Source: a virus. Taken from it: a stretch of 64,000 nt of DNA. Below, piece by piece: positions 1 to 64,000 of the stretch. The stretch lies in the IMG/VR virus record IMGVR_UViG_3300009506_000006, positions 1-64,000 of that record. One strand, given 5' to 3'. The notes beneath the pieces are model-generated. The model did no database searches. It was not told where the DNA came from and saw nothing but the letters and a program-made list of their open reading frames with translations. Positions within the stretch are counted from its first letter, which is position 1. Every line of letters begins with the position of its first letter. The position numbers and the translations under genes are program-made.

Positions 1-754
1 CCATCAGAGTTTTCATGGCAGCGTAGTCCGCTGCACCCAACAGTGATTGGACGTTAGCTGACGGTGTGATCCCGGCAAATGTCTGCAGATCTGTATCGAG
101 CAGGGCATTGTCGATTAAGTTGTCATCAACAGTATCACCATTCAATCTGTCTGGGTCGATATCATTTGAAGTATGCGACTCGTAATTTGTATCACCTTCA
201 GTCTGAGTGACAACGTCTACCATCGATAACCCTGTCGCTCCATCTGATACCGGCGCTGTTCCGGACGATCCGGCAGTAATCAGGTTTTCGACAGTGAGCT
301 TAGTTTCGTCAACATCGATATCGATTTCATGATTGATGGTGTCGTCTGTTATCGTGATTTTGGTGGAACCGGTATTGATGTTTTTAAACTGCAGATCATC
401 CGAGACCTTTTGATAATACGGCCCTACGCCACCAGCACCTTGGTTGGAGGCTGTGTTGGCTTCACCGGAGGATGACAGGTCAAACATTAAACCCCAGTAT
501 GTTGCCCAACTGCCGCCAATACCTGGCTCGTCTCCAGCTGAAGATGTGTGTATAGCTATACAGATATAGGCTTTATTGTCATTTTGAACGACATCATCAA
601 CTTTGTAATCTGTTGATAGCGCCCAGGCGCCCTGCCAGGTCCATTTTTCGTAGTAATCCTGTGCGCCGGTTTGCGGATTGAACTTCCATTTGGCTGCAGC
701 CGGCGCTGCCAGCAACAGCATACATGCCATGATGATCATTAGTTTGCGAAACAT
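1..754 (-). CDS. exported phage structural protein with a carbohydrate-binding-like module, C-terminus outside window
   Basis: The frame opens at the ATG at 754 and has no stop before the window edge, so 251 codons are visible and the C-terminus is missing. The first 21 residues are a signal-peptide-like segment (MFRK, hydrophobic core, then AAPAAA). Residues about 38-82 have the aromatic layout of CBM5/12 chitin-binding-like modules: AWALSTDYKVDDVV, KAYICIAIHTS, SWATYWGLM. The remainder is Thr/Asp/Ser-rich and resembles tail-fibre or spike sequence. It is the last visible member of the minus-strand head operon (coat, 190-aa and 82-aa proteins upstream). A signal peptide on a virion-type protein is unusual. 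Function as a fibre or decoration protein is inference. Confidence 0.75.
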   Translation of the reverse strand, partial: MFRKLMIIMACMLLLAAPAAAKWKFNPQTGAQDYYEKWTWQGAWALSTDYKVDDVVQNDNKAYICIAIHTSSAGDEPGIGGSWATYWGLMFDLSSSGEANTASNQGAGGVGPYYQKVSDDLQFKNINTGSTKITITDDTINHEIDIDVDETKLTVENLITAGSSGTAPVSDGATGLSMVDVVTQTEGDTNYESHTSNDIDPDRLNGDTVDDNLIDNALLDTDLQTFAGITPSANVQSLLGAADYAAMKTLM

Positions 755-765
755 CGCGGTATACC

Positions 766-1014
766 TCACGAATATGTGTAACTTGCACGGTTATCCCACA
801 CGGCTACGTAGTCATTAGTCCCAGCAGCGAACTTAAGGGTTAAAATATTTCCGTTGCCATCGTAGGTGTATTTTTTAATTTGCCAACCAGCCGCGCTGGT
901 GGCTGTGCCTGGCTTGGCAACTCCATGGTATGTCAATGAAGTGCCGGTGTATTCAAACAGCTGTTGCATATCGAGATGCGCCAGCGGGAGATCGAGCATT
1001 TGATTGTTCAACAT
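766..1014 (-). CDS. small virion-associated protein of unknown function
   Basis: 82 aa, preceded by GAGGAG about 9 nt before the ATG. The C-terminal half (WQIKKYTYDGNGNILTLKF, then VWDNRASYTYS) has the look of a short protein repeatedly found among phage structural genes. No membrane segment. It lies 12 bp upstream of the exported protein gene and 14 bp downstream of the 190-aa gene, so it is cotranscribed with them. Confidence 0.7.
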   Translation of the reverse strand: MLNNQMLDLPLAHLDMQQLFEYTGTSLTYHGVAKPGTATSAAGWQIKKYTYDGNGNILTLKFAAGTNDYVAVWDNRASYTYS

Positions 1015-1027
1015 GATATGTTACTCC

Positions 1028-1600
1028 TCAAGACTCTGTCAGAGTCGTTTGTTCGTTTTCGATGACTGGATTATCTTCATCGATTTCCCACTCAAAATCA
1101 TCGACTGTAATATCCATGGATTCATCGTCTTCGAATTCACCATCGACCATATCATCAAGTTCGTAGACTTCTTCAGCAGCCTGTTCCATTAACATGATTT
1201 CCCGAACCATATCGTCAAACGCAGTGGTTTTCGATATCCAAGTGTAAAACCTGTTACGTGCATATTCGTGGAGCTCATCCGCACTGTAGACGCACAGTTG
1301 TGGATCCAGTCCGCGAGTTTCACAGTCTTCAACAAACTTGTCGTCTTCTGCGGCTTGATCTACAGTGATCTCGGGCTGCAGCGTATTCACTGGATCATCG
1401 TTTTTTGTAATTGGCTGAATTTCTTCGACATTTGGCTGCCACTCATCTGAATGCATTGCCGCTTTAACTTCTTCGTCCACATCATACGGCGTATGGATGC
1501 GCGGATCGAAATCAATCATGTTGATGATCAAAAAATCGGTTTTAAGCTTATCTTTAAACTTGGCTGGAAGTTTAATACGAACGGTTTCCAAGACGGCCAT
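1028..1600 (-). CDS. acidic protein of unknown function in head operon
   Basis: 190 aa with a basic N-terminus (RIKLPAKFKDKLK) and a very acidic C-terminal third (DDMVDGEFEDDESMD and similar). The start ATG follows AAGGAGACGTC. Not recognised. Its place after the coat gene suggests a virion assembly or decoration role, but nothing in the sequence shows that. A promoter/operator and a terminator hairpin lie between it and the coat gene. Confidence 0.7.
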   Translation of the reverse strand: MAVLETVRIKLPAKFKDKLKTDFLIINMIDFDPRIHTPYDVDEEVKAAMHSDEWQPNVEEIQPITKNDDPVNTLQPEITVDQAAEDDKFVEDCETRGLDPQLCVYSADELHEYARNRFYTWISKTTAFDDMVREIMLMEQAAEEVYELDDMVDGEFEDDESMDITVDDFEWEIDEDNPVIENEQTTLTES

Positions 1601-1611
1601 GACGTCTCCTT

Positions 1612-1652
1612 GTAAAAAAGAAGGCGGGGCGAGAGTTCCTCGCGCCCGCCTT
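1612..1652 (-). terminator. Rho-independent terminator between coat gene and 190-aa gene
   Basis: Read on the minus strand, an AAGGCGGG stem with a CGAG extension is followed directly by CTTTTTT. It lies about 20 nt downstream of the TAAGAT box of the promoter at 1678-1706, so RNA from that promoter also passes through it. It may therefore act as an attenuator as well as the coat terminator. Confidence 0.8.
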
Positions 1653-1677
1653 GTAGTTTTGGGCTAATTTGACTTCA

Positions 1678-1706
1678 ATCTTACCCTGAGTAAGATTTTA
1701 TGTCAA
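1678..1706 (-). promoter_or_regulatory. sigma70-type promoter with palindromic operator
   Basis: TTGACA (1706-1701) and TAAGAT (1683-1678) are separated by exactly 17 bp. The perfect palindrome ATCTTACCCTGAGTAAGAT (1678-1696) covers the -10 box and most of the spacer. A weaker TTGACT/AAGATT pair faces the other way. The same palindrome type recurs across the window. Confidence 0.8.
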
Positions 1707-2894
1707 TTAGTAATTTCTCCGTGCAATGACTGCCAGATTCGGATCCAAGCATTTTACGCCGTAGAGAACATCAAGTGTTACCAGGACCTTGGCATTTGCG
1801 TCATTGTACGCAACGCGACTGCGCAGAGAAAGTCCAGTACGCGGATCGGTGACGGTAGCAATACGGGCTCCAACTCCATTTCCAGTTTCGGGTAGCGGCG
1901 CCATAGCTACGGCGAACGCGTTCCGATGGAACATAACGTTGTAGTAATATTTGTCCGCATAGTTCGTTGCCGAAATGGTTTCGAACGTCACCACAGTCCC
2001 ACTGTTTGCAGCCGCAACCAGACCCGGATAGCAGGTTACAGTACCTGCGCCACCGGACAGTGTCACGTCAGCTGCCACACTGTAGCGCTGGGTATTGCCG
2101 GTAATTACGAAACTATCACCGGCTTTCAGGGTCTCAGTGCCGGTCAAGCCGGAGACTGAGAGGCTGGTTGCACGGATTGCCGCGGTTGCGGCCAGGGCAC
2201 CAGCAACGTCATTGGTAGCTGAGATGACCGTACCGGAGGTGTGGCTGGACAGTGTTTGCTGTACGAAATGCTCAACTCCGAAACGGGTGCCAAGATGTCC
2301 GCGCAGCGCGGTAGCTTGCTGCTCAGGCGTCTGACCGACTGTGCTTGCACCGTGGAAGATGCCGAGATTCATAAAAGCAGCTTCCAGGGTTGAATCGATT
2401 GCGAAATGCACCATATCGGTGTCGACCATTCCGCCGGCATTGTCGCGCAATACCTTGCGGGTGTTGATGATATCGGCAGCTGTCAGGCTGGAAGCCAGAT
2501 CGTAACTCCACGGCACCTTGTTGTACAGGGTGGTCAGTGAAGTTTCGATATAATTGGCCAGCGCGTACATTGCCGGGCTGATGTGCTCCTGAATGATTTT
2601 TTCGCTGGTGTAAGCCAGCTCCTGGTCGGTCAAACCGAATTTGACTTCGCGCCAGGTATTCAGATCGATGGTGATGTAGTTTGGATTGAGATCGGCCGCG
2701 GTGCCAGTACCGCCTGCCTGGGTTGACAGAGTGCCAGGCTTGCGGATTTGGATCGTGGAGCCAAGCTCGAAGCTCTTGCGCTCATCGTCGTATCCGTGAT
2801 ACACGCGTCGGGCCATGCCCAAAGCATTCTCGAGGACCGTCAGTCCTTCCTGGGCATAGAATACGGGATCATACGGAGTTGTGTAGTTTGACAT
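1707..2894 (-). CDS. major capsid protein, P22 coat-like
   Basis: 395 aa. The N-terminal part (LTVLENALGMARRVYHGY, SFELGSTIQIRKPGT, then ITIDLNTWREVKFGLTDQEL and SPAMYALANYIETSL) follows the P22 gp5-type coat family. Residues about 235-305 form a Gly/Thr/Ser-rich beta segment (SVSGLTGTETLKAGDSF) resembling the inserted domain of such coats. The protein assembles the T=7-type procapsid with the scaffold encoded just upstream (12-bp gap). It is on the minus strand, while terminase and portal are on the plus strand, which is unusual for head genes. Confidence 0.85.
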   Translation of the reverse strand: MSNYTTPYDPVFYAQEGLTVLENALGMARRVYHGYDDERKSFELGSTIQIRKPGTLSTQAGGTGTAADLNPNYITIDLNTWREVKFGLTDQELAYTSEKIIQEHISPAMYALANYIETSLTTLYNKVPWSYDLASSLTAADIINTRKVLRDNAGGMVDTDMVHFAIDSTLEAAFMNLGIFHGASTVGQTPEQQATALRGHLGTRFGVEHFVQQTLSSHTSGTVISATNDVAGALAATAAIRATSLSVSGLTGTETLKAGDSFVITGNTQRYSVAADVTLSGGAGTVTCYPGLVAAANSGTVVTFETISATNYADKYYYNVMFHRNAFAVAMAPLPETGNGVGARIATVTDPRTGLSLRSRVAYNDANAKVLVTLDVLYGVKCLDPNLAVIARRNY

Positions 2895-2905
2895 GCTTTG
2901 TTACC

Positions 2906-3739
2906 TCACTTTTCAGCAATTTGTATTTTGACGCCTTTTTCTATGGCAAGCTTTCTGGCTGCCCGATATTTTTCGGGATCACGGGCATCTTTTTGGCTTA
3001 GCACGATGAATTGGGCGTCTTTGTCGTAGTTCAAATTGCCGGACCCTCCGGGGCCTCCCGGTGAATTACGCAAAATCCAATCTTTTTGCGGGTACTTGTC
3101 GATCAAAAAACCGATGGCTTCCTCGAACTCGGCTGGCTCGCCTATGCGTGCCGGATCTCTGGACAGAATTTTCTCGCCACTGTAATAGCCGACAAGTTTC
3201 AGGTCACCGCTTTTGTCCTGTTCTGGTTTGAAGTATTTGCCGAACACTTCTTGGGCCATATCCCATGGGAGCGTCGTTTTGGGATTTTCGCCTGCAAAGT
3301 ATTTGCTTTTGGCAAAGTGACTTCCGATGATCAAATTGCGGATTGTAGAATCTTTGGTTTTGAGTTGCCCCTCGAATTCTTTGACCTTTTTTTCGTGCTC
3401 CTGGCGCGTTTTGTTCAGTTCGGTGTCGAATGTTTCCGTGTATTGCTTCTTGAGTTTTTCGACTTCACCGGCATCAATGAGCTTTTTGGCGTCCAGGTTG
3501 GCTACCGTTTCCAGGGCTTTCTTGGCCACTTCCGGATCTTCAATGCCTTCGAACAGCTTGAATTTCTCCTGGAATTTCTCCAGATCTTTGCGCCGGGACG
3601 CGCTTTCGTTGTTGAGTTCGTGGATTTTTTTCATGGCCCCGGGTGCATCAAAGGCCAGTTCATTGCCGTCTTCCATCTCGTAGACGGGCTTTCCATCGGT
3701 AAGTACGACATGACCATCTTGGTCCAGCTTCAGTTTCAT
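2906..3739 (-). CDS. scaffolding-like coiled-coil protein upstream of coat (DUF6651-like)
   Basis: 277 aa from the ATG at 3739, chosen because GGAAGGAG lies 9-16 nt upstream; longer in-frame extension runs into the leader hairpin. Residues about 40-150 are heptad-like and highly charged (MKKIHELNNESASRRKDLEK), typical of scaffold or capsid-assembly proteins. A PGGPGGSG linker near residue 235 precedes a basic C-terminal tail, the position of coat-binding tails in P22-like scaffolds. Order scaffold-coat supports the role; the DUF assignment is from memory of the family. Confidence 0.75.
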   Translation of the reverse strand: MKLKLDQDGHVVLTDGKPVYEMEDGNELAFDAPGAMKKIHELNNESASRRKDLEKFQEKFKLFEGIEDPEVAKKALETVANLDAKKLIDAGEVEKLKKQYTETFDTELNKTRQEHEKKVKEFEGQLKTKDSTIRNLIIGSHFAKSKYFAGENPKTTLPWDMAQEVFGKYFKPEQDKSGDLKLVGYYSGEKILSRDPARIGEPAEFEEAIGFLIDKYPQKDWILRNSPGGPGGSGNLNYDKDAQFIVLSQKDARDPEKYRAARKLAIEKGVKIQIAEK

Positions 3740-3772
3740 GCTTCTCGCTCCTTCCTTTGGCATCTCGCCGAC

Positions 3773-3816
3773 AAAAAAATGGGGAACCCAGCAGTGTGCG
3801 GCTGCTGTAATTCCCC
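3773..3816 (-). terminator. leader terminator between divergent promoter and scaffold gene
   Basis: GGGGAA (3781-3786) pairs with TTCCCC (3811-3816), and CAGCAG (3789-3794) with CTGCTG (3802-3807). On the minus strand it is followed by ATTTTTTT. It sits inside the leader of the scaffold-coat transcript, downstream of the promoter at 3901-3935, so it would attenuate the head operon unless bypassed. Confidence 0.75.
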
Positions 3817-3900
3817 GTAAATCTTGATGATTCACACCGGCCTGTGCGAATCAAGACCACGTTATTAACACGATTGTTAACAATATGGTCGACAAAATTA

Positions 3901-3935
3901 TTGACAATTTTCTTACTATCGGTAAGAATTGTCAA
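3901..3935. promoter_or_regulatory. divergent promoter/operator between scaffold and terS
   Basis: A 35-bp near-palindrome: TTGACAAT and ATTGTCAA at its ends enclose TTCTTACTATCGGTAAGAA (3910-3928). On the plus strand TTGACA-17-AAGAAT faces terS; on the minus strand TTGACA (3935-3930) faces the scaffold gene with a weaker GAAAAT -10. One bound repressor could shut off both arms of the head gene cluster. Confidence 0.75.
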
Positions 3936-3994
3936 GTAAAAAATGCAGGCTAGCGAATTTTTTAATCTGGAACTTTAAGAAGCGAGGTGCTCTG

Positions 3995-4531
3995 ATGGCT
4001 GATGTTCTGGGTAGAAAATCCCCAAAATCAAAGAAAGGAGCGTGGAAATATAAGAAGATCGAGATGCTGAAACGGCGTATTCAAATTATGGATTTGAAAA
4101 AACAGGAGTACACTAAAACGCAAATTGCGCAGATGCTTGGTATCGATGAAAGCCAAGTGACTCGTGACATCCAAGCCATAGACCAAGAGGTCTCTGAAGA
4201 ATATCGTTCTAGGATTACTGATTTGTCTGGAATCATAGCCGCGGAATACCAGAAGATCTGTTTTTTGGAAAATTTGTGTGCGCAAAGATTAGAGCGGACT
4301 AAAAACAATCCAGAACGCGGATCGCGTTTTGTCGAAGAATGGCGTAAATTAATGGAACGCAAGGCCAAGCTGCTTGGATTAGACAGCGAAACAAAACACA
4401 GATACACCATTGACGAAAATCCGGCTACCAAAGAACAGCGCGATGCTGCTGTACAAGCTGCGCTGAAGGCAGCTCAGATTAGCAAGGAGCTCAAGCTTGA
4501 CGAAGACAGCGAAACAGTCGGCAGCGCTTGA
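3995..4531 (+). CDS. terS: terminase small subunit
   Basis: 178 aa from the ATG at 3995, behind GCGAGGTG; the TTG at 3929 lies in the operator and is rejected. Residues about 45-75 form a helix-turn-helix (EYTKTQIAQMLGIDESQVTR) followed by a charged helical region, the layout of small terminases that recognise the packaging site. Immediately upstream of and overlapping terL by 35 bp. Assignment rests on the HTH and on gene order. Confidence 0.8.
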   Translation: MADVLGRKSPKSKKGAWKYKKIEMLKRRIQIMDLKKQEYTKTQIAQMLGIDESQVTRDIQAIDQEVSEEYRSRITDLSGIIAAEYQKICFLENLCAQRLERTKNNPERGSRFVEEWRKLMERKAKLLGLDSETKHRYTIDENPATKEQRDAAVQAALKAAQISKELKLDEDSETVGSA

Positions 4532-5978
4532 TTTATCTCCTGAACAGCTGGCTTACAGCCAATTGTTGGCCTATGCTGCTTATATGTATCCGCAGTATAA
4601 AGTGGGACATCATCACGCGCTGATTGCCAAACATTTAGAAAGAGTAGAACGCGGTGAGCTCACTAGGCTTATGGTGTTTTTGCCACCAAGATCAGGCAAG
4701 TCGTTTCTGTGTTCAGAATTTTTTCCAGCCTGGTACTTAGGACGCAATCCGACCAAGCAAGTTATTGCCGCCACATACAGCCACGAAAAAGCCGGGGACT
4801 CGGGCCGCAAAGTTCGCAACTATATGGTCGATCCAATCTTTGCAGCAATTTTTCCGGAATGCCAAGTATCCTCTGATCAAAAAAGTGCCAATCATTTGAG
4901 CACTTTGCAGGGCGGAAACCTGTATTCAGTTGGTGTACGCGGTGCACAGGCCGGCCGCGGCGCACATCTGTTTCTGGTGGATGATCCGCTTAAGGATCGC
5001 AAAGAAGCTGACAGTGAAGTTGAACAGAAGCGTCTGCGTGATTGGTATCGTGCTGTAGCGTATACGCGATTAATGCCTGGCCAATCCGCTGTAATCGTTA
5101 TTATGACGAGATGGCATTACAATGATCTAGCCGGCTGGCTGCTCTCCGAACATAAACATGAAAATTGGACTGTGTTGTCTTTACCGGCAATCTCTGAAGA
5201 TGACGATCTGCTTGGCCGTAAACCTGGAGATCCACTTTGGCCTGAGGCTTATCCGCTTGGCAACCTGTATAAGATTAAAAAGACTGTTGGAACCCGGGAA
5301 TGGAACGCATTATATCAACAGCGTCCGCTGCCGGAAGAAGGCGGCTTGGTTAACCTTGAATGGTTTATGCGCTACTCGATGTTTGACTGGGGCAAATGGC
5401 AGGCTGCAGTACGTGTCGACGGACGCAAGTTCGACCGGGCTAACTCGCATTTTCCAATCAAGAAAATTGTGTGCTCGTGGGATACAGCTTTCAAAGAAAA
5501 GCAAATCAACGACCCGTCTGCCTGCACAGTTTGGGGCGTGACTGATAAGGATTATTATTTGCTGTACATGATCAACGAACGCTTGGACTTTCCTAAACTC
5601 AAGCGCCGTGTGGTTGAAGTCCAGGAACTCAATTGTCGTAAACTGGGATTTAAGAATTACGAAGTCATCGTGCTGATTGAAGACAAGGGCTCCGGCACCA
5701 GCTTGATTCAGGAGCTCAAACGTGAAACCAATATTCCGGTGATTGGCTGTACGCCAGATGCTAATAAGATCTTTCGCATGGAGTCAGTCAGTGCGTTGAT
5801 CGAAGCCGGCCGGGTGTGGATTCCAGACCGTGCAGTTTGGCTGACGGATTTTGAGACCCAGATGGCGGAGTTTCCCTATGGCAAGCATGATGATATCGTG
5901 GACAGTGTAAGCCAATTTTTGCGTTGGATAAATAAACCTAAATTTAAACGTAGTCAAGGAACTCTTTTTTACAAATAA
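4497..5978 (+). CDS. terL: terminase large subunit (ATPase and nuclease)
   Basis: 493 aa from a TTG start, supported by AAGGAG 7 nt upstream and by translational coupling to terS. ATPase domain: FLPPRSGKS Walker A near residue 60, LFLVDDPLKD Walker B near residue 160, MTRWHYNDLAG coupling segment. RNase H-like nuclease: CSWDTAFKEKQINDPS (first Asp), VLIEDKGSGTSLIQEL (second acidic patch), HDDIVDSVSQFLRW (third Asp). It packages DNA into the procapsid through the portal. Confidence 0.95.
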   Translation: MTKTAKQSAALDLSPEQLAYSQLLAYAAYMYPQYKVGHHHALIAKHLERVERGELTRLMVFLPPRSGKSFLCSEFFPAWYLGRNPTKQVIAATYSHEKAGDSGRKVRNYMVDPIFAAIFPECQVSSDQKSANHLSTLQGGNLYSVGVRGAQAGRGAHLFLVDDPLKDRKEADSEVEQKRLRDWYRAVAYTRLMPGQSAVIVIMTRWHYNDLAGWLLSEHKHENWTVLSLPAISEDDDLLGRKPGDPLWPEAYPLGNLYKIKKTVGTREWNALYQQRPLPEEGGLVNLEWFMRYSMFDWGKWQAAVRVDGRKFDRANSHFPIKKIVCSWDTAFKEKQINDPSACTVWGVTDKDYYLLYMINERLDFPKLKRRVVEVQELNCRKLGFKNYEVIVLIEDKGSGTSLIQELKRETNIPVIGCTPDANKIFRMESVSALIEAGRVWIPDRAVWLTDFETQMAEFPYGKHDDIVDSVSQFLRWINKPKFKRSQGTLFYK

Positions 5979-5980
5979 AA

Positions 5981-5999
5981 ATCTTACTGAGGGTAAGAA
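5981..5999. promoter_or_regulatory. operator-type palindrome overlapping the portal ribosome-binding site
   Basis: ATCTTACTGAGGGTAAGAA matches the dispersed operator. It occupies the whole 24-bp gap between terL and portal, and its central GAGGG is also the portal Shine-Dalgarno. No good -35 is present, so here it may act as a roadblock rather than a promoter operator. Confidence 0.6.
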
Positions 6000-6002
6000 C
6001 CG

Positions 6003-7424
6003 ATGGACAAGCAAGAATTACAGCGAACGCATCCGGATTATGACGCAAACATCGATGATTGGAACTTGTACAGTCTGGCTTATACCGGTGGACGCAAATT
6101 TATTGAATACGCTCTCGATCGTATTGAACGCGAAACCCAGGATAATTACGAAGATCGTATCAAGGAAGGTGTATGCCTGAATTTTTCTCGCGCTATTGTT
6201 GATTTGTTTAATTTCTATTTAACGGAAAAGGCCGCTATACGGGAACTGCATACACTTGAAAGTGATGCTCAGTGGCGGATGTTTCTGCGTGACTGCGATT
6301 TCCGTGGTACAGATTTTGACACATTTATGATCGAAGCCAGTCGCTTGAATTCGGTTAACGGTTCACTTGGTTTGCTGGTGACTAAACCAGAAGTTGGTGC
6401 CCAGAATGTCAGCGAAGAAATTAGTGCTAACGTATATCCATATTGCTGTGCGTATACTCTTCAAAACATTCTCGATTGGGAATTCGACAAGGATCCTGCT
6501 AGCGGCCGTCCACGCCTGACTCGCATCAAACTCCGCGAAGACGACGGACGTTACTTGATCTGGTACCTGGACCGATGGGAGCTATGGTCGGTTGGTGCCA
6601 AAGATAAAGTTCATTTAGATGACGGTGGCGAAAATCCGCTAGACGAAATTCCTTTCATCTGGTTTCCAAGCATGCGCAGCCTGGTAGCGCCGTATCTTGG
6701 CCAGTCTGATATTACCGAAATTTCAAGGATTCAGCTTAGCTTAACACGCAATATTTCGTGTGGGGAAGAAATCATCAAATGGAGCGGTTTTCCGATGATG
6801 CGAAAACCCATGCTCATGGAAGGCGAGGAAGAAAAGGAAGACGTGATTGGTAACACGGCAGTGCAGGAATATAATCCGGAATTCGGTGGAGACGCTAAAC
6901 CTGATTGGATGCCGACCGAAGTGCTGGAGCCTATTGAAGCGATCTTAAATTGGATCGATCGCAAAATCGATGAAACCTATCGTATTGCTCATTTATCCGG
7001 TGTGCACGGTCAGCGCAAATCTAATAACGAAGTGTCTAGCGGATTAGCGCTGCGCTACGAATTTCAGCAGCTGTATTCGGTCTTGAGCAAAAAAGCCGAG
7101 TCGCTGGTTGAGACCGAATACAGCATTATTCGGTTGTGGCTGAAATGGCAAAAGAAACTTGACTTGTTCGAACAAATCAAAATCAAGCGCTCCAAGTTGT
7201 TCTCCGTAGACGACTTGGCTATCAGTCTCGAGAACCAGATTAAGACTATGACCAATGTTACCAGCCGGACATTCAAGATTTTGGCTCAGAAACATATGGT
7301 TAAACAAATGCTGCCGGATATTAATGAATCTGATATGCAGACTATAGAAGCTGAATTGCAAGCTCCAACAACACAGAAAAAAGAGGATAATATCGAAGAA
7401 GCTGGTGATTCATTTTCTAAGTAG
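6003..7424 (+). CDS. portal protein
   Basis: 473 aa, third gene of the plus-strand packaging operon. It has the length and composition of SPP1/HK97-type portals: an N-terminal wing (FIEYALDRIERETQDNYEDR, NFSRAIVDLFNFYL), a central stem region (EISRIQLSLTRNISCGEEII), and a Gln/Asn-rich helical C-terminus (SGLALRYEFQQLYSVLSKKA). It forms the dodecameric DNA gate to which terminase docks. Its last 15 bp overlap the end of a convergent minus-strand gene. Confidence 0.88.
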   Translation: MDKQELQRTHPDYDANIDDWNLYSLAYTGGRKFIEYALDRIERETQDNYEDRIKEGVCLNFSRAIVDLFNFYLTEKAAIRELHTLESDAQWRMFLRDCDFRGTDFDTFMIEASRLNSVNGSLGLLVTKPEVGAQNVSEEISANVYPYCCAYTLQNILDWEFDKDPASGRPRLTRIKLREDDGRYLIWYLDRWELWSVGAKDKVHLDDGGENPLDEIPFIWFPSMRSLVAPYLGQSDITEISRIQLSLTRNISCGEEIIKWSGFPMMRKPMLMEGEEEKEDVIGNTAVQEYNPEFGGDAKPDWMPTEVLEPIEAILNWIDRKIDETYRIAHLSGVHGQRKSNNEVSSGLALRYEFQQLYSVLSKKAESLVETEYSIIRLWLKWQKKLDLFEQIKIKRSKLFSVDDLAISLENQIKTMTNVTSRTFKILAQKHMVKQMLPDINESDMQTIEAELQAPTTQKKEDNIEEAGDSFSK

Positions 7425-7679
7425 TATTTCTTTAATTTTAAGCACAGCTAAATATTCAAAGAAATTTTTTAGTACGTCGTGGCAGTTATAACGTTCAACC
7501 CATATTTGCGCAACTCGTTTGGAAAATGGTGTTGCTTCAACTGGATTCCTTGTCAACGAGAAATAAATAGTTTCTCCATTTGCTTCGAAAACGTAATGCT
7601 TAATTCTTCGAAAATATCCGTAATCTTCTGAGTCAGTTTTGTTTTCCCACTTAATTATATAAAGTTTCTGCGATTTCAT
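7410..7679 (-). CDS. KERLL-family small protein, copy 1
   Basis: 89 aa. Starts MKSQKLYIIKW and ends LAVLKIKEILLRK, matching the shared start (K-x-W/Y-I-V-K) and end (YxKERLLGK) of five other genes to 9740. Not recognised outside this array. Its 3' end overlaps the convergent portal gene by 15 bp, with no terminator visible between. Confidence 0.65.
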   Translation of the reverse strand: MKSQKLYIIKWENKTDSEDYGYFRRIKHYVFEANGETIYFSLTRNPVEATPFSKRVAQIWVERYNCHDVLKNFFEYLAVLKIKEILLRK

Positions 7680-7680
7680 T

Positions 7681-7962
7681 TCATATCAACTGGTGCGGTA
7701 AAAAGCAGCAATAGTGCCCCCATTCGTTGATAGCCAGACAGTAGTTATCTGTCGTCATAGCTATTGCTAAACATGGCATATTGACGATCGATCCGTCAGA
7801 TTGCTTAATAAATAATCCGCATCGACTGTTTTCGATTGCCGAAAATATCACAGTAAACTCCGGATTCTGGTGTGCCAGTTTCAGAAAACGCTCAATTTTT
7901 TTCAGCTGGAATTTTGGTATGCAGAGCAACTCGATAACAATCTTTCTTTGGCATATAAACAA
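7681..7962 (-). CDS. hypothetical protein
   Basis: 93 aa open frame with plausible composition (FSAIENSRCGLFIKQSDGSI, then NEWGHYCCFLPHQLI). Its first 20 codons overlap the end of the next KERLL-family gene, so the true start is probably internal and cannot be fixed. Not a member of the array by sequence. Confidence 0.5.
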   Translation of the reverse strand: MFICQRKIVIELLCIPKFQLKKIERFLKLAHQNPEFTVIFSAIENSRCGLFIKQSDGSIVNMPCLAIAMTTDNYCLAINEWGHYCCFLPHQLI

Positions 7963-8177
7963 ATAGTGGTTTCAAACCTCGCGTTTTCTTCATTACATCT
8001 GGTAGCAATGGCAGTAGCTTGCTGTTTTGTCATATGTACAGCGTCTTTGAGATGTCTCCCCCAATAAACATTTCCTAAACCTGTGCGACGTGTCTTTGGA
8101 TTTGTGTCTATGCAGTAGTATGTCGCTGGCTGTGCTATATAATATGTTTTGACGATCCACAACTTTTGATGCTTCAT
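7902..8177 (-). CDS. KERLL-family small protein, copy 2
   Basis: 91 aa. Begins MKHQKLWIVKTYYI, almost identical to the start of copy 3. It contains TICLYAKERLL near its C-terminus, but a 10-residue tail (SSCSAYQNSS) replaces the usual GK stop, as if a stop codon was lost. Its ATG overlaps the stop of copy 3 (ATGA), indicating translational coupling. Confidence 0.65.
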   Translation of the reverse strand: MKHQKLWIVKTYYIAQPATYYCIDTNPKTRRTGLGNVYWGRHLKDAVHMTKQQATAIATRCNEENARFETTICLYAKERLLSSCSAYQNSS

Positions 8178-8413
8178 TTGCCAAGCAGTCTTTCTTTAGC
8201 ATAAAGTTCTATGGTGAAACTATAGTTCTTATAGTTAGAGGACCATCCATAAAATTTTTGCGTCTGACTTTTCAACTGTTCTGCTTCTTGTAGATTAAAT
8301 AACTGTGCATTCTTCAGACTCATTCTCCATAAACGGTCTTTACTATAATACCAGGCAAATTTCGGATAGGTTTCTTTAGTGCATTTTATTACCCACAACT
8401 TTTGATGCTTCAT
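8174..8413 (-). CDS. KERLL-family small protein, copy 3
   Basis: 79 aa. MKHQKLWVIKC start, central aromatic segment (FAWYYSKDRLWRMSL), and IELYAKERLLGK end. The start ATG overlaps the preceding stop as ATGA, which fixes it at 8413 rather than the longer frame. Confidence 0.7.
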   Translation of the reverse strand: MKHQKLWVIKCTKETYPKFAWYYSKDRLWRMSLKNAQLFNLQEAEQLKSQTQKFYGWSSNYKNYSFTIELYAKERLLGK

Positions 8414-8706
8414 CTGCCAAGCAGTCTTTCTTTGATATACAACTCGACACTGTATTCCCACCTGGTGTCAACTCGATATCCGTTGACAACTCGATATCTG
8501 TTGACAACTCGATATCTGTTGACAACTTCCGAGGCTTCTTGGTAAGTCATAAGCGTTGCATCTTTGACACACGCTACTGAATCAAATTCCCACAACCTGC
8601 TTTCTGATTTGGCAAAATATTTAGCACCGAATTTGTAAATCGACGTCGCTTTAACCACCCAGCATTTTTGCTTTTGTATATTCTGCAATGATTCGTTTGC
8701 CTTCAT
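8410..8706 (-). CDS. KERLL-family small protein, copy 4, with internal hexapeptide repeat
   Basis: 98 aa. KCWVVKATS start motif, LMTYQEASE in the middle, VELYIKERLLGR end. Between them lies a tandem 18-bp repeat (about 8467-8525) encoding VNRYRV, VNRYRV, VNGYRV, a recent in-frame expansion. Overlaps the 183-aa gene upstream by 56 bp. Confidence 0.7.
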   Translation of the reverse strand: MKANESLQNIQKQKCWVVKATSIYKFGAKYFAKSESRLWEFDSVACVKDATLMTYQEASEVVNRYRVVNRYRVVNGYRVDTRWEYSVELYIKERLLGR

Positions 8707-9202
8707 CGGATTGAGGGTCTATGTCCATGATTTCCATGTATTCTTTAGGACAATGCAGTATCGCTGCGCTCAGAATAATATCAATGGATTGAGACGGTGT
8801 TTCAACTGTGTTAGGCGGCCCATAAACTTGTTCCAGGAAATAAAGAAATGAAAATTGATTGTACTGATAAATTCTAAGTGTTCCCCAGTCGGACCAGCAA
8901 ATATCGTCATCTTCACTTTTTTCAAGTTTAACCATTTGGTTTGTAATGTTGGATCTGACTGCGAATTCTTCGTCATTCAGTTGATCTTGGATATCTGTTG
9001 CAAGATCGGTTTTCCAACCATGTATGATAAAAGATGTCGGAATCTGACTATCTGGATATCCAAAATATTGAGGGCGTATGCCCGAATCAATTTGGCTTAG
9101 GCATTCGGATACCCGATAAATCCATCTGACAAAATCTTTGGTAATTTTGAAATAAGCAAACTGTGTTTCGTCCGTGCCCCAGATTTTAGTATAACAAATC
9201 AT
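8651..9202 (-). CDS. hypothetical protein within the KERLL array
   Basis: 183 aa, not recognised. It interrupts the array but ends IIAEYTKAKMLGG, which resembles a diverged KERLLGK tail. The start ATG overlaps the stop of copy 5 by 4 bp. Aromatic-rich, no membrane segment or zinc motif. Confidence 0.65.
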   Translation of the reverse strand: MICYTKIWGTDETQFAYFKITKDFVRWIYRVSECLSQIDSGIRPQYFGYPDSQIPTSFIIHGWKTDLATDIQDQLNDEEFAVRSNITNQMVKLEKSEDDDICWSDWGTLRIYQYNQFSFLYFLEQVYGPPNTVETPSQSIDIILSAAILHCPKEYMEIMDIDPQSDEGKRIIAEYTKAKMLGG

Positions 9203-9453
9203 TTCCGCAGCAACCTTTCTTTGATATAAAGCTCGACCGTTGTACGGAAACCTTCATTTTCATGTGCAATCACGACTTGCCTAACAAGTTTTCGTGTAAA
9301 GGATTCCGGTAACCTTAACACTTCATTAATATTCTTAGTCCAGTACGACTTGCCGAGATCGATTGGAAGTTCCAAAACTCTTAGATACCAGACTGCAGGA
9401 TAAGTTTGATCTATTGGTATGGACTTAATGATATACATGGGTAGCTCATTCAT
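9199..9453 (-). CDS. KERLL-family small protein, copy 5
   Basis: 84 aa. MYIIKSIPIDQ near the start and TVELYIKERLLRK at the end. Coupled by 4-bp overlaps to genes on both sides. Confidence 0.65.
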   Translation of the reverse strand: MNELPMYIIKSIPIDQTYPAVWYLRVLELPIDLGKSYWTKNINEVLRLPESFTRKLVRQVVIAHENEGFRTTVELYIKERLLRK

Positions 9454-9740
9454 TTGCCAAGCAGTCTTTCTTTAGCATAATGCACAATAACAGCATTGTA
9501 TATTTCGTAAACATCGAATTTTTTTTGCCATGCTTGCTGCAGATGCTTTGCCATTTCGTATGTATGCCGCGTTGCGTCTTGGCTGGTAACTACCCATTTA
9601 TTAAACGTTTTATGCAAACGCCACGATTTATTAAAACCTGGTTTGGTTTTCAGATAGTATTCGAAGCCTTTTGACTGTAGTGGACTATCACGAAGCACAG
9701 CTTTGATAATCCAGACTTTGTCATATTTCTTCGCTGGCAT
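9450..9740 (-). CDS. KERLL-family small protein, copy 6
   Basis: 96 aa from the ATG at 9740, which has GGAG 7 nt upstream inside the end of the preceding gene. KVWIIKAVLRD start motif, SQDATRHTYEMAKHLQ middle, VHYAKERLLGK end. It is the upstream-most copy of the array. Confidence 0.7.
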   Translation of the reverse strand: MPAKKYDKVWIIKAVLRDSPLQSKGFEYYLKTKPGFNKSWRLHKTFNKWVVTSQDATRHTYEMAKHLQQAWQKKFDVYEIYNAVIVHYAKERLLGK

Positions 9741-10419
9741 GTGCGGACTCCACGACAGCATCTACAGCTAGATGCACTCGTACTTCGGACTCAATGAATT
9801 CTTCTTCGTCCGGATGCGCACTTTTCATGAAGTTCCAAGCAATTTGCCGGCTGCCTTCAGCAAGCTTAAGATAACGCCGAAATTCGTCGCAGTAGCGTTT
9901 GATCTTGGCAAAATGCGCCTTGGCTTCGGCAATGTGTTTGAAAACATCCTGGCTGACTGCTGCACGCTTTTTTTCTATGTCTTTGTATTCCGTGTTTGCT
10001 TCGTTATACGCAGCCTCATCCATTTCGTAGCGGCTCTTTGCTTCGGCGACTTGTGCGTAGTGAGATTCCGTGTAAGCCTCCTTAGCAGAAATATCAGTCT
10101 CAGGACGCTTCTTAACACCTTTATACAGATCATAAGACTTTCCTCTGCCATAACACCACTCCGTATTCGGCATATCGAACTGTTTCAACAGCTCGGAAGC
10201 TGCCCAGGCATCTTCGCGCGTGACGAACGCCGGATAATGCGAAAACTGGTAATAGGTTACATCCGGCTCGACATCTTTAGGCTTGTACGGTTTGACGGGG
10301 ACTTCCGGTGGCAACAGTGGGATGCCTTCATGGGCACATTCCAAATCAACCAGAGTCTCAATTTCGCTTTGAGTGAGTTTGACCAGCTCGTCGTATGTGT
10401 ATTCCGTGAAACGTTTCAT
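9721..10419 (-). CDS. coiled-coil protein of unknown function
   Basis: 232 aa from ATG at 10419 (GAAAGG upstream). Residues about 100-190 are charged and helical (AKSRYEMDEAAYNEANTEY, KDIEKKRAAVSQDVFKHI), a likely coiled coil. The N-terminal part contains PPEVPVKPYKPKDVEPD. No catalytic motif seen. Confidence 0.65.
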   Translation of the reverse strand: MKRFTEYTYDELVKLTQSEIETLVDLECAHEGIPLLPPEVPVKPYKPKDVEPDVTYYQFSHYPAFVTREDAWAASELLKQFDMPNTEWCYGRGKSYDLYKGVKKRPETDISAKEAYTESHYAQVAEAKSRYEMDEAAYNEANTEYKDIEKKRAAVSQDVFKHIAEAKAHFAKIKRYCDEFRRYLKLAEGSRQIAWNFMKSAHPDEEEFIESEVRVHLAVDAVVESAHASEEI

Positions 10420-10424
10420 AATTT

Positions 10425-10736
10425 TTAACCTTTCTCTGAAAACCAGCTGTTGATTATTCCCATGGCTTCTTCGATATTTTTGCCATAGTTTGACAGATTG
10501 TCGTCCCAAGCTGGATGCGTGTTATCCATGGGCCTAAGTTTAAAACATGTGATTGTGTTGTTCATATCGTCTTTTCTGCAACTGAGCGATGCACCAAATT
10601 GGTTGACAAAATAAAAGCGCTCGTCAGTTTTGCCAACGAACGCGTACGGCATGTCTTTTCGTGCAAATGGATCCATACACAGTACCAAATCTCCCGGGAC
10701 TAAAGCTTCGAGTTGTTCGATAGTAATTAAGTCCAT
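10425..10736 (-). CDS. hypothetical protein
   Basis: 103 aa, start chosen at the ATG behind AAAAAGGAAATT. LVPGDLVLCMDPFARKDMPY and ERFYFVNQFGASL suggest a small beta-barrel fold, but it is not recognised. Five bp upstream of the coiled-coil gene in the same operon. Confidence 0.6.
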   Translation of the reverse strand: MDLITIEQLEALVPGDLVLCMDPFARKDMPYAFVGKTDERFYFVNQFGASLSCRKDDMNNTITCFKLRPMDNTHPAWDDNLSNYGKNIEEAMGIINSWFSEKG

Positions 10737-10752
10737 AACCAATTTCCTTTTT

Positions 10753-10950
10753 TCAATAATATGCCCAGCGCCACGGCCGGTGCCCGACATGGTACTTACC
10801 GCAGTGACGACACCTGTACACATTCATTTTCCATGCACTGTCTCGAGTACGTACGTACGGCCGAGCCTGCCAGGCATTTTCGTACGCAATTTTACCTGCA
10901 CAGCTGCGCTGTTTGTCGGCCTCTTTTTTCTTGTGATTTCTACGTGTCAT
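10753..10950 (-). CDS. small basic zinc-finger-like protein
   Basis: 65 aa, Arg/Lys-rich, with YRCRHCGKYHVGH near the C-terminus (CxxC plus HxxxH), typical of phage proteins annotated only as zinc-binding. Its start lies 8 bp from the 3' end of tRNA-Gly. Confidence 0.6.
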   Translation of the reverse strand: MTRRNHKKKEADKQRSCAGKIAYENAWQARPYVRTRDSAWKMNVYRCRHCGKYHVGHRPWRWAYY

Positions 10951-10957
10951 ACTGTTT

Positions 10958-11032
10958 TGGAGCGGGCGCCTGGACTTGAACCAGGATTATCATGGCGGGC
11001 AGCCACGGACTCTGCCATTGAGCTACGCCCGC
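10958..11032 (-). tRNA. tRNA-Gly(GCC)
   Basis: Acceptor GCGGGCG pairs with CGCCCGC, discriminator T and an encoded CCA follow. The T arm is CCTGG-TTCAAGT-CCAGG. Anticodon stem CGTGG/CCATG holds the loop CTGCCCG, so the anticodon is GCC. Position 37 is C rather than the usual A. It lies inside the minus-strand operon and is presumably processed from that transcript. Confidence 0.92.
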
Positions 11033-11038
11033 CTTCAG

Positions 11039-11347
11039 TTAAGACTCTATATTGCTGATGAACTTCTTTTCGTGATCTTCGAGATGTGGCATGAAAATGG
11101 CTCGCAGTGTTGGTGGTTCGACGACAGTGCCATTTTTGATGTACGGCTTGCCGACAAGCCCAGCTTTGGTCATGAGTGCTTTGCGTGCCCGCTCGAATGC
11201 AATGGCCCTGCCGATTTTGCGGCTGAAATTGTCTTTCAAACTGCAATAAGCTATGCCTTTCGCATATTCATTGTCGAGTACTGCGATGCAGTTCGTCATG
11301 AATGGCTTGCCAGTTTCGTCTTGACGATAGTAGAAATACGCTTGCAT
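11039..11347 (-). CDS. hypothetical protein
   Basis: 102 aa behind AAGGAGAGTTAAAC. Starts MQAYFYYRQDETGKPFMTN and has a basic middle (SRKIGRAIAFERARKAL). Typical of small phage accessory proteins; not recognised. Seven bp upstream of tRNA-Gly. Confidence 0.65.
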   Translation of the reverse strand: MQAYFYYRQDETGKPFMTNCIAVLDNEYAKGIAYCSLKDNFSRKIGRAIAFERARKALMTKAGLVGKPYIKNGTVVEPPTLRAIFMPHLEDHEKKFISNIES

Positions 11348-11349
11348 GT

Positions 11350-11616
11350 TTAACTCTCCTTGTTTGAAGTAAAATAATGGAGGATATTGAATAATTTCAA
11401 TGTATCAACAAGATACATGAATGTTTTGTCGTCAATTTCATATGTATTATAGCTTTTCCTGCAGTGCTTACAGACGCGCTTTCTGCGAATTGCTTCCAGG
11501 ATTTGACACGGAATGTCGTGCTTGCATTGACTGTGCCAAGCTTTAATGATGCGACTGCCGTAGTTGCATCCGCAATGAGGACATATGAGATTGGTAGACG
11601 GCCAGGAGTATCTCAT
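11350..11616 (-). CDS. zinc-ribbon protein
   Basis: 88 aa with two metal-binding pairs: LICPHCGCNYGSR (residues 11-14) and RVCKHCRKSYNTYE (about 49-52). The spacing and the RKSYNTYE ending recall the NrdR N-terminal ribbon, but there is no ATP-cone. Possibly a small regulator; this is inference. Confidence 0.65.
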   Translation of the reverse strand: MRYSWPSTNLICPHCGCNYGSRIIKAWHSQCKHDIPCQILEAIRRKRVCKHCRKSYNTYEIDDKTFMYLVDTLKLFNILHYFTSNKES

Positions 11617-11619
11617 GAA

Positions 11620-11730
11620 TCAATGATTCAAAACACATGTATATACTTGTGTTGCTATTAAAATAATCAACAGCGTTATTATTATGTCAACGCCTTTTGA
11701 AATTCTTTCGAGGAAATCTTTCTCATCCAT
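11620..11730 (-). CDS. tiny single-span membrane protein
   Basis: 36 aa: MDEKDFLERISKGV, then the hydrophobic span DIIITLLIILIATQVYTCVL. Starts 12 bp after the end of the gene at 11742 and stops 4 bp before the next start. Weak ribosome-binding site. Confidence 0.5.
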   Translation of the reverse strand: MDEKDFLERISKGVDIIITLLIILIATQVYTCVLNH

Positions 11731-11741
11731 TTTAATTACTC

Positions 11742-12086
11742 TTACCCGATTGATATATGCACTCCAATTGTCTTACGTTTTTTATGTCGCTTTCCTGCTT
11801 TAGCTCCGTAAGCCTTGATACATTTCGAACATTGTTTCTGATTGAGCCCGTTGCCTGTACTTTTTAATCTTAACCCGCAACGTTCACAATAATACACTTC
11901 CGGCAAAAGCTCATTTTCCAAAAAAAAGTCAAATAACACGACAGCCATGGTAAACCAGTCGATCCGTACTCCCTGACTGGCAAGATAGCGTGAAGCAGCA
12001 TTAGCCAAGACGTGCATGGTTTCAGCTTTGCTGTTGAAACAGGTGTCACGCTCAGGTGGTTTCTTGGTCAAGTTCCCATTGCTCAT
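11742..12086 (-). CDS. zinc-binding hypothetical protein
   Basis: 114 aa, start at ATG 12086 behind AAAAGG. C-terminal YYCERCGLRLKS and QCSKCIKAYG form a four-cysteine site, followed by a basic tail (KAGKRHKKRKT). Overlaps the upstream gene by 35 bp. Confidence 0.6.
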   Translation of the reverse strand: MSNGNLTKKPPERDTCFNSKAETMHVLANAASRYLASQGVRIDWFTMAVVLFDFFLENELLPEVYYCERCGLRLKSTGNGLNQKQCSKCIKAYGAKAGKRHKKRKTIGVHISIG

Positions 12087-12354
12087 ACATAGCCTTTTCG
12101 TATTGATATTCGGCAAACCGTTCGATCTCCCACTGTTGCTGAGCACAAGCAAGGCTCCATTTTTGTTCGAACGTTCGCCGGAGACCATGGGCTGGATAGC
12201 ATGCCGGATCACCGTAAGCACCACAAACAGAACATTTCGGACATATGCAATTATCTATGTCGTTTCCACATATTTCACATGGAGGATCCGGTTCATCGCC
12301 TGGTACACTGTTGCATCCCGGTGGATAACTCCATCCAAAAATCGAGTGTGACAT
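12052..12354 (-). CDS. cysteine-rich zinc-binding protein
   Basis: 100 aa with DPPCEICGNDIDNCICPKCS then VCGAYGDPACYP: eight cysteines in 35 residues, enough for two zinc sites. C-terminal half is helical and acidic. Two bp from the preceding gene. Not recognised beyond the metal site. Confidence 0.6.
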   Translation of the reverse strand: MSHSIFGWSYPPGCNSVPGDEPDPPCEICGNDIDNCICPKCSVCGAYGDPACYPAHGLRRTFEQKWSLACAQQQWEIERFAEYQYEKAMYEQWELDQETT

Positions 12355-12356
12355 CT

Positions 12357-12632
12357 TTACACCACGGTGTTAACCAGACTTCGAATTGTTGTCATTGCGG
12401 CTGCATTTGCAAAAGCTTTTTGAATTTCATTATGAAGTCTTTCGGATTCCGCAGCATCAAGCGGTACATATTGCTTGCCGCCCATGTAGCGCAAACACCA
12501 AGAAAGATCATGCCCGAGAGCCACTTCTTCTTTGGACAGATCGCAAGGTTTAATTATAACCGCCTTGCCGCTTTCCGGCTCAGTTACTTCCGGAACAATT
12601 CCGATACAACCGCATTCCCATTTTACAAACAT
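12357..12632 (-). CDS. hypothetical protein
   Basis: 91 aa. MFVKWECGCIGIVPEVTEPE start, DLSKEEVALGHDLSWCLRYM middle. Similar short proteins with an ECGC start are common in phage accessory regions. Coupled to neighbours by 2-bp gaps. Confidence 0.6.
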   Translation of the reverse strand: MFVKWECGCIGIVPEVTEPESGKAVIIKPCDLSKEEVALGHDLSWCLRYMGGKQYVPLDAAESERLHNEIQKAFANAAAMTTIRSLVNTVV

Positions 12633-12634
12633 TG

Positions 12635-12916
12635 CTATTGCTCCTTGTGAAATTTATTAAAACAAGTTTCACAGATATAATAACTTTGGTATAGATATTC
12701 TTGCTCGGTTAATACATTGCAAACTTGACATTTAACTAAACCATCCCAAGCATCGTCCCATTTTGGATTGGCATCATCAACTTCGATATCGATATGAGTC
12801 ATTCCGATATCATGTGACATGTACCATTCCATAATTGACTCTTTGACATCTTTGGAATCATTTTTATCGACAATGATTTCGATGGAGATCTTGTGAAAAT
12901 ATTTTGATGAACACAT
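12635..12916 (-). CDS. zinc-binding hypothetical protein
   Basis: 93 aa from ATG 12916 (GGAAGAAG upstream). The N-terminal half has alternating strands (ISIEIIVDKNDSKDVKESI); the C-terminus has VKCQVCNVLTEQE and YICETCFNKF, a four-Cys site. Confidence 0.6.
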   Translation of the reverse strand: MCSSKYFHKISIEIIVDKNDSKDVKESIMEWYMSHDIGMTHIDIEVDDANPKWDDAWDGLVKCQVCNVLTEQEYLYQSYYICETCFNKFHKEQ

Positions 12917-12920
12917 TTTA

Positions 12921-13445
12921 TTACTTCTTCCTTTGATCCACCACCAGCCGCCCGTCCTGTTTGACAATTTTGCCTATTATGTCCACCCAACCCTCCGGTA
13001 CTTCGCTCATGATGACTGTGATTTGTCCGGCATGCGCCAGGACATAACCGGACTTTTTTTCGATGCGATCGGGTTTGAACCGGAAATAGACCTTACGATT
13101 TTCCATGAGGCTTGGCTCGCGGGCTAACACCTCGGACTCAATGGCTTTGATCCAATAGTCCCCTGCCTGGCCGTAGGCTCGATATGATACGAACGATAAG
13201 GGGTTGACCCAGCCGATGCTATAATTAACGATCTTAAGCGTACGGATGATTTTGCGATTAAGGTCTACAGCGTCGAGCACGATGTCCCAGCGCCGAGCGT
13301 CTTTAGCGGCCCATGAACCGAACATGACGGTTTGGAATGACTCTTCGAGCATAAAACACGCAAAACTAATCAGACCGGCAATCGAGATGTACACCATAAA
13401 ACCCTTGAACCATTCTCTGATCCTATCCGTGTCGATACTGATCAT
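12921..13445 (-). CDS. membrane-anchored hypothetical protein
   Basis: 174 aa. Residues about 16-34 (FMVYISIAGLISFACFML) form one transmembrane span; the rest is soluble with mixed alpha/beta character. No signal-peptide cleavage site is evident, so it is probably N-terminally anchored. Confidence 0.65.
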   Translation of the reverse strand: MISIDTDRIREWFKGFMVYISIAGLISFACFMLEESFQTVMFGSWAAKDARRWDIVLDAVDLNRKIIRTLKIVNYSIGWVNPLSFVSYRAYGQAGDYWIKAIESEVLAREPSLMENRKVYFRFKPDRIEKKSGYVLAHAGQITVIMSEVPEGWVDIIGKIVKQDGRLVVDQRKK

Positions 13446-13723
13446 TCACTATCCTTATTGGTTGCAGAGTTTTTAACTTTATTGGCTGCAGTAAACGCTT
13501 TACCAATCAGTTCGATGCCATCAGCCGTGTTGCGCAGTTCTCGGATGAGACTATCCAGACGATTATAACCATAAGCTTCGACTGGACATTCTTTAGGAAG
13601 ACGGCTGTTGATTAGCTTGACAATTTCATCACGGACCTTGTATGAATTTACTGGTTCTTGGTCACCGTCTTCCCATCCCCACTTTGATCGCATTTGTTCG
13701 TGGACGTATATTAGATTCATCAA
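13442..13723 (-). CDS. hypothetical protein
   Basis: 93 aa. Start overlaps the stop of the metallopeptidase-like gene (ATGA), and its own stop overlaps the next gene by 4 bp. Helical, with no recognisable domain. Confidence 0.6.
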   Translation of the reverse strand: MMNLIYVHEQMRSKWGWEDGDQEPVNSYKVRDEIVKLINSRLPKECPVEAYGYNRLDSLIRELRNTADGIELIGKAFTAANKVKNSATNKDSE

Positions 13724-14952
13724 CCTTTCTCCGGATGAATTCCGATCACTTCACCGAACGGCGGCGGACCGTATGACAACTGTTGGCTGGTATTAATCCA
13801 CATAACCGGATATTCCGGATACACATCCGGATAACTGTCACATTCCATATCCGTGAACACCACTAAGAATTTCGGTGGTTCGATCCATGTCTCGATTTCT
13901 TCGAATACACATCTGTAATTTGTGCCTCCGCGACCTTGAGCCTCCAAACAAATCGGTAAATCAGCGTGTGTATGTACCTTAATTTCACCTTGGATCTGCG
14001 TGTCGAACTGTATCTCGTGCAGCTCCAGGTTTGGAAATCTTTCAAGAATCTCGTTAATTTCACCGGCAGCTTGCGCCAATTCGTCTTTGTAGACTGAACC
14101 ACTGCAGTCGGTTGCCCATACGCAACGCCCGATTTCGATCCCATCGATAATTGGCATGTAGATGCCTTGACCCATATATCTGCGGTTCGGCATTTTCCAA
14201 GAGTAGTCATTGTTGGCAGATTTTTCAGCAAATTCATTGAGCAGCTGCAGCCAGTCAACTTTGGGTTGAAGAATTTCGTCGATCAGCTCTTTGATAGAGC
14301 CTGGCAGCTTACCCATCGATTTAGCGCCTTGAGCTGCCGATACCATTTTGCGTGTCCAGTCTTGCGCAATACGCTGCATTTCTGCCTGGCTGGCCGGAGT
14401 GCCGCTTTTACCTTCATTGTTTTCCTTGCCGCCTGCCGGATAATCACGCACCTCGCCAAGTAATCCTTTAGACCCTCCTGTTTGATCCTTGCCGCCACCT
14501 TTTCCATCGCTTCCGCCAAAACTGCATTCAATTTTAATCGGCTCCGGCAGCAGGTTGTAATTCTCTTCAGCACTGTTAACACCGAAATTTTCATCTCCTG
14601 GCATATGACCCGGCAACAGACAGCCTTCCGGCAGATATATGTTAGCTTCTTTTAATATCCAGTTGATTGGATAATCACAGGCTACGTTCCATTTCAGCTG
14701 ATGCCGATCGCCACGCCGTGCCATATGACCCAGCCCGCAATGCATGGCTTCATGCGCTAGGACGGCTACTATGTGCGGCTGGTTAAGTCCTGCAATCCAT
14801 GCCGGATTATAGCCAAGATATACGCCATCAGTCCATGCTGTCGGGCACTCCGGGTCTTCTATGAATTTGAGATGCATGGCTAATGTGGCAAAGAACGGAT
14901 GATCCAGAATGAGCGCAGTTTTGGCTTTTGCCATTTTAGTTTTATAATCCAT
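13720..14952 (-). CDS. VWA-like protein with metallopeptidase motif (DUF2201-type)
   Basis: 410 aa from ATG 14952 behind AAAGGAAACTGC. Residues about 70-82 carry LAHEAMHCGLGHM, an HExxH zinc motif. The C-terminal part has a von Willebrand A-like fold: WATDCSGSV (MIDAS-like DxSxS) and LVVFTDMECD. This combination is that of putative VWA metallopeptidases which work beside MoxR AAA+ ATPases. A MoxR gene lies three genes upstream, as in RavA/ViaA-type chaperone pairs. Substrate unknown. Confidence 0.8.
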   Translation of the reverse strand: MDYKTKMAKAKTALILDHPFFATLAMHLKFIEDPECPTAWTDGVYLGYNPAWIAGLNQPHIVAVLAHEAMHCGLGHMARRGDRHQLKWNVACDYPINWILKEANIYLPEGCLLPGHMPGDENFGVNSAEENYNLLPEPIKIECSFGGSDGKGGGKDQTGGSKGLLGEVRDYPAGGKENNEGKSGTPASQAEMQRIAQDWTRKMVSAAQGAKSMGKLPGSIKELIDEILQPKVDWLQLLNEFAEKSANNDYSWKMPNRRYMGQGIYMPIIDGIEIGRCVWATDCSGSVYKDELAQAAGEINEILERFPNLELHEIQFDTQIQGEIKVHTHADLPICLEAQGRGGTNYRCVFEEIETWIEPPKFLVVFTDMECDSYPDVYPEYPVMWINTSQQLSYGPPPFGEVIGIHPEKG

Positions 14953-14993
14953 GCAGTTTCCTTTCAATATTTCGTTATAGAACAACAATAATT

Positions 14994-15887
14994 TTATTTT
15001 GGCGGTTCACCCATGTACCCAACCATTTGTTCGATGATTTTCGCAGCCTCAGCAGCTGTGTCAATACGCACTTCAGGCACATTGCGCAGTGCATAAATAT
15101 CGACACCGCACAATTTGTTTTCCACTTCACACCGCATAGCTTCCAGATCTGGATCGTCCGTGATATTCAACTTTGGCAAAAGCTCGACCAGGTTGATCAG
15201 GTTTTCTATGGTCGACGGCATGAATTTTTTGTCCGGCTCGCTCAAGACATTAACGAGCTTGTTTACCGGCGTATATAGTCTTTGCCACAGATCGTTCATG
15301 ATCAACTGCTGGGCTTTGCGGTTGTCTTCGATGAGTTCGTCACGGATCTGTTCGAGTTCTTTGTTCCCTATATCCACGCGAAAGTCTTCGGCTTGTGGTA
15401 CTGGGCGGACATCCACTTCGAAGCCGAACCGCCGGGACGCTTCGTCAACCGACAAATAATCATGAGGTTTGTACATCCCTCCAAGTCGCTTGATAGAATC
15501 AGTTGTGTACTGGATATAATTCTTCAAGAACTCGTCGACAGCCGCCTCGCGCTTATTGCGAAAATTGCGCATAGTACTGGTATATTCCAGGAAATGCTTG
15601 CTGGCTAACAAACGCGTACCATCGTCCAACCAAGGGCTGGTGTTGTTGTAATGATACTTACGCGCTAGACCGTCGATATACTTGATCGGACTGAGCGCAT
15701 CTATCGCCAGGAGATTCTTGCGATATTCTCCGGCATCATTCGTAGCCTGGTACCATTGATTAGTGGTATTGGTTGCGTCCCGATCGACTTTGCTGTTGCC
15801 CATGCAATGAATCTTGAGCGTTACCAGCATGGCTTTTTTTTGCAGCACAGAGCAATGTCTGTCGATACTGCATTGATTGTCGTTCAT
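14994..15887 (-). CDS. unknown middle partner of the MoxR/VWA module
   Basis: 297 aa, helical, with conserved-looking stretches (YIDGLARKYHYNNTSPWLDDG, split here as YIDGLARKYHYNN and TSPWLDDG; LLEDDNR-like IEDNRKAQQLI). It sits between the MoxR ATPase and the VWA protein, the place taken by an uncharacterised protein in many phages. Probably part of the same complex; inference from order only. Confidence 0.7.
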   Translation of the reverse strand: MNDNQCSIDRHCSVLQKKAMLVTLKIHCMGNSKVDRDATNTTNQWYQATNDAGEYRKNLLAIDALSPIKYIDGLARKYHYNNTSPWLDDGTRLLASKHFLEYTSTMRNFRNKREAAVDEFLKNYIQYTTDSIKRLGGMYKPHDYLSVDEASRRFGFEVDVRPVPQAEDFRVDIGNKELEQIRDELIEDNRKAQQLIMNDLWQRLYTPVNKLVNVLSEPDKKFMPSTIENLINLVELLPKLNITDDPDLEAMRCEVENKLCGVDIYALRNVPEVRIDTAAEAAKIIEQMVGYMGEPPK

Positions 15888-16276
15888 GCCGCCTCCTTAA
15901 TACGTTTTTTGATAATTTCATGAAATTTCTGAATGAATTCATCTCGATATTGCGATGCTTCTTCCACGATAGCTTGTGCGTAAGCTTGCGACAACGCTTG
16001 ATCAAATTCTTCCTGTGGAACTTGTTCTTTTACATTTGATGGAGTCCATCTGAGATTTGATGGAACCCATGGAGGAGATTGTGGAATCCATCTGAGATGT
16101 TTGCCGGTTGTCGGACCCCAAGAGTTGCGCAACTTGACCATGCCAAACCCAGGCGCTCTGAATGCTACTGGTGTATCGTATGAAAACCACACTTCCAGGT
16201 TGCCAATGTTGATGCATATGGTATGCGCGCCGTAATTGCTTGAGCTGTATTTACCGTAGTTATACTTATAGATCAC
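15884..16276 (-). CDS. DUF8033-like phage protein
   Basis: 130 aa. The N-terminal domain contains VWFSYDTPVAFRAPG and RNSWGPTTGKHLRWI, which I recognise as the signature of a small phage domain (DUF8033). The C-terminal half is helical. In the middle, 16030-16090 carries short near-repeats encoding RWIPQSP, WVPSNLR, RWTPSN. Confidence 0.7.
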   Translation of the reverse strand: MIYKYNYGKYSSSNYGAHTICINIGNLEVWFSYDTPVAFRAPGFGMVKLRNSWGPTTGKHLRWIPQSPPWVPSNLRWTPSNVKEQVPQEEFDQALSQAYAQAIVEEASQYRDEFIQKFHEIIKKRIKEAA

Positions 16277-16500
16277 TGCTTCATCTTTCTTTTGACATGC
16301 GTTGCCACCAACTTATCCAACACGATTTTGTGCTTTGGCGCAAGCAACTTCTCATATGCTGCCTGCAGCGCAATTTTACGGACAAACTCATACTCTTCAA
16401 TCAAGCGTGTGAATCGTGCTATTGGCATGCTGTTGAATAATTTGGCCCAGGACTTCAAACCCAGGTTGTCTATGGTCATGTGCAGTTTTTCCACGAGCAC
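16273..16500 (-). CDS. hypothetical protein
   Basis: 75 aa, overlapping the DUF8033-like gene by 4 bp. Basic, helical, no motif. Confidence 0.55.
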   Translation of the reverse strand: MLVEKLHMTIDNLGLKSWAKLFNSMPIARFTRLIEEYEFVRKIALQAAYEKLLAPKHKIVLDKLVATHVKRKMKQ

Positions 16501-16501
16501 C

Positions 16502-17587
16502 TCAAATCAGGACGTCAGAGTACAGCCCGGCCCATTGGATGAATTCTTCGGTTTCCGCGACTTCCTCATTGTAATGCACGGAATCCCGGATCATCATAAC
16601 ACCGAATTCCTTTGGCAAATATTTGCTGATTTCCACCAGGGCTGCGAATGTTTTCTTGGATGCCCGCTTAGCTAACGCACCGCACAACGCGTAGAGCACA
16701 CTGGGTTTGTCATGCGGTATTTGATCTTGGGATTTTTCCGGATGTTTGAGCATCAAGTCGATATTGGGCAGAGATCGATAGACGTCAAGGAATGCCATGA
16801 ATTCCACAGCGCAAGCAGGCCCGGCACAGGCCGAATAGGTTTGAAATTCAGTGTCGAGCGCTGGCTTGCATGACAGCTCCTTGGCCATCATGTGAATAGT
16901 TCTTGGACACGGAGCATTTTCCATGTTCTGTTCGCGGGCTTTGTCGTCTTTAGTGCCTGCATCGTCCTTGAACAGCATGTCGGGCTTGAATCTTACGAAC
17001 CCGGCAATTTCAGCTGGCAGATCCTGCTTGAAATACCATTGCAGCCAGTCATCCAGCAACGGCTGCAGTTCGTAAATCAGACAGCGACCAAGCAATGGCT
17101 TGAGAATTGTGCCGACCGCGGCCCGGTCCTGTTTACGATTGGTGGCCAGCATGAAGACTACCTTGTCGTTGTTGATCTTGTGCTGTCCAATCTGGCCGCC
17201 CCAGATCAACTGCATCAACGCGGCTTGCACAGCCGGCATAGCCTGGCCTGCATCATCGAAGAACACGCCGGTCAATTTGCTGACATTAATTAGAGTGCGT
17301 AATTCATTGAATGGAATGAAATCCGCACGGCCTTCGACAATCCATGGCAGTCCCTTGAAATCGGTGGGATCCGAAATAACTGGATGCATGACCAACAGAT
17401 CGGCGCCGTAGCTTTTGAACGCTTGTTTGATCAGGTCGGTTTTGCCGACACCCGGAGCACCCTTGAACAGCAAATTATGCCGCATGTGCGACGGCCGATC
17501 CAGATTAGCATGGATCAACTGAGTCATTTGCTTGGGACCGATTGTAGGTGCCAGGTCCTTGATGTTTTCCATCTTCTTCGCTGCCAT
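16502..17587 (-). CDS. MoxR-family AAA+ ATPase
   Basis: 361 aa from ATG 17587 (GAAAGGAAG upstream). Walker A LFKGAPGVGKTDLIKQ near residue 42, Walker B GVFFDDAGQA near residue 110, sensor-1 region VFMLATNRKQDRA near residue 148. Such ATPases act with VWA proteins to remodel other proteins. First gene of the module 13720-17587; an operator-like half site lies just upstream. Confidence 0.88.
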   Translation of the reverse strand: MAAKKMENIKDLAPTIGPKQMTQLIHANLDRPSHMRHNLLFKGAPGVGKTDLIKQAFKSYGADLLVMHPVISDPTDFKGLPWIVEGRADFIPFNELRTLINVSKLTGVFFDDAGQAMPAVQAALMQLIWGGQIGQHKINNDKVVFMLATNRKQDRAAVGTILKPLLGRCLIYELQPLLDDWLQWYFKQDLPAEIAGFVRFKPDMLFKDDAGTKDDKAREQNMENAPCPRTIHMMAKELSCKPALDTEFQTYSACAGPACAVEFMAFLDVYRSLPNIDLMLKHPEKSQDQIPHDKPSVLYALCGALAKRASKKTFAALVEISKYLPKEFGVMMIRDSVHYNEEVAETEEFIQWAGLYSDVLI

Positions 17588-17597
17588 TGACACTTCC

Positions 17598-17613
17598 TTT
17601 CTTTAAGTAAGAT
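17598..17613. promoter_or_regulatory. degenerate operator upstream of the MoxR gene
   Basis: On the minus strand ATCTTACTTAAAGAAA keeps one perfect half (ATCTTAC) and a weak second half. Position directly upstream of the ribosome-binding site fits regulation of the MoxR operon. Confidence 0.4.
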
Positions 17614-17644
17614 TTGAGGACATAGAAAATCGTAATTAAACAAG

Positions 17645-18127
17645 TTAAACTTTCAATTTGCGTTTTACTACTTCAGCTACGAACTCCGGATCGCGGCAAT
17701 CGTTAAAATATTTATGAATGAGGCTTTCCATTTTGAAAAACTCGGTGGCGTTATCGATAAACTCCTGCCGGACTATGGCGGTGTCGTCTGAGTTACGTTG
17801 GACCGTAATTAAGACACGTCCCTGGTTGTCAGTTTCAACTTCCGCGCTATCCCCGAAAAAACCCACCATCATGGCTCCGCCATAATTTCCACCATACCCG
17901 TGTTCATACCAAAACGTTAACTTGGCATTCCACATAGTTTCGACCATATCGTAGCCGCCGTAATTTACTTCATCAAATTGCAATTCATATACACATGGTT
18001 CATTAGTTTGATTGTATTCCTCATCAAATTCATCTTCATCTTCATCAAATTCATCTTCCAAAATTTTCGCGAAGGCTTCCTTGTCGTTTTTGTGAAACCT
18101 TAATCTTGCCCAGGTTGTATCGCCCAT
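17645..18127 (-). CDS. hypothetical protein with acidic run
   Basis: 160 aa. Residues 25-38 are almost all Asp/Glu/Phe from a 12-bp-type DNA repeat (about 18010-18060). The rest looks like a beta-rich domain (CVYELQFDEVNYGGYDMV, then GYGGNYGGAMMVGFFG). Not recognised. Confidence 0.6.
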   Translation of the reverse strand: MGDTTWARLRFHKNDKEAFAKILEDEFDEDEDEFDEEYNQTNEPCVYELQFDEVNYGGYDMVETMWNAKLTFWYEHGYGGNYGGAMMVGFFGDSAEVETDNQGRVLITVQRNSDDTAIVRQEFIDNATEFFKMESLIHKYFNDCRDPEFVAEVVKRKLKV

Positions 18128-18331
18128 TTAGATAAACTTTCTCAGATAATTTTTTATAGTTTGATCGCTTAGCCACAAATTTACTTCTTGTTCAATCCTG
18201 AACATAAAGTGATAGTCTGTCCCTGACTTGCAATAATTTACCACAGTATACAGCTTGCCAAACTTCAGCCATACGATTTTACTTGAATTGGATATAAATG
18301 TCTTAATGCACAGATATTTGTCGCCGATCAT
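18128..18331 (-). CDS. SH3-like small protein, CIK family
   Basis: 67 aa: KYLCIKTFIS, LKFGKLYTVV, WLSDQTIKNYLRKFI. The order (CIK strand, F-x-G-K-x-Y turn, W strand, FRxF end) matches many short phage proteins with an SH3-like barrel. Adjacent to another copy (4-bp overlap). Confidence 0.65.
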   Translation of the reverse strand: MIGDKYLCIKTFISNSSKIVWLKFGKLYTVVNYCKSGTDYHFMFRIEQEVNLWLSDQTIKNYLRKFI

Positions 18332-18561
18332 ATGAATTTTCTAAAATACAGACGCAGGAGTCTCTTTTCGAGTCCGTAATTTACGCCGTCTTCACTGACG
18401 AACCACATCATATCCGGCGCCTCGACTTTTGGCTGATACAGCCTGCCTTGCTTAAACAGCAATTTATCTTCGCTACTGCACCACCAGCCTCCTGTATTAT
18501 AGAGCGCGTAATGATGCTGCTGCATGTTTCTGAGACACAGATATCTGTCGTTTACGTTCAT
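18328..18561 (-). CDS. SH3-like small protein, CIK family
   Basis: 77 aa: RYLCLRNMQQ, LFKQGRLYQP, MMWFVSEDGVNYG, LRLYFRKFI. Closely related to the copy at 19423-19650, so this two-gene unit (18128-18561) and 19220-19650 look like a block duplication around the 203-aa gene. Confidence 0.68.
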   Translation of the reverse strand: MNVNDRYLCLRNMQQHHYALYNTGGWWCSSEDKLLFKQGRLYQPKVEAPDMMWFVSEDGVNYGLEKRLLRLYFRKFI

Positions 18562-18575
18562 GGCTTAGCGACTTT

Positions 18576-19187
18576 CTACTCATCTTCGGGTTCATCACAG
18601 TCTTTTATCATCTGTCCGACTGTCGGCAAGTTGCTCAGATCATACTTGGCACGCAGCTTTACCTGATAATAACCGTTAGATTTTTCCGGCAGTTCCAAAT
18701 TGGCGAACCGTTCGCTTGCGACAAGCGGCTCCTTGTTAAATCCGGTGTACACTTCCAGTGCGTTGGCATCGAAATCTATGACATACGCGAACTCGCACAT
18801 CAGCGAATCCGCTGCAAAATCGAGGCTGTTATCCAGCACGACTTCGTGACCGACAGATCTTGCGACTGACCCGAGGATGTTGGCACCCAGATCACGACTG
18901 ATATAATTGGTAAACCACATCTTCTGTTCATCAGTCCGATTGTCCGGCTCATTCGACCACTTTGGCGCATTCTGGTTATATGCTTCTATAAACTCACGAT
19001 CCACGCCGTCCGGGTCGAGAAACCGCGTGTGCTCCAGGGCTTTTTTCAGACTTGCAACTTTTTCCTTTTTAGACAAGAATTTCAGAATTCTTGCCCCTTG
19101 ACCTTCCGGATATCCATCCCACTGGCCGTACTGCGCTATCTTGTACTCGTTGTTCAGTTGCACGATTGTTAAATTTCTGGTACCCAT
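18576..19187 (-). CDS. conserved phage protein of unknown function
   Basis: 203 aa. Starts MGTRNLTIVQLNNEYKIAQ then YGQWDGYPEGQG, a signature I recognise from many phage and plasmid hypothetical proteins, sometimes linked to N-terminal nucleophile folds but unproven. Flanked by two SH3-like pairs. Confidence 0.75.
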   Translation of the reverse strand: MGTRNLTIVQLNNEYKIAQYGQWDGYPEGQGARILKFLSKKEKVASLKKALEHTRFLDPDGVDREFIEAYNQNAPKWSNEPDNRTDEQKMWFTNYISRDLGANILGSVARSVGHEVVLDNSLDFAADSLMCEFAYVIDFDANALEVYTGFNKEPLVASERFANLELPEKSNGYYQVKLRAKYDLSNLPTVGQMIKDCDEPEDE

Positions 19188-19219
19188 AATTGTCCTTATA
19201 TTTGCCGCTTTTCGTTGAG

Positions 19220-19426
19220 TTATACAAATACCCGTAGATGAGTCTTAATATCCGGATCCAAGTTCGAGACTTCTATTTGACCCAATTCGGATTCTATACT
19301 ATATCTGCAATGGGGATCATTTGACATATTTGATATGTCTATGATCTTATAAAACTTGCCACGTTGCCAATATACTTCTTTTGTATATGGCCCGATCCAT
19401 GTTTTTGTGCAAAGCATGAGCTTCAT
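19220..19426 (-). CDS. SH3-like small protein, CIK family
   Basis: 68 aa: MKLMLCTKTWIG, WQRGKFYKII, THLRVFV. Diverged copy paired with the next gene (4-bp overlap). Confidence 0.6.
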   Translation of the reverse strand: MKLMLCTKTWIGPYTKEVYWQRGKFYKIIDISNMSNDPHCRYSIESELGQIEVSNLDPDIKTHLRVFV

Positions 19427-19650
19427 ATGAACCTTCGAAAATATTTATGTAATTCCTGCCTTTGCACACCGCATTGCCTTCCGTCTTCAGCAGTCAGCCA
19501 AATCAATGCAATGCCTTCGGTAGTGGCTTTATATAACCTGCCGAATTTAAATAACGGGCCGTCGATATAACGAGCAGAGTTATAGAACCGTTTATGATGC
19601 ATCGGAATGTCTTTCAGGCACAGGTACCTGGCGTTTGATTTTCGTCTCAT
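19423..19650 (-). CDS. SH3-like small protein, CIK family
   Basis: 75 aa: RYLCLKDIPMHH, LFKFGRLYKA, IWLTAEDGRQCGV, LHKYFRRFI. Near-paralogue of 18328-18561. Confidence 0.65.
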   Translation of the reverse strand: MRRKSNARYLCLKDIPMHHKRFYNSARYIDGPLFKFGRLYKATTEGIALIWLTAEDGRQCGVQRQELHKYFRRFI

Positions 19651-19753
19651 GGCTAAGCGGCTCCTTGCCTGCGACCCAATCTAACCAATCCTCATACTCC
19701 TGTCCAAGTTCATCGATTTCAACTGCCTGATAATCACGATTGACACTTTCCAT
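19592..19753 (-). CDS. small hypothetical protein
   Basis: 53 aa from ATG 19753, strong AAAGGAG upstream. Acidic N-terminus (VEIDELGQEYEDWLDW). Overlaps the next gene by 59 bp in another frame. Confidence 0.5.
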   Translation of the reverse strand: MESVNRDYQAVEIDELGQEYEDWLDWVAGKEPLSHETKIKRQVPVPERHSDAS

Positions 19754-19796
19754 AGCTTGTTCTCCTTTCAACAACTTGCAGGAGAACAACCATGTT

Positions 19797-19973
19797 TTAT
19801 TTTTTGACTGATATTTTTGAGAGCATGCACCAGCTGCGGTAGCTCAACCAGCCATAGTCATTGCCACATGCCCTGCAATAGAATTTATGGGGATAACCCT
19901 GCCTGAATCTTGCCGGCGGTTTGACATGCAGTGCAGGCTGCAGACATTTACACCGATTGCGTTTGATATACAT
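19797..19973 (-). CDS. small zinc-binding protein
   Basis: 58 aa with RCKCLQPAL and YCRACGNDYGW, a four-Cys site. Aromatic C-terminus. Start at 19973 preferred over 19994 because the latter overlaps the previous gene, but this is not certain. Confidence 0.5.
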   Translation of the reverse strand: MYIKRNRCKCLQPALHVKPPARFRQGYPHKFYCRACGNDYGWLSYRSWCMLSKISVKK

Positions 19974-19980
19974 ATTTATC

Positions 19981-20226
19981 TCACAGCGCATCATTGCGGT
20001 TAAATCGCGAACTGTCAGTTTTTGGTAATGTATGTTCAGGCATTGGTTGTGATGGCTCGACTTCTTCGGATGGCAGCAGCAAGTCTAAGCACTGCGCAAA
20101 TCCCGCGACAGCTCGATGCGCTGTTGAGCGCAATTTATAGACCCTGTGGGCTGCTATCATTCCGTAGATCAGAATTCCAATAGACAGGACAATGCCTATA
20201 CAGACTTGTAGCTTTGTGTATTTCAT
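19981..20226 (-). CDS. membrane-anchored hypothetical protein
   Basis: 81 aa. Residues 8-26 (VCIGIVLSIGILIYGMIAA) are a transmembrane span; the C-terminus is Pro/Glu-rich and soluble. No lipobox. Confidence 0.6.
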   Translation of the reverse strand: MKYTKLQVCIGIVLSIGILIYGMIAAHRVYKLRSTAHRAVAGFAQCLDLLLPSEEVEPSQPMPEHTLPKTDSSRFNRNDAL

Positions 20227-20248
20227 GATCTTTTGCCTAGTCGTTTCT

Positions 20249-20608
20249 TTAGTTTTGTTTATTTTCAGGAATCCAACGTGCCTGGTTATTACGTATTTCT
20301 ATTTTGAGATTTTGAGGAGCCATTGCCTCATTGACTTTTTGCTCCAACGTTTTACCCTCTATGATCTCAAGCGCCTTGCTATTTAACCATAATTTGAACC
20401 GATTGCTAGCGACCAGACGTTCAAGTGCTAACCTACGGTTTTGTGTTTGGCTACGCTCGCTGCGCGACTCGCCGACAGCTTTTGATTCTTTATGAATAAT
20501 GCGCACACCGGTTTCAACCTTATTTTGATGCTGCCCACCCGGTCCGCCTGAACGAAATGTTTGAATAACAAAATCTTTTTTAGTTATTGAGAATATATGC
20601 TGTTTCAT
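20249..20608 (-). CDS. class I release-factor-like peptidyl-tRNA hydrolase (RF-1 domain)
   Basis: 119 aa. FRSGGPGGQHQNKVETGVRI at residues 18-37 is the GGQ catalytic loop of RF1/RF2 and of ArfB-like rescue factors; a basic patch follows (ESRSERSQTQNRRLA). It lacks the codon-recognition domain, so it is more like a ribosome-rescue hydrolase. It has its own promoter with operator just upstream. Confidence 0.85.
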   Translation of the reverse strand: MKQHIFSITKKDFVIQTFRSGGPGGQHQNKVETGVRIIHKESKAVGESRSERSQTQNRRLALERLVASNRFKLWLNSKALEIIEGKTLEQKVNEAMAPQNLKIEIRNNQARWIPENKQN

Positions 20609-20617
20609 GTTTACTCT

Positions 20618-20646
20618 TAGTAAGATTTTTTTTGACAGTCTGTCAA
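20618..20646 (-). promoter_or_regulatory. promoter/operator of the release-factor-like gene
   Basis: TTGACA (20646-20641), 17-bp spacer, weak TTACTA -10. TTAC-TCTTA-GTAA (20611-20623) and the adjoining AAGAT form an operator-type palindrome touching the -10 and the start codon region. Confidence 0.55.
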
Positions 20647-20687
20647 GCAGAATTCGCGAATGAATAGAATTTATATTGTTTTATCAA

Positions 20688-20703
20688 TTTACTTGTGGTA
20701 AGC
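20688..20703. promoter_or_regulatory. operator-type palindrome
   Basis: TTTACTTGTGGTAAGC, upstream of the 44-aa plus-strand gene and 40 bp from the promoter above. Likely a second site of the same regulator; no clear -35/-10 pair on the plus strand. Confidence 0.45.
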
Positions 20704-20721
20704 TTGCGACTGTCTTTTATA

Positions 20722-20759
20722 ACACAAAACGGGATTTGGTGTTGTAACCCCAAACCCCG
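20722..20759 (-). terminator. terminator of the leftward 21-24.8 kb operon
   Basis: 20730-20739 pairs with 20750-20759 (10 positions, one of them G-U only when read on the minus strand), followed on that strand by GTTTTG. Leftward transcripts would run antisense over the 44-aa gene before ending here. A plus-strand role is less likely because the same position becomes an A-C mismatch. Confidence 0.55.
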
Positions 20760-20778
20760 CTTTTACGGAGTGATACAT

Positions 20779-20913
20779 ATGGCTTCTAAAAAGAAATGGA
20801 TCCCACGCAATCTCAAGCGCGGAGCCTTGACTGCCATGGCCAAGCGTTCCGGCATGAGTATCTCTGCTTACTGCGCCAAGGGCAATTTATCCACACTGGC
20901 CAAGCGCCGCTGA
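20779..20913 (+). CDS. small basic phage protein
   Basis: 44 aa from ATG 20779 behind CGGAGTGATACAT. KKWIPRNLKRGALTAMAKR then SAYCAKGNLSTLAKRR follows a short basic family (KWIQ...GALR...A) seen in many phages. It is the only plus-strand gene between portal and the immunity region. Confidence 0.7.
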   Translation: MASKKKWIPRNLKRGALTAMAKRSGMSISAYCAKGNLSTLAKRR

Positions 20914-20954
20914 AATCTTGCCAAGACTTTCCGCAGGATGCGGAAGAAACGCAG

Positions 20955-21218
20955 TTAGTATCGCTTAAATTTAATACCCTTTATTCTTAAAAGCGTTCTA
21001 TACGCTAAAGACAAGCTCTTGCTGCATTCAAATTTTGTTCTTCGTTCATAGGTAAAATAATCTGGACAGCCAGCGTCATCTAAGGCTTTTGGACACGCAT
21101 TACTTTCATAGTGATGTGATGCTTGGTCACAGCCACAGTGCCGACAAATATCTATCAGACTGTTGTCTTGTATGTGTTGCAATTCATCGGACCATAACTC
21201 AAGATAGTGCTTACTCAT
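20955..21218 (-). CDS. CxxCG-H zinc family protein
   Basis: 87 aa. ICRHCGCDQASHHYESNACP (residues about 26-45) is a CxxCG-x4-H-x-C site; LAYRTLLRIKGIKF is the family C-terminal signature. Start uncertain (ATG 21218 or 21272). One of about 12 paralogues in the window. Confidence 0.65.
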   Translation of the reverse strand: MSKHYLELWSDELQHIQDNSLIDICRHCGCDQASHHYESNACPKALDDAGCPDYFTYERRTKFECSKSLSLAYRTLLRIKGIKFKRY

Positions 21219-21235
21219 CAATATTGGATGGATTG

Positions 21236-21409
21236 CTAATTTCTTACGATGATTGTCCAATCTTCGTGGCATACCTTCAGGTACCTTAGTCGCACCAGGC
21301 ACAGCACGCAGACATCATTGCGAAGCTGTGTAATCTCAGTGTCGGTTTCCGCGGTTTGAATTAGAACATGCGTATCGCATATCCTGCAAGGATTGATTGG
21401 CGGCGTCAT
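21236..21409 (-). CDS. small zinc-binding protein
   Basis: 57 aa: PCRICDTHV and VCVLCLVRL form a four-Cys site. Overlaps the next gene by 74 bp in a different frame, so one of the two may be extended or wrong. Confidence 0.45.
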   Translation of the reverse strand: MTPPINPCRICDTHVLIQTAETDTEITQLRNDVCVLCLVRLRYLKVCHEDWTIIVRN

Positions 21410-21542
21410 GTCTGGCCAGTATCTCCATAGCGTGTTTGAATTCATCCATGTCCGGCGTAACCAGCTGTTCGATAATAATCAGCCGGCATAAAGCGTAGAG
21501 CGCGTTGCGCAGCTCTGCGCAGGATTTGCATCTGTTAGCCAT
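21336..21542 (-). CDS. small hypothetical protein
   Basis: 68 aa: MANRCKSCAELRNALYALC start, helical. Overlap of 8 bp with the upstream zinc-family gene. Confidence 0.5.
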   Translation of the reverse strand: MANRCKSCAELRNALYALCRLIIIEQLVTPDMDEFKHAMEILARHDAANQSLQDMRYACSNSNRGNRH

Positions 21543-21858
21543 TTTTGATTCTTTGTACCCCTTGCAGACGCAGGTACACCCGGTATGCCGTTGTCAGGTC
21601 TTCATCCAGCTTGAAATGGGTCCTGCGCCAGCATTTCGGATCTTTATCGCTCATTGGCAGACATCCGTCTTTATCTAGATCTTTAGGACACCGGTTAGCC
21701 CCGCATCCTATATTGTGCGCGTACTTGTCCATGCCGCAATTTTTGCAGATAGCCGTATAATCTTCAAACTCAAAATCATTTTTCTTGGCTATGGATGTGT
21801 TTAAAAACGTTTTCGTTATATAAAACAGATTTGTTAACGCTGGATGTATTTTCTTCAT
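21535..21858 (-). CDS. CxxCG-H zinc family protein
   Basis: 107 aa from the ATG coupled (ATGA) to the upstream stop. ICKNCGMDKYAHNIGC and NRCPKDLDKDGC are the metal site; TTAYRVYLRLQGVQR is the family end. Confidence 0.65.
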   Translation of the reverse strand: MKKIHPALTNLFYITKTFLNTSIAKKNDFEFEDYTAICKNCGMDKYAHNIGCGANRCPKDLDKDGCLPMSDKDPKCWRRTHFKLDEDLTTAYRVYLRLQGVQRIKNG

Positions 21859-22055
21859 GGCGTTACTTGCATGTAGCTTACGGCTATGACAACACCGGCC
21901 ACAAATCCAATGAACATCGCTATGCACGCCACAGCGATCGTCCAATTTAGCCAGTTATTGTAGCGGCGTGACGTGACGTGTTTCTCGAGCCAGCCTTCAA
22001 CGATCCCGTGGGTTATCAGGGATTTCCACTGCTGCTTGCCTAGTTTGCCATTCAA
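21855..22055 (-). CDS. small membrane protein
   Basis: 66 aa. Soluble N-terminus, then residues 38-60 (WTIAVACIAMFIGFVAGVVI) form a transmembrane span. AAGGGA upstream. Overlaps the end of the upstream gene by 59 bp. Confidence 0.55.
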   Translation of the reverse strand: MNGKLGKQQWKSLITHGIVEGWLEKHVTSRRYNNWLNWTIAVACIAMFIGFVAGVVIAVSYMQVTP

Positions 22056-22338
22056 ATTGAATCCCTTTCATGCGAAGATAAGACCGGTATGCCGTGGTCA
22101 TTGCGTCGCTGCGTTTGTACAATTTCAACTTGTCTGGTTCCTCCGGTATCTCCATCATTGGTGCACCGAATTCATTCAGACTTGTTGGACAAGTTTCTGA
22201 ATTATCTCCGATTCCATGCGCTGCTCGATCACAGCCACACCGACCGCAGACTTCAGACCACTCCGGATCTTCCTCTAGACCACGGCGCAGTGCACCCAGG
22301 CATTGCGCCGTGAACAGCCTTTTGTTTATTCCCGCCAT
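21997..22338 (-). CDS. CxxCG-H zinc family protein
   Basis: 113 aa. VCGRCGCDRAAHGIGDNSET then CP forms the metal site; TTAYRSYLRMKGIQF the family signature, with a longer C-terminal tail than its paralogues. Confidence 0.68.
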   Translation of the reverse strand: MAGINKRLFTAQCLGALRRGLEEDPEWSEVCGRCGCDRAAHGIGDNSETCPTSLNEFGAPMMEIPEEPDKLKLYKRSDAMTTAYRSYLRMKGIQFEWQTRQAAVEIPDNPRDR

Positions 22339-22342
22339 GATT

Positions 22343-22750
22343 TTACTGCTTTTGCTGCAGCTGCTGCACCAGCTTTGTCCGTTCGTTGATTTTGAGATTC
22401 AGTTGCTGTTCGTAGCCGTCCATTCGATCGTACCACTGAGTAAACGGTGCGATCGGGTATACATTCTTGCGGATGTCTGCTTGTATACCGCCGATAGCAT
22501 AGCGTAGCATTTCAATCTCGGTGTTCAACTCTATGATCTTTTGCTGTAGCGCTTGGACATCTACAGCCGGCGGTACCGGTTTAGCCGGAGGCTTTGGGGC
22601 AGGAGCTTGCTGCTCGACAGCCGTCATGGGAACCACCGGGCTTTCTTGGGCTTGGACAGGACCGCCGTCTTGGAGCGCTTGGGCTGGTTGGCAGATTGCA
22701 ATGACAAATCCACAGAGAAACAAACACAGTACAATTTTTGCAAATTTCAT
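22343..22750 (-). CDS. exported protein with Pro-rich linker and coiled coil
   Basis: 135 aa. Signal peptide (residues 1-25, ending AQA), a Pro/Ala-rich linker (APAPKPPAKPVPPAVD), then a coiled coil (LQQKIIELNTEIEMLRYA) to a Gln-rich end. No lipobox. The layout could suit a periplasmic spacer or spanin-like protein, which is inference. Confidence 0.65.
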   Translation of the reverse strand: MKFAKIVLCLFLCGFVIAICQPAQALQDGGPVQAQESPVVPMTAVEQQAPAPKPPAKPVPPAVDVQALQQKIIELNTEIEMLRYAIGGIQADIRKNVYPIAPFTQWYDRMDGYEQQLNLKINERTKLVQQLQQKQ

Positions 22751-23196
22751 GGTTTTACTTCTCCTTCTGTTGGGAATATTTGTTTAAGTTGTGACAAGAC
22801 TTTTTTAATAATTTCGATATTTTTTTCTTGTTGTTCAATTTTGTCGGCTTCCGCGATCAGTTCTTTAGCACGCATACGCTTTGTTTCGGCCGGGGTTGGC
22901 TGATCGCAAAAATGAATGCTTGGAATGAGTGTGGTGGATTCTTTTGAGATTGTGGTTGTCATGCATGGATTTGGGGGCTTCTGGTTTGGATTGCCGAGCA
23001 TTTCAACCGCCATTTCCAGAGCCTTGATAATGTCGGATACATTCAGCACGATCGCAATTGGTGCGGTTTCGATATATGCTTCTGTAATATCTTCACACGG
23101 AAATGTATCGACTCCGTTAGAACACAGCTGCTGTGAGGCCACAGCACTGAATGGATAGAGACATAACCCCAAAATCATTACAACAACAAATCTCAT
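22747..23196 (-). CDS. exported protein of unknown function
   Basis: 149 aa. Signal peptide ends SAVAS near residue 21; five cysteines in the exported part (LCSNGVDTFPCED, NPCMTT, HFCDQP) could form disulfides; helical charged C-terminus. ATGA-coupled to the exported protein downstream, suggesting a periplasmic pair. Confidence 0.65.
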   Translation of the reverse strand: MRFVVVMILGLCLYPFSAVASQQLCSNGVDTFPCEDITEAYIETAPIAIVLNVSDIIKALEMAVEMLGNPNQKPPNPCMTTTISKESTTLIPSIHFCDQPTPAETKRMRAKELIAEADKIEQQEKNIEIIKKVLSQLKQIFPTEGEVKP

Positions 23197-23216
23197 TTTG
23201 TTTTTCCTTTTTGCAA

Positions 23217-23501
23217 TCAGAACAACTGCTTCTGTTTTTTTTCGATCACATAGTGCAGCTTGCTTTTGACCGGCGCCAGCAACGGTTCAGGCTTTCTCGG
23301 TTTGGGCTCCTGGTTAAATTCAATGCCGGCATCCACACCCAGGTTGCCCTCAACTTCCGCTAGCTTGACCGTGAATTTCAACTCGAGAGCTCCATCATGA
23401 CGCTCAAAGCTCTTGGCGATGTCTTCAGCATAATCTTCGATGTGGCCATTGATCAGGTCTACGACTTGGCCGAGGTCGGATGGCTCGATGGTAATTGACA
23501 T
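23217..23501 (-). CDS. hypothetical protein
   Basis: 94 aa from ATG 23501 behind GGAGAACAAG. Starts MSITIEPSDLGQVVDLI, Pro/Lys-rich C-terminus. Not recognised. Confidence 0.6.
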   Translation of the reverse strand: MSITIEPSDLGQVVDLINGHIEDYAEDIAKSFERHDGALELKFTVKLAEVEGNLGVDAGIEFNQEPKPRKPEPLLAPVKSKLHYVIEKKQKQLF

Positions 23502-23698
23502 GTCTTGTTCTCCATGATGGCATAATATGGTTCGTAGAGCGGACAACGCTGCGATGGACCCTTCGCATGCATGAGCGTCCATTTGAGCGCAATGTTGCTG
23601 TGATTTGGCGGCCATGCATAAAAACTCGCTGCAATTGATTCCACAGCCGGGCACTCGTCATTGAAACACTTAGCACAGTTACGACACTCGTCAGACAA
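23459..23698 (-). CDS. small cysteine-rich protein with TTG start
   Basis: 79 aa starting at a TTG that has AAGGAGG 10 nt upstream. LSDECRNCAKCFNDECP gives four cysteines in 12 residues, probably a zinc site. Overlaps both neighbours slightly. Confidence 0.5.
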   Translation of the reverse strand: MSDECRNCAKCFNDECPAVESIAASFYAWPPNHSNIALKWTLMHAKGPSQRCPLYEPYYAIMENKTCQLPSSHPTSAKS

Positions 23699-23894
23699 TA
23701 GTTATGTCCTCCTTTTTATGTTTGAAGACAACACCTTGGCTCCATGACTCGATTCCCATTTGCTCCAGTATGGCATCGATTAATTGCAAGATTTGTTTGT
23801 TTTCTTCCCGCTCTATTGATAGCCAAACGGTGATAATGACGTTCCACACGCCAAGCACGATCAACGCAAATAATATCCATTCTGTTGCCGTCAT
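23691..23894 (-). CDS. small membrane protein
   Basis: 67 aa. Residues 4-26 (EWILFALIVLGVWNVIITVW) form an N-terminal transmembrane span; the rest is soluble. Confidence 0.6.
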   Translation of the reverse strand: MTATEWILFALIVLGVWNVIITVWLSIEREENKQILQLIDAILEQMGIESWSQGVVFKHKKEDITIV

Positions 23895-24235
23895 TCTAGA
23901 CTTCCTTTCAGTCGAATATATCTGACAGGTATGTTGTGCCGAATAGCTGTCTGGATTTCAATGTTAACACCGAACGACTGTGTCCAACCAGGCAAGCACA
24001 GCACAATCAGAACATCGCATTTGGTTAGCCAGTACAGATCCTGCTTGAGCCAGAAGTTGTGAGACAGATGGTTGCCTATGTGATCCGCAATCGGTACGGA
24101 GTGCGACAACGGACTGAAGACAATCAAGCCGCGGCGCATGAGATAGCCGGCGACTTTGTTGGCCATGGCGACACGATAAACCATGGTGTCTGGGCTGGAT
24201 GAACTGTAAGGGCACGCTAAGTAAACGGATTTCAT
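23891..24235 (-). CDS. DUF1937 family protein (nucleoside deoxyribosyltransferase-like fold)
   Basis: 114 aa: YLACPYSSSSPDT start, LIVFSPLSHSVPIA, CDVLIVLCLPGWTQSFG, and E near residue 93 match DUF1937, whose fold is related to nucleoside 2-deoxyribosyltransferases. Might act on nucleotides; no direct evidence. ATGA-coupled to the small membrane protein gene. Confidence 0.8.
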   Translation of the reverse strand: MKSVYLACPYSSSSPDTMVYRVAMANKVAGYLMRRGLIVFSPLSHSVPIADHIGNHLSHNFWLKQDLYWLTKCDVLIVLCLPGWTQSFGVNIEIQTAIRHNIPVRYIRLKGSLE

Positions 24236-24248
24236 ATTACTGCAATAG

Positions 24249-24533
24249 CTATCCCATGGCGAAATTGATAGTATACTTCAATGATTCGGGTTTGCTAATA
24301 GGTTGGTAACTGTCACCAATCCATCGATACCACCATTCATTAGAGACATGCGCATATAAGCCTGGAACAATTTCTTCGATTACGCAAAATGGATAATAGC
24401 CGCATTCGTAAATGTTGCTGCCATTAGATGTAATAATTGCGTCAGCTTGGTTTAGACTTGTGAAATATCCGACACATCGCGTACCGTGATCGCAGGTGTG
24501 TATCTGATGAATTGTAGTAACAGTATAAATCAT
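24249..24533 (-). CDS. conserved small phage protein
   Basis: 94 aa: MIYTVTTIHQ, TRCVGYFTSLNQAD, YPFCVIEEIVPGLY is a pattern I recognise from many phage hypothetical proteins. Function unknown. ATGA-coupled to the DUF2958 gene. Confidence 0.7.
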   Translation of the reverse strand: MIYTVTTIHQIHTCDHGTRCVGYFTSLNQADAIITSNGSNIYECGYYPFCVIEEIVPGLYAHVSNEWWYRWIGDSYQPISKPESLKYTINFAMG

Positions 24534-24862
24534 TGCAAATCCATACCTTTGCGAATTTTGTCGATCTTGTTTACCGGCTGGATTGGAAACCACAGCTCAT
24601 TTTCACAGTCCACCTCAATGCCGTGAAATGACAAATCCTGCAGTTCACTGAAACTGATATAGCCCCACTCGGCGTTCTGGTAATCATTGTTGAGGATGGC
24701 GTATCCGAAGAACATGTCTTCGCCGTCGTATTCACAGATATACCAGTCAGACCCTCCGATAAAAAAATGTAGATAGATTAGTTTGTCTTTCGGGTGGATG
24801 TGCTCGGTTTTGTAAAGACCCGGGATTTTTGACAGCCGATCGCGGGTTGGAGTGTTCCACAT
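24530..24862 (-). CDS. DUF2958 domain protein
   Basis: 110 aa: MWNTPTRDRLSKIPGLYKTE, LHFFIGGSDWYICEYDGED, MFFGYAILNNDYQNAEWGYI match DUF2958, a short domain common on plasmids and phages. First gene of the operon from the promoter at 24889-24917. Confidence 0.85.
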   Translation of the reverse strand: MWNTPTRDRLSKIPGLYKTEHIHPKDKLIYLHFFIGGSDWYICEYDGEDMFFGYAILNNDYQNAEWGYISFSELQDLSFHGIEVDCENELWFPIQPVNKIDKIRKGMDLQ

Positions 24863-24888
24863 AACGGACCCTTTCTTTGTTCGAAATT

Positions 24889-24917
24889 ATCTTACTTTCG
24901 GTGAATTGACTTGTCAA
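24889..24917 (-). promoter_or_regulatory. sigma70-type promoter with operator
   Basis: TTGACA (24917-24912), exactly 17 bp, TAAGAT (24894-24889). ATCTTACTTTCGGTGAA over the -10 keeps one perfect operator half. Drives the leftward DUF2958-DUF1937 operon. Confidence 0.8.
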
Positions 24918-24973
24918 TACATGTTTTAATAAATTCACTTGAAAACAATAGATTTTGTTTTTAGAGGTTTATT

Positions 24974-25069
24974 ATGAGACGATTGGCTGCCATCTTGATG
25001 CCAGGCTTAACTGGATATGCCGGAACTCAATTTATAGAGGTATATACTTTAAGTACTTGGAATGATTAG
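24974..25069 (+). CDS. possible 31-aa peptide
   Basis: ATG 24974 with AGAGG 7 nt upstream; product begins MRRLAAILMPGLTGYAG. Isolated in a non-coding region, no homology recognised. Weak. Confidence 0.25.
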   Translation: MRRLAAILMPGLTGYAGTQFIEVYTLSTWND

Positions 25070-25149
25070 ATAAGTATCAAAAGCCTAAAAATTTCAAAAT
25101 TTTCTAGACATGTCTAAATGACAAGTCTTAAATATATTTAGCCTACATA

Positions 25150-25417
25150 CAGGCACCTGCGTATTTCCGGGCGGGCGGGACCTTGCCTCGTCCCGGACTT
25201 GGCATGTGATCATGGCAGTACCTACAGGCACCTGCGTATTTCCGGGCGGGCGGGACCTTGCCTCGTCCCGGGCTTGGCATGTGATCATGGCAGTACCTAC
25301 AGGCACCTGCGTATTTCCGGGCGGGCGGGACCTTGCCTCGTCCCGGACTTGGCATGTGACCATGGCAGTACCTACAGGCACCTGCGTATTTCCGGGCGGG
25401 CAGGACCTTTTTCCAGA
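25150..25417. repeat. 75-bp tandem direct repeat, three and a half copies
   Basis: The unit beginning AGGCACCTGCGTATTTCCGG starts at 25151, 25226, 25301 and 25376: exactly 75 bp apart, nearly identical, GC-rich. Each unit contains CGGGCGGGCGGGACC and a GTGATCATGGCAGTACC segment. Open frames across it simply reflect the multiple-of-three period. The fourth copy diverges after about 42 bp. Confidence 0.9.
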
Positions 25418-25798
25418 CGGACAGGACCCGCGGCTGAGCTTCCAGGGCGAGCGAAGCGAGCCCCAGGCCGCAGCCATCTTGAGTGGCAACAGGCCTCCGC
25501 ATGTTGGCTGAGTGCGTACGGCAGTTGACGACGTTCTATAGATTAGGCTGTTCAGAGCGGGCCATTGGGTGGGGGGGGGATAGGGGCAGCCGAAGCTTTC
25601 GAGAACCATGGCAGGTCAGGGGGAAGGGGGCGGGTTTTGAGGCGCTAATAAAGCCTGACAAATTTGTTTAGACAGATTGGTAACGATTATTTATGTCAAA
25701 GTCGAGCGCCTCAAAAGGGGCCTCTCTTCCCCCTTCCCCCTACCACGGCATTATTATTTATTGTTTGTCATTATAACCAAGGTGGTATGCCCAGACAT
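25418..25798. other. non-coding segment with a very long interrupted inverted repeat
   Basis: GGGGGAAGGGGG (25619-25630) pairs with 25729-25740, and TTTTGAGGCGCT (25635-25646) pairs with 25705-25716: 24 perfect pairs enclosing about 58 nt. A GGGT-G9-ATA tract lies at 25567-25582. No credible gene. See findings. Confidence 0.75.
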
Positions 25799-25835
25799 AA
25801 AAAAAGCCGAGACCCTGTGTAGGGATCCCGGCTTT
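25799..25835 (-). terminator. terminator after the Csx16-like gene
   Basis: AAAGCCG (25803-25809) pairs with CGGCTTT (25829-25835), with CCCT/AGGG inside, followed on the minus strand by a run of seven T. Confidence 0.85.
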
Positions 25836-25887
25836 GTGTTATACACCGGCCGCCATCCATCCCGCCCTGGCCGGTGAGGTTCTATAA

Positions 25888-26649
25888 CTATAATTTGCGT
25901 ATCTTATACGTTACGGGAGCAGCAGCGTACTTCCGTACTTGCTCCAGTGACAACTCCACTCCCCGAAGTTCCTTGGGCAATTCGGGCAGCGGGACTTCCG
26001 TGAAGCTCTCGCACAGACAGGAAAGCGAATGCGGCAGGACACCGCACACGCGCTTACCTGTGACGTCGATACCGCTGGCGTGCTCGATAACCTGCGTAGT
26101 TTCATTGGCGAGCCCGGTTTCCCGAAGGTATTCAACTAGCCCGGGATGCCGGGTAACGACCAATTCGACTGCAGGCCGTTGACTGGTTATGGCGGCTTTG
26201 GCAGCTGCCTGGGCCTTTACTATCACCCGGGCTGCTTCCGCCTCGGAAAGCAACTGCTTTAGCATCGAGAGTGAGGTTTCGGTTTCGATGCTGAAAGACG
26301 ATTGATTTCCGAAGAACGTTCCGAAAGCCAGATACCGCGGCGAGCCATTGATCAGGTAGACCGGGCGCTTACCGTTGGTACCCCGCCAAAGTGTGTAAGT
26401 AGGACTGTCCGGGTTAGTGCCCTCTGGATACTGAGTTAACGTCCGACCATGGAGAGCAGCCACATCGACGAGCGCCCTGACTGGGGCGTTGTGGTTGATC
26501 TGGCGATTGGCGAGCGCCTTGATGCAGGCCTCGCCGATAACTGTGAAAAAGGCGTCCGAAGCGTCCTGCGCTCCGGGGTCTTTGTAGTTAATTCCGATAT
26601 TATGCAGGACACCGGACGCTGCGGATGCAGTCGGAAGGTACAGCTTCAT
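25888..26649 (-). CDS. protein with C-terminal Csx16-like (ring nuclease) domain
   Basis: 253 aa. Residues about 158-253 match the order of the CRISPR-associated Csx16 (VVA1548) family: VVTRHPGLVEYLRETGL, a degenerate IEHASGIDVTGKRVCGVLP, then PELPKELRGVELSLEQV and YAAAPVTYKI. Csx16 has been reported to degrade cyclic tetra-adenylate, the messenger of type III CRISPR. The N-terminal 155 residues are unrecognised (SPTYTLWRGTNGKRPVYLIN; Ala-rich helix near 140-155). On a phage this domain could act as an anti-CRISPR; that is inference. Monocistronic: own terminator on each side. Confidence 0.65.
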   Translation of the reverse strand: MKLYLPTASAASGVLHNIGINYKDPGAQDASDAFFTVIGEACIKALANRQINHNAPVRALVDVAALHGRTLTQYPEGTNPDSPTYTLWRGTNGKRPVYLINGSPRYLAFGTFFGNQSSFSIETETSLSMLKQLLSEAEAARVIVKAQAAAKAAITSQRPAVELVVTRHPGLVEYLRETGLANETTQVIEHASGIDVTGKRVCGVLPHSLSCLCESFTEVPLPELPKELRGVELSLEQVRKYAAAPVTYKIRKL

Positions 26650-26783
26650 TTCTAGTCTCCTTTCTGCGGAGTTTTAGAACCTTTCTGTCCGCGAGGGTTC
26701 CGTCCTGCTCGCGCCCCGGAGCTGCCCCGGAGTATTGCGGCCCAGTTTCTCCGTCGACTTGGGCTTGGTCGCGGAATTTCACA

Positions 26784-26824
26784 GACAAAACAAGAGCCCG
26801 CTCTATTTTACTAGAGCGAGCCCT
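26784..26824 (-). terminator. terminator after the 565-aa gene
   Basis: On the minus strand GGGCTCGCTCTA, a short AT loop, TAGAGCGGGCTC, then TTGTTTTG. Separates the Csx16-like gene from the upstream operon. Confidence 0.8.
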
Positions 26825-26832
26825 TGGCTGAT

Positions 26833-28530
26833 TTAATAATGACTCGTCACCCAAGCCTGATACTCAGGCTCTTCGGGTGGTGGTGGCAGTGGTGGCAGTG
26901 GTGGTACTTGCGGCTGCTGCTTGGCTGCTTTATCCCGGGCGGTGAACCAGGCTTCCCGGATCAGCTCGAACTCGTTATCCGAAGGCCGATCTTTGAGAGG
27001 CTGGCCTTTGAGATCGCAACCAGTTTTCCTGGCATTGATGATCCAGGCGGCTGCGAACTTGATCTTGGACGCTGGGAGATTTCGCAGCCGTGATATTAGC
27101 GCACGGGCAGTACCGGGTTTATCGACGACTACCGACTGCGTAAGCCGGAACTCTCTATCGGGATACTGAGCTGCCTGCTGCCGGTTGGTCGTTAGCCAGA
27201 CCGTGTTAGCACGCAGCTGCGGCTTGTGCATGGCGGCTTGCGCTGCGTGGATCAGCGCGATTTTGCACCGGCGATATTCCCAGCGCCAGAAATTGAGCTG
27301 TTTGAGTGACTGGCGCTCATGTTCACTCCAGCCTCCAGCTGGTGTGCGCACCCAGGAGCGGGTAAGCTTCTGAGCAAAGACGAGCTGGCCGAATTTCTTC
27401 AGCCGGACCAAGCTGTCCTCACTACGCAGCTGGCGGATTACCTCCTGGAACCTGCGCGTGCAGGATTTCAGATGAGCGTCCTCTGCCTTGTTATCGTCCT
27501 GGTTGATCCGGGCGTAGCGGAACAGGTCCGGGGTACCGAAACCACGGTCAAGGACGAACTTGCCGTCTTCAGTGTGGAACCCATACGACTCGAACACCGC
27601 CGCAACATCGTGCTCCAACATTGCGGGTACCGGATCGGCCGCTAGCATCTGCAACTGCCGTTTCGTCAGACGCTGCCAAGCCTGCTCGAGGTCTTCGATG
27701 TCGTTAATAACGATGTCGTCCCAGGATTCCGGGTCGACGTCACCGTCTGAAGCCTCGGTTTCGATTTCGTCCTCGGCGAACCACGGATTTTCTTCGCCGA
27801 ACGGTCGCAGATCCCGGATTAACGAGAATGGTTTCTCGTTCACGTGAACCTCATCACTGACGAGTTCGCCAGCAAGCCCTTCGAAATACGGAAGGGCTTT
27901 GTCGACCCCGCGTTTCTGCACCCAGCGGATAAATTCAGGATGCAGTCTTCCGGAATCGTCAATGATGCCGAAGAAGTCAATGAGATCTTCGGCTTGGCCC
28001 AACGTGCAGCTGCATTGGCGGGCGACGACTTCAACCCGCTGCAGCTTCGAAATCTGCGGTACGTTCGTGCCCGGACGCTGCACGTTGCCGCTGCCGTCCC
28101 AGCACTGTTCGAAGATCTGCCGATCGAGCTGACTGAGATCCGAACAATGCTCGGACATGCCCCAGAAGCCTTCACCGAAGGCTTGAGCTGCGGGAACCTC
28201 GCGAGCGTTTAACCGGGCTGCTTCGTCGCGAGCCTGGGTCCAGAATCTGAATCCAGCCGACTCGACTGACCAGCGGCCGCAGGATGGGCATGTCGCAACC
28301 ACGAAGTGCTGATCGCGAAAGATATGCGGCGCATCGAACTGCAAATCCATGCCGCATTTAATACAGACTTCCGGCGCGCAATTTTCTTCCAGCATGCGCC
28401 GGTTATCGTGGTTAAACACGTGGCCGTCCGCGGTGTAGTCCGGTGGCTCAGCTCTGTCGAATTCAGGAGCTTGGTAACAGTTAGGCGGAGCGGCTTGACA
28501 AAGCTTCAAAGATTGTCTATAGGAATTCAT
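26833..28530 (-). CDS. large zinc-finger protein of unknown function
   Basis: 565 aa. Residues about 55-85 hold VCIKCGMDLQF and ATCPSCGRWSVE, a treble-clef-like zinc site. The middle is acidic (ETEASDGDVDPESWDD near 255), the C-terminal third is basic and aromatic (SLKQLNFWRWEYRRCKIAL), and the end is a poly-Pro segment (QVPPLPPLPPPPEEPEY). I do not recognise the family. Zinc finger plus basic helical region would suit nucleic-acid binding. GC-rich codon use, like its neighbours. Confidence 0.75.
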   Translation of the reverse strand: MNSYRQSLKLCQAAPPNCYQAPEFDRAEPPDYTADGHVFNHDNRRMLEENCAPEVCIKCGMDLQFDAPHIFRDQHFVVATCPSCGRWSVESAGFRFWTQARDEAARLNAREVPAAQAFGEGFWGMSEHCSDLSQLDRQIFEQCWDGSGNVQRPGTNVPQISKLQRVEVVARQCSCTLGQAEDLIDFFGIIDDSGRLHPEFIRWVQKRGVDKALPYFEGLAGELVSDEVHVNEKPFSLIRDLRPFGEENPWFAEDEIETEASDGDVDPESWDDIVINDIEDLEQAWQRLTKRQLQMLAADPVPAMLEHDVAAVFESYGFHTEDGKFVLDRGFGTPDLFRYARINQDDNKAEDAHLKSCTRRFQEVIRQLRSEDSLVRLKKFGQLVFAQKLTRSWVRTPAGGWSEHERQSLKQLNFWRWEYRRCKIALIHAAQAAMHKPQLRANTVWLTTNRQQAAQYPDREFRLTQSVVVDKPGTARALISRLRNLPASKIKFAAAWIINARKTGCDLKGQPLKDRPSDNEFELIREAWFTARDKAAKQQPQVPPLPPLPPPPEEPEYQAWVTSHY

Positions 28531-28627
28531 GGTTGAATCCTCCTAATTAGGTTGGGATGGTTTTAGCCGTGCCGGAGCCGGTGGATGAGACCGACTCCGG
28601 CAGTTCGATTTAGAAACAACAGAGTTT

Positions 28628-28780
28628 TTAATCTTCGTCTTCGTCTTTTTCAGAGTTGATGATGAAGTCGATATCGACGTCAGTAATGCGGGCGACGTCA
28701 AAGCCGACTGCTGCGAAGTGATCGGCTTCCACTTCATCGACCACAAAGTTGCCGGAATCAGTGAATACGATATAGTCCAT
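28628..28780 (-). CDS. small acidic protein
   Basis: 50 aa: MDYIVFTDSGNFVVDEVEA start, NSEKDEDED end. The start has GGAGGTGATACC upstream. First of three very short genes with near-identical leaders. A strong GCCGGAG hairpin (28571-28601) separates it from the 565-aa gene. Confidence 0.65.
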   Translation of the reverse strand: MDYIVFTDSGNFVVDEVEADHFAAVGFDVARITDVDIDFIINSEKDEDED

Positions 28781-28806
28781 GGTATCACCTCCTGTTTAGA
28801 ATATAG

Positions 28807-28920
28807 TTAGATGTTTAGAACCATGATCCAGCCAACGAGGCCGAACATGGCCGACAATACAATCATGAACGCTGCGATTTCCCACCATCGCAGCTCGCAA
28901 GAGTGATGACGATGTCTCAT
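28807..28920 (-). CDS. tiny membrane protein
   Basis: 37 aa: MRHRHHSCELRWW, then EIAAFMIVLSAMFGLVGWIM as one transmembrane span. Leader AAAGGAGGTGATATC. Confidence 0.65.
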   Translation of the reverse strand: MRHRHHSCELRWWEIAAFMIVLSAMFGLVGWIMVLNI

Positions 28921-28945
28921 GATATCACCTCCTTTCAAGAATTGT

Positions 28946-29038
28946 TTATGGCAGCATCACAATGCCGCCGATAACCGCCGCCATGACAGTGATGACGGCG
29001 AGATAAAACCCCAACCAGTCAATCCAATTAAACTGCAT
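28946..29038 (-). CDS. tiny membrane protein
   Basis: 30 aa: MQFNWIDWLGFYLAVITVMA then AVIGGIVMLP, a single transmembrane span. Leader GAAAGGAGGTGATCACA is the exact complement of the 16S rRNA 3' tail, the strongest possible Shine-Dalgarno. Confidence 0.65.
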   Translation of the reverse strand: MQFNWIDWLGFYLAVITVMAAVIGGIVMLP

Positions 29039-29116
29039 TGTGATCACCTCCTTTCGCAAATTATTTATGAATGAATACCAACACACAAAGTTTGCCGATC
29101 CCCTCTGCAACTTTCT

Positions 29117-29664
29117 GCACGGCCACTACGGGCAAGGTTAGGAATGATTGCCGGCTATGGCCGTGCCTTGCGAAGCTCGGAAACTCAATAGTGGCCGGTC
29201 AGTAGGATTTTGAATTTAGGTGAACGCCAGCGTCGCAGACATCAGATACGCCGCCAACTCTTTTATTTGAGCGGCGTACCTTCGTTCACCGGCCTCAAAA
29301 AACACACCTTCTCACGCCAGCAATCTCTGATTGCTTAAAGTCTTTTTGGCTAGTGTTAGAACGATTTGGGTGAACGCGGCGGCCTTTTAGCGCGATGTTA
29401 ACGTGTCACAAAGTCTAAGTTTTCGTGGCCGGTTGTGAATGAAATGACATTAAAACCAGAGATGTGTTTTTTGAGGTGAATTCAAAATCACGGCTAGTGT
29501 GGGGGCGAGCTTTGTGTGTGTGTAGCTGAGTCAGGCGTCGCCAACGTAGAAGATTGATGATTGTCAGGAGTTCGACGCCGACAAGGCGGCTTTCCTTGCT
29601 CAGGCTGCAAACGCTTTTTTTTTAAAGCAGCCTGAGTGCCGCCGACTCGAAGCATCCATGATGC
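29117..29664. ncRNA. candidate large structured RNA, about 550 nt
   Basis: No gene fits 29039-29892. The segment holds a nested set of perfect helices: 29206-29216 with 29479-29489 (11 bp), 29219-29226 with 29283-29290, 29247-29254 with 29271-29278, 29293-29306 with 29463-29476 (14 bp), 29319-29325 with 29329-29335, 29534-29540 with 29573-29579, 29585-29590 with 29638-29643, and 29599-29608 with 29627-29636 (10 bp). The first, second and fourth form a tight three-way junction. Strand is not settled; G-U extensions lean towards plus. Confidence 0.65.
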
Positions 29665-29847
29665 AGATCCTCAACGCGCATGTTTTTAAAAAAAGATGTT
29701 TCTGGTTTTTTGATGCCGAGTTTGCTTTTTGAAATGTTGACCTGAAAGGTGCGGAATCGGGAGCTAAAGGATGAGTTACGATTACATACCGGATCGAGTC
29801 TGTTGTGTGGCTGATCCGCTATTCGGGGTCCCCTCTGGGGCAAACAT

Positions 29848-29890
29848 AGAAAAAGCCTGGAGAACCATTGAGCTTGGTTCCGCAGGCTTT
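29848..29890 (-). terminator. terminator after the 54-aa zinc protein gene
   Basis: Minus strand: AAAGCCTG(C)GGAACCA, short loop, TGGTTCTCCAGGCTTT, then TTTCTA. Ends the leftward operon from about 31.3 kb. Confidence 0.85.
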
Positions 29891-29892
29891 GG

Positions 29893-30057
29893 TTACTCGG
29901 AATTGCTTGTGTAGAACTCTTCCCAGTATTCGGCTTCGCCCGGTTTACAGGTCGAGTGATGCTGGATGGCTTCCCTGGTTGTAGCATATGCCCCGCAGTT
30001 GTTGCATTGCCACATGTCTGCATCGTCGATATAGGTGAACTCGCTGTCTTTATACAT
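29893..30057 (-). CDS. small C2H2-like zinc protein
   Basis: 54 aa: MWQCNNCGAYATTREAIQHH then STC gives CxxC-x12-HHxxC, a single zinc finger. AAAGGAGC upstream. Twelve bp downstream of the metallopeptidase-like gene. Confidence 0.7.
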   Translation of the reverse strand: MYKDSEFTYIDDADMWQCNNCGAYATTREAIQHHSTCKPGEAEYWEEFYTSNSE

Positions 30058-30068
30058 GACTTGCTCCT

Positions 30069-30686
30069 TTACTCGAACATTCGCTGAATTCTCACCGCTT
30101 CCGGCTCTGGGTCGGTAGTCATTGTCCTGACGTCTCCGTGTAGCTTGTACCAGAATTGAAAATAATGCACTAGCTCGTGAGCCAGGGTGTGCACCTTGGC
30201 CCGATGAACGGTGAGCATAACCGTATTGGTTTTCCAGCTGAACACGTTACCACGCTGATCTCCGTATGTGTCGGTATCTGTCATCTGGGCAAACTCCTCA
30301 TCCGAGAAGTCCTCAGCTATGCGTATCGATGGTTTGGGCACAGCCGGATCCGGTGTGATGTACATAATGCGCGCCACCATGTCAAACGTGGTGTCGATAA
30401 CCCACGGCTCAAACGGCCAAGCTTCCTTGAAATTCTGCTCGGTGATTTCGCAACAGCCGTCAGTGGGCCTGCCGTGGCATGGACTGTTTCGGTCTTGCGT
30501 GATCCAGTGCCACATGGTTTCGGACCCCAGTTGCAGCGGCCTGTTGAGCATTGAAGCCTCGGCTATGTCCCGCTGCATGGCACTGAGGCTGTTATATCGG
30601 ATGGGCTGATGCGCAGTTGCAATCCATGCGATCTGTACAGTTGCTGCGCAGAGCATGGCAATTAGATATACAACTAGCGTTTTCAT
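30069..30686 (-). CDS. exported HExxH protein (DUF6647-like metallopeptidase fold)
   Basis: 205 aa. N-terminal signal-like segment (LVVYLIAMLCAATVQIAWIA). Residues about 168-177 contain AHELVHYFQF, an HExxH zinc motif after a helix with many beta strands. Short phage proteins with HELVHYxQ are known as DUF6647. Possibly acts on the envelope; substrate unknown. Confidence 0.7.
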   Translation of the reverse strand: MKTLVVYLIAMLCAATVQIAWIATAHQPIRYNSLSAMQRDIAEASMLNRPLQLGSETMWHWITQDRNSPCHGRPTDGCCEITEQNFKEAWPFEPWVIDTTFDMVARIMYITPDPAVPKPSIRIAEDFSDEEFAQMTDTDTYGDQRGNVFSWKTNTVMLTVHRAKVHTLAHELVHYFQFWYKLHGDVRTMTTDPEPEAVRIQRMFE

Positions 30687-30967
30687 TTTTCGCCTCCTTT
30701 AGCGAGGGACACCATCGAAGAATGAGATGGAACTTGCTCACTGTCTTCCCTTGACCCTGCTGTCCCCTCTTTCTGGTGTTCCTCGTATAACTTGTCTAGA
30801 TCCGCTTGCGCTTCACGACGCAGCGCTTTGGCTGCCGCTTGATCTCGAGCGGACGATTCGTGTGTTTCGATCCATGTGAAACGCTCGATTTTTTCTTGTA
30901 GATGAAGCATCTGACGCATGCGATCGGAGAAGACCTGCCTGCGCCAGCTGTATTGCACTGTTCCCAT
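30683..30967 (-). CDS. coiled-coil hypothetical protein
   Basis: 94 aa behind GGAGGTGCGCC. Residues 25-68 are a charged helix (AAAKALRREAQADLDKLYEE). ATGA-coupled to the exported HExxH gene. A structured leader with terminator lies immediately upstream. Confidence 0.6.
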   Translation of the reverse strand: MGTVQYSWRRQVFSDRMRQMLHLQEKIERFTWIETHESSARDQAAAKALRREAQADLDKLYEEHQKEGTAGSREDSEQVPSHSSMVSLAKGGEK

Positions 30968-30987
30968 GGCGCACCTCCGATAGATAT

Positions 30988-31300
30988 AAAAAAAGCCGAA
31001 ACCGCTGGAGTGCTTTGGCTGCTTTCACCCGTACAGCGCAGTAAAGGCTTGTGCCATATGTCGCACTGCACGGCGGTACTGACAGCTTTACGATCTCCCC
31101 TGGCTTCGGCTCTGATTGAACCTGATATATTTATGAGATTTATGAGACAGACTGTGTTTAAAACCTCACAGTCGCATAAGCGCCGTCCTCCTCCGGCTTT
31201 TCGTTTTCAGTGTTGCGTTTAATGGTTGTTGATGCTGGACGAGTTTTACCACCCAACCACGCGTCCCTGATCCCGACGACCCTGCTCGTCCGATAGATTT
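30988..31300 (-). ncRNA. candidate structured leader or small RNA ending in a terminator
   Basis: Minus strand. Helices: GGACGAG/CTCGTCC (31285-31291 with 31237-31243), GACTGTG/CACAGTC (31167-31173 with 31150-31156), a 10-bp helix 31102-31111 with 30994-31003 (one G-U on this strand), and GTAAAG/CTTTAC inside it. The strand 30994-31003 can instead pair locally with 31014-31020 and is followed by seven T, a terminator. Mutually exclusive pairings are typical of attenuators. No gene fits 31020-31312. Confidence 0.55.
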
Positions 31301-31312
31301 GGCGCGAGACTG

Positions 31313-31636
31313 TTACTCAAGCAATTTGATCAGCGTGTAGCTGTCTCGTCCTTGAAAACTGCGCTCCTGGCAGACGCCTTTGAAGGTGTCACCCTCTTTC
31401 ATACTTTTGACGGCGGCGGCAGTCTCGCCGAACGCCATCACCGGGATCCCTACGGAATACTTGATCCCGTTGAGTTCCCGCTCTTCGTTGACGATAAGAC
31501 GCACGTACTCGTTGCTGTTCTTATCGTTAGCGATGGTGACGGACTTGACAGGCGCCGTCACGAGTTTCTCGGCTGCATTGGCTATGCCGATCAATGCGAA
31601 TGTTGCAACCAAAAGCAAAACGATAATCTTTTTCAT
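31313..31636 (-). CDS. small exported protein
   Basis: 107 aa: signal peptide (IIVLLLVATFALIGIANAAE), then a beta-rich domain (VTAPVKSVTIANDKNSNEYV) of OB-like look. Probably periplasmic. AAAGGAAATTC upstream. Not recognised. Confidence 0.65.
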   Translation of the reverse strand: MKKIIVLLLVATFALIGIANAAEKLVTAPVKSVTIANDKNSNEYVRLIVNEERELNGIKYSVGIPVMAFGETAAAVKSMKEGDTFKGVCQERSFQGRDSYTLIKLLE

Positions 31637-31701
31637 TTGAATTTCCTTTCTGTCGTGATTGTGCCCAGCCGTCGATGCGACAGCTGGGCTGGCTGTTTTG
31701 G

Positions 31702-32145
31702 TTAGAACGGGATGTCGTCTTCCGTCATGTTCGGAGCGGGTGCGTCACCGACTTGATTCTGCATTTCCGGCGGGATCTCCGGCAACGGCGCACGGTTGCC
31801 GTTGGGTTGACCCATGGTTAGCCTCGGGAAGGCCGTCATTACGATCTCGGTCGTATAACGGGTGACCTTATTCTTGTCTTCCCACGACCGTGTTCTCAGC
31901 TCGCCTTCCATCTTGATCCGGGCGCCTTTCTTGTAATCCTCGTGCGCCCCGATCATTTCGGCCACTTTACGGAATGCCACGACGTTGTGCCATTCCGTGC
32001 GCTTTTGGTCGTCACCGTTGGCGTCACGCCAGAATTTACTGGTGGCGAGCCGCAGGCGACAGACCGCGGAGCCGTCCTGAAAATAATGCAGTTCAGGATC
32101 AGCCCCCAGGTTGCCTTCAAGAAACACGAAATTCTCTCTAATCAT
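31702..32145 (-). CDS. ssb: single-stranded DNA-binding protein
   Basis: 147 aa from ATG 32145 (GGAGG 8 nt upstream). OB-fold signatures FVFLEGNLGADPELHYF, LRLATSKFWRD, RTEWHNVVAFRKVAEM, then KKGARIKMEGELRTRSWEDK; acidic tail ends TEDDIPF like E. coli SSB, the partner-protein docking tip. It acts in phage DNA replication and recombination. Confidence 0.92.
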   Translation of the reverse strand: MIRENFVFLEGNLGADPELHYFQDGSAVCRLRLATSKFWRDANGDDQKRTEWHNVVAFRKVAEMIGAHEDYKKGARIKMEGELRTRSWEDKNKVTRYTTEIVMTAFPRLTMGQPNGNRAPLPEIPPEMQNQVGDAPAPNMTEDDIPF

Positions 32146-38955: not shown

Positions 38956-40600
38956 TGCTACCCCAACTTGCACGTGGATTCATGGCTTGTTGCAGTACGA
39001 CCAGCTCATTGCGCGTTCTTGTCGCGCCAACGTAATAAACGCGACAAATATCATCGCGGTTTTCACGCTTGCTGCAGCTTTTAGCTGCTTTAACCGAAAG
39101 ATCCGGCGCCATAATGACATTGTCTGCCTGCCCGCCTTTAACACTATGAATTGTCCCGATGATGCACTTAGGTGCTTCGTTTAACGCTTTAACTCCATAT
39201 TTCGCAGCAATTTGCATCGGAAATTCAAGCGTTCCCTTTTTACGAGTTTGCAAATTTTCGAGTAACCATTTTGTATCGCGGCGCAGCGCAGCTTCGACAG
39301 CGGGCGGATTCAAGATGTCTCCAATAACGTTGCGGCATGTTTTTAATTCCTCACCGCCCTCCGCTATTCTGCCTTCCAGATAATTAATGAGCGCCTTGCC
39401 TTGCTTGCGGATTAAACCGTTGTCGCCAACCATGACAAACTTAGCCCAATGCATAAATTGCTCGACAGTCCAGTAACCATTGTCCTCACCCATAGCAAGA
39501 AAATTGGCCAATAAATCACGCGCGGTGGTTTTATTCTTGCTGCCGCGCGCCAAAGGATTCCAATCAGCACGACGTTTGCGGTAAGGATTATGAAACGGTA
39601 TGGATTCTTTGATTAGGCATTGTTTAACCGGATCGAGCATGTAAGAACATGTTGCCAAAAACATTACGCTTTCGCCTGCCTGGGCATATCGCAGCATCAT
39701 GTCAACAATTTCATCGGCTTGCTTATAACTGTGCCTGCTTTTCAACACGGCACCCTGCACCACCGTTCCATTTGCCCGGCGCGGATAATAGATCTTATCG
39801 TGGCGCTCCATGACATAATGGATGACGTGCTGCGAATATTTGAGCACCTCAGCCGGAACTCTGTAAGACTGTTCCAAGACCATCGGCTCCTTCTTTTCGT
39901 AACCGCTCCTGGCAATAAACGCTTTTGGATCGGCTCCCATGAAAGAATAAATCGCCTGGTCGTCATCGCCGACAAGCACAAACCATTTTGTCATCAAGCC
40001 CCACGAGCGGATCAGCTTCAGCTGCAGCGGCGTCAGATCCTGAGCTTCATCCACAATGATGACACCAGGATTCCCTGGAGCATACTGCATGTTTTCGACG
40101 GCGTATTCGATCATGTCGGTAAAGTCGATGAAGTTGCATGACCGCTTAAATTCTTCCCACTTCTTATAAAAAGCGTAAGCCGTTGTGCGCCACTCACTGG
40201 GCGAAACCAGGCGTGACCGATATCGATTGACCATGTTCAGCGCGTCGTCTCCGTCTGTTTCGCTGTTAGAGCCATAGTCATCCATACCGTCTTCCAACCC
40301 GGACATGGTATTGCCGCTGATGCTCCACGGAGGATATTGCTCGTTCCACAGCTTAACGCCATGTACCTCCGCTATTTTTGGGCTGCCCATAGCGCGATAG
40401 CACAATGAATGCAGCGTACCGACATTCTGGGGATCCACGGTTGCTTTGGCTGCTGCCAATTCGTGAGCGGCTGCTTTGGAAAATGACGTCACCACAACCC
40501 TGTCGCTTCCAAAGCGTTCCACAGCTGGCGGAACCGCTTTTTCCATCAGATACGTCGTCTTTCCACAGCCTGGCGGCCCGAATATTTTTCGTTCTTCCAT
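38927..40600 (-). CDS. UvrD/Rep-like superfamily 1 DNA helicase
   Basis: 557 aa. Motif I FGPPGCGKTTYLMEK (residues 6-20), motif II VIIVDEAQDLTPLQL, motif III VGDDDQAIYSFMGAD, motif IV region MVLEQSYRVPAEVL, motif V IGTIHSVKGGQADNV, motif VI YVGATRTRNELVV. A 3'-5' helicase for phage replication or recombination, between exonuclease and primase genes. Confidence 0.93.
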   Translation of the reverse strand: MEERKIFGPPGCGKTTYLMEKAVPPAVERFGSDRVVVTSFSKAAAHELAAAKATVDPQNVGTLHSLCYRAMGSPKIAEVHGVKLWNEQYPPWSISGNTMSGLEDGMDDYGSNSETDGDDALNMVNRYRSRLVSPSEWRTTAYAFYKKWEEFKRSCNFIDFTDMIEYAVENMQYAPGNPGVIIVDEAQDLTPLQLKLIRSWGLMTKWFVLVGDDDQAIYSFMGADPKAFIARSGYEKKEPMVLEQSYRVPAEVLKYSQHVIHYVMERHDKIYYPRRANGTVVQGAVLKSRHSYKQADEIVDMMLRYAQAGESVMFLATCSYMLDPVKQCLIKESIPFHNPYRKRRADWNPLARGSKNKTTARDLLANFLAMGEDNGYWTVEQFMHWAKFVMVGDNGLIRKQGKALINYLEGRIAEGGEELKTCRNVIGDILNPPAVEAALRRDTKWLLENLQTRKKGTLEFPMQIAAKYGVKALNEAPKCIIGTIHSVKGGQADNVIMAPDLSVKAAKSCSKRENRDDICRVYYVGATRTRNELVVLQQAMNPRASWGSNVRRNPIKI

Positions 40601-40836
40601 TTTTGCTTTATATAAGGTCTTACAAAATGCTTATTTGCTGATTTTGGGGTCCATAACTACCGCAATATTCAATATCAAAATATATAAAGCAGCTTATAAG
40701 TATAAAATAAGCATAAAAAAATTGGACTTAACATATTGATATAATTATTATAAGCATAACAAGTACCATGTTTAGAAAAATTTTTAGAAAAAAATTTTTT
40801 TCAGCCCTATATATAAGGGAAAATTTCAAAACATGC
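40601..40836. other. AT-rich segment with GCTTAT repeats, possible replication origin
   Basis: A 236-bp gene-free gap between helicase and primase genes. GCTTAT or its complement ATAAGC occurs about five times (near 40628, 40690, 40709, 40753, 40833), some as ATAAGCATAA. Long A/T runs near 40780-40800. Position beside the replication genes and AT content suit an unwinding region. Confidence 0.45.
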
Positions 40837-42549
40837 TTATGGGCTAAACAGGTCGTCGCGGAAGATGTTCTGTGGTACCCAAATTACGAGCAGGTTCTTT
40901 TGCTTGCCATCCACAGTTGGCTGGATCCTGCTTTGCTTGCATCCTATCTGGACAAGGCGTTTGTTCATGTCCGGGACAGACAGCACGCCGTACTCTTCGG
41001 AAACAATCCACTTGATAAGCGATTTGGTGAAAATGTAAATCTCGCCCTTGAACGTAATGGGATCTTTATTCTTGAGCCCGCTTTCAACGATAACTGGCGG
41101 GAACTCGTCAAGATAGTCCAGCGTCCAGTTGCGTGTCTGGGTGTGCACCGTGGATTCTTCGCTGACAGCCCGCGTCTCCATGATAGCGCTTAGCATTCGC
41201 GTCACTTCGAACCAGACTTTCTTTTTGATGTCCGGCATAATCACGTCTGATTTTTTCCCGATGTTTGATTTGAACAGCCGAAATTTCTCCCAATCGTCGA
41301 ATGTCTTAAACGATGAAACGACAGTGCGTCCGGCAATCGGTTCAAATTGCAAATGATAACTGGGCTCTTCCTGGTCCCATTTGACGAACTCGACGATTCT
41401 GTGCAGGCGCAGGACTTTAGCTATGCTGTCCTTGACAATTACCGGATCGTCGCTGCAGTACGACGTGCCCTGTAAAATAGCTGCTGTGGATATGCCCTGC
41501 TCCGCGTCTTCACGCTCGATGTTTTGCCGTGACTCGACAATTGTCCGGGCATAGTATTGTTTGTTGTCGAATTTGAGCGGTGTCTTGTGCTTATTCCGAA
41601 ACGCGATGAGCAGGTTCAGGATTTCCTGGTCGCTCCATCCGCACATGATGGCAAAGTGCGCCAGGGAATGGTCATATTCAGACGGAGAGTCCGCCTTGAG
41701 GTCATTGCGTTCCATTCTCCATGTATGCGTGAATCTCGGATCGAACGCATCGAACAAGTCATGGAGCCGGTCAACGTCGATGGCGGGATTGGGGTTGAAC
41801 ACCAGGCTCCCCAGGACTTCATGAATTTTATCCGACGATATCGCTACTTCGATAGTCTTGTTCGGCTCCGATTCTGCAGCCGTCAGTTCTTTGGCCACAG
41901 TCAACACTTCATCCAGATCCTCCGGGTTGTACGCCTGATCTGTGGCCTTGAGCAACACGACGTCGACTTCACAGTCATTCTTGCAGTTCTTGGTGCCCGG
42001 GATTCGAAGTATGCGTGCCAAGTCATGCGTACCGTCGATTGTATGCCCGCGCAGGCGTAGCGTCTCCAGCAGCCGCAACTCGAGATGCGCAGCCCGGCGC
42101 CTGTCTTCATCTGACTCGAATATCCACGGCTCCTTGAACAGCCACCAGCAGTGTAATCCGTACCCCGAATGCACAATGAGCGTTGGATCCCAGCCTTGTC
42201 CAGTAACAATGCCGAGCGCGGTGTTGAGATCCGGCGCGTAGTTCTTGCCCTTGTGGGCTTGATCGTGCTTGATATCGATATCGGCCCAAAGCCCGACGAT
42301 CCCGGCGGTTTGATTGGCTTTACAGCGGATATACGCTATCGACTCGCCGTTGTTGCCAACCAGTGTGCGGGGATCCGGCGACAGCGCCACACCGACGTAG
42401 ACTTCTTTGGGTTTTTTGAGCGCATAACGGCCGGCTTTGACCGGGTCGGTGAACCAATGGCTGGTTTGGGTGCGCATGTGGTGAATCAGGATGTATAACT
42501 CGTTGGGCTTGTTGCCGAACAACCTGGATAAAAAATTATCTGGAGTCAT
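40837..42549 (-). CDS. RepB-like / archaeo-eukaryotic-type DNA primase
   Basis: 570 aa. Primase domain in the first 230 residues: AGIVGLWADIDIKHDQAHKG (metal-binding DxD), HSGYGLHCWWLFKEP (His), THDLARILRIPGTKN (third Asp and basic residues). A helical middle (HDLFDAFDPRFTHTWRMERN) resembles PriCT-type domains, followed by a C-terminal winged-helix-like part. It would start DNA synthesis at the phage origin. GAAGGACC upstream. Confidence 0.85.
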   Translation of the reverse strand: MTPDNFLSRLFGNKPNELYILIHHMRTQTSHWFTDPVKAGRYALKKPKEVYVGVALSPDPRTLVGNNGESIAYIRCKANQTAGIVGLWADIDIKHDQAHKGKNYAPDLNTALGIVTGQGWDPTLIVHSGYGLHCWWLFKEPWIFESDEDRRRAAHLELRLLETLRLRGHTIDGTHDLARILRIPGTKNCKNDCEVDVVLLKATDQAYNPEDLDEVLTVAKELTAAESEPNKTIEVAISSDKIHEVLGSLVFNPNPAIDVDRLHDLFDAFDPRFTHTWRMERNDLKADSPSEYDHSLAHFAIMCGWSDQEILNLLIAFRNKHKTPLKFDNKQYYARTIVESRQNIEREDAEQGISTAAILQGTSYCSDDPVIVKDSIAKVLRLHRIVEFVKWDQEEPSYHLQFEPIAGRTVVSSFKTFDDWEKFRLFKSNIGKKSDVIMPDIKKKVWFEVTRMLSAIMETRAVSEESTVHTQTRNWTLDYLDEFPPVIVESGLKNKDPITFKGEIYIFTKSLIKWIVSEEYGVLSVPDMNKRLVQIGCKQSRIQPTVDGKQKNLLVIWVPQNIFRDDLFSP

Positions 42550-42853
42550 GTGGTCCTTCTGGTGCAGTAAATGAGTTCACGTCAACCCCGTCCACTGAGT
42601 CGAAAGACTGAATGATACGAAAATACTGCTTGATTCGATCCATCCTGACACAAAAGATACATGAATCGTTTTTTAACTTGGGAAATTCCTGCACAAAGGT
42701 TTCAGGCTTGTAGATCAGATAGTACTGCAAATCATCTCTTGATCCATAACTTAAATATAAAACTGCGACGTAAATGCGCATGTGTTTGAATATGAATTTA
42801 TAAGCAAGATCCGACGTTGGACTCTGAATATAAATCAGCTTGAGAATTGTCAT
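42536..42853 (-). CDS. SH3-like small protein, CIK family
   Basis: 105 aa from the ATG coupled (ATGA) to the next upstream stop. MTILKLIYIQSP, then RIKQYFRIIQSF; a C-terminal extension of about 25 residues runs into the primase start. Confidence 0.6.
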   Translation of the reverse strand: MTILKLIYIQSPTSDLAYKFIFKHMRIYVAVLYLSYGSRDDLQYYLIYKPETFVQEFPKLKNDSCIFCVRMDRIKQYFRIIQSFDSVDGVDVNSFTAPEGPHDSR

Positions 42854-43101
42854 GCGCATGTATGCTTAATTATTTTAAAATATCGCTTGAAGGCATTGCT
42901 AAATATATGTTGTGAAGTTGCGTATTTGGCCCCGGGCAGCGGAGAGTCGTCCAGCGTGGATACATCATAAACGCATCGACTTTCTTTTGAACTCCAAGAA
43001 ATTAGTTGAGCGCAGTAAGGATGAAATTGTTTGTAATGGACATTCTCAGCAAGTTCGGGAATTAGTTTTTTATCGACGTCCTTAATGCAGATGACAATCA
43101 T
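42850..43101 (-). CDS. SH3-like small protein, CIK family
   Basis: 83 aa: MIVICIKDVDKKL, FSNAFKRYFKIIKH. A 19-bp palindrome lies 19 bp upstream of its start. Confidence 0.65.
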   Translation of the reverse strand: MIVICIKDVDKKLIPELAENVHYKQFHPYCAQLISWSSKESRCVYDVSTLDDSPLPGAKYATSQHIFSNAFKRYFKIIKHTCA

Positions 43102-43119
43102 ACCGATTGTACCTCAAGT

Positions 43120-43138
43120 TTCTTGCTTTAAGCAAGAA
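43120..43138. promoter_or_regulatory. variant operator palindrome
   Basis: TTCTTGCTTTAAGCAAGAA, a perfect 19-bp palindrome differing from the main operator by a symmetric A-to-G change in each half. Fills the gap between two genes. It could also be a small hairpin. Confidence 0.45.
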
Positions 43139-43378
43139 TTAATCATAAATAGAAAAGCTGTCTATCGACAAAGGAGAAACTCCAACGTATGCTGCCGTTG
43201 CGCAAGAGAAGCCGGATGGTGCCTGATAACTCTTGAAGCGCTCCGCAATTTCCGAATTTTCGCACATGGCCCAGCGTGTTTCGGTACGGTGGCATTCTGA
43301 ACATTCCCGTGATTGCAGGCATTGGTGCTGTGCGTCTGGCATACCGGCCTCGTAATATCCGATTACGTCTTGGCACAT
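43139..43378 (-). CDS. small cysteine-rich protein
   Basis: 79 aa: QCLQSRECSECHRTETRWAM then CENSE holds a CxxC-H site. GGGTGATAACA upstream. Not part of the LRxxG family by its C-terminus. Confidence 0.5.
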   Translation of the reverse strand: MCQDVIGYYEAGMPDAQHQCLQSRECSECHRTETRWAMCENSEIAERFKSYQAPSGFSCATAAYVGVSPLSIDSFSIYD

Positions 43379-43452
43379 TGTTATCACCCAGTCTTGCCAG
43401 CAGTGATACTCACCGCCCAGGCGTTCTCACAAATGACGGCGTAGTGGCTTGC

Positions 43453-43851
43453 TCATTGCATGCTCCATCGTTTCAGAATTGCCTCAGCTTCAGGAGATTG
43501 CCGGGTAATTTGAACTCCATTGATCCGCAGCAGCGCGATAAATGCTTGCGTAACCGAGCGCTTGGCCGGTTTGAAGCTGTCCGCCACGGATTTCCTGTAA
43601 CCCGAAACAGTGTAGACCAAAGAGCCATCCCAGACATATGGCCGCAGGCTTGCCGGACAAGACTGGTCCAAGTAGCGATATCTTGGCCACAGATGCATGT
43701 CCAATGGAAAACCACAGTTCGCGCAGATAGTGTAGCCATGCAGGGGCAGCCACCGCAGTCTTGCCTCACCGTTATATGTGCTGAGCAAATATTTAGCTGC
43801 GTCGGCGAGGCTTATCTTGCGCCCTCGCTTGAATTTGATCAAATCACTCAT
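43453..43851 (-). CDS. CxxCG-H zinc family protein
   Basis: 132 aa: ICANCGFPLDMHLWPRYRYL metal site, SCPASLRPYVW, and TQAFIALLRINGVQI signature followed by a 16-residue tail. Start of a run of paralogues to 46.2 kb. Confidence 0.68.
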   Translation of the reverse strand: MSDLIKFKRGRKISLADAAKYLLSTYNGEARLRWLPLHGYTICANCGFPLDMHLWPRYRYLDQSCPASLRPYVWDGSLVYTVSGYRKSVADSFKPAKRSVTQAFIALLRINGVQITRQSPEAEAILKRWSMQ

Positions 43852-44216
43852 ACTGAAAGACAGCTCTCTTTAATCTTAGAAAAGACAGCTCCCTTTAATC
43901 TTAGATACGCCATGAAGGCCTCGGTCTTGCCGTTAGTATCCCGTTCGAACTTCTTGGTGCGGTAATGATTGACTCTGGGTCCGCTCCAGCGGTATTGTGA
44001 TGTACACCGTCGTCCCCAGGCATACCACTCATGCGACACGCTCGATGGGCACCCTACCATGATTCCCCATGGAGACAGATGCATGCCGTACGGATACCCG
44101 CAGTTTGCGCATATCTCGAATCTGTCGTGGCGTTTGTATTGGGCATCATTGATAAAGCTTTTGTCGATGGCGATGATTTCAGCAAAAGTTGGCTGCCATT
44201 TGATTTTGTCTGCCAT
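43848..44216 (-). CDS. CxxCG-H zinc family protein
   Basis: 122 aa behind AAAGGAGGAACACC. ICANCGYPYGMHLSPWG metal site, TEAFMAYLRLKGAVF signature. Related to the copy at 43453 (same ICANCG core). ATGA overlap with it. Confidence 0.7.
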   Translation of the reverse strand: MADKIKWQPTFAEIIAIDKSFINDAQYKRHDRFEICANCGYPYGMHLSPWGIMVGCPSSVSHEWYAWGRRCTSQYRWSGPRVNHYRTKKFERDTNGKTEAFMAYLRLKGAVFSKIKESCLSV

Positions 44217-44228
44217 GGTGTTCCTCCT

Positions 44229-44528
44229 TTATTCACAAACCTGAATGCCATGCAATCGCAGCATGGTAATGATCCATGTGACTTGATGCTGGTTGTTAAG
44301 TTTAGGTTGAAAATAATTGATCTTAGAAAAGCGTCCATCATAGATGCGCATGACTTTACGATATTTTGGACAGTGTGAAGCATTGTGTTCGCCCTGATGC
44401 CAATGGCAATTCCGGCATATTTGAAGCGCTGAAAATTTGATCGGATATTTTCGATAGCCGCAATCGTAATCAAGCAGTATCTGCTGCAGATTGCGCTTGA
44501 GGTATTGAGGAACTTGCTTCATTGTCAT
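44229..44528 (-). CDS. CxxCG-H zinc family protein
   Basis: 99 aa. ICRNCHWHQGEHNASHCP metal site, TWIITMLRLHGIQV signature. Start ATGA-coupled to the gene upstream. Confidence 0.68.
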   Translation of the reverse strand: MTMKQVPQYLKRNLQQILLDYDCGYRKYPIKFSALQICRNCHWHQGEHNASHCPKYRKVMRIYDGRFSKINYFQPKLNNQHQVTWIITMLRLHGIQVCE

Positions 44529-44848
44529 AGCAACGTTACTCCATGCAGTCGAAACATGGCTATCAGCCAACGTTCTTCGATACTGTCTTCTAACCGGCGG
44601 AAATGTGAATCACGCGCGAAGTAAGCACAACCATGTGTGTTGACGATGCAGCGATGCTTTACAATTGAATGATATCCGTATGAAAACCCACAATTTGCGC
44701 AGATCTCGCACCACTTTCGTTTATAAGCTATTTGCCCGGGATAATAGGATCCAATTAAAGCGTGTGCTAAAGCGCCTTGGAAGAATTGACGAACTACAGG
44801 TCTAATGATTTGTTTTTCCATAAGATACAACCAATCGCGCAAAATCAC
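44525..44848 (-). CDS. CxxCG-H zinc family protein
   Basis: 107 aa from a GTG overlapping the previous stop; an ATG at 44821 is the alternative. ICANCGFSYGYHSIVKHRC metal site, RWLIAMFRLHGVTL signature. Confidence 0.65.
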   Translation of the reverse strand: MILRDWLYLMEKQIIRPVVRQFFQGALAHALIGSYYPGQIAYKRKWCEICANCGFSYGYHSIVKHRCIVNTHGCAYFARDSHFRRLEDSIEERWLIAMFRLHGVTLL

Positions 44849-44997
44849 GCAAACAAATGTATGATTTGTATGGCAGTAGATCCGACCAGAATTCCCCAGT
44901 AAAATGACTTTCTTTCGAATCTCTTGATCATGGCGATAGCCAGGTCGTCGATATAATACCGGCGTTGGTTAAATATAATGGTGTCCGGTGTATTCAT
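44845..44997 (-). CDS. tiny membrane protein
   Basis: 50 aa: MNTPDTIIFNQRRYYIDDLA, then SFYWGILVGSTAIQIIHLF as a C-terminal span. AGGATG upstream. Confidence 0.55.
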   Translation of the reverse strand: MNTPDTIIFNQRRYYIDDLAIAMIKRFERKSFYWGILVGSTAIQIIHLFA

Positions 44998-44999
44998 TC

Positions 45000-45269
45000 T
45001 TAACATCCTATACGAGGTGGATTCATTGTAACTTTCTTGCCACGCAAGCGCAGCATGGAAGCTAACCATACTTGCTCTTCATCGGTGTCTTGTGGACAAA
45101 ATCCTTGGCTGCATAAAGGCGTTGAATGAAATCCGTAGCGCTGTCCGCAGTGTTTGCAAATGCATAAATGACCATAATAATATGGATGATATACAGTGTT
45201 ACGATCAATGCCGCGTATAATCTCTTCCAGTATGGCTTTAAGTTTCCGTAAACGATCGTCCGATATCAT
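45000..45269 (-). CDS. CxxCG-H zinc family protein
   Basis: 89 aa: ICKHCGQRYGFHSTPLCSQG metal site, EQVWLASMLRLRGKKV signature. Confidence 0.68.
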   Translation of the reverse strand: MISDDRLRKLKAILEEIIRGIDRNTVYHPYYYGHLCICKHCGQRYGFHSTPLCSQGFCPQDTDEEQVWLASMLRLRGKKVTMNPPRIGC

Positions 45270-45388
45270 TTATCCCCCCCTACCCTGTGCCCCCCCAAAT
45301 ATTTTGTAAACTCCGCTGCCCGGCCGGCCCGGCTAATAGCCTCCCTCCAGTTGTCAGCCTACCCGGGGGTATCGAACCGGGAAGCGGG
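45270..45388. other. GC-rich intergenic segment with G-tracts and hairpins
   Basis: Minus strand GGGGGGGCACAGGGTAGGGG (45297-45278) repeats a motif at 33.15 kb and can form a G-quadruplex. CCGGGCCGGCCGGGC-type palindromes follow (45316-45333). No gene seen. Confidence 0.5.
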
Positions 45389-45628
45389 TTATTTTTCTAC
45401 TAATTTAAAGCCATGCAGTCGCAGCAGTGCTTGAAATGCCGTAGTTTTTTCGCGATCATGCTGATTTTTAATATCTTCAACGCTATATTGATTACAGCCT
45501 TCCCTGTTATGTCGTCCGCTTCGCATGCCGCAGTGGGGACAAATATAGGACCATTTAATAAGATATTCCGGATTAGTAAGTTTCAACTCTTTGACCTGCA
45601 GCAGTTGTTCGTGTAGAGAATGTTTCAT
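45389..45628 (-). CDS. CxxCG-H zinc family protein
   Basis: 79 aa: ICPHCGMRSGRHNREGCNQ metal site, TTAFQALLRLHGFKL signature. ATGA-coupled to the next copy. Confidence 0.7.
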   Translation of the reverse strand: MKHSLHEQLLQVKELKLTNPEYLIKWSYICPHCGMRSGRHNREGCNQYSVEDIKNQHDREKTTAFQALLRLHGFKLVEK

Positions 45629-45891
45629 TTCAGTTTGACCCCATGCAGCCGCAACAGCGCCCTAAACGCTTTGGTTTTTTGGACATCTTCAATAAATGTC
45701 GGCTTTTCTTGGTAATAGCAGCGCGCAATGTAACCTTTACCGATGTTGGAATAGTGATCGCCACGCGTCTTGCCACATAATTTGCAGAGAGCGGAATATT
45801 CCAGTCTGTGATCACGCATTCCGTACGGTGGTCTATCAGACATGGCATTTTGAATGTAGTACTGCACGAGTTCCTTCAGTGAGCGGTCCAT
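45625..45891 (-). CDS. CxxCG-H zinc family protein
   Basis: 88 aa: LCKLCGKTRGDHYSNIGKG metal site, KTKAFRALLRLHGVKLK signature, nearly the same C-terminus as 45389-45628, so a recent duplication. Confidence 0.7.
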   Translation of the reverse strand: MDRSLKELVQYYIQNAMSDRPPYGMRDHRLEYSALCKLCGKTRGDHYSNIGKGYIARCYYQEKPTFIEDVQKTKAFRALLRLHGVKLK

Positions 45892-46165
45892 ATATCAATT
45901 CGTTCCAATGAGGATTTCGTTCGGTGTAAACCTCGACTCCGTGGATACGCAGATAAGCAATGGCTACATTGAGATGTTTTTCAAAATCAATTTCAGGTTT
46001 GAATTTTAGTGTCGGATGGCCTCGGGTGCACTGGCCATCACAGTGCGCACCACGCCGCAACCCGCAATGTGCACACAGCACCAGATAGGCGCTGTTGTAC
46101 GTCATCCGGCGTATTTTGTTTTCTTCTATAATTTCACCGTACAGCTCACGCAGACTTGCCGCCAT
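45836..46165 (-). CDS. CxxCG-H zinc family protein
   Basis: 109 aa from ATG 46165 (GGAG 8 nt upstream). LCAHCGLRRGAHCDGQCTRG metal site, NVAIAYLRIHGVEV signature plus a 25-residue tail that overlaps the next gene. Confidence 0.65.
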   Translation of the reverse strand: MAASLRELYGEIIEENKIRRMTYNSAYLVLCAHCGLRRGAHCDGQCTRGHPTLKFKPEIDFEKHLNVAIAYLRIHGVEVYTERNPHWNELIYGPLTEGTRAVLHSKCHV

Positions 46166-46649
46166 GCCGATAACTCCGTCCTTGGTTGTATTCATGCTTG
46201 GCTTTGATTTCAGCCTCAATATCGATGCCCCAACCGCGGGCAGCGTCCAGAGTGCGAATTATAATGTCAGCCAACTCGGCGCCCAGGCTGTTAGTGTTGT
46301 CATGCACATCGTTGCGATGGGCTTCGAGAGCTTCGGAAACCTCGCTGTGTATCAGTGCCAGAACTTCTGGAATATTGCGTTGGCGGGAGATCTGGATCAG
46401 ATCCAGGAAAGCAGTGAGAATCTTGAGGATTTTATCGACGTTGAGCGTGATGTATTCATCGTCATGGCTGCATTCCATGTCTCCACTTGATTGTGGATTT
46501 GCTATGCAGTACTGAATCCTGGAGCGGTATTCCATGATTAGTTGATACCACTGTTTCAGATTCATGCCGTCGATTTTGATCGGAGAATCCCACCAGCCCT
46601 TGTCACGGGCTATTTGATGGATGTCGCTGGCTATGTCGTTGATGTCCAT
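46146..46649 (-). CDS. MazG-like nucleotide pyrophosphohydrolase
   Basis: 167 aa. ALIHSEVSEALEAHRND (residues about 98-114) and LGAELADIIIRTLDAARGWG give the E-x2-E...E-x2-D metal site of all-alpha NTP pyrophosphatases; IKAKHEYNQGRSYRHGGK is the usual C-terminal motif. The N-terminal 80 residues are extra. May hydrolyse (d)NTPs or alarmones during infection. Confidence 0.87.
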   Translation of the reverse strand: MDINDIASDIHQIARDKGWWDSPIKIDGMNLKQWYQLIMEYRSRIQYCIANPQSSGDMECSHDDEYITLNVDKILKILTAFLDLIQISRQRNIPEVLALIHSEVSEALEAHRNDVHDNTNSLGAELADIIIRTLDAARGWGIDIEAEIKAKHEYNQGRSYRHGGKSA

Positions 46650-47215
46650 TGGTGTCCTTTAAAGTTTGGATGTTCATATATGATCCCGCCGTACTTCTTA
46701 TTGCTATGCCTAATTTGCAAAATGTTTTCAGTTAGAATCAAGTCACCAGTACAACTGCAACGATTATATACCATTATGAAGCTTTTCAATGGTCCAGTTG
46801 TGTTGCGGACATATCCAGAGCAGATCCCGGAGCCGGGAATTGTATCGAACGGCTCGCCAGTTTCGAGATTACCGTAAGTAATGGTAAGGCGGTTGTGCAA
46901 AAATTTGTTGACAGCAAGATGACGATGGATACTTGGTGGAGTTTTGACTGAAACATAAATAAGCTCAGGGATGTTGGACACGCCGTACAAGTTATACTTG
47001 GTTGCACCGTACATGCCATACTTGGTTGGCGCATAATGCAGATTACCGTTTTGATCGATTAAAATGCGCGATTTGCATGCCGGGCACCACCGTGCTTGGA
47101 GTTGGTGTTGTTCTAGCTCAGACTTAAGATGTGCAGAGCCATGGAATGTTGAATCAGGAGGTGTTTCTAACTGATGGAAACCCTTTTCACACAACTTCTT
47201 GCGTAGATCACTCAT
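46631..47215 (-). CDS. hypothetical protein with zinc-ribbon N-terminus
   Basis: 194 aa. ARWCPACKSRILID near residue 42 is half of a zinc ribbon; SGICSGYVRNTT and YNRCSCTGD later may complete it. Not recognised. Its end overlaps the MazG-like start by 19 bp. Confidence 0.6.
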   Translation of the reverse strand: MSDLRKKLCEKGFHQLETPPDSTFHGSAHLKSELEQHQLQARWCPACKSRILIDQNGNLHYAPTKYGMYGATKYNLYGVSNIPELIYVSVKTPPSIHRHLAVNKFLHNRLTITYGNLETGEPFDTIPGSGICSGYVRNTTGPLKSFIMVYNRCSCTGDLILTENILQIRHSNKKYGGIIYEHPNFKGHQWTSTT

Positions 47216-47397
47216 CGTTTACCCAAACGTTTTCGGCGTTCTAGTTTGGCTGCTTTGCGCTCTTCAAACCGCCTCTGTTTCTCGATGCGACGCGCTTTGT
47301 TTTTCTCCCGGCGTCCCTCCAATGTGTAACGCTGGTGGCTGGGTTTGCGTTTGGAGCGTCCTTTCTTTCTGCCTCCTCCGCCTGCTTTGCTCGCCAT
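47212..47397 (-). CDS. small very basic protein
   Basis: 61 aa, about 45% Lys/Arg (MASKAGGGGRKKGRSKRKPS). Likely nucleic-acid binding. AAGGGAGGTACACGTC leader inside the upstream gene. Confidence 0.6.
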   Translation of the reverse strand: MASKAGGGGRKKGRSKRKPSHQRYTLEGRREKNKARRIEKQRRFEERKAAKLERRKRLGKR

Positions 47398-47557
47398 GAC
47401 GTGTACCTCCCTTCTTGAATTTGATATTATCGTAAATCATTCCGCATACCAAGCACAGCTGTTTGCCATCACACCAGCGTATAGCGCCTATAGCAGGTTT
47501 GCCACAGTCGTTACAGATATATGCCTTGCTTGTTGAGCGAGGTTGAGTATCCACCAT
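47264..47557 (-). CDS. zinc-ribbon protein
   Basis: 97 aa: YICNDCGKPAIGAIRWCDGK then QLCLVCGMIY is a four-Cys ribbon. Its C-terminal 45 residues overlap the basic-protein gene and look biased by it, so the true end may be functionally irrelevant. No clear Shine-Dalgarno. Confidence 0.5.
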   Translation of the reverse strand: MVDTQPRSTSKAYICNDCGKPAIGAIRWCDGKQLCLVCGMIYDNIKFKKGGTRHGEQSRRRRQKERTLQTQTQPPALHIGGTPGEKQSASHRETEAV

Positions 47558-47561
47558 TCGT

Positions 47562-47595
47562 ATTAAATCGCCGGACTCCGAGACGGAGCCCGGCG
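47562..47595 (-). terminator. terminator-like hairpin upstream of the zinc-ribbon gene
   Basis: CGCCGG (47569-47574) pairs with CCGGCG (47590-47595), CTCCG with CGGAG inside, then ATTTAATA on the minus strand. Weak T run. A degenerate operator (TTCTTACTGAAAGTTAA on the minus strand) lies about 15 bp upstream. Confidence 0.55.
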
Positions 47596-47632
47596 TCTTG
47601 TGTAGGTTAACTTTCAGTAAGAACTTAGACCA

Positions 47633-48421
47633 TTAAAAAGCCTGGCTCTCCTCACCTTCAGCCATCGGGATGTCTCCCAGCGGATCGAACTCTTCACCGT
47701 TTTCAATATTCATTTGGTTGGCCATTTCGTGAATGGCGTTGGTCATGGATGGCGCCATGGATTGAGCATAGGCATCTACTGCGTCAATATCAGGCACGTC
47801 TCCGGCGTAGAACATCTGCAGTTCGGTGTTGCGCTTACCCTTTGCCAAAGTGAACCTGGTGATAACATGCGGATAGCGCTTGTGCAATCTGCCAAGATCT
47901 TTGCTAAGATAACGCTTAGCACGCTTCAGGGATGTCGGCGGCACGTTGATGATTGTGGGTACGCCGCCGGTGTTGGGTAGCACGGTGCACAGCAACCGAT
48001 ACATTTTGCAGCCCTGTGCTTTGGTTTTGTTGCCTTTGGCGTCTTCCGCGGATCCAAACCGGCTCAACGGACAATTGGAACATTTCCCGCCGCACTTGCT
48101 GGCCGGTTCACCGTATCCATTGATCCCGTCCGGGCTGAAGCAATCCGGGGGTACGCCTTCACCGCTGTACGCTTCTCTGTAGTAGCGCCGAATGATGGCG
48201 GTGTGGAAGATGATTCCTTGAAATTCATCGACAAATTCTCCGTCCGGGAGTTCGAATTGCAGACCTTCGCGCGGGATAGTGATGCGATCGAGATCCATAA
48301 TCCCGAACGTGTCTCCACCCAGATTGTATTGAATGATGTCCTGCACATTACCGTCTTTGTTGACGATATCGAACTGATCGAACGGTACCACCGCCATGAT
48401 TTCTGGTTTGCTGTTTTTCAT
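47633..48421 (-). CDS. conserved phage protein, possible nucleic-acid-binding protein
   Basis: 262 aa. A four-Cys cluster (PPDCFSPDG, SKCGGKCSNCPLSRFG, QGCKMYRLL) in the middle, and an acidic C-terminus (NGEEFDPLGDIPMAEGEESQ). Phages often encode a protein of this build near replication genes. I cannot name the family with confidence; a zinc-containing ssDNA-binding role is only a guess. Confidence 0.65.
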   Translation of the reverse strand: MKNSKPEIMAVVPFDQFDIVNKDGNVQDIIQYNLGGDTFGIMDLDRITIPREGLQFELPDGEFVDEFQGIIFHTAIIRRYYREAYSGEGVPPDCFSPDGINGYGEPASKCGGKCSNCPLSRFGSAEDAKGNKTKAQGCKMYRLLCTVLPNTGGVPTIINVPPTSLKRAKRYLSKDLGRLHKRYPHVITRFTLAKGKRNTELQMFYAGDVPDIDAVDAYAQSMAPSMTNAIHEMANQMNIENGEEFDPLGDIPMAEGEESQAF

Positions 48422-48505
48422 GTAGCTGCGACTCCTTTTCTTGTGTTTTGGTTTTTGGATTTCAGTTCTCAGCTCTCATGGTGTAACTCCGGCACCACCT
48501 CCTTT

Positions 48506-48880
48506 TTAATTGATACGCATATCAATATCCGGGACAATCGACTCCGGCTTGAAGATAATACGATACCTATATGCATCAGCGACAACCGGATCGATTTGCT
48601 CGGCAAAATAAGTCACGTTGTCTGACAACCCGAGAAAATGCTTTTTATAGCTGTCCGGCCCAGTCTTGCATGTTACTGACAGCTCCCCATTCGGATCGTT
48701 GTTCCCAAGTGAGCATTTCCCTTCAATCACAAGCATGTAGTTACCGGTAATACCGTTGTAAAACACAATCCGCCGATTGACTTCAAACATATCGGCAGCT
48801 TTGGACAGATTGTGGGACGCTATGTCGGCATCGCTGCAGCTGCAAATTGCAATTAGGGCTATAAACATTATCTTTTTCAT
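48506..48880 (-). CDS. beta-sandwich lipoprotein of phage type
   Basis: 124 aa. Short signal with lipobox-like ICSC at residues 12-15. DIASHNLSKAADMFEVNRRI, VFYNGITGNYMLVIEGKCS, GPDSYKKHFLGLSDNVTYF, RIIFKPESIVPDIDMR match a lipoprotein seen in many phages and prophages of enteric and related bacteria. Periplasmic-facing lipid anchor; role unproven. Confidence 0.82.
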   Translation of the reverse strand: MKKIMFIALIAICSCSDADIASHNLSKAADMFEVNRRIVFYNGITGNYMLVIEGKCSLGNNDPNGELSVTCKTGPDSYKKHFLGLSDNVTYFAEQIDPVVADAYRYRIIFKPESIVPDIDMRIN

Positions 48881-48930
48881 GCCAAATTTTTCCCTTCACA
48901 TAAAATTTTTGTTTGAAACAACTGATTTTT

Positions 48931-49095
48931 TTATTTTCCTTCAGTTGCCGGTAATACATCAACATACTTTTGACGATCGTATTGACACATCCAGCATTCG
49001 ATTGGCTGTTTGAACGGCTTGTCTTTTTTGAGTCGGCTGTTATGCGGACAATTTAGCCAAAGACATTCAATATCATAGTTGCTTGATGATTTCAT
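48931..49095 (-). CDS. small zinc-binding protein
   Basis: 54 aa from ATG 49095: YDIECLWLNCPHNSRLKK and PIECWMCQYDRQKY give CxxxxC and CxxC, a short metal site. Confidence 0.55.
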   Translation of the reverse strand: MKSSSNYDIECLWLNCPHNSRLKKDKPFKQPIECWMCQYDRQKYVDVLPATEGK

Positions 49096-49096
49096 G

Positions 49097-49279
49097 TCAT
49101 TGCAATTGGTCCTTGGTTGGATATGTAAACGGCGCCTTGTCGACCAACCGATCGTTGTCGATCCAGAAATACTTTCCGCATATGATATTGCTGCATTGAT
49201 ACGGTCCATGCTGGGTGCTTTGCTTGTCGCCCCAGCCGGTCTTGACGATTTTGCCTGTACGACATTTTGGACAAATCAT
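49097..49279 (-). CDS. zinc-ribbon protein
   Basis: 60 aa from ATG 49279 behind AAAAGGAAATTGTC: MICPKCRTGKIVKTGWG, YQCSNIICGKYFWID. Classic four-Cys ribbon. Confidence 0.65.
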   Translation of the reverse strand: MICPKCRTGKIVKTGWGDKQSTQHGPYQCSNIICGKYFWIDNDRLVDKAPFTYPTKDQLQ

Positions 49280-49470
49280 GACAATTTCCTTTTGACACTC
49301 CATGGCCCGGCTTCTTCGCTGTCCGGACTCAGAACCGTATAGTAACGGGTTCGATTGTAATATGTGCCACCGCCATCCAAGACTTTAGCTATGGCTTCAT
49401 TTTCATCGACCGCATCGATGAGCACATCCTGAATATGGACTTCTTTGGTACTGACAATAAACTGTGCCAT
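49276..49470 (-). CDS. conserved small phage protein
   Basis: 64 aa: MAQFIVSTKEVHIQDVLIDA, VDENEAIAKVLDGGG, RTRYYTVL. A short beta-type family common on phages. ATGA-coupled to the ribbon protein. Confidence 0.65.
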   Translation of the reverse strand: MAQFIVSTKEVHIQDVLIDAVDENEAIAKVLDGGGTYYNRTRYYTVLSPDSEEAGPWSVKRKLS

Positions 49471-49483
49471 TTATTCCCCCTTA

Positions 49484-50062
49484 TTATGATTTTTTGGATT
49501 TCATCTGAGTTTTTTCAGTGTATCCAATCACACCTTCAAATTCTTTTGGCAGCGATTCGTCGTTATCAACCCATTCCCGGATCAGTGCCGACAAACTCTG
49601 GTGGTTGACCTTTTCATTGACATAAATCTCACCATATCCAGCTGCTTTAAGAGCTGCTATCATATCGTCATCAGTTACGCCGTCTTCCTTTTTAGCCCAG
49701 ATTTGTGAATGTGAATATATCGTACGTCCGATGACGTTAGCGTACTTAATTCCGACACTGGCAAATTGTTCCTGCAGGATTGGGTCAATCACGGCCTTTC
49801 GTTTTTTAAGTATTTTTTCTTTGAAACTGATTGCATCCAATTCGGCATCGATTCTTGCGAATTCTCTAAGCAACTCGCTATCCAGATTTGGCACCGGTAT
49901 ATGGACGCTGGCATCAATTTTGGCTATCTCCTTCGCAAGCTCCGCGTCTATACGGGCAAACTCAGCCAGTAAATCAGTACTGAGCGGCGGTTGTTCACTA
50001 TTGGCTTCTTCGGCATCCAGTCGATTGAGTTCATCGATAATATCGTCTATGTTGTCAGACAT
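49484..50062 (-). CDS. Gp157-like phage protein with internal repeat
   Basis: 192 aa. Two similar segments (LLAEFARIDAELAKEIAK and LLREFARIDAELDAISFK) predict a coiled coil, then a basic stretch (FKEKILKKRKAVIDPI) and an alpha/beta C-terminal part. Resembles siphovirus Gp157-type proteins, weakly. Confidence 0.55.
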   Translation of the reverse strand: MSDNIDDIIDELNRLDAEEANSEQPPLSTDLLAEFARIDAELAKEIAKIDASVHIPVPNLDSELLREFARIDAELDAISFKEKILKKRKAVIDPILQEQFASVGIKYANVIGRTIYSHSQIWAKKEDGVTDDDMIAALKAAGYGEIYVNEKVNHQSLSALIREWVDNDESLPKEFEGVIGYTEKTQMKSKKS

Positions 50063-50064
50063 CG

Positions 50065-50322
50065 CTACTCCCTGTAAAAATAGTTTCGTTTTAACAACGC
50101 AAATTTAATTTCGCATGCCCGATCCTTATTGGACCCTGTCGAAAAGACACTTTGCTTGTTTTCGCAGCAGCCACGGATGTGTTCCCCACGCAGGTAGCCG
50201 CAATTGACGCATGTGTGATTGGAAAGCACATTCCATTGCTTCATCGGTATTTGTTGCAGATAATCCAAGTTACCGCTCATCTGATATTGGCGATACAGTT
50301 GCAGGGCTATGGCTTTGGTCAT
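50065..50322 (-). CDS. CxxCG-H zinc family protein, truncated end
   Basis: 85 aa from ATG 50322 (AGGAG upstream). TCVNCGYLRGEHIRGCC is the metal site; the usual LRxxG end is replaced by FALLKRNYFYRE. The farthest-separated member of the family. Confidence 0.6.
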   Translation of the reverse strand: MTKAIALQLYRQYQMSGNLDYLQQIPMKQWNVLSNHTCVNCGYLRGEHIRGCCENKQSVFSTGSNKDRACEIKFALLKRNYFYRE

Positions 50323-50542
50323 GATTTTGCTCCTGTACCAAAAATTGAACCCATGTTTTAAACGAAAAAAATAGCTGAGAATCATCCGGATAAAGGCAAT
50401 ATGCAGGCCCTGTGTCAGGTCCGCAATGTCTTCCGAGTCTTTGATGACAGCGATCGCATATTGGCTGCTGGTCGTGTGTCCAGTAGCCCTCCCAGTATTT
50501 CTGGAGCAGCCAGCTGTGGTATGCTGCGGTAAGTTTGACCAT
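50270..50542 (-). CDS. small zinc-binding protein
   Basis: 90 aa: ICDRCHQRLGRHCGPDTGPA then YC gives a metal site like that family but the C-terminus (WVQFLVQEQNHDQSHSPAT) differs. Overlaps the next gene by 53 bp. Confidence 0.55.
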   Translation of the reverse strand: MVKLTAAYHSWLLQKYWEGYWTHDQQPICDRCHQRLGRHCGPDTGPAYCLYPDDSQLFFSFKTWVQFLVQEQNHDQSHSPATVSPISDER

Positions 50543-50543
50543 G

Positions 50544-51254
50544 TCAAGATTTCTTGAACGCATTGTCTAAGGTCATGACTTGGCCGTTCTGCAGCCGAAC
50601 GCTGCGTCCTGCCAAGAATTTAGCATCAGTTGCTTGGCGCAGCTTGACGTGTGCCGCTTCGAGCGCTTCTTCGAGTGCCTTAATCTTCTCCTTGCAGATT
50701 TTCAGGCTGTCTTCTTTGTCAGTCAATTGCTGCTTGTAATGACGTATATCACGCTGCAGCTGTGATTCCCGACCGCTTTGAGTATATCGGACTTCTTTGA
50801 GATCGTCGGAAAGCCTGCGATTTTCGGCACGCAATGCATCGATAGTTTCGATTACGGCATTGCCCAGCTCTATGGCATTGAAAGTTGTCTGCTGCTCGGA
50901 ATGGGTGCATGCGCACTCATGTTTGTTGCAATCGATTCGATCGACATTAAGAAGCTCGGCAGCTGTATCTGCAGTGTCCTGGAGCAGATCTTGCTTGAAT
51001 TTCGGTCCGCGTTTTTTGTGTTTCAACTCTGTCTTGCCAAGCCATCGATAGACAGCTTTTCTGTTGCCTTTGGCTTCCGGATTGTCACGTTGGACCCAAC
51101 CGCGTTTTTTGAGCAACGACAGACGATTTTCAATGGCTTTTTTGTTGTCGTCCTTAAAATGTTCGCAGAGTTCATTGAACGTGAATACCGGATCTTCGCG
51201 TGTTTCCAGATATCTAACCAGAAGATCTGAAGGAAAATTATGTACTGCGCGCAT
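50544..51254 (-). CDS. winged-helix and coiled-coil DNA-binding protein
   Basis: 236 aa from ATG 51254 (AAAGGAAC upstream). Residues 5-70: winged helix (FTFNELCEHFKDDNKKAIEN, RLSLLKKRGWVQRDNPE). Residues 75-95 basic linker. Cys/His patch (NKHECACTHSEQQ). Residues 140-215 long coiled coil (DALRAENRRLSDDLKEVRYT). Probably a transcription or replication regulator; inference. Confidence 0.7.
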   Translation of the reverse strand: MRAVHNFPSDLLVRYLETREDPVFTFNELCEHFKDDNKKAIENRLSLLKKRGWVQRDNPEAKGNRKAVYRWLGKTELKHKKRGPKFKQDLLQDTADTAAELLNVDRIDCNKHECACTHSEQQTTFNAIELGNAVIETIDALRAENRRLSDDLKEVRYTQSGRESQLQRDIRHYKQQLTDKEDSLKICKEKIKALEEALEAAHVKLRQATDAKFLAGRSVRLQNGQVMTLDNAFKKS

Positions 51255-51280
51255 TGTCTTGTTCCTTTCTTTTAAGAGTT

Positions 51281-51735
51281 GGGTCCGGTGGAGCAATTAC
51301 TCATTCAGGCGCCCGGACCCGTCGCACCCATAGGAGGGCAGCCCCGACAACCGCTTTTTACGGACGCGAATCGGGAAAGCATGCTCCGCATCGCTCCTAA
51401 CGGTAATGAATGAGATGATACAGTCTTTGGCGCCTGTATCATCGCTCGCGTCCAACCTCAGCTGTTGGGGGATAACTACAGCCAAGGATGACATTATTTC
51501 AATTTTCAACCAATCGAAACGGGATGGATAATAACCACAAACCAATACGCTGAATAATAATAAAGGAGGCACATCCCTATTCCTTGAAGCTTGCTGATGT
51601 TTTTGCCAGGGGCCTGTGTCCACGTCAGTTAGGTCCACCATGAAGGTCGCCAATGTCGCCCTGGAACGCACCTGCCATCTGGGTACTGGCATCAGTTTAC
51701 TCCAAAAAACTTCGATTGGTTGAAAATTGAAACAA
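51281..51735. ncRNA. candidate structured RNA bounded by 22-bp inverted repeats
   Basis: No convincing gene between 51255 and 51738. TTTCAATTTTCAACCAATCG and two more bases (51497-51518) are perfectly complementary to 51711-51732. GATGATACAG (51414-51423) pairs with 51434-51443. GGGTCCGG (51281-51288) pairs with CCGGACCC (51313-51320), and CTCATTCA in that loop (51300-51307) pairs with TGAATGAG (51407-51414), a potential pseudoknot. A 171-aa frame exists across it but has no Shine-Dalgarno and follows the repeat. A miniature mobile element is the alternative. Confidence 0.5.
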
Positions 51736-51738
51736 TTA

Positions 51739-53148
51739 TTATTGTATCTCCGACAATACCGATTCAATAACTTTGAACCTGCTCTTAAGTGCATACCAGG
51801 TCTTGACGTCAACAGTGCCTTTAGCGATCAGATGATAATAGAACACCTTGCGCATTTGCCCTGGCCGATGTGTACGTGCCAGGCTTTGTAAATATTGTCC
51901 CAGGCTAAAGCCCACAGAGAAATAAATGCAATACCTGGCTCGAGTTAAGTCAATGCCCTCGCCACCAGCTTGGATCTGCGCAACAAGCACATTGTACTTC
52001 CCGGCTTTCCAATCTGCCAATTCATTGTATCTCCCGGACACTTCAGCGCATGACCTGCCGATTGATTGGGCTGCAGTTTTGATGCGTTCAAGCTCATTCA
52101 CGAAACGTGTGAAGATCACCACCGGCTCATCCAATGGCAAATCCTCGAGTATTTCCGTGCACAACTCAATTTTAGAATTATCGATAACCAACTCGCGTCC
52201 GTCATCTAGTTTGGCAAACCCGCCAGCAAGCTGTGCCAACCTGAGCAACTTGACCAGGGCATTGTCCACGCTGATTTCGCCACCGGCTGCACGGGCATCC
52301 TGTACTTCCGCAATGAATTCCTGCTCGAGCTCACGGTATAGCGCCATGGTTTGGTCGTCCAGATCGCAACGTCGTTCGATGTGCTGTGTTTCCGGCAAGT
52401 CCAGCACATCAGCTGCTTTGACACGGTATGCCATGGAATAAAACTTCTGATTAAGCTCTTCGATATTGGTGAACGCTACGACTTGTTTGTTTTCAAAACC
52501 GCCCATTATGCAGTATCGCTTGCGAAACAATTGAAACGATCGCCCGAAGATTGCGTCATTGAGCGCACGATACTGAGCATAGACATCGATCAGGGATGAC
52601 GGCATGGGAGTCCCTGAGAGCGCCAGACGATGTTTAGCTTTCTTGGCTATACGTGCTGCACCCCAACTGGCACGGCCGCCGGGTGCCTTGATTCTGTGGC
52701 ATTCGTCAAGTATCAGCAAGTCCCAATCATACTGCATTAACACGCCAAGATCTTTAATGCGGTTTCGAATATGCGTAGGCCCGAGCGGCGGCCGCCAAAA
52801 CGCATCGTAATTAAATACCGCCGCAATACGCTGATTGCGTACATTCGCCAGCTGCATAGCCTGCTGGAGTTCCGCGGTCTTGCGCGCTACCGTGCCTTTT
52901 GTTGGTGCAAACACATGGAACGGCTGGTGGCTGTGGAGATCGAACTGCTCCGGCCAAACATCGATGACTTTCTTGGGGCATAGGATCAGCACCTTGCTGG
53001 CGTTCCAACCATTAGCCATGTCGATTGCTGATTTTGATTTGCCGCAGCCCATTTCGAACGCCAAGTAGAACGCGTACTTGTGAGCCGCCAGTTTCCAGGC
53101 CTCGACTTGATGGCTCCAGGGATCAGTCTTGGTTAGAGGATAATGCAT
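51739..53148 (-). CDS. SNF2/SWI2-type superfamily 2 helicase
   Basis: 469 aa. LAFEMGCGKSKSAIDMA (motif I), LLILDECHRIK (motif II), LALSGTPMPSSL (motif III), a second RecA domain with VVIFTRFVNELERI, VAQIQAGGEGIDLTRA (motif V), ARTHRPGQMRKV (motif VI). Compact phage-type remodeller of protein-DNA complexes. Its stop is 6 bp from the inverted-repeat element. Confidence 0.92.
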   Translation of the reverse strand: MHYPLTKTDPWSHQVEAWKLAAHKYAFYLAFEMGCGKSKSAIDMANGWNASKVLILCPKKVIDVWPEQFDLHSHQPFHVFAPTKGTVARKTAELQQAMQLANVRNQRIAAVFNYDAFWRPPLGPTHIRNRIKDLGVLMQYDWDLLILDECHRIKAPGGRASWGAARIAKKAKHRLALSGTPMPSSLIDVYAQYRALNDAIFGRSFQLFRKRYCIMGGFENKQVVAFTNIEELNQKFYSMAYRVKAADVLDLPETQHIERRCDLDDQTMALYRELEQEFIAEVQDARAAGGEISVDNALVKLLRLAQLAGGFAKLDDGRELVIDNSKIELCTEILEDLPLDEPVVIFTRFVNELERIKTAAQSIGRSCAEVSGRYNELADWKAGKYNVLVAQIQAGGEGIDLTRARYCIYFSVGFSLGQYLQSLARTHRPGQMRKVFYYHLIAKGTVDVKTWYALKSRFKVIESVLSEIQ

Positions 53149-53206
53149 TCATTTTCTCGTAGATAGCAACCATACTGTCGAAATATTCGCCAGTTGCTTT
53201 GTCCAT
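53123..53206 (-). CDS. 27-aa peptide coupled to the helicase gene
   Basis: MDKATGEYFDSMVAIYEKMN and seven more residues; GAGGAAAA upstream. Overlaps the helicase start by 26 bp in another frame, the layout of a translational coupler. Confidence 0.4.
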   Translation of the reverse strand: MDKATGEYFDSMVAIYEKMNALSSNQD

Positions 53207-53463
53207 CATTTTTCCTCAAGTTCATGTTCTACTTGAATAATTAAATCACTCACCATGTCAAAGTTGTTGATTTGCTGGTAAGCTTCTATGAACAACTTAT
53301 CAACTTCCATGTTGTCAGGATCGTAAAGAAGATGTTTTAGATTTTCATTAACTCGAAACGCAATAGCATGCGTTCGAATTCTTTCAACTGGATCACTGAT
53401 TTTTTTAAGACATTTTATGAAATCCTGAAGAGTTGCAAAATAGTACTGTTGTTTATCAATCAT
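53206..53463 (-). CDS. hypothetical protein
   Basis: 85 aa, all helical (DPVERIRTHAIAFRVNENLK, acidic end HELEEK). Not recognised. 4-bp overlap with the zinc protein upstream. Confidence 0.6.
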   Translation of the reverse strand: MIDKQQYYFATLQDFIKCLKKISDPVERIRTHAIAFRVNENLKHLLYDPDNMEVDKLFIEAYQQINNFDMVSDLIIQVEHELEEK

Positions 53464-53690
53464 ACCCGTTCCTTTTTAATATCACCGCAGTATTCGCATT
53501 GCAGTATATAATCGATAGCGCAAGGCCTTTCAATTGACTTGTCAAACTTCTCATGCTTCCAATGGATATAGACATTGTATGTCTGAATAGTTATCCATTT
53601 ATGCGGACATTGCATAACTCGGGCTTGCCCACATTTTGTACAGTACTGGTAGCCCTTCTCAACTTTATCGTATTTGTGCCTGCAAAACAT
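53460..53690 (-). CDS. zinc-binding hypothetical protein
   Basis: 76 aa: YQYCTKCGQARVMQCPHKW and LQCEYCGDIKKERV, two metal sites around a central basic segment. Confidence 0.6.
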   Translation of the reverse strand: MFCRHKYDKVEKGYQYCTKCGQARVMQCPHKWITIQTYNVYIHWKHEKFDKSIERPCAIDYILQCEYCGDIKKERV

Positions 53691-53692
53691 GG

Positions 53693-53875
53693 TTACAGCT
53701 TTTCAAGTTCGATCGTGATGGCCCTGATATATTTACCGTCTACGTATGCATCAACGGAACAGACGGGCCGGATGTTGATGATTTCAATGCCAGTTTCTTT
53801 GTAGAACTGCTCGATCATGGCATGGATGATATCTTCGAGGTTTTTTTTCTTATTCCTGATTTCTTGCAGTGTCAT
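53693..53875 (-). CDS. small hypothetical protein
   Basis: 60 aa from the ATG coupled (ATGA) to the upstream stop. Helix then beta strands (IIHAMIEQFYKETGIEIINI, AYVDGKYIRAITIELEK). Confidence 0.6.
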   Translation of the reverse strand: MTLQEIRNKKKNLEDIIHAMIEQFYKETGIEIINIRPVCSVDAYVDGKYIRAITIELEKL

Positions 53876-54600
53876 TGATGTAATCCAAACTCTTCGCGTT
53901 CCTGGCACATGACTTCGTAAGCTGCTGTCAAAGTCGGATACAGCGTATTTTCCGCATGTTCGCCGGTCCAGTTCAGTAGCGTATATTGAATCTTGTCACC
54001 CTGCTGCGCTTGGTCGTCAAATCGAATGCTGGCGATTGACGCACAGATGATTTTTCTGCCATTGATAAACCATACGGATTGCCCAAGACTGTACTTGATG
54101 TTTGGTAGTAAAGCGGAAACTGTAGCTTTGTCGTCCAAATTGTGCGTAGCGATAGCCGGAGTACCGAAAAAGTCAGAAGGATGTTCAGTGCATGGGATGC
54201 CGTGTTTTTGACAGGTTTCTTGAATGATCTTGGATTTCGAAGTCGTTGATTTGAGAACAACAGAGGCTGCTATTTCGAGACAATTCAGACTGATAAAATC
54301 AGCATATTCCTGTGTGGCAATAATCCCTGGAAACTGGCGATAGATCTGCTGCACAACCCATACTTGGTTTTCGAGACTCCAATCACTGATTTGATCAATA
54401 ATCTTGGCCATGTCTTCGATCTTGGCACTTTCTTCAATCGATGGATACGGACAAAGACGTTCCATGTTGCGGCAAGACCAGGCGACGAACGCATTCGAAC
54501 TCAGTGCTTCCGGACTATCTTCGTCAATTCGTCGCGCAATCCAGAGTTGATTCTTAAATTCTAAACTGTCCATTTTTTCGAATATTTCTTTCGCATCCAT
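53872..54600 (-). CDS. hypothetical protein
   Basis: 242 aa. N-terminal 100 residues contain two copies of a helix pattern (LEFKNQLWIARRID and WSLENQVWVVQQIY), each with an aromatic WxxxxI core. C-terminal part includes GQSVWFINGRKIICASIASI. First gene of the leftward operon from the 54671-54704 promoter. Not recognised. Confidence 0.65.
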   Translation of the reverse strand: MDAKEIFEKMDSLEFKNQLWIARRIDEDSPEALSSNAFVAWSCRNMERLCPYPSIEESAKIEDMAKIIDQISDWSLENQVWVVQQIYRQFPGIIATQEYADFISLNCLEIAASVVLKSTTSKSKIIQETCQKHGIPCTEHPSDFFGTPAIATHNLDDKATVSALLPNIKYSLGQSVWFINGRKIICASIASIRFDDQAQQGDKIQYTLLNWTGEHAENTLYPTLTAAYEVMCQEREEFGLHQ

Positions 54601-54670
54601 AATTAACTTCCTAACTTAGTAAAATTTATAGGAAAACCAATATCATTGATAAACAAATGTATTTTTTTTG

Positions 54671-54704
54671 TTGACATTCTTACGGACAGTGCGTAAGCTT
54701 TCAA
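54671..54704. promoter_or_regulatory. overlapping divergent promoters with operator
   Basis: Minus: TTGAAA (54704-54699), 16 bp, TAAGAA (54682-54677), facing the 242-aa gene. Plus: TTGACA (54671), 17 bp, TAAGCT, antisense to the Cro-like gene. Operator halves TTCTTACG and CGTAAGC flank a 6-bp centre, a wider-spaced variant. Confidence 0.6.
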
Positions 54705-54943
54705 ACAAGATCCATTTTTTTGGATTTCTTACTCACACCATTGTAAAACGTCGGATATAAAATGACGATTTTGCTGACTTCGCCGCCTGACCATTCCTCA
54801 ATTTTTTCGGCAATAGCTTTGCCGCCAGCAGCGCCGTTAACCAATGAAGTCAAATACACACGCGAACATTTCAATTGCTCAGCGGCTTTGTGGTGGGTCA
54901 GATGTTTATCTTTTAGGTACTGCTTGAGGGTTTTCATTGACAT
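54701..54943 (-). CDS. Cro-like XRE regulator
   Basis: 80 aa. MKTLKQYLKDKHLTHHKAAE, QLKCSRVYLTSLVNGAAGGK is a lambda-type helix-turn-helix with only a short C-terminal tail, like Cro. Divergent from the CI-like gene with which it shares the control region at 54991-55032. Confidence 0.75.
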   Translation of the reverse strand: MSMKTLKQYLKDKHLTHHKAAEQLKCSRVYLTSLVNGAAGGKAIAEKIEEWSGGEVSKIVILYPTFYNGVSKKSKKMDLV

Positions 54944-54990
54944 GCACCAAGTCTCCAGAAATGTGTTGATTGATTGGATAATCTTGGTCT

Positions 54991-55032
54991 GTCTTACTAT
55001 GAGTAAGAATCTTTGTCAAGTTTTTTTTGACA
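54991..55032. promoter_or_regulatory. immunity control region with divergent promoters
   Basis: Minus: TTGACA (55019-55014), 17 bp, TAAGAC (54996-54991) towards the Cro-like gene; perfect operator TCTTACTATGAGTAAGA (54992-55008) covers its -10. Plus: TTGACA (55027-55032) towards the CI-like gene with weak -10 AATTGA. The two -35 boxes are separated only by a T tract. Confidence 0.8.
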
Positions 55033-55076
55033 ATTTTCTCACTCAAAGAAATTGACTTTAAGAAAGGACTTAGGAT

Positions 55077-55496
55077 ATGAATACAACGCAATCGCTAATG
55101 GTCCATGATTTTCAAACCGGAAAGGCGCACAGTCGGATTGTGATTAAAAAACTTGGGAACTACCGTCATATTCTTGGCAAAAAGATCCGTATCCTGCGCG
55201 AAATGGTTGAGATGACTCAAATGGACCTGGCAAACGCTTTGGGCTATACATCGACTGGCATGGTTAGCCAAATTGAAACTGGCGCTAAAGGTATGGATCC
55301 CGAAAAAATTATCAAAGCTGCCAAAATTTTTGGTGTGCACCCGTCTGTATTGATCTCTGATGTCGAGATGACCCGGGAGGATGTGGAGATGTTCGTCAAT
55401 TTGTCTATCATACTTAAATCTAAAGATAAAGCTATTCATTTTAGTGCAATTCGTGAATTACTTAAGTTAAGCGCTGACAAGACCAAGATAAAATGA
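55077..55496 (+). CDS. CI-like XRE repressor
   Basis: 139 aa. GKKIRILREMVEMTQMDLAN, ALGYTSTGMVSQIETGAKGM is the helix-turn-helix (residues 35-75); the C-terminal 60 residues form a helical domain, with no LexA-type peptidase, so induction would not use self-cleavage. Likely repressor for the dispersed TCTTAC-N5-GTAAGA operators, one of which lies in its own control region. AAGGACTTAGGAT upstream. Confidence 0.8.
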   Translation: MNTTQSLMVHDFQTGKAHSRIVIKKLGNYRHILGKKIRILREMVEMTQMDLANALGYTSTGMVSQIETGAKGMDPEKIIKAAKIFGVHPSVLISDVEMTREDVEMFVNLSIILKSKDKAIHFSAIRELLKLSADKTKIK

Positions 55497-55538
55497 TAAT
55501 ATGCTTTCTTAAATCAATTCTTTGCGGAGAGACTGGGT

Positions 55539-55787
55539 ATGGAGACAAAATTAAATTGGAAGTTGGTTGACATTATCCGCAACAAACACAAACACCCTGA
55601 ACTGTATTATTGGACACAAATTAGACTGCGCATACTAGCCACGCTTTGTCTTGTCGAACGCAATCATGAGACTGCTCATGCCAAGAAGACCAACGATCAC
55701 TCTGTGAGCATGTTGACATCATGGTTTAATTTGTTTTTGGCGTTATCATGGTTACTGTTTGACGCAACTAATTTGACGTTATTCTAA
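55539..55787 (+). CDS. small protein with C-terminal membrane span
   Basis: 82 aa between repressor and excisionase. NKHKHPELYYWTQIRLRILA, then SWFNLFLALSWLLFDATNLT as a hydrophobic end. GCGGAGAG upstream. Might be a superinfection-exclusion factor by position; no direct evidence. Confidence 0.55.
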   Translation: METKLNWKLVDIIRNKHKHPELYYWTQIRLRILATLCLVERNHETAHAKKTNDHSVSMLTSWFNLFLALSWLLFDATNLTLF

Positions 55788-55828
55788 ATTTTTTTTCTTG
55801 CTTTAAGTAAAGACTTGCGTATTTTTTT

Positions 55829-56089
55829 ATGTCTTCACATCTTACCGAAAGTAAGCGCTGGCTGAAGCTTAAGGACGCTATCAAGTATTCCGCCATCGGT
55901 CGTGATCGACTCAAGCAGCTTGCTCGCAACGGTGTGATCATTGGTTTTCATGACACAGACAATGCTAGACACGATTGGATTTTCGACCGGCTTTCTATCG
56001 ACTCGTACAGGCTTACTCAGTATCACCTGCAGTCCACCATAACGACTCAAATAGCTAATGACATAGCGCTTGAAGTTTTGAATCGGTAA
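55829..56089 (+). CDS. excisionase-like helix-turn-helix protein
   Basis: 86 aa: RWLKLKDAIKYSAIGRDRLK, QLARNGVIIGFHD, HDWIFDRLSIDSYR matches the MerR/excisionase winged-helix family (recognition helix plus wing ending in DRxSIDxY). Directly upstream of the integrase (4-bp gap). An operator, ATCTTACCGAAAGTAAGC, is embedded in codons 4-9. Confidence 0.78.
   Translation: MSSHLTESKRWLKLKDAIKYSAIGRDRLKQLARNGVIIGFHDTDNARHDWIFDRLSIDSYRLTQYHLQSTITTQIANDIALEVLNR
55839..55856. promoter_or_regulatory. operator inside the excisionase-like gene
   Basis: ATCTTACCGAAAGTAAGC. A second, weaker site (TCTTGC-TTTAA-GTAAAGA) lies at 55796-55813. Both sit in the path of leftover repressor-gene transcription into the int module, suggesting int/xis control by the same repressor. 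Confidence 0.55.
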
Positions 56090-56093
56090 TGTT

Positions 56094-57086
56094 ATGGCTG
56101 AGACCATGAAACTCTATCGCTATTTCAATGGCTATTGGTATGTGCGCCGACCGGACGGAGCCCGCAAATCGCTCAAGACTCGTAATGCTGATGAAGCTAC
56201 TCGCATTTACAAAGCCATGCAACGTGCTGTACTTCAAGGCAAGCTCACTGCCCTGGATTCTGAACGCCGTGTAACAATCGCGCAGCTGCAACCAGAATTT
56301 TTTGACAGCCGTGATGAACTATCCGCTGATACTGTGGCTGCTTACCGCCTGGCATTTAAACAGCTGGCTGAATTTTTCGGCGGATCCACCCTAATTTCGC
56401 GTATAACTGCACGACGTTTATCTGAATTCAAATATCTGTGCCGTGCTCGCGGTGTTACAGATGTTTCAATTAACACCTATCTGCGCCATATTCGCAGTAT
56501 TTTGAACTTTGCTTTTAACTGTGGTTATCTCAAAGACAAGGTATTGGTTCCGATAATTCCAATCGGTGTGCGTCACCCGCGAATTTTGACTCGGGACGAA
56601 ATTGATCTGTTGTTATGTCATGCTGCACATTGCCGATCACACATGACACCGATCATTGCTTTTGCATTATGGACTGGCTGCCGACGTTATGAAATCTGGT
56701 CTCTGTCATGGGAACGCGTGCGTAAAGGCTACTGCACTGTACTTGGCAAGGGACGCCGCGAGCGCACGATTCCGTTGCTGCCGGGAGCTGTGGAAGCTAT
56801 GGGCTCACACAAAGACATTGGCCCGGTATTTTGGCATCCGAACGATATCGACCGATATTCTAAGGAATTTAAGCGTTTGGCACGTGACTGCGAACTCGAA
56901 GGTGTGAGCTTCCACAAATTGCGCCACACCGCAGCCTGCAACATGTTGGCGGCCGGCGTGGAATTGCGTTACGTGCAAGAGATGCTGGGACACAGCCAAG
57001 TAAACACAACTCAGATCTACGTGCAAGTCGTGCGCGATAAACTCAAAGAACAGCTGACTGAAAAATTTACGGAATTTGTGCTTTAA
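56094..57086 (+). CDS. int: tyrosine integrase
   Basis: 330 aa. Arm-binding N-terminus, core-binding domain about residues 70-160 (LSADTVAAYRLAFKQLAEFF), catalytic domain with Arg in ALWTGCRRYEIWSLSW, Lys in VLGKGRRERTIPL, HxxR in SFHKLRHTAACNML, His in EMLGHSQVNTTQ and Tyr in IYVQVV. It recombines attP (58592-58636) with a host tRNA-Lys gene. Confidence 0.95.
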   Translation: MAETMKLYRYFNGYWYVRRPDGARKSLKTRNADEATRIYKAMQRAVLQGKLTALDSERRVTIAQLQPEFFDSRDELSADTVAAYRLAFKQLAEFFGGSTLISRITARRLSEFKYLCRARGVTDVSINTYLRHIRSILNFAFNCGYLKDKVLVPIIPIGVRHPRILTRDEIDLLLCHAAHCRSHMTPIIAFALWTGCRRYEIWSLSWERVRKGYCTVLGKGRRERTIPLLPGAVEAMGSHKDIGPVFWHPNDIDRYSKEFKRLARDCELEGVSFHKLRHTAACNMLAAGVELRYVQEMLGHSQVNTTQIYVQVVRDKLKEQLTEKFTEFVL

Positions 57087-57096
57087 ATATGCAATT

Positions 57097-57174
57097 TGGT
57101 GATCCTGGTGGGAATCGAACCCACGTTACCGGGATGAAAGCCCGACCTCCTTTCCAATTTGGATGCACAGGATC
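57097..57174 (-). tRNA. tRNA-Glu(TTC)
   Basis: Acceptor GATCCTG/CAGGATC, discriminator A, CCA encoded. Anticodon loop CTTTCAT, anticodon TTC. T arm GTGGG-TTCGATT-CCCAC. The D stem is short (three to four pairs). Confidence 0.88.
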
Positions 57175-57183
57175 ATAAGACGT

Positions 57184-57267
57184 TGGTGGACGGGGGAGGA
57201 ATTCGCACCTCCACAGCAAGCGCGGGGGATTTACAGTCCCTTGGGTTCACTCGTACCCAGCCCGTCC
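57184..57267 (-). tRNA. tRNA-Tyr(GTA)
   Basis: Acceptor GGACGGG/CCCGTCC, discriminator A, CCA encoded. Anticodon loop CTGTAAA, long variable arm (GCGCTTGC) as in bacterial tRNA-Tyr. Its 5' part is shared with the end of the upstream zinc-protein gene, whose stop codon lies in the anticodon loop. Confidence 0.92.
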
Positions 57268-57749
57268 AGTTGTTTTGAGTCGATCGTTGTCTGTTTCTTT
57301 GTACCAGCTGCAGTCGAGAAACTTAAATCACGTTCGTTATTCATTAAGTCAAAGCCGGATGCCATGCATTTGTAACCGTGCTCTTTGAGTAGATCGATGA
57401 GATCATCGTCCAGCTTTTCATTGGGCGGACCGTCATAATAGATATTAAGATCTTTCGTTTTGTCTGCATGCTGCATATTGGGCAGTGTTCGACCAAATGC
57501 TCCTATCTCATAGTCGCAATCACATCCTATTGCCTGCATGTCGCATATTGGACAGCGCTCGACATCACATCCGGGATGATGTGGCATGCCGTGCTTGGCA
57601 CCACAATCGTTGCACCGACCATTCGGCTCGTCGAAGTGATCCGTAGACCGCGGCACCCATTTTGAACGCTTGTTTTTTCTGGCATGCGTGTATAGACATC
57701 CGTCAGCTTTCAGCATGTCTTGTTTACAATACTGACAAATTGCTCCCAT
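57231..57749 (-). CDS. zinc-binding phage protein
   Basis: 172 aa: CQYCKQDMLKADGC, GRCNDCGAKHGMPHHPGCDV, ERCPICDMQAIGCDCDYEIG. The CNDCG...HHPGCDxExCP...CDC pattern is a common phage hypothetical. C-terminal 37 bp overlap tRNA-Tyr. Confidence 0.75.
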   Translation of the reverse strand: MGAICQYCKQDMLKADGCLYTHARKNKRSKWVPRSTDHFDEPNGRCNDCGAKHGMPHHPGCDVERCPICDMQAIGCDCDYEIGAFGRTLPNMQHADKTKDLNIYYDGPPNEKLDDDLIDLLKEHGYKCMASGFDLMNNERDLSFSTAAGTKKQTTIDSKQLDGLGTSEPKGL

Positions 57750-57780
57750 TGATTCTTACCTTTCATTTAGACGATTTCAA

Positions 57781-58020
57781 TTATGCTGCCTTGCTAGACA
57801 CAAATTTATCAATTGCAAAGCCTTTTTCCTCCAATTCGCAGGCGGTCAGTTCGAATGTCCGGTAGCTTTCCCCGCAAGTCTGGCAGCGCCGGGTGCGTCG
57901 AACCGCTTCGTTGAAGTTTGTGCCGATCATTTTGTGGTATCGCGAATCTGTAACAGTTGAGCTGCTGCTGCCGCAATGTGGACAGGTCAGTAGACACCGC
58001 AGACCGCCTTGGCTGCTCAT
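57781..58020 (-). CDS. NrdR-like or Ogr-like zinc ribbon
   Basis: 79 aa: TCPHCGSSSSTVTDSRYHKM, RRTRRCQTCGESYRTFELTA is the NrdR-type ribbon with the arginine-rich second half; no ATP-cone, so a small regulator like phage Ogr/Delta is equally possible. Confidence 0.7.
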   Translation of the reverse strand: MSSQGGLRCLLTCPHCGSSSSTVTDSRYHKMIGTNFNEAVRRTRRCQTCGESYRTFELTACELEEKGFAIDKFVSSKAA

Positions 58021-58152
58021 GGAGTCTCCCTTTTAGTTAGTTTGGCAAACCTACACGGACGCCCCATTGCGCCTCGCCTTCGATAACCAATTTAGACGTC
58101 GAGCTTATGGTTATCACCCCTCAACCCCCTCAGCTTGCCATTTTGTGCATTG

Positions 58153-58332
58153 CTAATAAATCCATATCCTTATGATATTATTTAAAAAATCATCCAAATA
58201 AAAACATTGGCATTGCGGACAATAATAAATGTCGCCAGTATGCTGCCCAGGTTGTGCTCGTTTTGTGGTTGTGTTTGATTCTGTTCTATCAACAGGATCA
58301 CCCATATTATACGAACATTTTTCGCAATCCAT
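58153..58332 (-). CDS. small zinc-ribbon protein
   Basis: 59 aa from ATG 58332 (AAAGGT upstream): MDCEKCSYNMGDPVDRTESN, YYCPQCQCFYLDD. The longer frame runs through the tRNA-like gene and is rejected. Confidence 0.6.
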   Translation of the reverse strand: MDCEKCSYNMGDPVDRTESNTTTKRAQPGQHTGDIYYCPQCQCFYLDDFLNNIIRIWIY

Positions 58333-58363
58333 ATTTTTTACCTTTGCCACAGGAGCAATTGTT

Positions 58364-58472
58364 TGCGCTCGGCAGGGATTTGCACCCTGCATGACTCTAT
58401 TCTTTTGTCCGTGTAGGGGGTTAACCCGACTGTCAGCCACGGCGCTTCGTCTACCTATTCCGCCACGAGCGC
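58364..58472 (-). tRNA. atypical type II tRNA-like gene
   Basis: Acceptor GCGCTCG/CGAGCGC (7 bp), Leu-like D arm (GGCGGAATAGGTAGAC), T arm CAGGG-TGCAAAT-CCCTG with an extra G-C pair, discriminator A, no CCA. The anticodon stem CCGTG/CACGG holds 24 nt instead of 7 (including GGGTTAACCC), so no anticodon can be assigned. Either an inserted sequence in the loop or a decaying gene. Confidence 0.6.
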
Positions 58473-58506
58473 AATTCTCAATTGGCACTTATTTTGCATG
58501 ACCTAC

Positions 58507-58532
58507 ATTTTGGTAAAATCATGGCAAAATTT
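58507..58532 (+). promoter_or_regulatory. integrase arm-type site, left
   Basis: TTTTGGTAAAA-N4-GGCAAA at 58508-58528; repeated in the same orientation at 58715-58735, so one copy lies on each side of the attP core. Confidence 0.6.
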
Positions 58533-58591
58533 TTAGCTTTAGATTTGTAACAGTCTGATTTCATTTTAGTTTTAATTGACGTTCCGCTTAA

Positions 58592-58636
58592 CTCTTAATC
58601 AGTAGGTTGATGGTTCGATTCCATCACGGCCCACCA
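58592..58636 (+). other. attP core, 3' part of a tRNA-Lys(CTT) gene
   Basis: CTCTTAA loop, TCAGT stem, T arm GATGG-TTCGATT-CCATC, acceptor ACGGCCC, A, CCA. The bases before the loop (CTTAA) do not complete the anticodon stem, so homology to the host gene starts at about 58591. About 1.5 kb from int; three tRNA or tRNA-like genes intervene. Confidence 0.85.
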
Positions 58637-58712
58637 GATTTGCCAATAATTTCAAGACCTATATTACTTGTTGTCAAAACTGCAACACGCTAAATTTGAC
58701 TGTTTTTGACGT

Positions 58713-58737
58713 TGTTTTGGTAAAAAAACGGCAAAGT
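58713..58737 (+). promoter_or_regulatory. integrase arm-type site, right
   Basis: TTTTGGTAAAA-N4-GGCAAA at 58715-58735, same spacing as the left site, about 80 bp beyond the core. Confidence 0.6.
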
Positions 58738-58743
58738 TGATTC

Positions 58744-59097
58744 TTAATCTGTCAATTCATCAATCAAATCGTTATACATATCCCATGTTTCAAGCGATGT
58801 TGGCAATCCTTTTTCTGTGATCAAATTTCCGTGGTAAGCTGCCATGAAAGCGTTAATCCCGTGTTTGCCGTAATGGTTTGGATTTTGCTCAGCTTGCTGA
58901 ATGAATGCAATCGGATCATCGGTTTCAAGCAAAATTTCTCCACGAGGACCACAAGGAAGGCCGCTACTAGGTAATTCATAACAAGGATCACCGATTTTCC
59001 ACCAGCATGTCTGAAGACCATAAACGAGGCGATTTGACCGCAACGCTAATTCTTTGACTGTTTCTAAACTGGTAAATTGAGTGAGTCTTAAAACCAA
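58744..59097 (-). CDS. hypothetical protein
   Basis: 117 aa: MVLRLTQFTSLETVKELALR, CWWKIGDPCYELPSSGLPCG, DPIAFIQQAEQNPNHYGKHG. Well-formed but not recognised. First gene right of attP. Confidence 0.6.
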   Translation of the reverse strand: MVLRLTQFTSLETVKELALRSNRLVYGLQTCWWKIGDPCYELPSSGLPCGPRGEILLETDDPIAFIQQAEQNPNHYGKHGINAFMAAYHGNLITEKGLPTSLETWDMYNDLIDELTD

Positions 59098-59147
59098 TTA
59101 AATTTCCTTTCTTTATTGGTTTTTGAACAGGTATTTTGTTTCTCCTG

Positions 59148-59378
59148 TTATGGTTCAACAATTCTGAAGTGCTGATGAAAAATATGTTTGCTCATGGTAA
59201 CGCCAGGTGTATCGTAGAATTGATCAGCTGGCATGGATTCACTTCTTGTAACGAAATAATCCCATAGTAATCCGAGCGATAGTTCCTTAAAATATGACCG
59301 TTTATAGCAATAATACATGCGAGGCTGGTCACATTCTAACTGTACGCTTTCTATTGCGCGAATACAAATGACTTTCAT
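59148..59378 (-). CDS. SH3-like small protein, CIK family
   Basis: 76 aa: MKVICIRAIESVQ, YYCYKRSYFKEL, FHQHFRIVEP. First of four in a row linked by 1- to 4-bp overlaps. Confidence 0.68.
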   Translation of the reverse strand: MKVICIRAIESVQLECDQPRMYYCYKRSYFKELSLGLLWDYFVTRSESMPADQFYDTPGVTMSKHIFHQHFRIVEP

Positions 59379-59647
59379 TTAAGCACCTTGAAAGACCTGT
59401 GGAATTCATCGTTTGTGAACCAAAGCGAGTTATCTTCATCATAGATAATGAAATAGAGCATATTGTCATTATTTGTACAATCGTATAAACCGTAATATTG
59501 CTTCAATAAAGTCGGTTTTAACCATGGTTCTGTCATTGCCATTGCATTGAAGCATATTACCTTGATTGGCTTGAGTATCGTACCTTGCTTTGCATAATTT
59601 CTGATAATTTGATTTTGATATTTTTGTTCAGGACTTAAAATTTTCAT
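59375..59647 (-). CDS. SH3-like small protein, CIK family
   Basis: 90 aa: IKVICFNAMAM after a 27-residue N-terminal extension, YYGLYDCTNN, LWFTNDEFHRSFKVLK. Confidence 0.66.
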   Translation of the reverse strand: MKILSPEQKYQNQIIRNYAKQGTILKPIKVICFNAMAMTEPWLKPTLLKQYYGLYDCTNNDNMLYFIIYDEDNSLWFTNDEFHRSFKVLK

Positions 59648-59868
59648 TACTCTACAATTTTGAAATGCTCTTTGAACAATGTTTCAGAGAGCAGCAGTCC
59701 TCTGTTTTGTATGATTTCGGTAAACGTCAATAACTCACTAACTTCGTGATCACATATAAAATACGCGAATACTGCACTGATGTGTTCTAATGTTGTTGCG
59801 TAATACATTTTGCAAAGCACGCATTTGAGAGCAGACGAACAGATGGATTTGATGCAGATGACTTTCAT
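59647..59868 (-). CDS. SH3-like small protein, CIK family
   Basis: 73 aa: MKVICIKSICSS, YYATTLEHISAVF, LFKEHFKIVE. Confidence 0.66.
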   Translation of the reverse strand: MKVICIKSICSSALKCVLCKMYYATTLEHISAVFAYFICDHEVSELLTFTEIIQNRGLLLSETLFKEHFKIVE

Positions 59869-60146
59869 TGAAGTGTTTTAAAATGATACTTAAATTGTTC
59901 TTTATGAATCCAAAAACCGTATGTTGGGGATTCAAAGAAAAAATAATAATCTTGTGGAATTTTATCAAAATCCATACCATGACAGCATAAAATCCAATAT
60001 TTTCGCAGTAAAGTGTATGGACTATCAGGCTTAATACAGATCACTTGTACAACTTCTGGTTTGTGCACGAGTATTGAATGAGAATATAAGTCTGATATTA
60101 GTTTTTTATAAATCGGATAGTCCTTGTATGGTTGATTCTCATTCAT
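59865..60146 (-). CDS. SH3-like small protein, CIK family
   Basis: 93 aa: VVQVICIKPDSPY, YYFFFESPTYGFWIHKEQFK, YHFKTLQ. N-terminal 30 residues are extra. Confidence 0.66.
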   Translation of the reverse strand: MNENQPYKDYPIYKKLISDLYSHSILVHKPEVVQVICIKPDSPYTLLRKYWILCCHGMDFDKIPQDYYFFFESPTYGFWIHKEQFKYHFKTLQ

Positions 60147-60834
60147 AATCTGAGCAGTCTTTGATCCATTGTTCCCAGATATTTTCTTCTTGTGGTATAA
60201 TCTGAAAGCCCAACTCTTTAATTTTTGTCAGCATTCGTTTAGCTGCATTTGAATTATGGTCGTTGTAATGGATAACTTCGTATGGCGACATGTCGATCAT
60301 AAAATCTGTTAAATCTGAAGCAAACTCAACAACTTGGTCAAAACTTTTTCCGGAAAGGTTGACTTCGTATTGTTTAACTTTGATGAATTCTTTTGCAGTC
60401 TTGATTCTTCCGGCATTGAATAACTCTCTGAGTCGATCAGTGTCCATTTGCCCATTAATATACCGCGACCTCCCGTAGTCTCGCTCATAGGCAATTGCGG
60501 CACCGTAAATTTTTCCGATACCGGCGTATCCTTGATATTCCAGAATGATATTTTTTTGCATGTCGATTACGATCAAGCCGTATTCAACTGGCGCCAGATA
60601 CGGATGGCCGGCATAGACTGGTGTCATATTAAATTCGAACTGCCGATCGTGCTGGTGTTGTTGCCAATCTTGACGCATATCATACCAGCGTCCCAGGTAT
60701 TCATTGAGATGCTCCAGATCTTTTTCGATTAACTTGATATTGTTGATAAACCATGGAATTGGATTGGTCCAGCGTGACATGCGGTGTTCCATCCCATTTT
60801 CTTCGCGAATAGTAACGCCGATATTTCCACCCAT
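60139..60834 (-). CDS. conserved phage protein of unknown function
   Basis: 231 aa: MGGNIGVTIREENGMEHRMS, RWTNPIPWFINNIKLIEKD, MTPVYAGHPYLAPVEYGLIV, YAGIGKIYGAAIAYERDYGR. A phage family I recognise by its MGGNIGVTIRE start; no known activity. Confidence 0.7.
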   Translation of the reverse strand: MGGNIGVTIREENGMEHRMSRWTNPIPWFINNIKLIEKDLEHLNEYLGRWYDMRQDWQQHQHDRQFEFNMTPVYAGHPYLAPVEYGLIVIDMQKNIILEYQGYAGIGKIYGAAIAYERDYGRSRYINGQMDTDRLRELFNAGRIKTAKEFIKVKQYEVNLSGKSFDQVVEFASDLTDFMIDMSPYEVIHYNDHNSNAAKRMLTKIKELGFQIIPQEENIWEQWIKDCSDYE

Positions 60835-60853
60835 TATTTAACCTCCATTCATT

Positions 60854-61066
60854 TTATTGCGTTGTCTTAGGTAAAACATATTTTCCGTTTTCTTTTTTGA
60901 TTACATTTTCTTTGACTAGAAACTCTAAGAACTCGATTATAATGGCTTCATCGCTTGAAGAATCCTTTGGATGTCTTTTGCGGAAGTCGTTAACAATGTT
61001 GCTAAGAATGAATTTCCAATGCAACGCCCATGCGACATAATCTATTTCTTGTTTTTTTTCATTCAT
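60854..61066 (-). CDS. small helical protein
   Basis: 70 aa from ATG 61066 (GGTGGAAA upstream, overlapping the previous stop). YVAWALHWKFILSNIVNDFR and a Lys-rich end. Possibly a small regulator; not recognised. Confidence 0.55.
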   Translation of the reverse strand: MNEKKQEIDYVAWALHWKFILSNIVNDFRKRHPKDSSSDEAIIIEFLEFLVKENVIKKENGKYVLPKTTQ

Positions 61067-61496
61067 ATTTTCCACCTGTACGCTCATTGAGCTTCTCGAC
61101 ATATTGTTCCCGATTCCAACTGCTCGGCACTTGACTCGGCATTCGTGGATGCACAGCTTGTTCATCCGGAGTACGCGCCGGCCGGGTCAGAATTTTAAAG
61201 CTGCCATCGATGCCAACCAATCCTGCCAACCGGCTGGCACGAAATACATGCTCACGGCCGTCTTTATGCCTCTCGGTAAATCTGTCGGATTTGATAATGA
61301 CCGGAGTCCATTTGGATGGCGGCCACTGCTGCGCCAGGGTTTTGCGACCGTCTCGAGATCCGTCCGTGCGCGCAAAGCCGTTCCATTCATATGATCCTTT
61401 ACCGTAGGGATCTTGTCCTTCAAAATTACTGGCATGTACTTGGGCTCCGATTGAAACCCAGAAACCTAATCCTTCAAGTCTGAGTGATCCACACAT
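61059..61496 (-). CDS. hypothetical protein, possibly SRAP-like
   Basis: 145 aa. Starts MCGS with Cys2 exposed after Met removal, the catalytic position of SRAP/HMCES enzymes that crosslink to abasic sites; WNGFARTDGSRDG and EHVFRASRLAGLVGIDG follow. The other SRAP motifs are not clear and the protein is short, so this is tentative. Confidence 0.5.
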   Translation of the reverse strand: MCGSLRLEGLGFWVSIGAQVHASNFEGQDPYGKGSYEWNGFARTDGSRDGRKTLAQQWPPSKWTPVIIKSDRFTERHKDGREHVFRASRLAGLVGIDGSFKILTRPARTPDEQAVHPRMPSQVPSSWNREQYVEKLNERTGGKYE

Positions 61497-61771
61497 TCTA
61501 CCACCTCCAAAATTTTAAATCTTTTGTTAAAATCAGGTGCATTAAACCATTGATACTTTTCCGGATTATAGAGTAGTACAGCATATGGAACGCATTCGTC
61601 TCCGCTATCCTCTATACAATAATAAGTATGTATCATACTGAAATTCTGACACGATTTGACGCAGATAACACGCATAACTCTGAAGTGTCTGTGGCTTTTT
61701 TCGTCCATATCTCTAAAAAGTTTATATATTCGAGTGTTTTTGTAATCATGAGCATCTTGTTCATAGTTCAT
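61466..61771 (-). CDS. SH3-like small protein, CIK family
   Basis: 101 aa: MRVICVKSCQNF after a 32-residue extension, YAVLLYNPEKYQWFNAPDF, NKRFKILEVVE. Confidence 0.64.
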   Translation of the reverse strand: MNYEQDAHDYKNTRIYKLFRDMDEKSHRHFRVMRVICVKSCQNFSMIHTYYCIEDSGDECVPYAVLLYNPEKYQWFNAPDFNKRFKILEVVECVDHSDLKD

Positions 61772-61812
61772 AATTATACCTTAAGAAAGAACAAGGAGCT
61801 TCTCTTTTTTGC

Positions 61813-61851
61813 TAAACAAAACGGGGGAGCCGGATGATTCCAACTCCCCCG
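61813..61851 (-). terminator. terminator overlapping the next promoter
   Basis: CGGGGGAG (61822-61829) pairs with CTCCCCCG (61844-61851), followed on the minus strand by TTTTGTTT. The predicted start site of the promoter below falls inside its upstream arm, so it can only terminate read-through from the lipoprotein gene, not transcripts started here. Confidence 0.8.
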
Positions 61852-61852
61852 A

Positions 61853-61881
61853 GTCTTACTTCAGGCGAGATAATTTGTCAA
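61853..61881 (-). promoter_or_regulatory. sigma70-type promoter with operator
   Basis: TTGACA (61881-61876), exactly 17 bp, TAAGAC (61858-61853). GTCTTACTTCAGGCGAGAT keeps one operator half. The T-tract and flanking TTGACA copies are almost the same sequence as in the immunity region. Confidence 0.8.
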
Positions 61882-61897
61882 GTTTTTTTTGACATTA

Positions 61898-62404
61898 TTA
61901 AATCTTGTTCATTTGCTTTAGCCCGATCAATGAAAGCTTGTGGACGCTGTTATACAGATCGTCTAAGCTCATTAATGTCAACGTTTTGTCCACCGATCCT
62001 TGCAGTTGAATATCATTTTCAAACACAAGGAAGTTGTTCGACAATATCAACAATGTCATACCGGCTTGCTTGTTGAACTCTGCAACTTTAAGTATGATAG
62101 CGCTTTGAAGATCCGACATACTGAGTCCGGCTTCCACGGTGCTTCGAATACGTACATACCATGCGTCGAATTCAGACAAATATTTTTCACCAGCCCAGAT
62201 CATGGGTAATTGAGCCGCGGTAACGAAGGCTTTCTGGGCAACACACGGGTTTGCGATCTTAGCTGCAATGATGCTGTTCTCCGATGTGGCTCCAACCTGT
62301 TCGTAGACGTCACAGGGCTGGCTTGTAACCGGCGCGATCTGTAGCATAGAGCCGCAGCCGACAAGCATAAACAAACTCAATAGAGAAACAATAATTTTTT
62401 TCAT
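61898..62404 (-). CDS. lipoprotein of unknown function
   Basis: 168 aa. Signal peptide with lipobox LVGC at residues 14-17 (MKKIIVSLLSLFMLVGCGS). Mature part is helical (FDAWYVRIRSTVEAGLSMSD). Probably anchored in the inner or outer membrane; could be a lysis or exclusion lipoprotein, by position near the holin-like gene. Confidence 0.7.
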   Translation of the reverse strand: MKKIIVSLLSLFMLVGCGSMLQIAPVTSQPCDVYEQVGATSENSIIAAKIANPCVAQKAFVTAAQLPMIWAGEKYLSEFDAWYVRIRSTVEAGLSMSDLQSAIILKVAEFNKQAGMTLLILSNNFLVFENDIQLQGSVDKTLTLMSLDDLYNSVHKLSLIGLKQMNKI

Positions 62405-62437
62405 TTTTTCATTCCTTTCTTCTTTTTCTTTTTGCTT

Positions 62438-62617
62438 TTACTTTTGCAAGCCATGCTGTACCTCCCGTGCTTTTCTGCGTAGATTTTTGCTTACATTATA
62501 TTGATTGTCACATACGCGGCATAGATGGCTCAAACCATCGTACCGTGACTTATTTTTATTGAATTCCTTAATCGACAACGTGCGTCGGCAGCAGTAACAG
62601 AATTTTACCAGCTCCAA
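62438..62617 (-). CDS. small HNH-like zinc protein
   Basis: 59 aa, start TTG tentative (62617 or 62704). KFCYCCRRTLSIKEFNKNKS, RYDGLSHLCRVCDNQ is the treble-clef pattern of a short phage HNH-associated family; the catalytic HNH residues are not evident. Confidence 0.5.
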   Translation of the reverse strand: MELVKFCYCCRRTLSIKEFNKNKSRYDGLSHLCRVCDNQYNVSKNLRRKAREVQHGLQK

Positions 62618-62643
62618 CCCTGTGATGTCTCTTTCGTCTATCT

Positions 62644-63447
62644 CTATCGATCGACCAAGCGAGACACCATGGCAGCATGATATGTGCGTGCCTGATGACT
62701 CCAACCTTCTTCCTCGGTTTCACCGATGATTAAACGAATAACTCCAATATCGATGGATCCGTCACATTCCTCATCGCCATATTTGTCGCCGTATGCTTTC
62801 CAGCCTGGCAACGTCATGACAGAGCCCCAGCTATTTTGTGCAAACAGGTAATAGTGCACATGACCCCAGATTAACAAATCAGCCCACTTGGCACCGGTTT
62901 TTTCGTAATGCGCTTTGAGCGCTTTGTTGAGTACTTCCCACATCAGTGATCTTAGCGGGCCTGTCGCGCGCCCGTGTGGTATGATCGAGCGACTGACTTT
63001 GTGTCGACCTTGCATATGAAACCAGCCGTTGATTCTAGTGTTTAACTTGCGCAGGATTGTGACCTGTACATTTTCGTTCCATATTTCACGGTGTTTTTCC
63101 CGGATCATGGATGCTGCGAATTCTTCGAGCTGCTGTTCTTGGAGGTGCGTGTGGATGCGTGTGCCTGTAAGCAAAATATATTCACGTACGGCGCCCCACA
63201 TGACAAGAGATGTTACAGATTTTTCATATTGGCTGACCAGGCGTGAATCGTCGATATCGAGCTTGATGTTGACCCCTTCGCTGATGTCTCCAAGATGCAC
63301 GACAACATCTGGACGCTTTCCAAACCAACCAATACAATCAATCCAGGTTTCGAAGATTCTCTTTTGGATGGGATTTTGAGGATATGGTGTAAGACCAACC
63401 GGGCTTCCACAGTGTGTGTCGGAGATCAACGCCCAGGTCTGAGACAT
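62644..63447 (-). CDS. metallophosphoesterase
   Basis: 267 aa. ALISDTHCGSPVG (D-x-H), VVVHLGDISEGV (GD), LLTGTRIHTHLQEQ (GNH-like position is altered to GTR), LIWGHVHYYLFA (GHxH). Calcineurin-like phosphoesterase of phage type; might act on nucleic acids or nucleotides. Just downstream of the holin-like gene. Confidence 0.82.
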   Translation of the reverse strand: MSQTWALISDTHCGSPVGLTPYPQNPIQKRIFETWIDCIGWFGKRPDVVVHLGDISEGVNIKLDIDDSRLVSQYEKSVTSLVMWGAVREYILLTGTRIHTHLQEQQLEEFAASMIREKHREIWNENVQVTILRKLNTRINGWFHMQGRHKVSRSIIPHGRATGPLRSLMWEVLNKALKAHYEKTGAKWADLLIWGHVHYYLFAQNSWGSVMTLPGWKAYGDKYGDEECDGSIDIGVIRLIIGETEEEGWSHQARTYHAAMVSRLVDR

Positions 63448-63448
63448 G

Positions 63449-63652
63449 TCATTGTCCCTTTTTGGCCATACCGCGCGAGATCGAATATCCGAAAGCGCTG
63501 GCCACCATGGCGACAACACCGCCGATTTGTGTTACAGCTCGTGTGACTGAATCGGCCTTTTCCGGCGTCAACACATCGGTTGTAGCCAGAATACCGATAA
63601 TTTGAATGGCGACAGTTACCCAAAATTCAGTAGTACGATATCCGGGGCGCAT
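63449..63652 (-). CDS. holin-like membrane protein
   Basis: 67 aa: TEFWVTVAIQIIGILATTDV, a Lys/Asp-rich turn, then AVTQIGGVVAMVASAFGYSI and SRGMAKKG. Two spans with a basic end; I recognise the pattern from phage proteins placed in lysis cassettes. Confidence 0.7.
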   Translation of the reverse strand: MRPGYRTTEFWVTVAIQIIGILATTDVLTPEKADSVTRAVTQIGGVVAMVASAFGYSISRGMAKKGQ

Positions 63653-63654
63653 AG

Positions 63655-64000
63655 CTAATCTTTCCTCATGTTATTCATGTGTTTGATTAGTTGAATTTGT
63701 TCTTGACGCAACGACTTGATTTCTTCAAGAATAGCAGTTGTGCGGGTTTCCTGCTTTTGTGATATTTGGACTGTAGTTGATACCTGCGTGAGCTCTTTAC
63801 CGATGCCTTCCAGCTTGTCGGACATTTTACTCATGTAATGCCAATTAAAAATGACTAATCCGATTAGGATGGGTGCAATGACACTGACGAACCATGTGGC
63901 ATTGCGAGTTGAAACAGAACGACTTTCGTTTTGAGTTTGCCGCTGTGAGAGATCCTTGACCGTGGATTCACAATCATCCAACCGCTTCTTGCATATTGGA
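63655..64000 (-). CDS. membrane-anchored coiled-coil protein, N-terminus outside window
   Basis: Open to the right edge (codons to 63999); at least 114 aa visible. Helical start (CKKRLDDCESTVKDLSQRQ), one span (WFVSVIAPILIGLVIFNWHY), then a second coiled coil to the C-terminus. Could be the i-spanin or holin partner in a lysis cassette. Confidence 0.6.
   Translation of the reverse strand, partial: PICKKRLDDCESTVKDLSQRQTQNESRSVSTRNATWFVSVIAPILIGLVIFNWHYMSKMSDKLEGIGKELTQVSTTVQISQKQETRTTAILEEIKSLRQEQIQLIKHMNNMRKD

Follow-up and report, generated by a model that had tools for sequence, protein, structure and literature searches.

Csx16 (Cas_VVA1548) belongs to type III CRISPR loci, and the purified protein is a cA4-specific ring nuclease that degrades cA4 and not cA6, with full degradation of cA4 at a 100-fold substrate excess (PMC12409355). 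An earlier note on the DNA studied here likewise stated that Csx16 has been reported to cleave cyclic tetra-adenylate. A CARF-like alpha/beta fold has been published for Csx16, which has also been compared in print with a viral Crn2 homologue; among 28,114 phage genomes, only two were counted as carrying it (PMC12409355). These two genomes are probably those of the Methanobacterium viruses Drs3 and PhiF3, the only annotated phages in which Csx16 was found by tblastn. Phage-borne Csx16 is already known, if barely, from two archaeal viruses. Here we describe a fused form encoded in a window of 64,000 nucleotides, which comprises positions 1 to 64,000 of the IMG/VR record IMGVR_UViG_3300009506_000006 (107,865 bases).

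The phage nature of this record, as previously assumed, is borne out by genes for a major head protein, the terminase large subunit, a portal protein, and an integrase. Matches of its terminase and helicase are spread over many hosts, and no DNA match to the first 12 kb was found among GenBank phages. The gene of interest is a 253-aa ORF that occupies exactly positions 25,888 to 26,649 on the minus strand, a strand that the earlier note did not give (Table 1). A good Shine–Dalgarno sequence, AGAAAGGAGACTAGAA (also given as AGAAAGGAG), precedes the ATG at 26,649, indicating that translation starts at the N-terminal domain and that the 253-aa long form is most likely made. The sole candidate near the domain edge for an internal start of a stand-alone Csx16 is a TTG at L163, at which no Shine–Dalgarno sequence is seen. 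The previously noted isolation of the gene by terminators is supported by hairpins on the minus strand at both sides, so that the gene is probably a single transcription unit; no sigma-70-type promoter was found directly upstream of it.

Table 1. Features of the locus, with positions numbered along the window
Feature	Position	Strand	Basis or remark
253-aa gene, N-terminal domain fused to Csx16 domain	25888..26649	-	ORF, profile match, Shine–Dalgarno
N-terminal domain, residues 1-158	26176..26649	-	helix-helix-strands-long helix in low-confidence models
Csx16 (PF09652) domain, residues 164-249	25903..26160	-	profile match; TRH (166-168), H190, G203, P206, R229, G230, E232 conserved
Intrinsic terminator-like hairpin, downstream of the 253-aa gene	25803..25835	-	13-pair stem then T-run
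Intrinsic terminator-like hairpin, closing the 565-aa upstream gene, ahead of the 253-aa gene	26791..26826	-	15-pair stem then TTTTG
565-aa upstream neighbour	26833..28530	-	CxxC pairs suggest zinc ribbon; inside high-GC stretch
High-GC stretch, GC 0.569	25100..28500		about 3.4 kb; probable acquired cassette

Profile comparison with the Csx16 family identifies the C-terminal part of the protein as a Csx16 domain. Residues 164–249 match PF09652 (Cas_VVA1548/Csx16) with an E value of 1.7e-14 and 54.2 bits, above the Pfam gathering cut-off of 25, and three Csx16 models of PADLOC also match (E 4.5e-14), as does the PADLOC fusion model CARF2--CARF_HEPN_CSX16 over residues 147–252. A profile built from 26 viral relatives, a few of them near-duplicates and the protein itself left out, gives 131.5 bits (E 9.9e-40), while the best of 2000 shuffled Csx16 domains reaches 14.8 bits with the same profile. 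Among the positions kept in at least 88% of relatives, 23 of 24 are identical in this protein, including T166-R167-H168, H190, G203, P206, R229, G230, and E232. Both the Csx16-like C-terminal domain that the earlier note had proposed for a phage protein and the motifs that it quoted are present. No AcrIII-1 (DUF1874) profile appears among the Pfam matches up to E 10.

The NCBIfam model of Csx16, TIGR02620, has a cut-off of 46.35 bits, which the 253-aa protein misses with a score of 19. An orphan plasmid protein of Deinococcus proteolyticus annotated as Csx16 (24.8 bits) and the copies of Drs3 and PhiF3 (45.3 and 45.5 bits, respectively) fall under this cut-off too; TIGR02620 is therefore a narrow model, and a score below its cut-off lowers only the claimed equivalence to the VVA1548 subgroup. 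With 253 aa and an N-terminal domain, the protein is outside the size of small stand-alone Csx16 (about 90–110 aa), which is typical for Csx16 and not strictly defining, as fusions occur elsewhere. As for linkage to type III cas genes, a search of the 107,865-base record turned up no Cas10. Such absence is expected for a copy borne by a mobile element, and the Csx16 domain family is defined by sequence.

The Rossmann-like fold anticipated earlier is recovered by structure prediction. In AlphaFold2 models based on 26 sequences, residues 158–253 form a compact five-stranded alpha/beta domain with a pLDDT of about 97, with strands at 163–165, 186–188, 200–203, 215–218, and 246–249 and helices in between. 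Fold searches with this model returned weak matches to AcrIII-1 (6scf, Z 4.4, 2.9 A over 74 residues), Crn1 (7z55, Sis0455, Z 4.0, 3.1 A over 90 residues), the CARF domain of Cad1 (Z 3.9), and Sso2081 (Z 3.1), and these ring nuclease and CARF matches (Z 3.1–4.4) are tied with unrelated Rossmann methyltransferases. The matches to AcrIII-1 and Crn1 recall the viral Crn2 homologue with which Csx16 has been compared in print, and the C-terminal model is consistent with the published CARF-like fold of Csx16, without proving it.

The N-terminal part of about 155 residues was called an unknown domain in the earlier note, and our searches agree. No relatives were identified in Pfam, NCBIfam, PADLOC, or PDB sequences, with only chance-level matches in PHROGs (E 0.03); none were found by tblastn among phages or plasmids, by a close-relative scan of IMG/VR, or by phmmer across the collected loci, nor in 20 viral records carrying Csx16 relatives. 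Profile searches of residues 1–158 revealed no signature of HEPN, CARF, or any other effector. The pLDDT is 30–55 over residues 1–120, and a long predicted helix (residues 124–157) leads into the Csx16 domain. Given models of low confidence, and a fold search with the lone model that gives no interpretable result, we do not claim a new fold for this domain. It could assemble, tether, or localise the ring nuclease, or could itself carry the main function.

The gene lies in a stretch (25,100–28,500) whose GC content of 0.569 exceeds that of the phage (0.463, sd 0.030) and of all 209 sliding windows of 3.4 kb, which suggests that the stretch is a probable acquired cassette; no clear transposon inverted repeats were found at its borders. 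The GC3 is alike in the two parts of the 253-aa gene (0.64 in the N part and 0.61 in the C part), so that the whole fused gene may have been acquired at once, together with its 565-aa neighbour. No relatives of this neighbour were identified in Pfam, PHROGs, phages, or plasmids, or when IMG/VR was scanned for close relatives. At the border of the stretch, on the downstream side of the Csx16 gene, a GC-rich unit of 75 bp is repeated in tandem (3.5 copies, 97% alike, 25,144–25,409), and a 28-nt imperfect inverted repeat (75%), the arms of which are 58 nt apart, is intergenic at 25,619–25,732 near the left edge. Elsewhere in the window, the minus strand encodes a phage-borne factor for peptide release or ribosome rescue, 119 aa long and with a release-factor domain of the RF-1 (GGQ) type (20,249–20,608, E 2.5e-18), and a 114-aa DUF1937 protein (23,891–24,235) with weak likeness to nucleoside 2-deoxyribosyltransferases. 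An Rfam tRNA match missed by ARAGORN (57,100–57,174, minus strand) adjoins the integrase gene (56,094–57,086) and is possibly a tRNA-derived attachment site, and a 22-bp repeat, TGTATACAATTTGTTGCACTGA, is present in 4.6 perfect copies at 34,057–34,158.

Scans of IMG/VR with the sequence of this protein alone returned nothing, whereas alignment-based scans revealed relatives on 29 contigs (the paired hits L016/L022, L018/L038, and L019/L046 each stem from one contig, and three hits, L034, L046, and L047, are fragmentary). The nearest of these relatives shares 69% identity over the Csx16 domain. Most are stand-alone proteins of 95–110 aa near phage genes, and two have possible N-terminal additions, one zinc-ribbon-like (L041) and one in-frame and HNH-like (L028). 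In the latter (7,665–8,288 of its sequence), a frame with a zinc ribbon and an HNH-like part continues in frame into the phage Csx16, which may have its own start. The viral contigs otherwise share little. Among 20 viral records with Csx16 relatives, one terminase family was matched in 13 (E ≤ 0.001, some weakly) and another in one further record, and Cas10 was found in none of the 20.

Plasmids also carry orphan genes of this kind. The best plasmid match by tblastn is on pDEIPR02 of Deinococcus proteolyticus (44% identity, E 5e-10), where no annotated cas gene occurs within 8 kb. The plasmid pMESIL02 of Allomeiothermus silvanus encodes a tandem Csx16 (261 aa) and a Csx16 fusion of 671 aa. In the Allomeiothermus sequences, the fusion (L014, 99–2,114, minus strand) has Csx16 at its N terminus, and the tandem Csx16 (L005, 7,992–8,777) likewise lies at the N terminus, with a second unit devoid of the TRH motif. 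Using narrow patterns, we found a single locus, from Meiothermus, in contigs of cellular genomes. In the phylogenetic tree, the protein groups with the phage copies L022, L023, and L024 (support 99/99) inside a phage/plasmid clade (96/97); L021, the copies of the archaeal viruses, and the two CRISPR-linked sequences from Allochromatium all fall outside it. CRISPR-linked Csx16 is sparsely sampled in this tree, so the clade may not be exclusive to mobile elements.

Taken together, the 253-aa gene probably encodes a phage counter-defence protein whose Csx16 domain cuts host cA4 and so keeps cA4-activated effectors off. Since the conserved residues are kept, the Csx16 domain should bind cA4, the product of the Cas10 of a host type III CRISPR system, across a probable dimer and cut it to linear products; by family membership, the protein should share this activity with the published relative. 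Once cA4 was removed, the cA4-activated effectors of the host would not be switched on, and the N-terminal domain would add oligomerisation, partner binding, or localisation, and not the catalytic step. The conserved positions, together with the demonstrated cA4 specificity of Csx16, make a type III anti-CRISPR the most likely role, and we infer its use in infection from the phage location of the gene, the lack of Cas10 in the record, and the precedent of AcrIII-1. A bolder version is rather doubtful as a whole: a two-part anti-CRISPR, whose N-terminal domain brings the nuclease to the Cas10 complex of the host or to an effector, or builds it into filaments, with cA4 thereby destroyed where it is made, plus a large, previously unrecognised phage/plasmid branch of Csx16 serving as anti-type-III weapons.

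Several other readings deserve consideration. The Csx16 domain might be a sponge that binds cA4 tightly with slow or no cutting, the N-terminal domain giving a higher-order assembly. Some Csx15 members are indeed non-enzymatic, oligomerising cA4 sponges (PMC13148439), and the clade of this protein lies far from the Csx16 that the NCBI model represents, but all family-invariant residues are kept, the tested Csx16 turned over its substrate completely even in large excess (PMC12409355), and Csx15 is a different family that is not seen in phages (PMC13148439), which together leave a sponge improbable. We think a self-limiting effector similarly unlikely, in which an N-terminal toxic or signalling effector would be switched by cA4 and turned off by Csx16, for use in inter-phage competition or lysogeny. 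Csx16 is fused to CARF-HEPN effectors elsewhere, as the PADLOC fusion model matched above illustrates, and a fused ribonuclease–ring nuclease is known (PMC7293037); however, residues 1–158 bear no such signature, the phage record has no Cas10, and the close relatives are nearly all stand-alone Csx16.

The integrase of the phage fits a gene that acts in the prophage state, lowering type III self-targeting or leaky cA4 in the host and not countering CRISPR at the time of infection, much as cellular ring nucleases serve as an off-switch for the type III system (PMC12409355). This is more improbable still, given that the gene occurs in many viral contigs sharing little else, some of them perhaps virulent. 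Finally, the divergence of the clade and the existence of ring nucleases of broad specificity such as Crn4 (PMC12830947) would allow the domain to cut another cyclic nucleotide, for example a CBASS messenger; we regard this as very improbable, since the tested Csx16 is cA4-specific (PMC12409355) and the conserved positions are kept. Removal of cA4 as a type III anti-CRISPR is the reading that we prefer.

What is new here is the fused architecture, together with the bacteriophage/plasmid clade and its size, none of which we found in published work in a search that covered part of the journals and preprints. With relatives on 29 contigs of uncultivated viruses, Csx16 would be a viral strategy that is common and not rare, and some of these copies score too low in curated annotation to receive a name: the relatives scored with TIGR02620 lie under its cut-off. 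The fused N-terminal domain offers a concrete example of an extra part on a viral ring nuclease and, if active, the protein would join AcrIII-1, AcrIII-2, and Crn4 as one more type III anti-CRISPR family.

Compared with the Csx16 of type III CRISPR loci, the protein scores above the Pfam cut-off and keeps the conserved residues; it differs in being a phage gene away from cas genes, in belonging to a divergent clade below the TIGR02620 cut-off, and in its 155-residue N-terminal domain. Drs3 and PhiF3 likewise carry a viral Csx16, annotated as CRISPR-associated, but they are archaeal viruses with stand-alone proteins of 103–104 aa that share 32–33% identity (tblastn), score 45 bits with TIGR02620, and fall outside the bacteriophage/plasmid clade. 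With pMESIL02 of Allomeiothermus silvanus it shares a mobile-element Csx16 within larger proteins, although there Csx16 is at the N terminus and the partner region is unrelated. Phage and plasmid Crn4 bears N-terminal extensions of 60–80 aa (PMC12830947), shorter than the one described here and on an unrelated fold. The viral ring nuclease AcrIII-1/Crn2 belongs to a different sequence family, and it resembles our protein in a similar alpha/beta fold, as far as the weak matches indicate, and in the proposed degradation of cA4 against type III CRISPR.

Follow-up and report, generated by a model that had tools for sequence, protein, structure and literature searches.

ROOL and GOLLD are the best points of comparison for the element that we describe here. 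ROOL (RF03087), from phages and prophages, is a large, multibranched non-coding RNA that forms a homo-oligomeric nanocage. GOLLD (RF02032) is a large phage RNA of unknown function whose expression rises during phage lysis. A published account describes both as RNA-only cages with no known function, and places both often near tRNA islands, which are frequent but not obligatory for ROOL (PMC12286853). Many GOLLD RNAs are longer than 800 nt, with a 3' region that is conserved (PMC12286853). Structured 5' leaders and attenuators are another possible comparison.

Our element lies at 29117-29664 of a 64,000-nucleotide window (bases 1-64000 of a 107,865-bp IMG/VR virus record). The record comes from a tailed phage, probably a temperate one, as judged from its genes for terminase, portal, major head protein, and integrase. 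The original prediction was that the element recalls ROOL and GOLLD, and an Rfam scan was proposed. That scan gave no match to ROOL, GOLLD, HEARO, or OLE. Across the whole window, only tRNAs were found at the gathering score; with E up to 10, there was nothing relevant in 28700-29950. (HEARO and OLE were covered by these whole-Rfam scans, at both thresholds.) A direct search of the record for GOLLD was empty. So was the direct search for ROOL, but none of 14 control genomes rang either, which makes this result weak on its own.

The element resembles ROOL in being large and multibranched and in its size (548 nt, as compared to 574 positions in the ROOL model), but it has no sequence or structure match to ROOL and no tRNA island nearby, as ROOL often has (PMC12286853). 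Similarly, it is large and phage-borne like GOLLD, but it lacks a GOLLD match, a tRNA island, and the length above 800 nt and conserved 3' region of many GOLLD RNAs (same source). The only tRNA matches in the window are at 10961, 35241, and 57100; the nearest is 5.6 kb from the element and is single. (By eye, the sequence at 57181-57265 resembles a tRNA with the anticodon GTA and adjoins the tRNA match at 57100-57174; it is in neither tRNA tool's calls.) Like a structured leader or attenuator, the element has a terminator on one side and a co-directional gene on the other, but it is larger, and we identified no promoter or expression platform. In a literature search that was not exhaustive, no title or abstract opening among those listed pointed to the element.

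Predicted fold and its excess over chance

All of the helices that were originally named are present in the sequence. At the center is a three-way junction (29206-29489) formed by three perfect helices: 29206-29216/29479-29489 (11 bp), 29219-29226/29283-29290 (8 bp), and 29293-29306/29463-29476 (14 bp), or 33 Watson-Crick pairs. The junction was said to have almost no unpaired bases, and this holds on the plus strand if G-U pairs are counted. The junction helices have pairing probabilities of at least 0.97 on either strand (with a context of about 680 nt). In the plus-strand reading, a basal helix (29170-29179/29506-29515) leads into the junction and closes a domain of 346 nt (29170-29515). 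This helix has a core of 7 Watson-Crick pairs, plus one more Watson-Crick pair and two G-U pairs on the plus strand. The first branch contains a hairpin at 29247-29278 with a perfect 8-bp stem (11 pairs on the minus strand, including one G-U), and the second branch carries the hairpin AGCAATC/GATTGCT at 29319-29335.

Outside the closed domain is a 5' hairpin (29117-29166; named as on the plus strand), with a perfect 9-bp stem (GCACGGCCA/TGGCCGTGC) and an inner 5-bp stem. On the other side are the hairpin GGCGTCG/CGACGCC (29534-29579), a two-part hairpin of GGCGGC and CTCAGGCTGC with an 18-nt loop that includes T9 (29585-29643), and a small hairpin GCATC/GATGC at the right end (29652-29664). 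None of these features is assigned to a strand. A switch had been suggested between 29120-29128/29189-29197 and 29117-29124/29159-29166. Both pairings are indeed perfect (9 bp for 29120-29128/29189-29197 and 9 bp for 29117-29125/29158-29166), but they are unbalanced: the hairpin 29117-29125/29158-29166 has a probability of 0.99 on the plus strand. Separately, ATTTRGGTGAACGC occurs twice, 150 nt apart (29214-29227 and 29364-29377), and either copy can pair with 29283-29290, which gives an alternative 8-bp helix.

We compared this pairing to chance. The region 29045-29846 contains 13 perfect helices of at least 8 bp, while dinucleotide shuffles average 4.7 and none of 2,000 reached 13. A helix of at least 14 bp arose in just two of those 2,000 shuffles. 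A three-way junction with helices of at least 8 bp and at most 6 unpaired bases was not seen in 3,000 shuffles; even when helices of at least 6 bp were allowed, the best junction in 3,000 shuffles had 23 pairs. Within the record itself, among 536 windows of 802 nt, 33 bp was found only in the three overlapping windows that contain the junction, and the next best was 21. The fold z of 29117-29664 is -5.2 on the plus strand and -4.7 on the minus strand (0 of 100 shuffles were equally stable), and the plus-strand value for the 548-nt element ranks second among 215 windows of the record. Windows of 250 nt have a weak fold signal, so the structure signal rests on long-range pairs. The claim of a large multibranched structure thus stands up on four counts: fold z, rank within the record, number of helices, and rarity of the junction.

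Nor does the region look coding: in 29045-29845, stop-to-stop frames reach 73 codons at most. Overall, the capacity of these roughly 550 non-coding bases to form an elaborate branched structure is real and goes far beyond what chance would give.

Strand, neighboring genes, and relatives

It had been argued that extending the first (11-bp) junction helix adds U-G and A-U pairs on the plus strand only. This turned out to be selective. We tallied the first flanking pairs of 14 core helices: 4 extend by G-U on the plus strand only, 5 on the minus strand only, and 17 on neither. Plus-only pairs extend the 11-bp helix inward, the 14-bp helix outward, and the basal helix 29170-29179/29506-29515. Minus-only pairs extend the 14-bp helix and the 5' hairpin inward, 29431-29434/29454-29457 outward, and 29247-29254/29271-29278 in both directions. 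The predicted fold does have more pairs on the plus strand (188 vs. 163 on the minus strand) and more G-U pairs (24 vs. 11). The plus strand is also richer in G + T, and shuffles of the plus strand likewise fold better. Because the z values are alike on both strands and the G-U extensions split 4 to 5, the plus-strand claim is not supported.

Signals for transcription did not settle the strand. Our promoter search of both strands found none that was convincing, and the best minus-strand site (29412-29439) falls within the structure. In a search with the phage promoter motif, the plus-strand sites all scored 6.8 or less, and no site settled the strand. A terminator scan found no clear closing element on either the plus or the minus strand.

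All of the likely genes around the element are on the minus strand. The SSB gene (31702-32154, minus) is about 2 kb away. Between it and a 54-aa gene is a 205-aa gene (minus), which is a neighbor of the element. The 54-aa gene (29893-30057, minus) is upstream of the element and is zinc-finger-like by sub-threshold Pfam matches only. It is followed by a probable intrinsic terminator (29847-29890, minus), whose hairpin (29852-29890) has 16-nt arms that are 88% complementary, with TTTTT next on the minus strand. (This candidate is known from the complementarity of its arms and the T run, and is absent from the simple terminator scan's list.) On the other side of the element are two tiny genes, of 30 aa (28946-29038, minus, with a strong ribosome-binding site) and 37 aa (28807-28920, minus), whose products appear from their sequences to be membrane proteins. 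Beyond these are genes for a small acidic protein (50 aa; 28628-28780, minus) and a 565-aa protein (26833-28530, minus). The original prediction put the gap between the terminator and the tiny membrane genes at 850 bp; the gap exists, and its length is close to that, about 810 bp (from the hairpin at 29852-29890 to the start at 29038). Farther along, 25888-26649 encodes a 253-aa phage protein with a C-terminal Cas_VVA1548 domain (PF09652, E = 1.7e-14).

A distantly related record of 119,981 bp, G012, has neighboring genes in common with this one. Its SSB is 34% identical to the SSB here, and a 474-aa protein is related to the 565-aa protein (27% identity over 158 residues; the two have a FGEGFxGM...QLxRxIxExC region in common). 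Between these two genes, G012 has tiny and small acidic genes that, by eye, are much like those here. Its tiny membrane gene begins less than 100 bp after the SSB terminator hairpin, and from the sequence, only that hairpin lies between them. Since the tiny membrane gene of G012 lacks such an element, genes of this kind do not depend on it as a leader. The arrangement in G012 weakly favors an independent element.

We did not find a homolog of the element, eight scans of IMG/VR included. BLASTN against phages and plasmids gave nothing, or at most two chance matches (25-27 bases). IMG/VR contained no match to an exact pattern of 20 bases. A three-part pattern built on the repeated GGTGAAC motif matched 51 stretches in IMG/VR; none was element-like by nhmmer (E up to 1), and BLASTN on these stretches gave just two matches, both attributable to chance (23 and 18 bases). 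Searches via the 565-aa protein, a helicase, the 205-aa neighbor, and the terminase gave distant phages without the element and one close sister fragment (L002), which has 74-80% DNA identity over 2246-7778 and stops short of the element. Terminase searches found 451 relatives, of which 80 were kept for searching. Our covariance model R1 (a single-sequence model, as its second row, from L001, is identical DNA) found no homolog in the 38 of these 80 loci that we searched with it (35 whole records plus L071, L076, and L100), and BLASTN with the element's DNA found none in the 20 of the same 80 records that it covered. A terminase scan of genome contigs gave 12 loci from mixed hosts, the best of them 54% identical, and R1 found no homolog in any of the 12 genomes behind these loci.

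Other elements in these records

A second strong non-coding inverted-repeat element is at 25606-25746. It has the arms GGGGGAAGGGGG/CCCCCTTCCCCC and TTTTGAGGCGCT/AGCGCCTCAAAA and an A+T-rich core of about 55 nt, and it follows a terminator (minus, 25806-25838) and immediately precedes the gene at 25094-25609. The 548-nt window from 25617 has the best fold z among the 215 windows of the record. At 77546-77610 in G000 (13546-13610 in L150) is a compact GC-rich hairpin or Y shape, closed by GAGCCGGGTGC/GCACCCGGCTC, in a 539-nt gap that lacks ORFs. Rfam searches of these two elements gave nothing beyond chance-level matches.

We also found eight CTTAC-N5-GTAAG palindromes, as compared to 0.05 in shuffles (at 1680, 3912, 5983, 54993, and 55841 in the window and at 64100, 81021, and 90916 in G000). 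Several of them overlap TTGACA-N17-TAAGAT promoters (1678-1706 and 64098-64126, with a variant at 24889-24917), and they are probable phage repressor operators. Finally, a 78-kb phage record (G010; L163-L166) has fourteen ORF-free gaps of at least 350 nt, which is unusual relative to the other records. A single recoded stop gave no clear explanation for these gaps.

Competing readings of the element

Our preferred reading, to which we give a probability of roughly 0.45, is that the element is a lineage-specific and most likely free-standing structured RNA of about 350-550 nt with a closed domain at 29170-29515. Such a phage-borne non-coding RNA would fold alone, into the 5' hairpin, the long closed domain built on a near-perfect three-way junction, and the 3' hairpins. 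It would most likely act on its own, for instance as a scaffold or a sponge in the course of infection, and not as the leader of the tiny membrane genes. In favor of this reading, we count the excess of helices and the junction, the fold z, the high pairing probabilities at the junction, the lack of a long frame, a gap that is bounded by a terminator and tiny genes, and the tiny gene of G012, which does without such a leader. Against it, there was no homolog in any collection that we searched, and hence no alignment in which covariation could show, and there is no clear closing terminator on either strand. The split G-U evidence and the lack of a promoter argue against any RNA reading and were weighed in our confidence; such a split is what one would expect in the absence of selection on an RNA. 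The element is a solid orphan candidate rather than a demonstrated RNA, and we infer its transcription, its free-standing nature, and its role.

Two rivals are to be taken seriously. One is a minus-strand 5' leader, long and structured, that would act in cis (by attenuation or on stability) on the tiny membrane genes and the genes beyond. Every neighboring gene is on that strand, the upstream gene ends at a terminator with the next start about 810 bp on, and we found no terminator between the structure and that gene. The minus-strand fold z of -4.7 and the several helix extensions that are G-U on the minus strand only also fit. But our search turned up no suitably placed promoter, a leader of this size would be a large one, and in G012 a similar tiny gene does without one, so we consider a leader rather doubtful. 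The other serious rival, which we nonetheless consider unlikely, is that the element works as DNA, as a dyad at a replication origin or a recombination or partition site, or that it consists of decaying inverted repeats. Such a reading would account for the lack of strand preference between G-U and A-C mismatches, and both the second inverted-repeat element at 25606-25746 and the SSB gene 2 kb away are in keeping with it. However, iterons are absent, no DnaA box lies closer than 8 kb, GC skew does not turn at 29 kb, and there are no other signs of a replication origin at this place; moreover, nested side-by-side helices in one junction are atypical of dyad binding sites.

Might the element be a neutral spacer, whose pairing is coincidence together with ordinary hairpins? 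Short windows have only weak signals, and A+T-rich runs make up two of the junction's three helices. Nevertheless, shuffling never reproduced this junction or this number of helices, and no other window of the record has such a junction, which makes a spacer quite improbable. That the element is a diverged relative of ROOL, of GOLLD, or of some other large RNA family already known is disfavored and, in our view, very improbable. The size (relative to the ROOL model), the phage setting, and the multibranched fold are similar, but even at E up to 10 Rfam gave no match, the direct searches were empty, and no tRNA island is near.

To return to the free-standing structured RNA, it is conceivable, if doubtful, that this is the first one seen of a new class of ornate, large RNAs from phages. 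Such a class would be unrelated to ROOL and GOLLD in sequence and layout, would have a near-perfect three-way junction, and would belong to a small and under-sampled lineage of temperate phages of about 100 kb. At present, we have a single orphan sequence, backed by strong statistics and precise helix coordinates. If it does represent an independent class in another phage lineage, it would tell us whether phages turn to big folded RNAs as a recurrent strategy.
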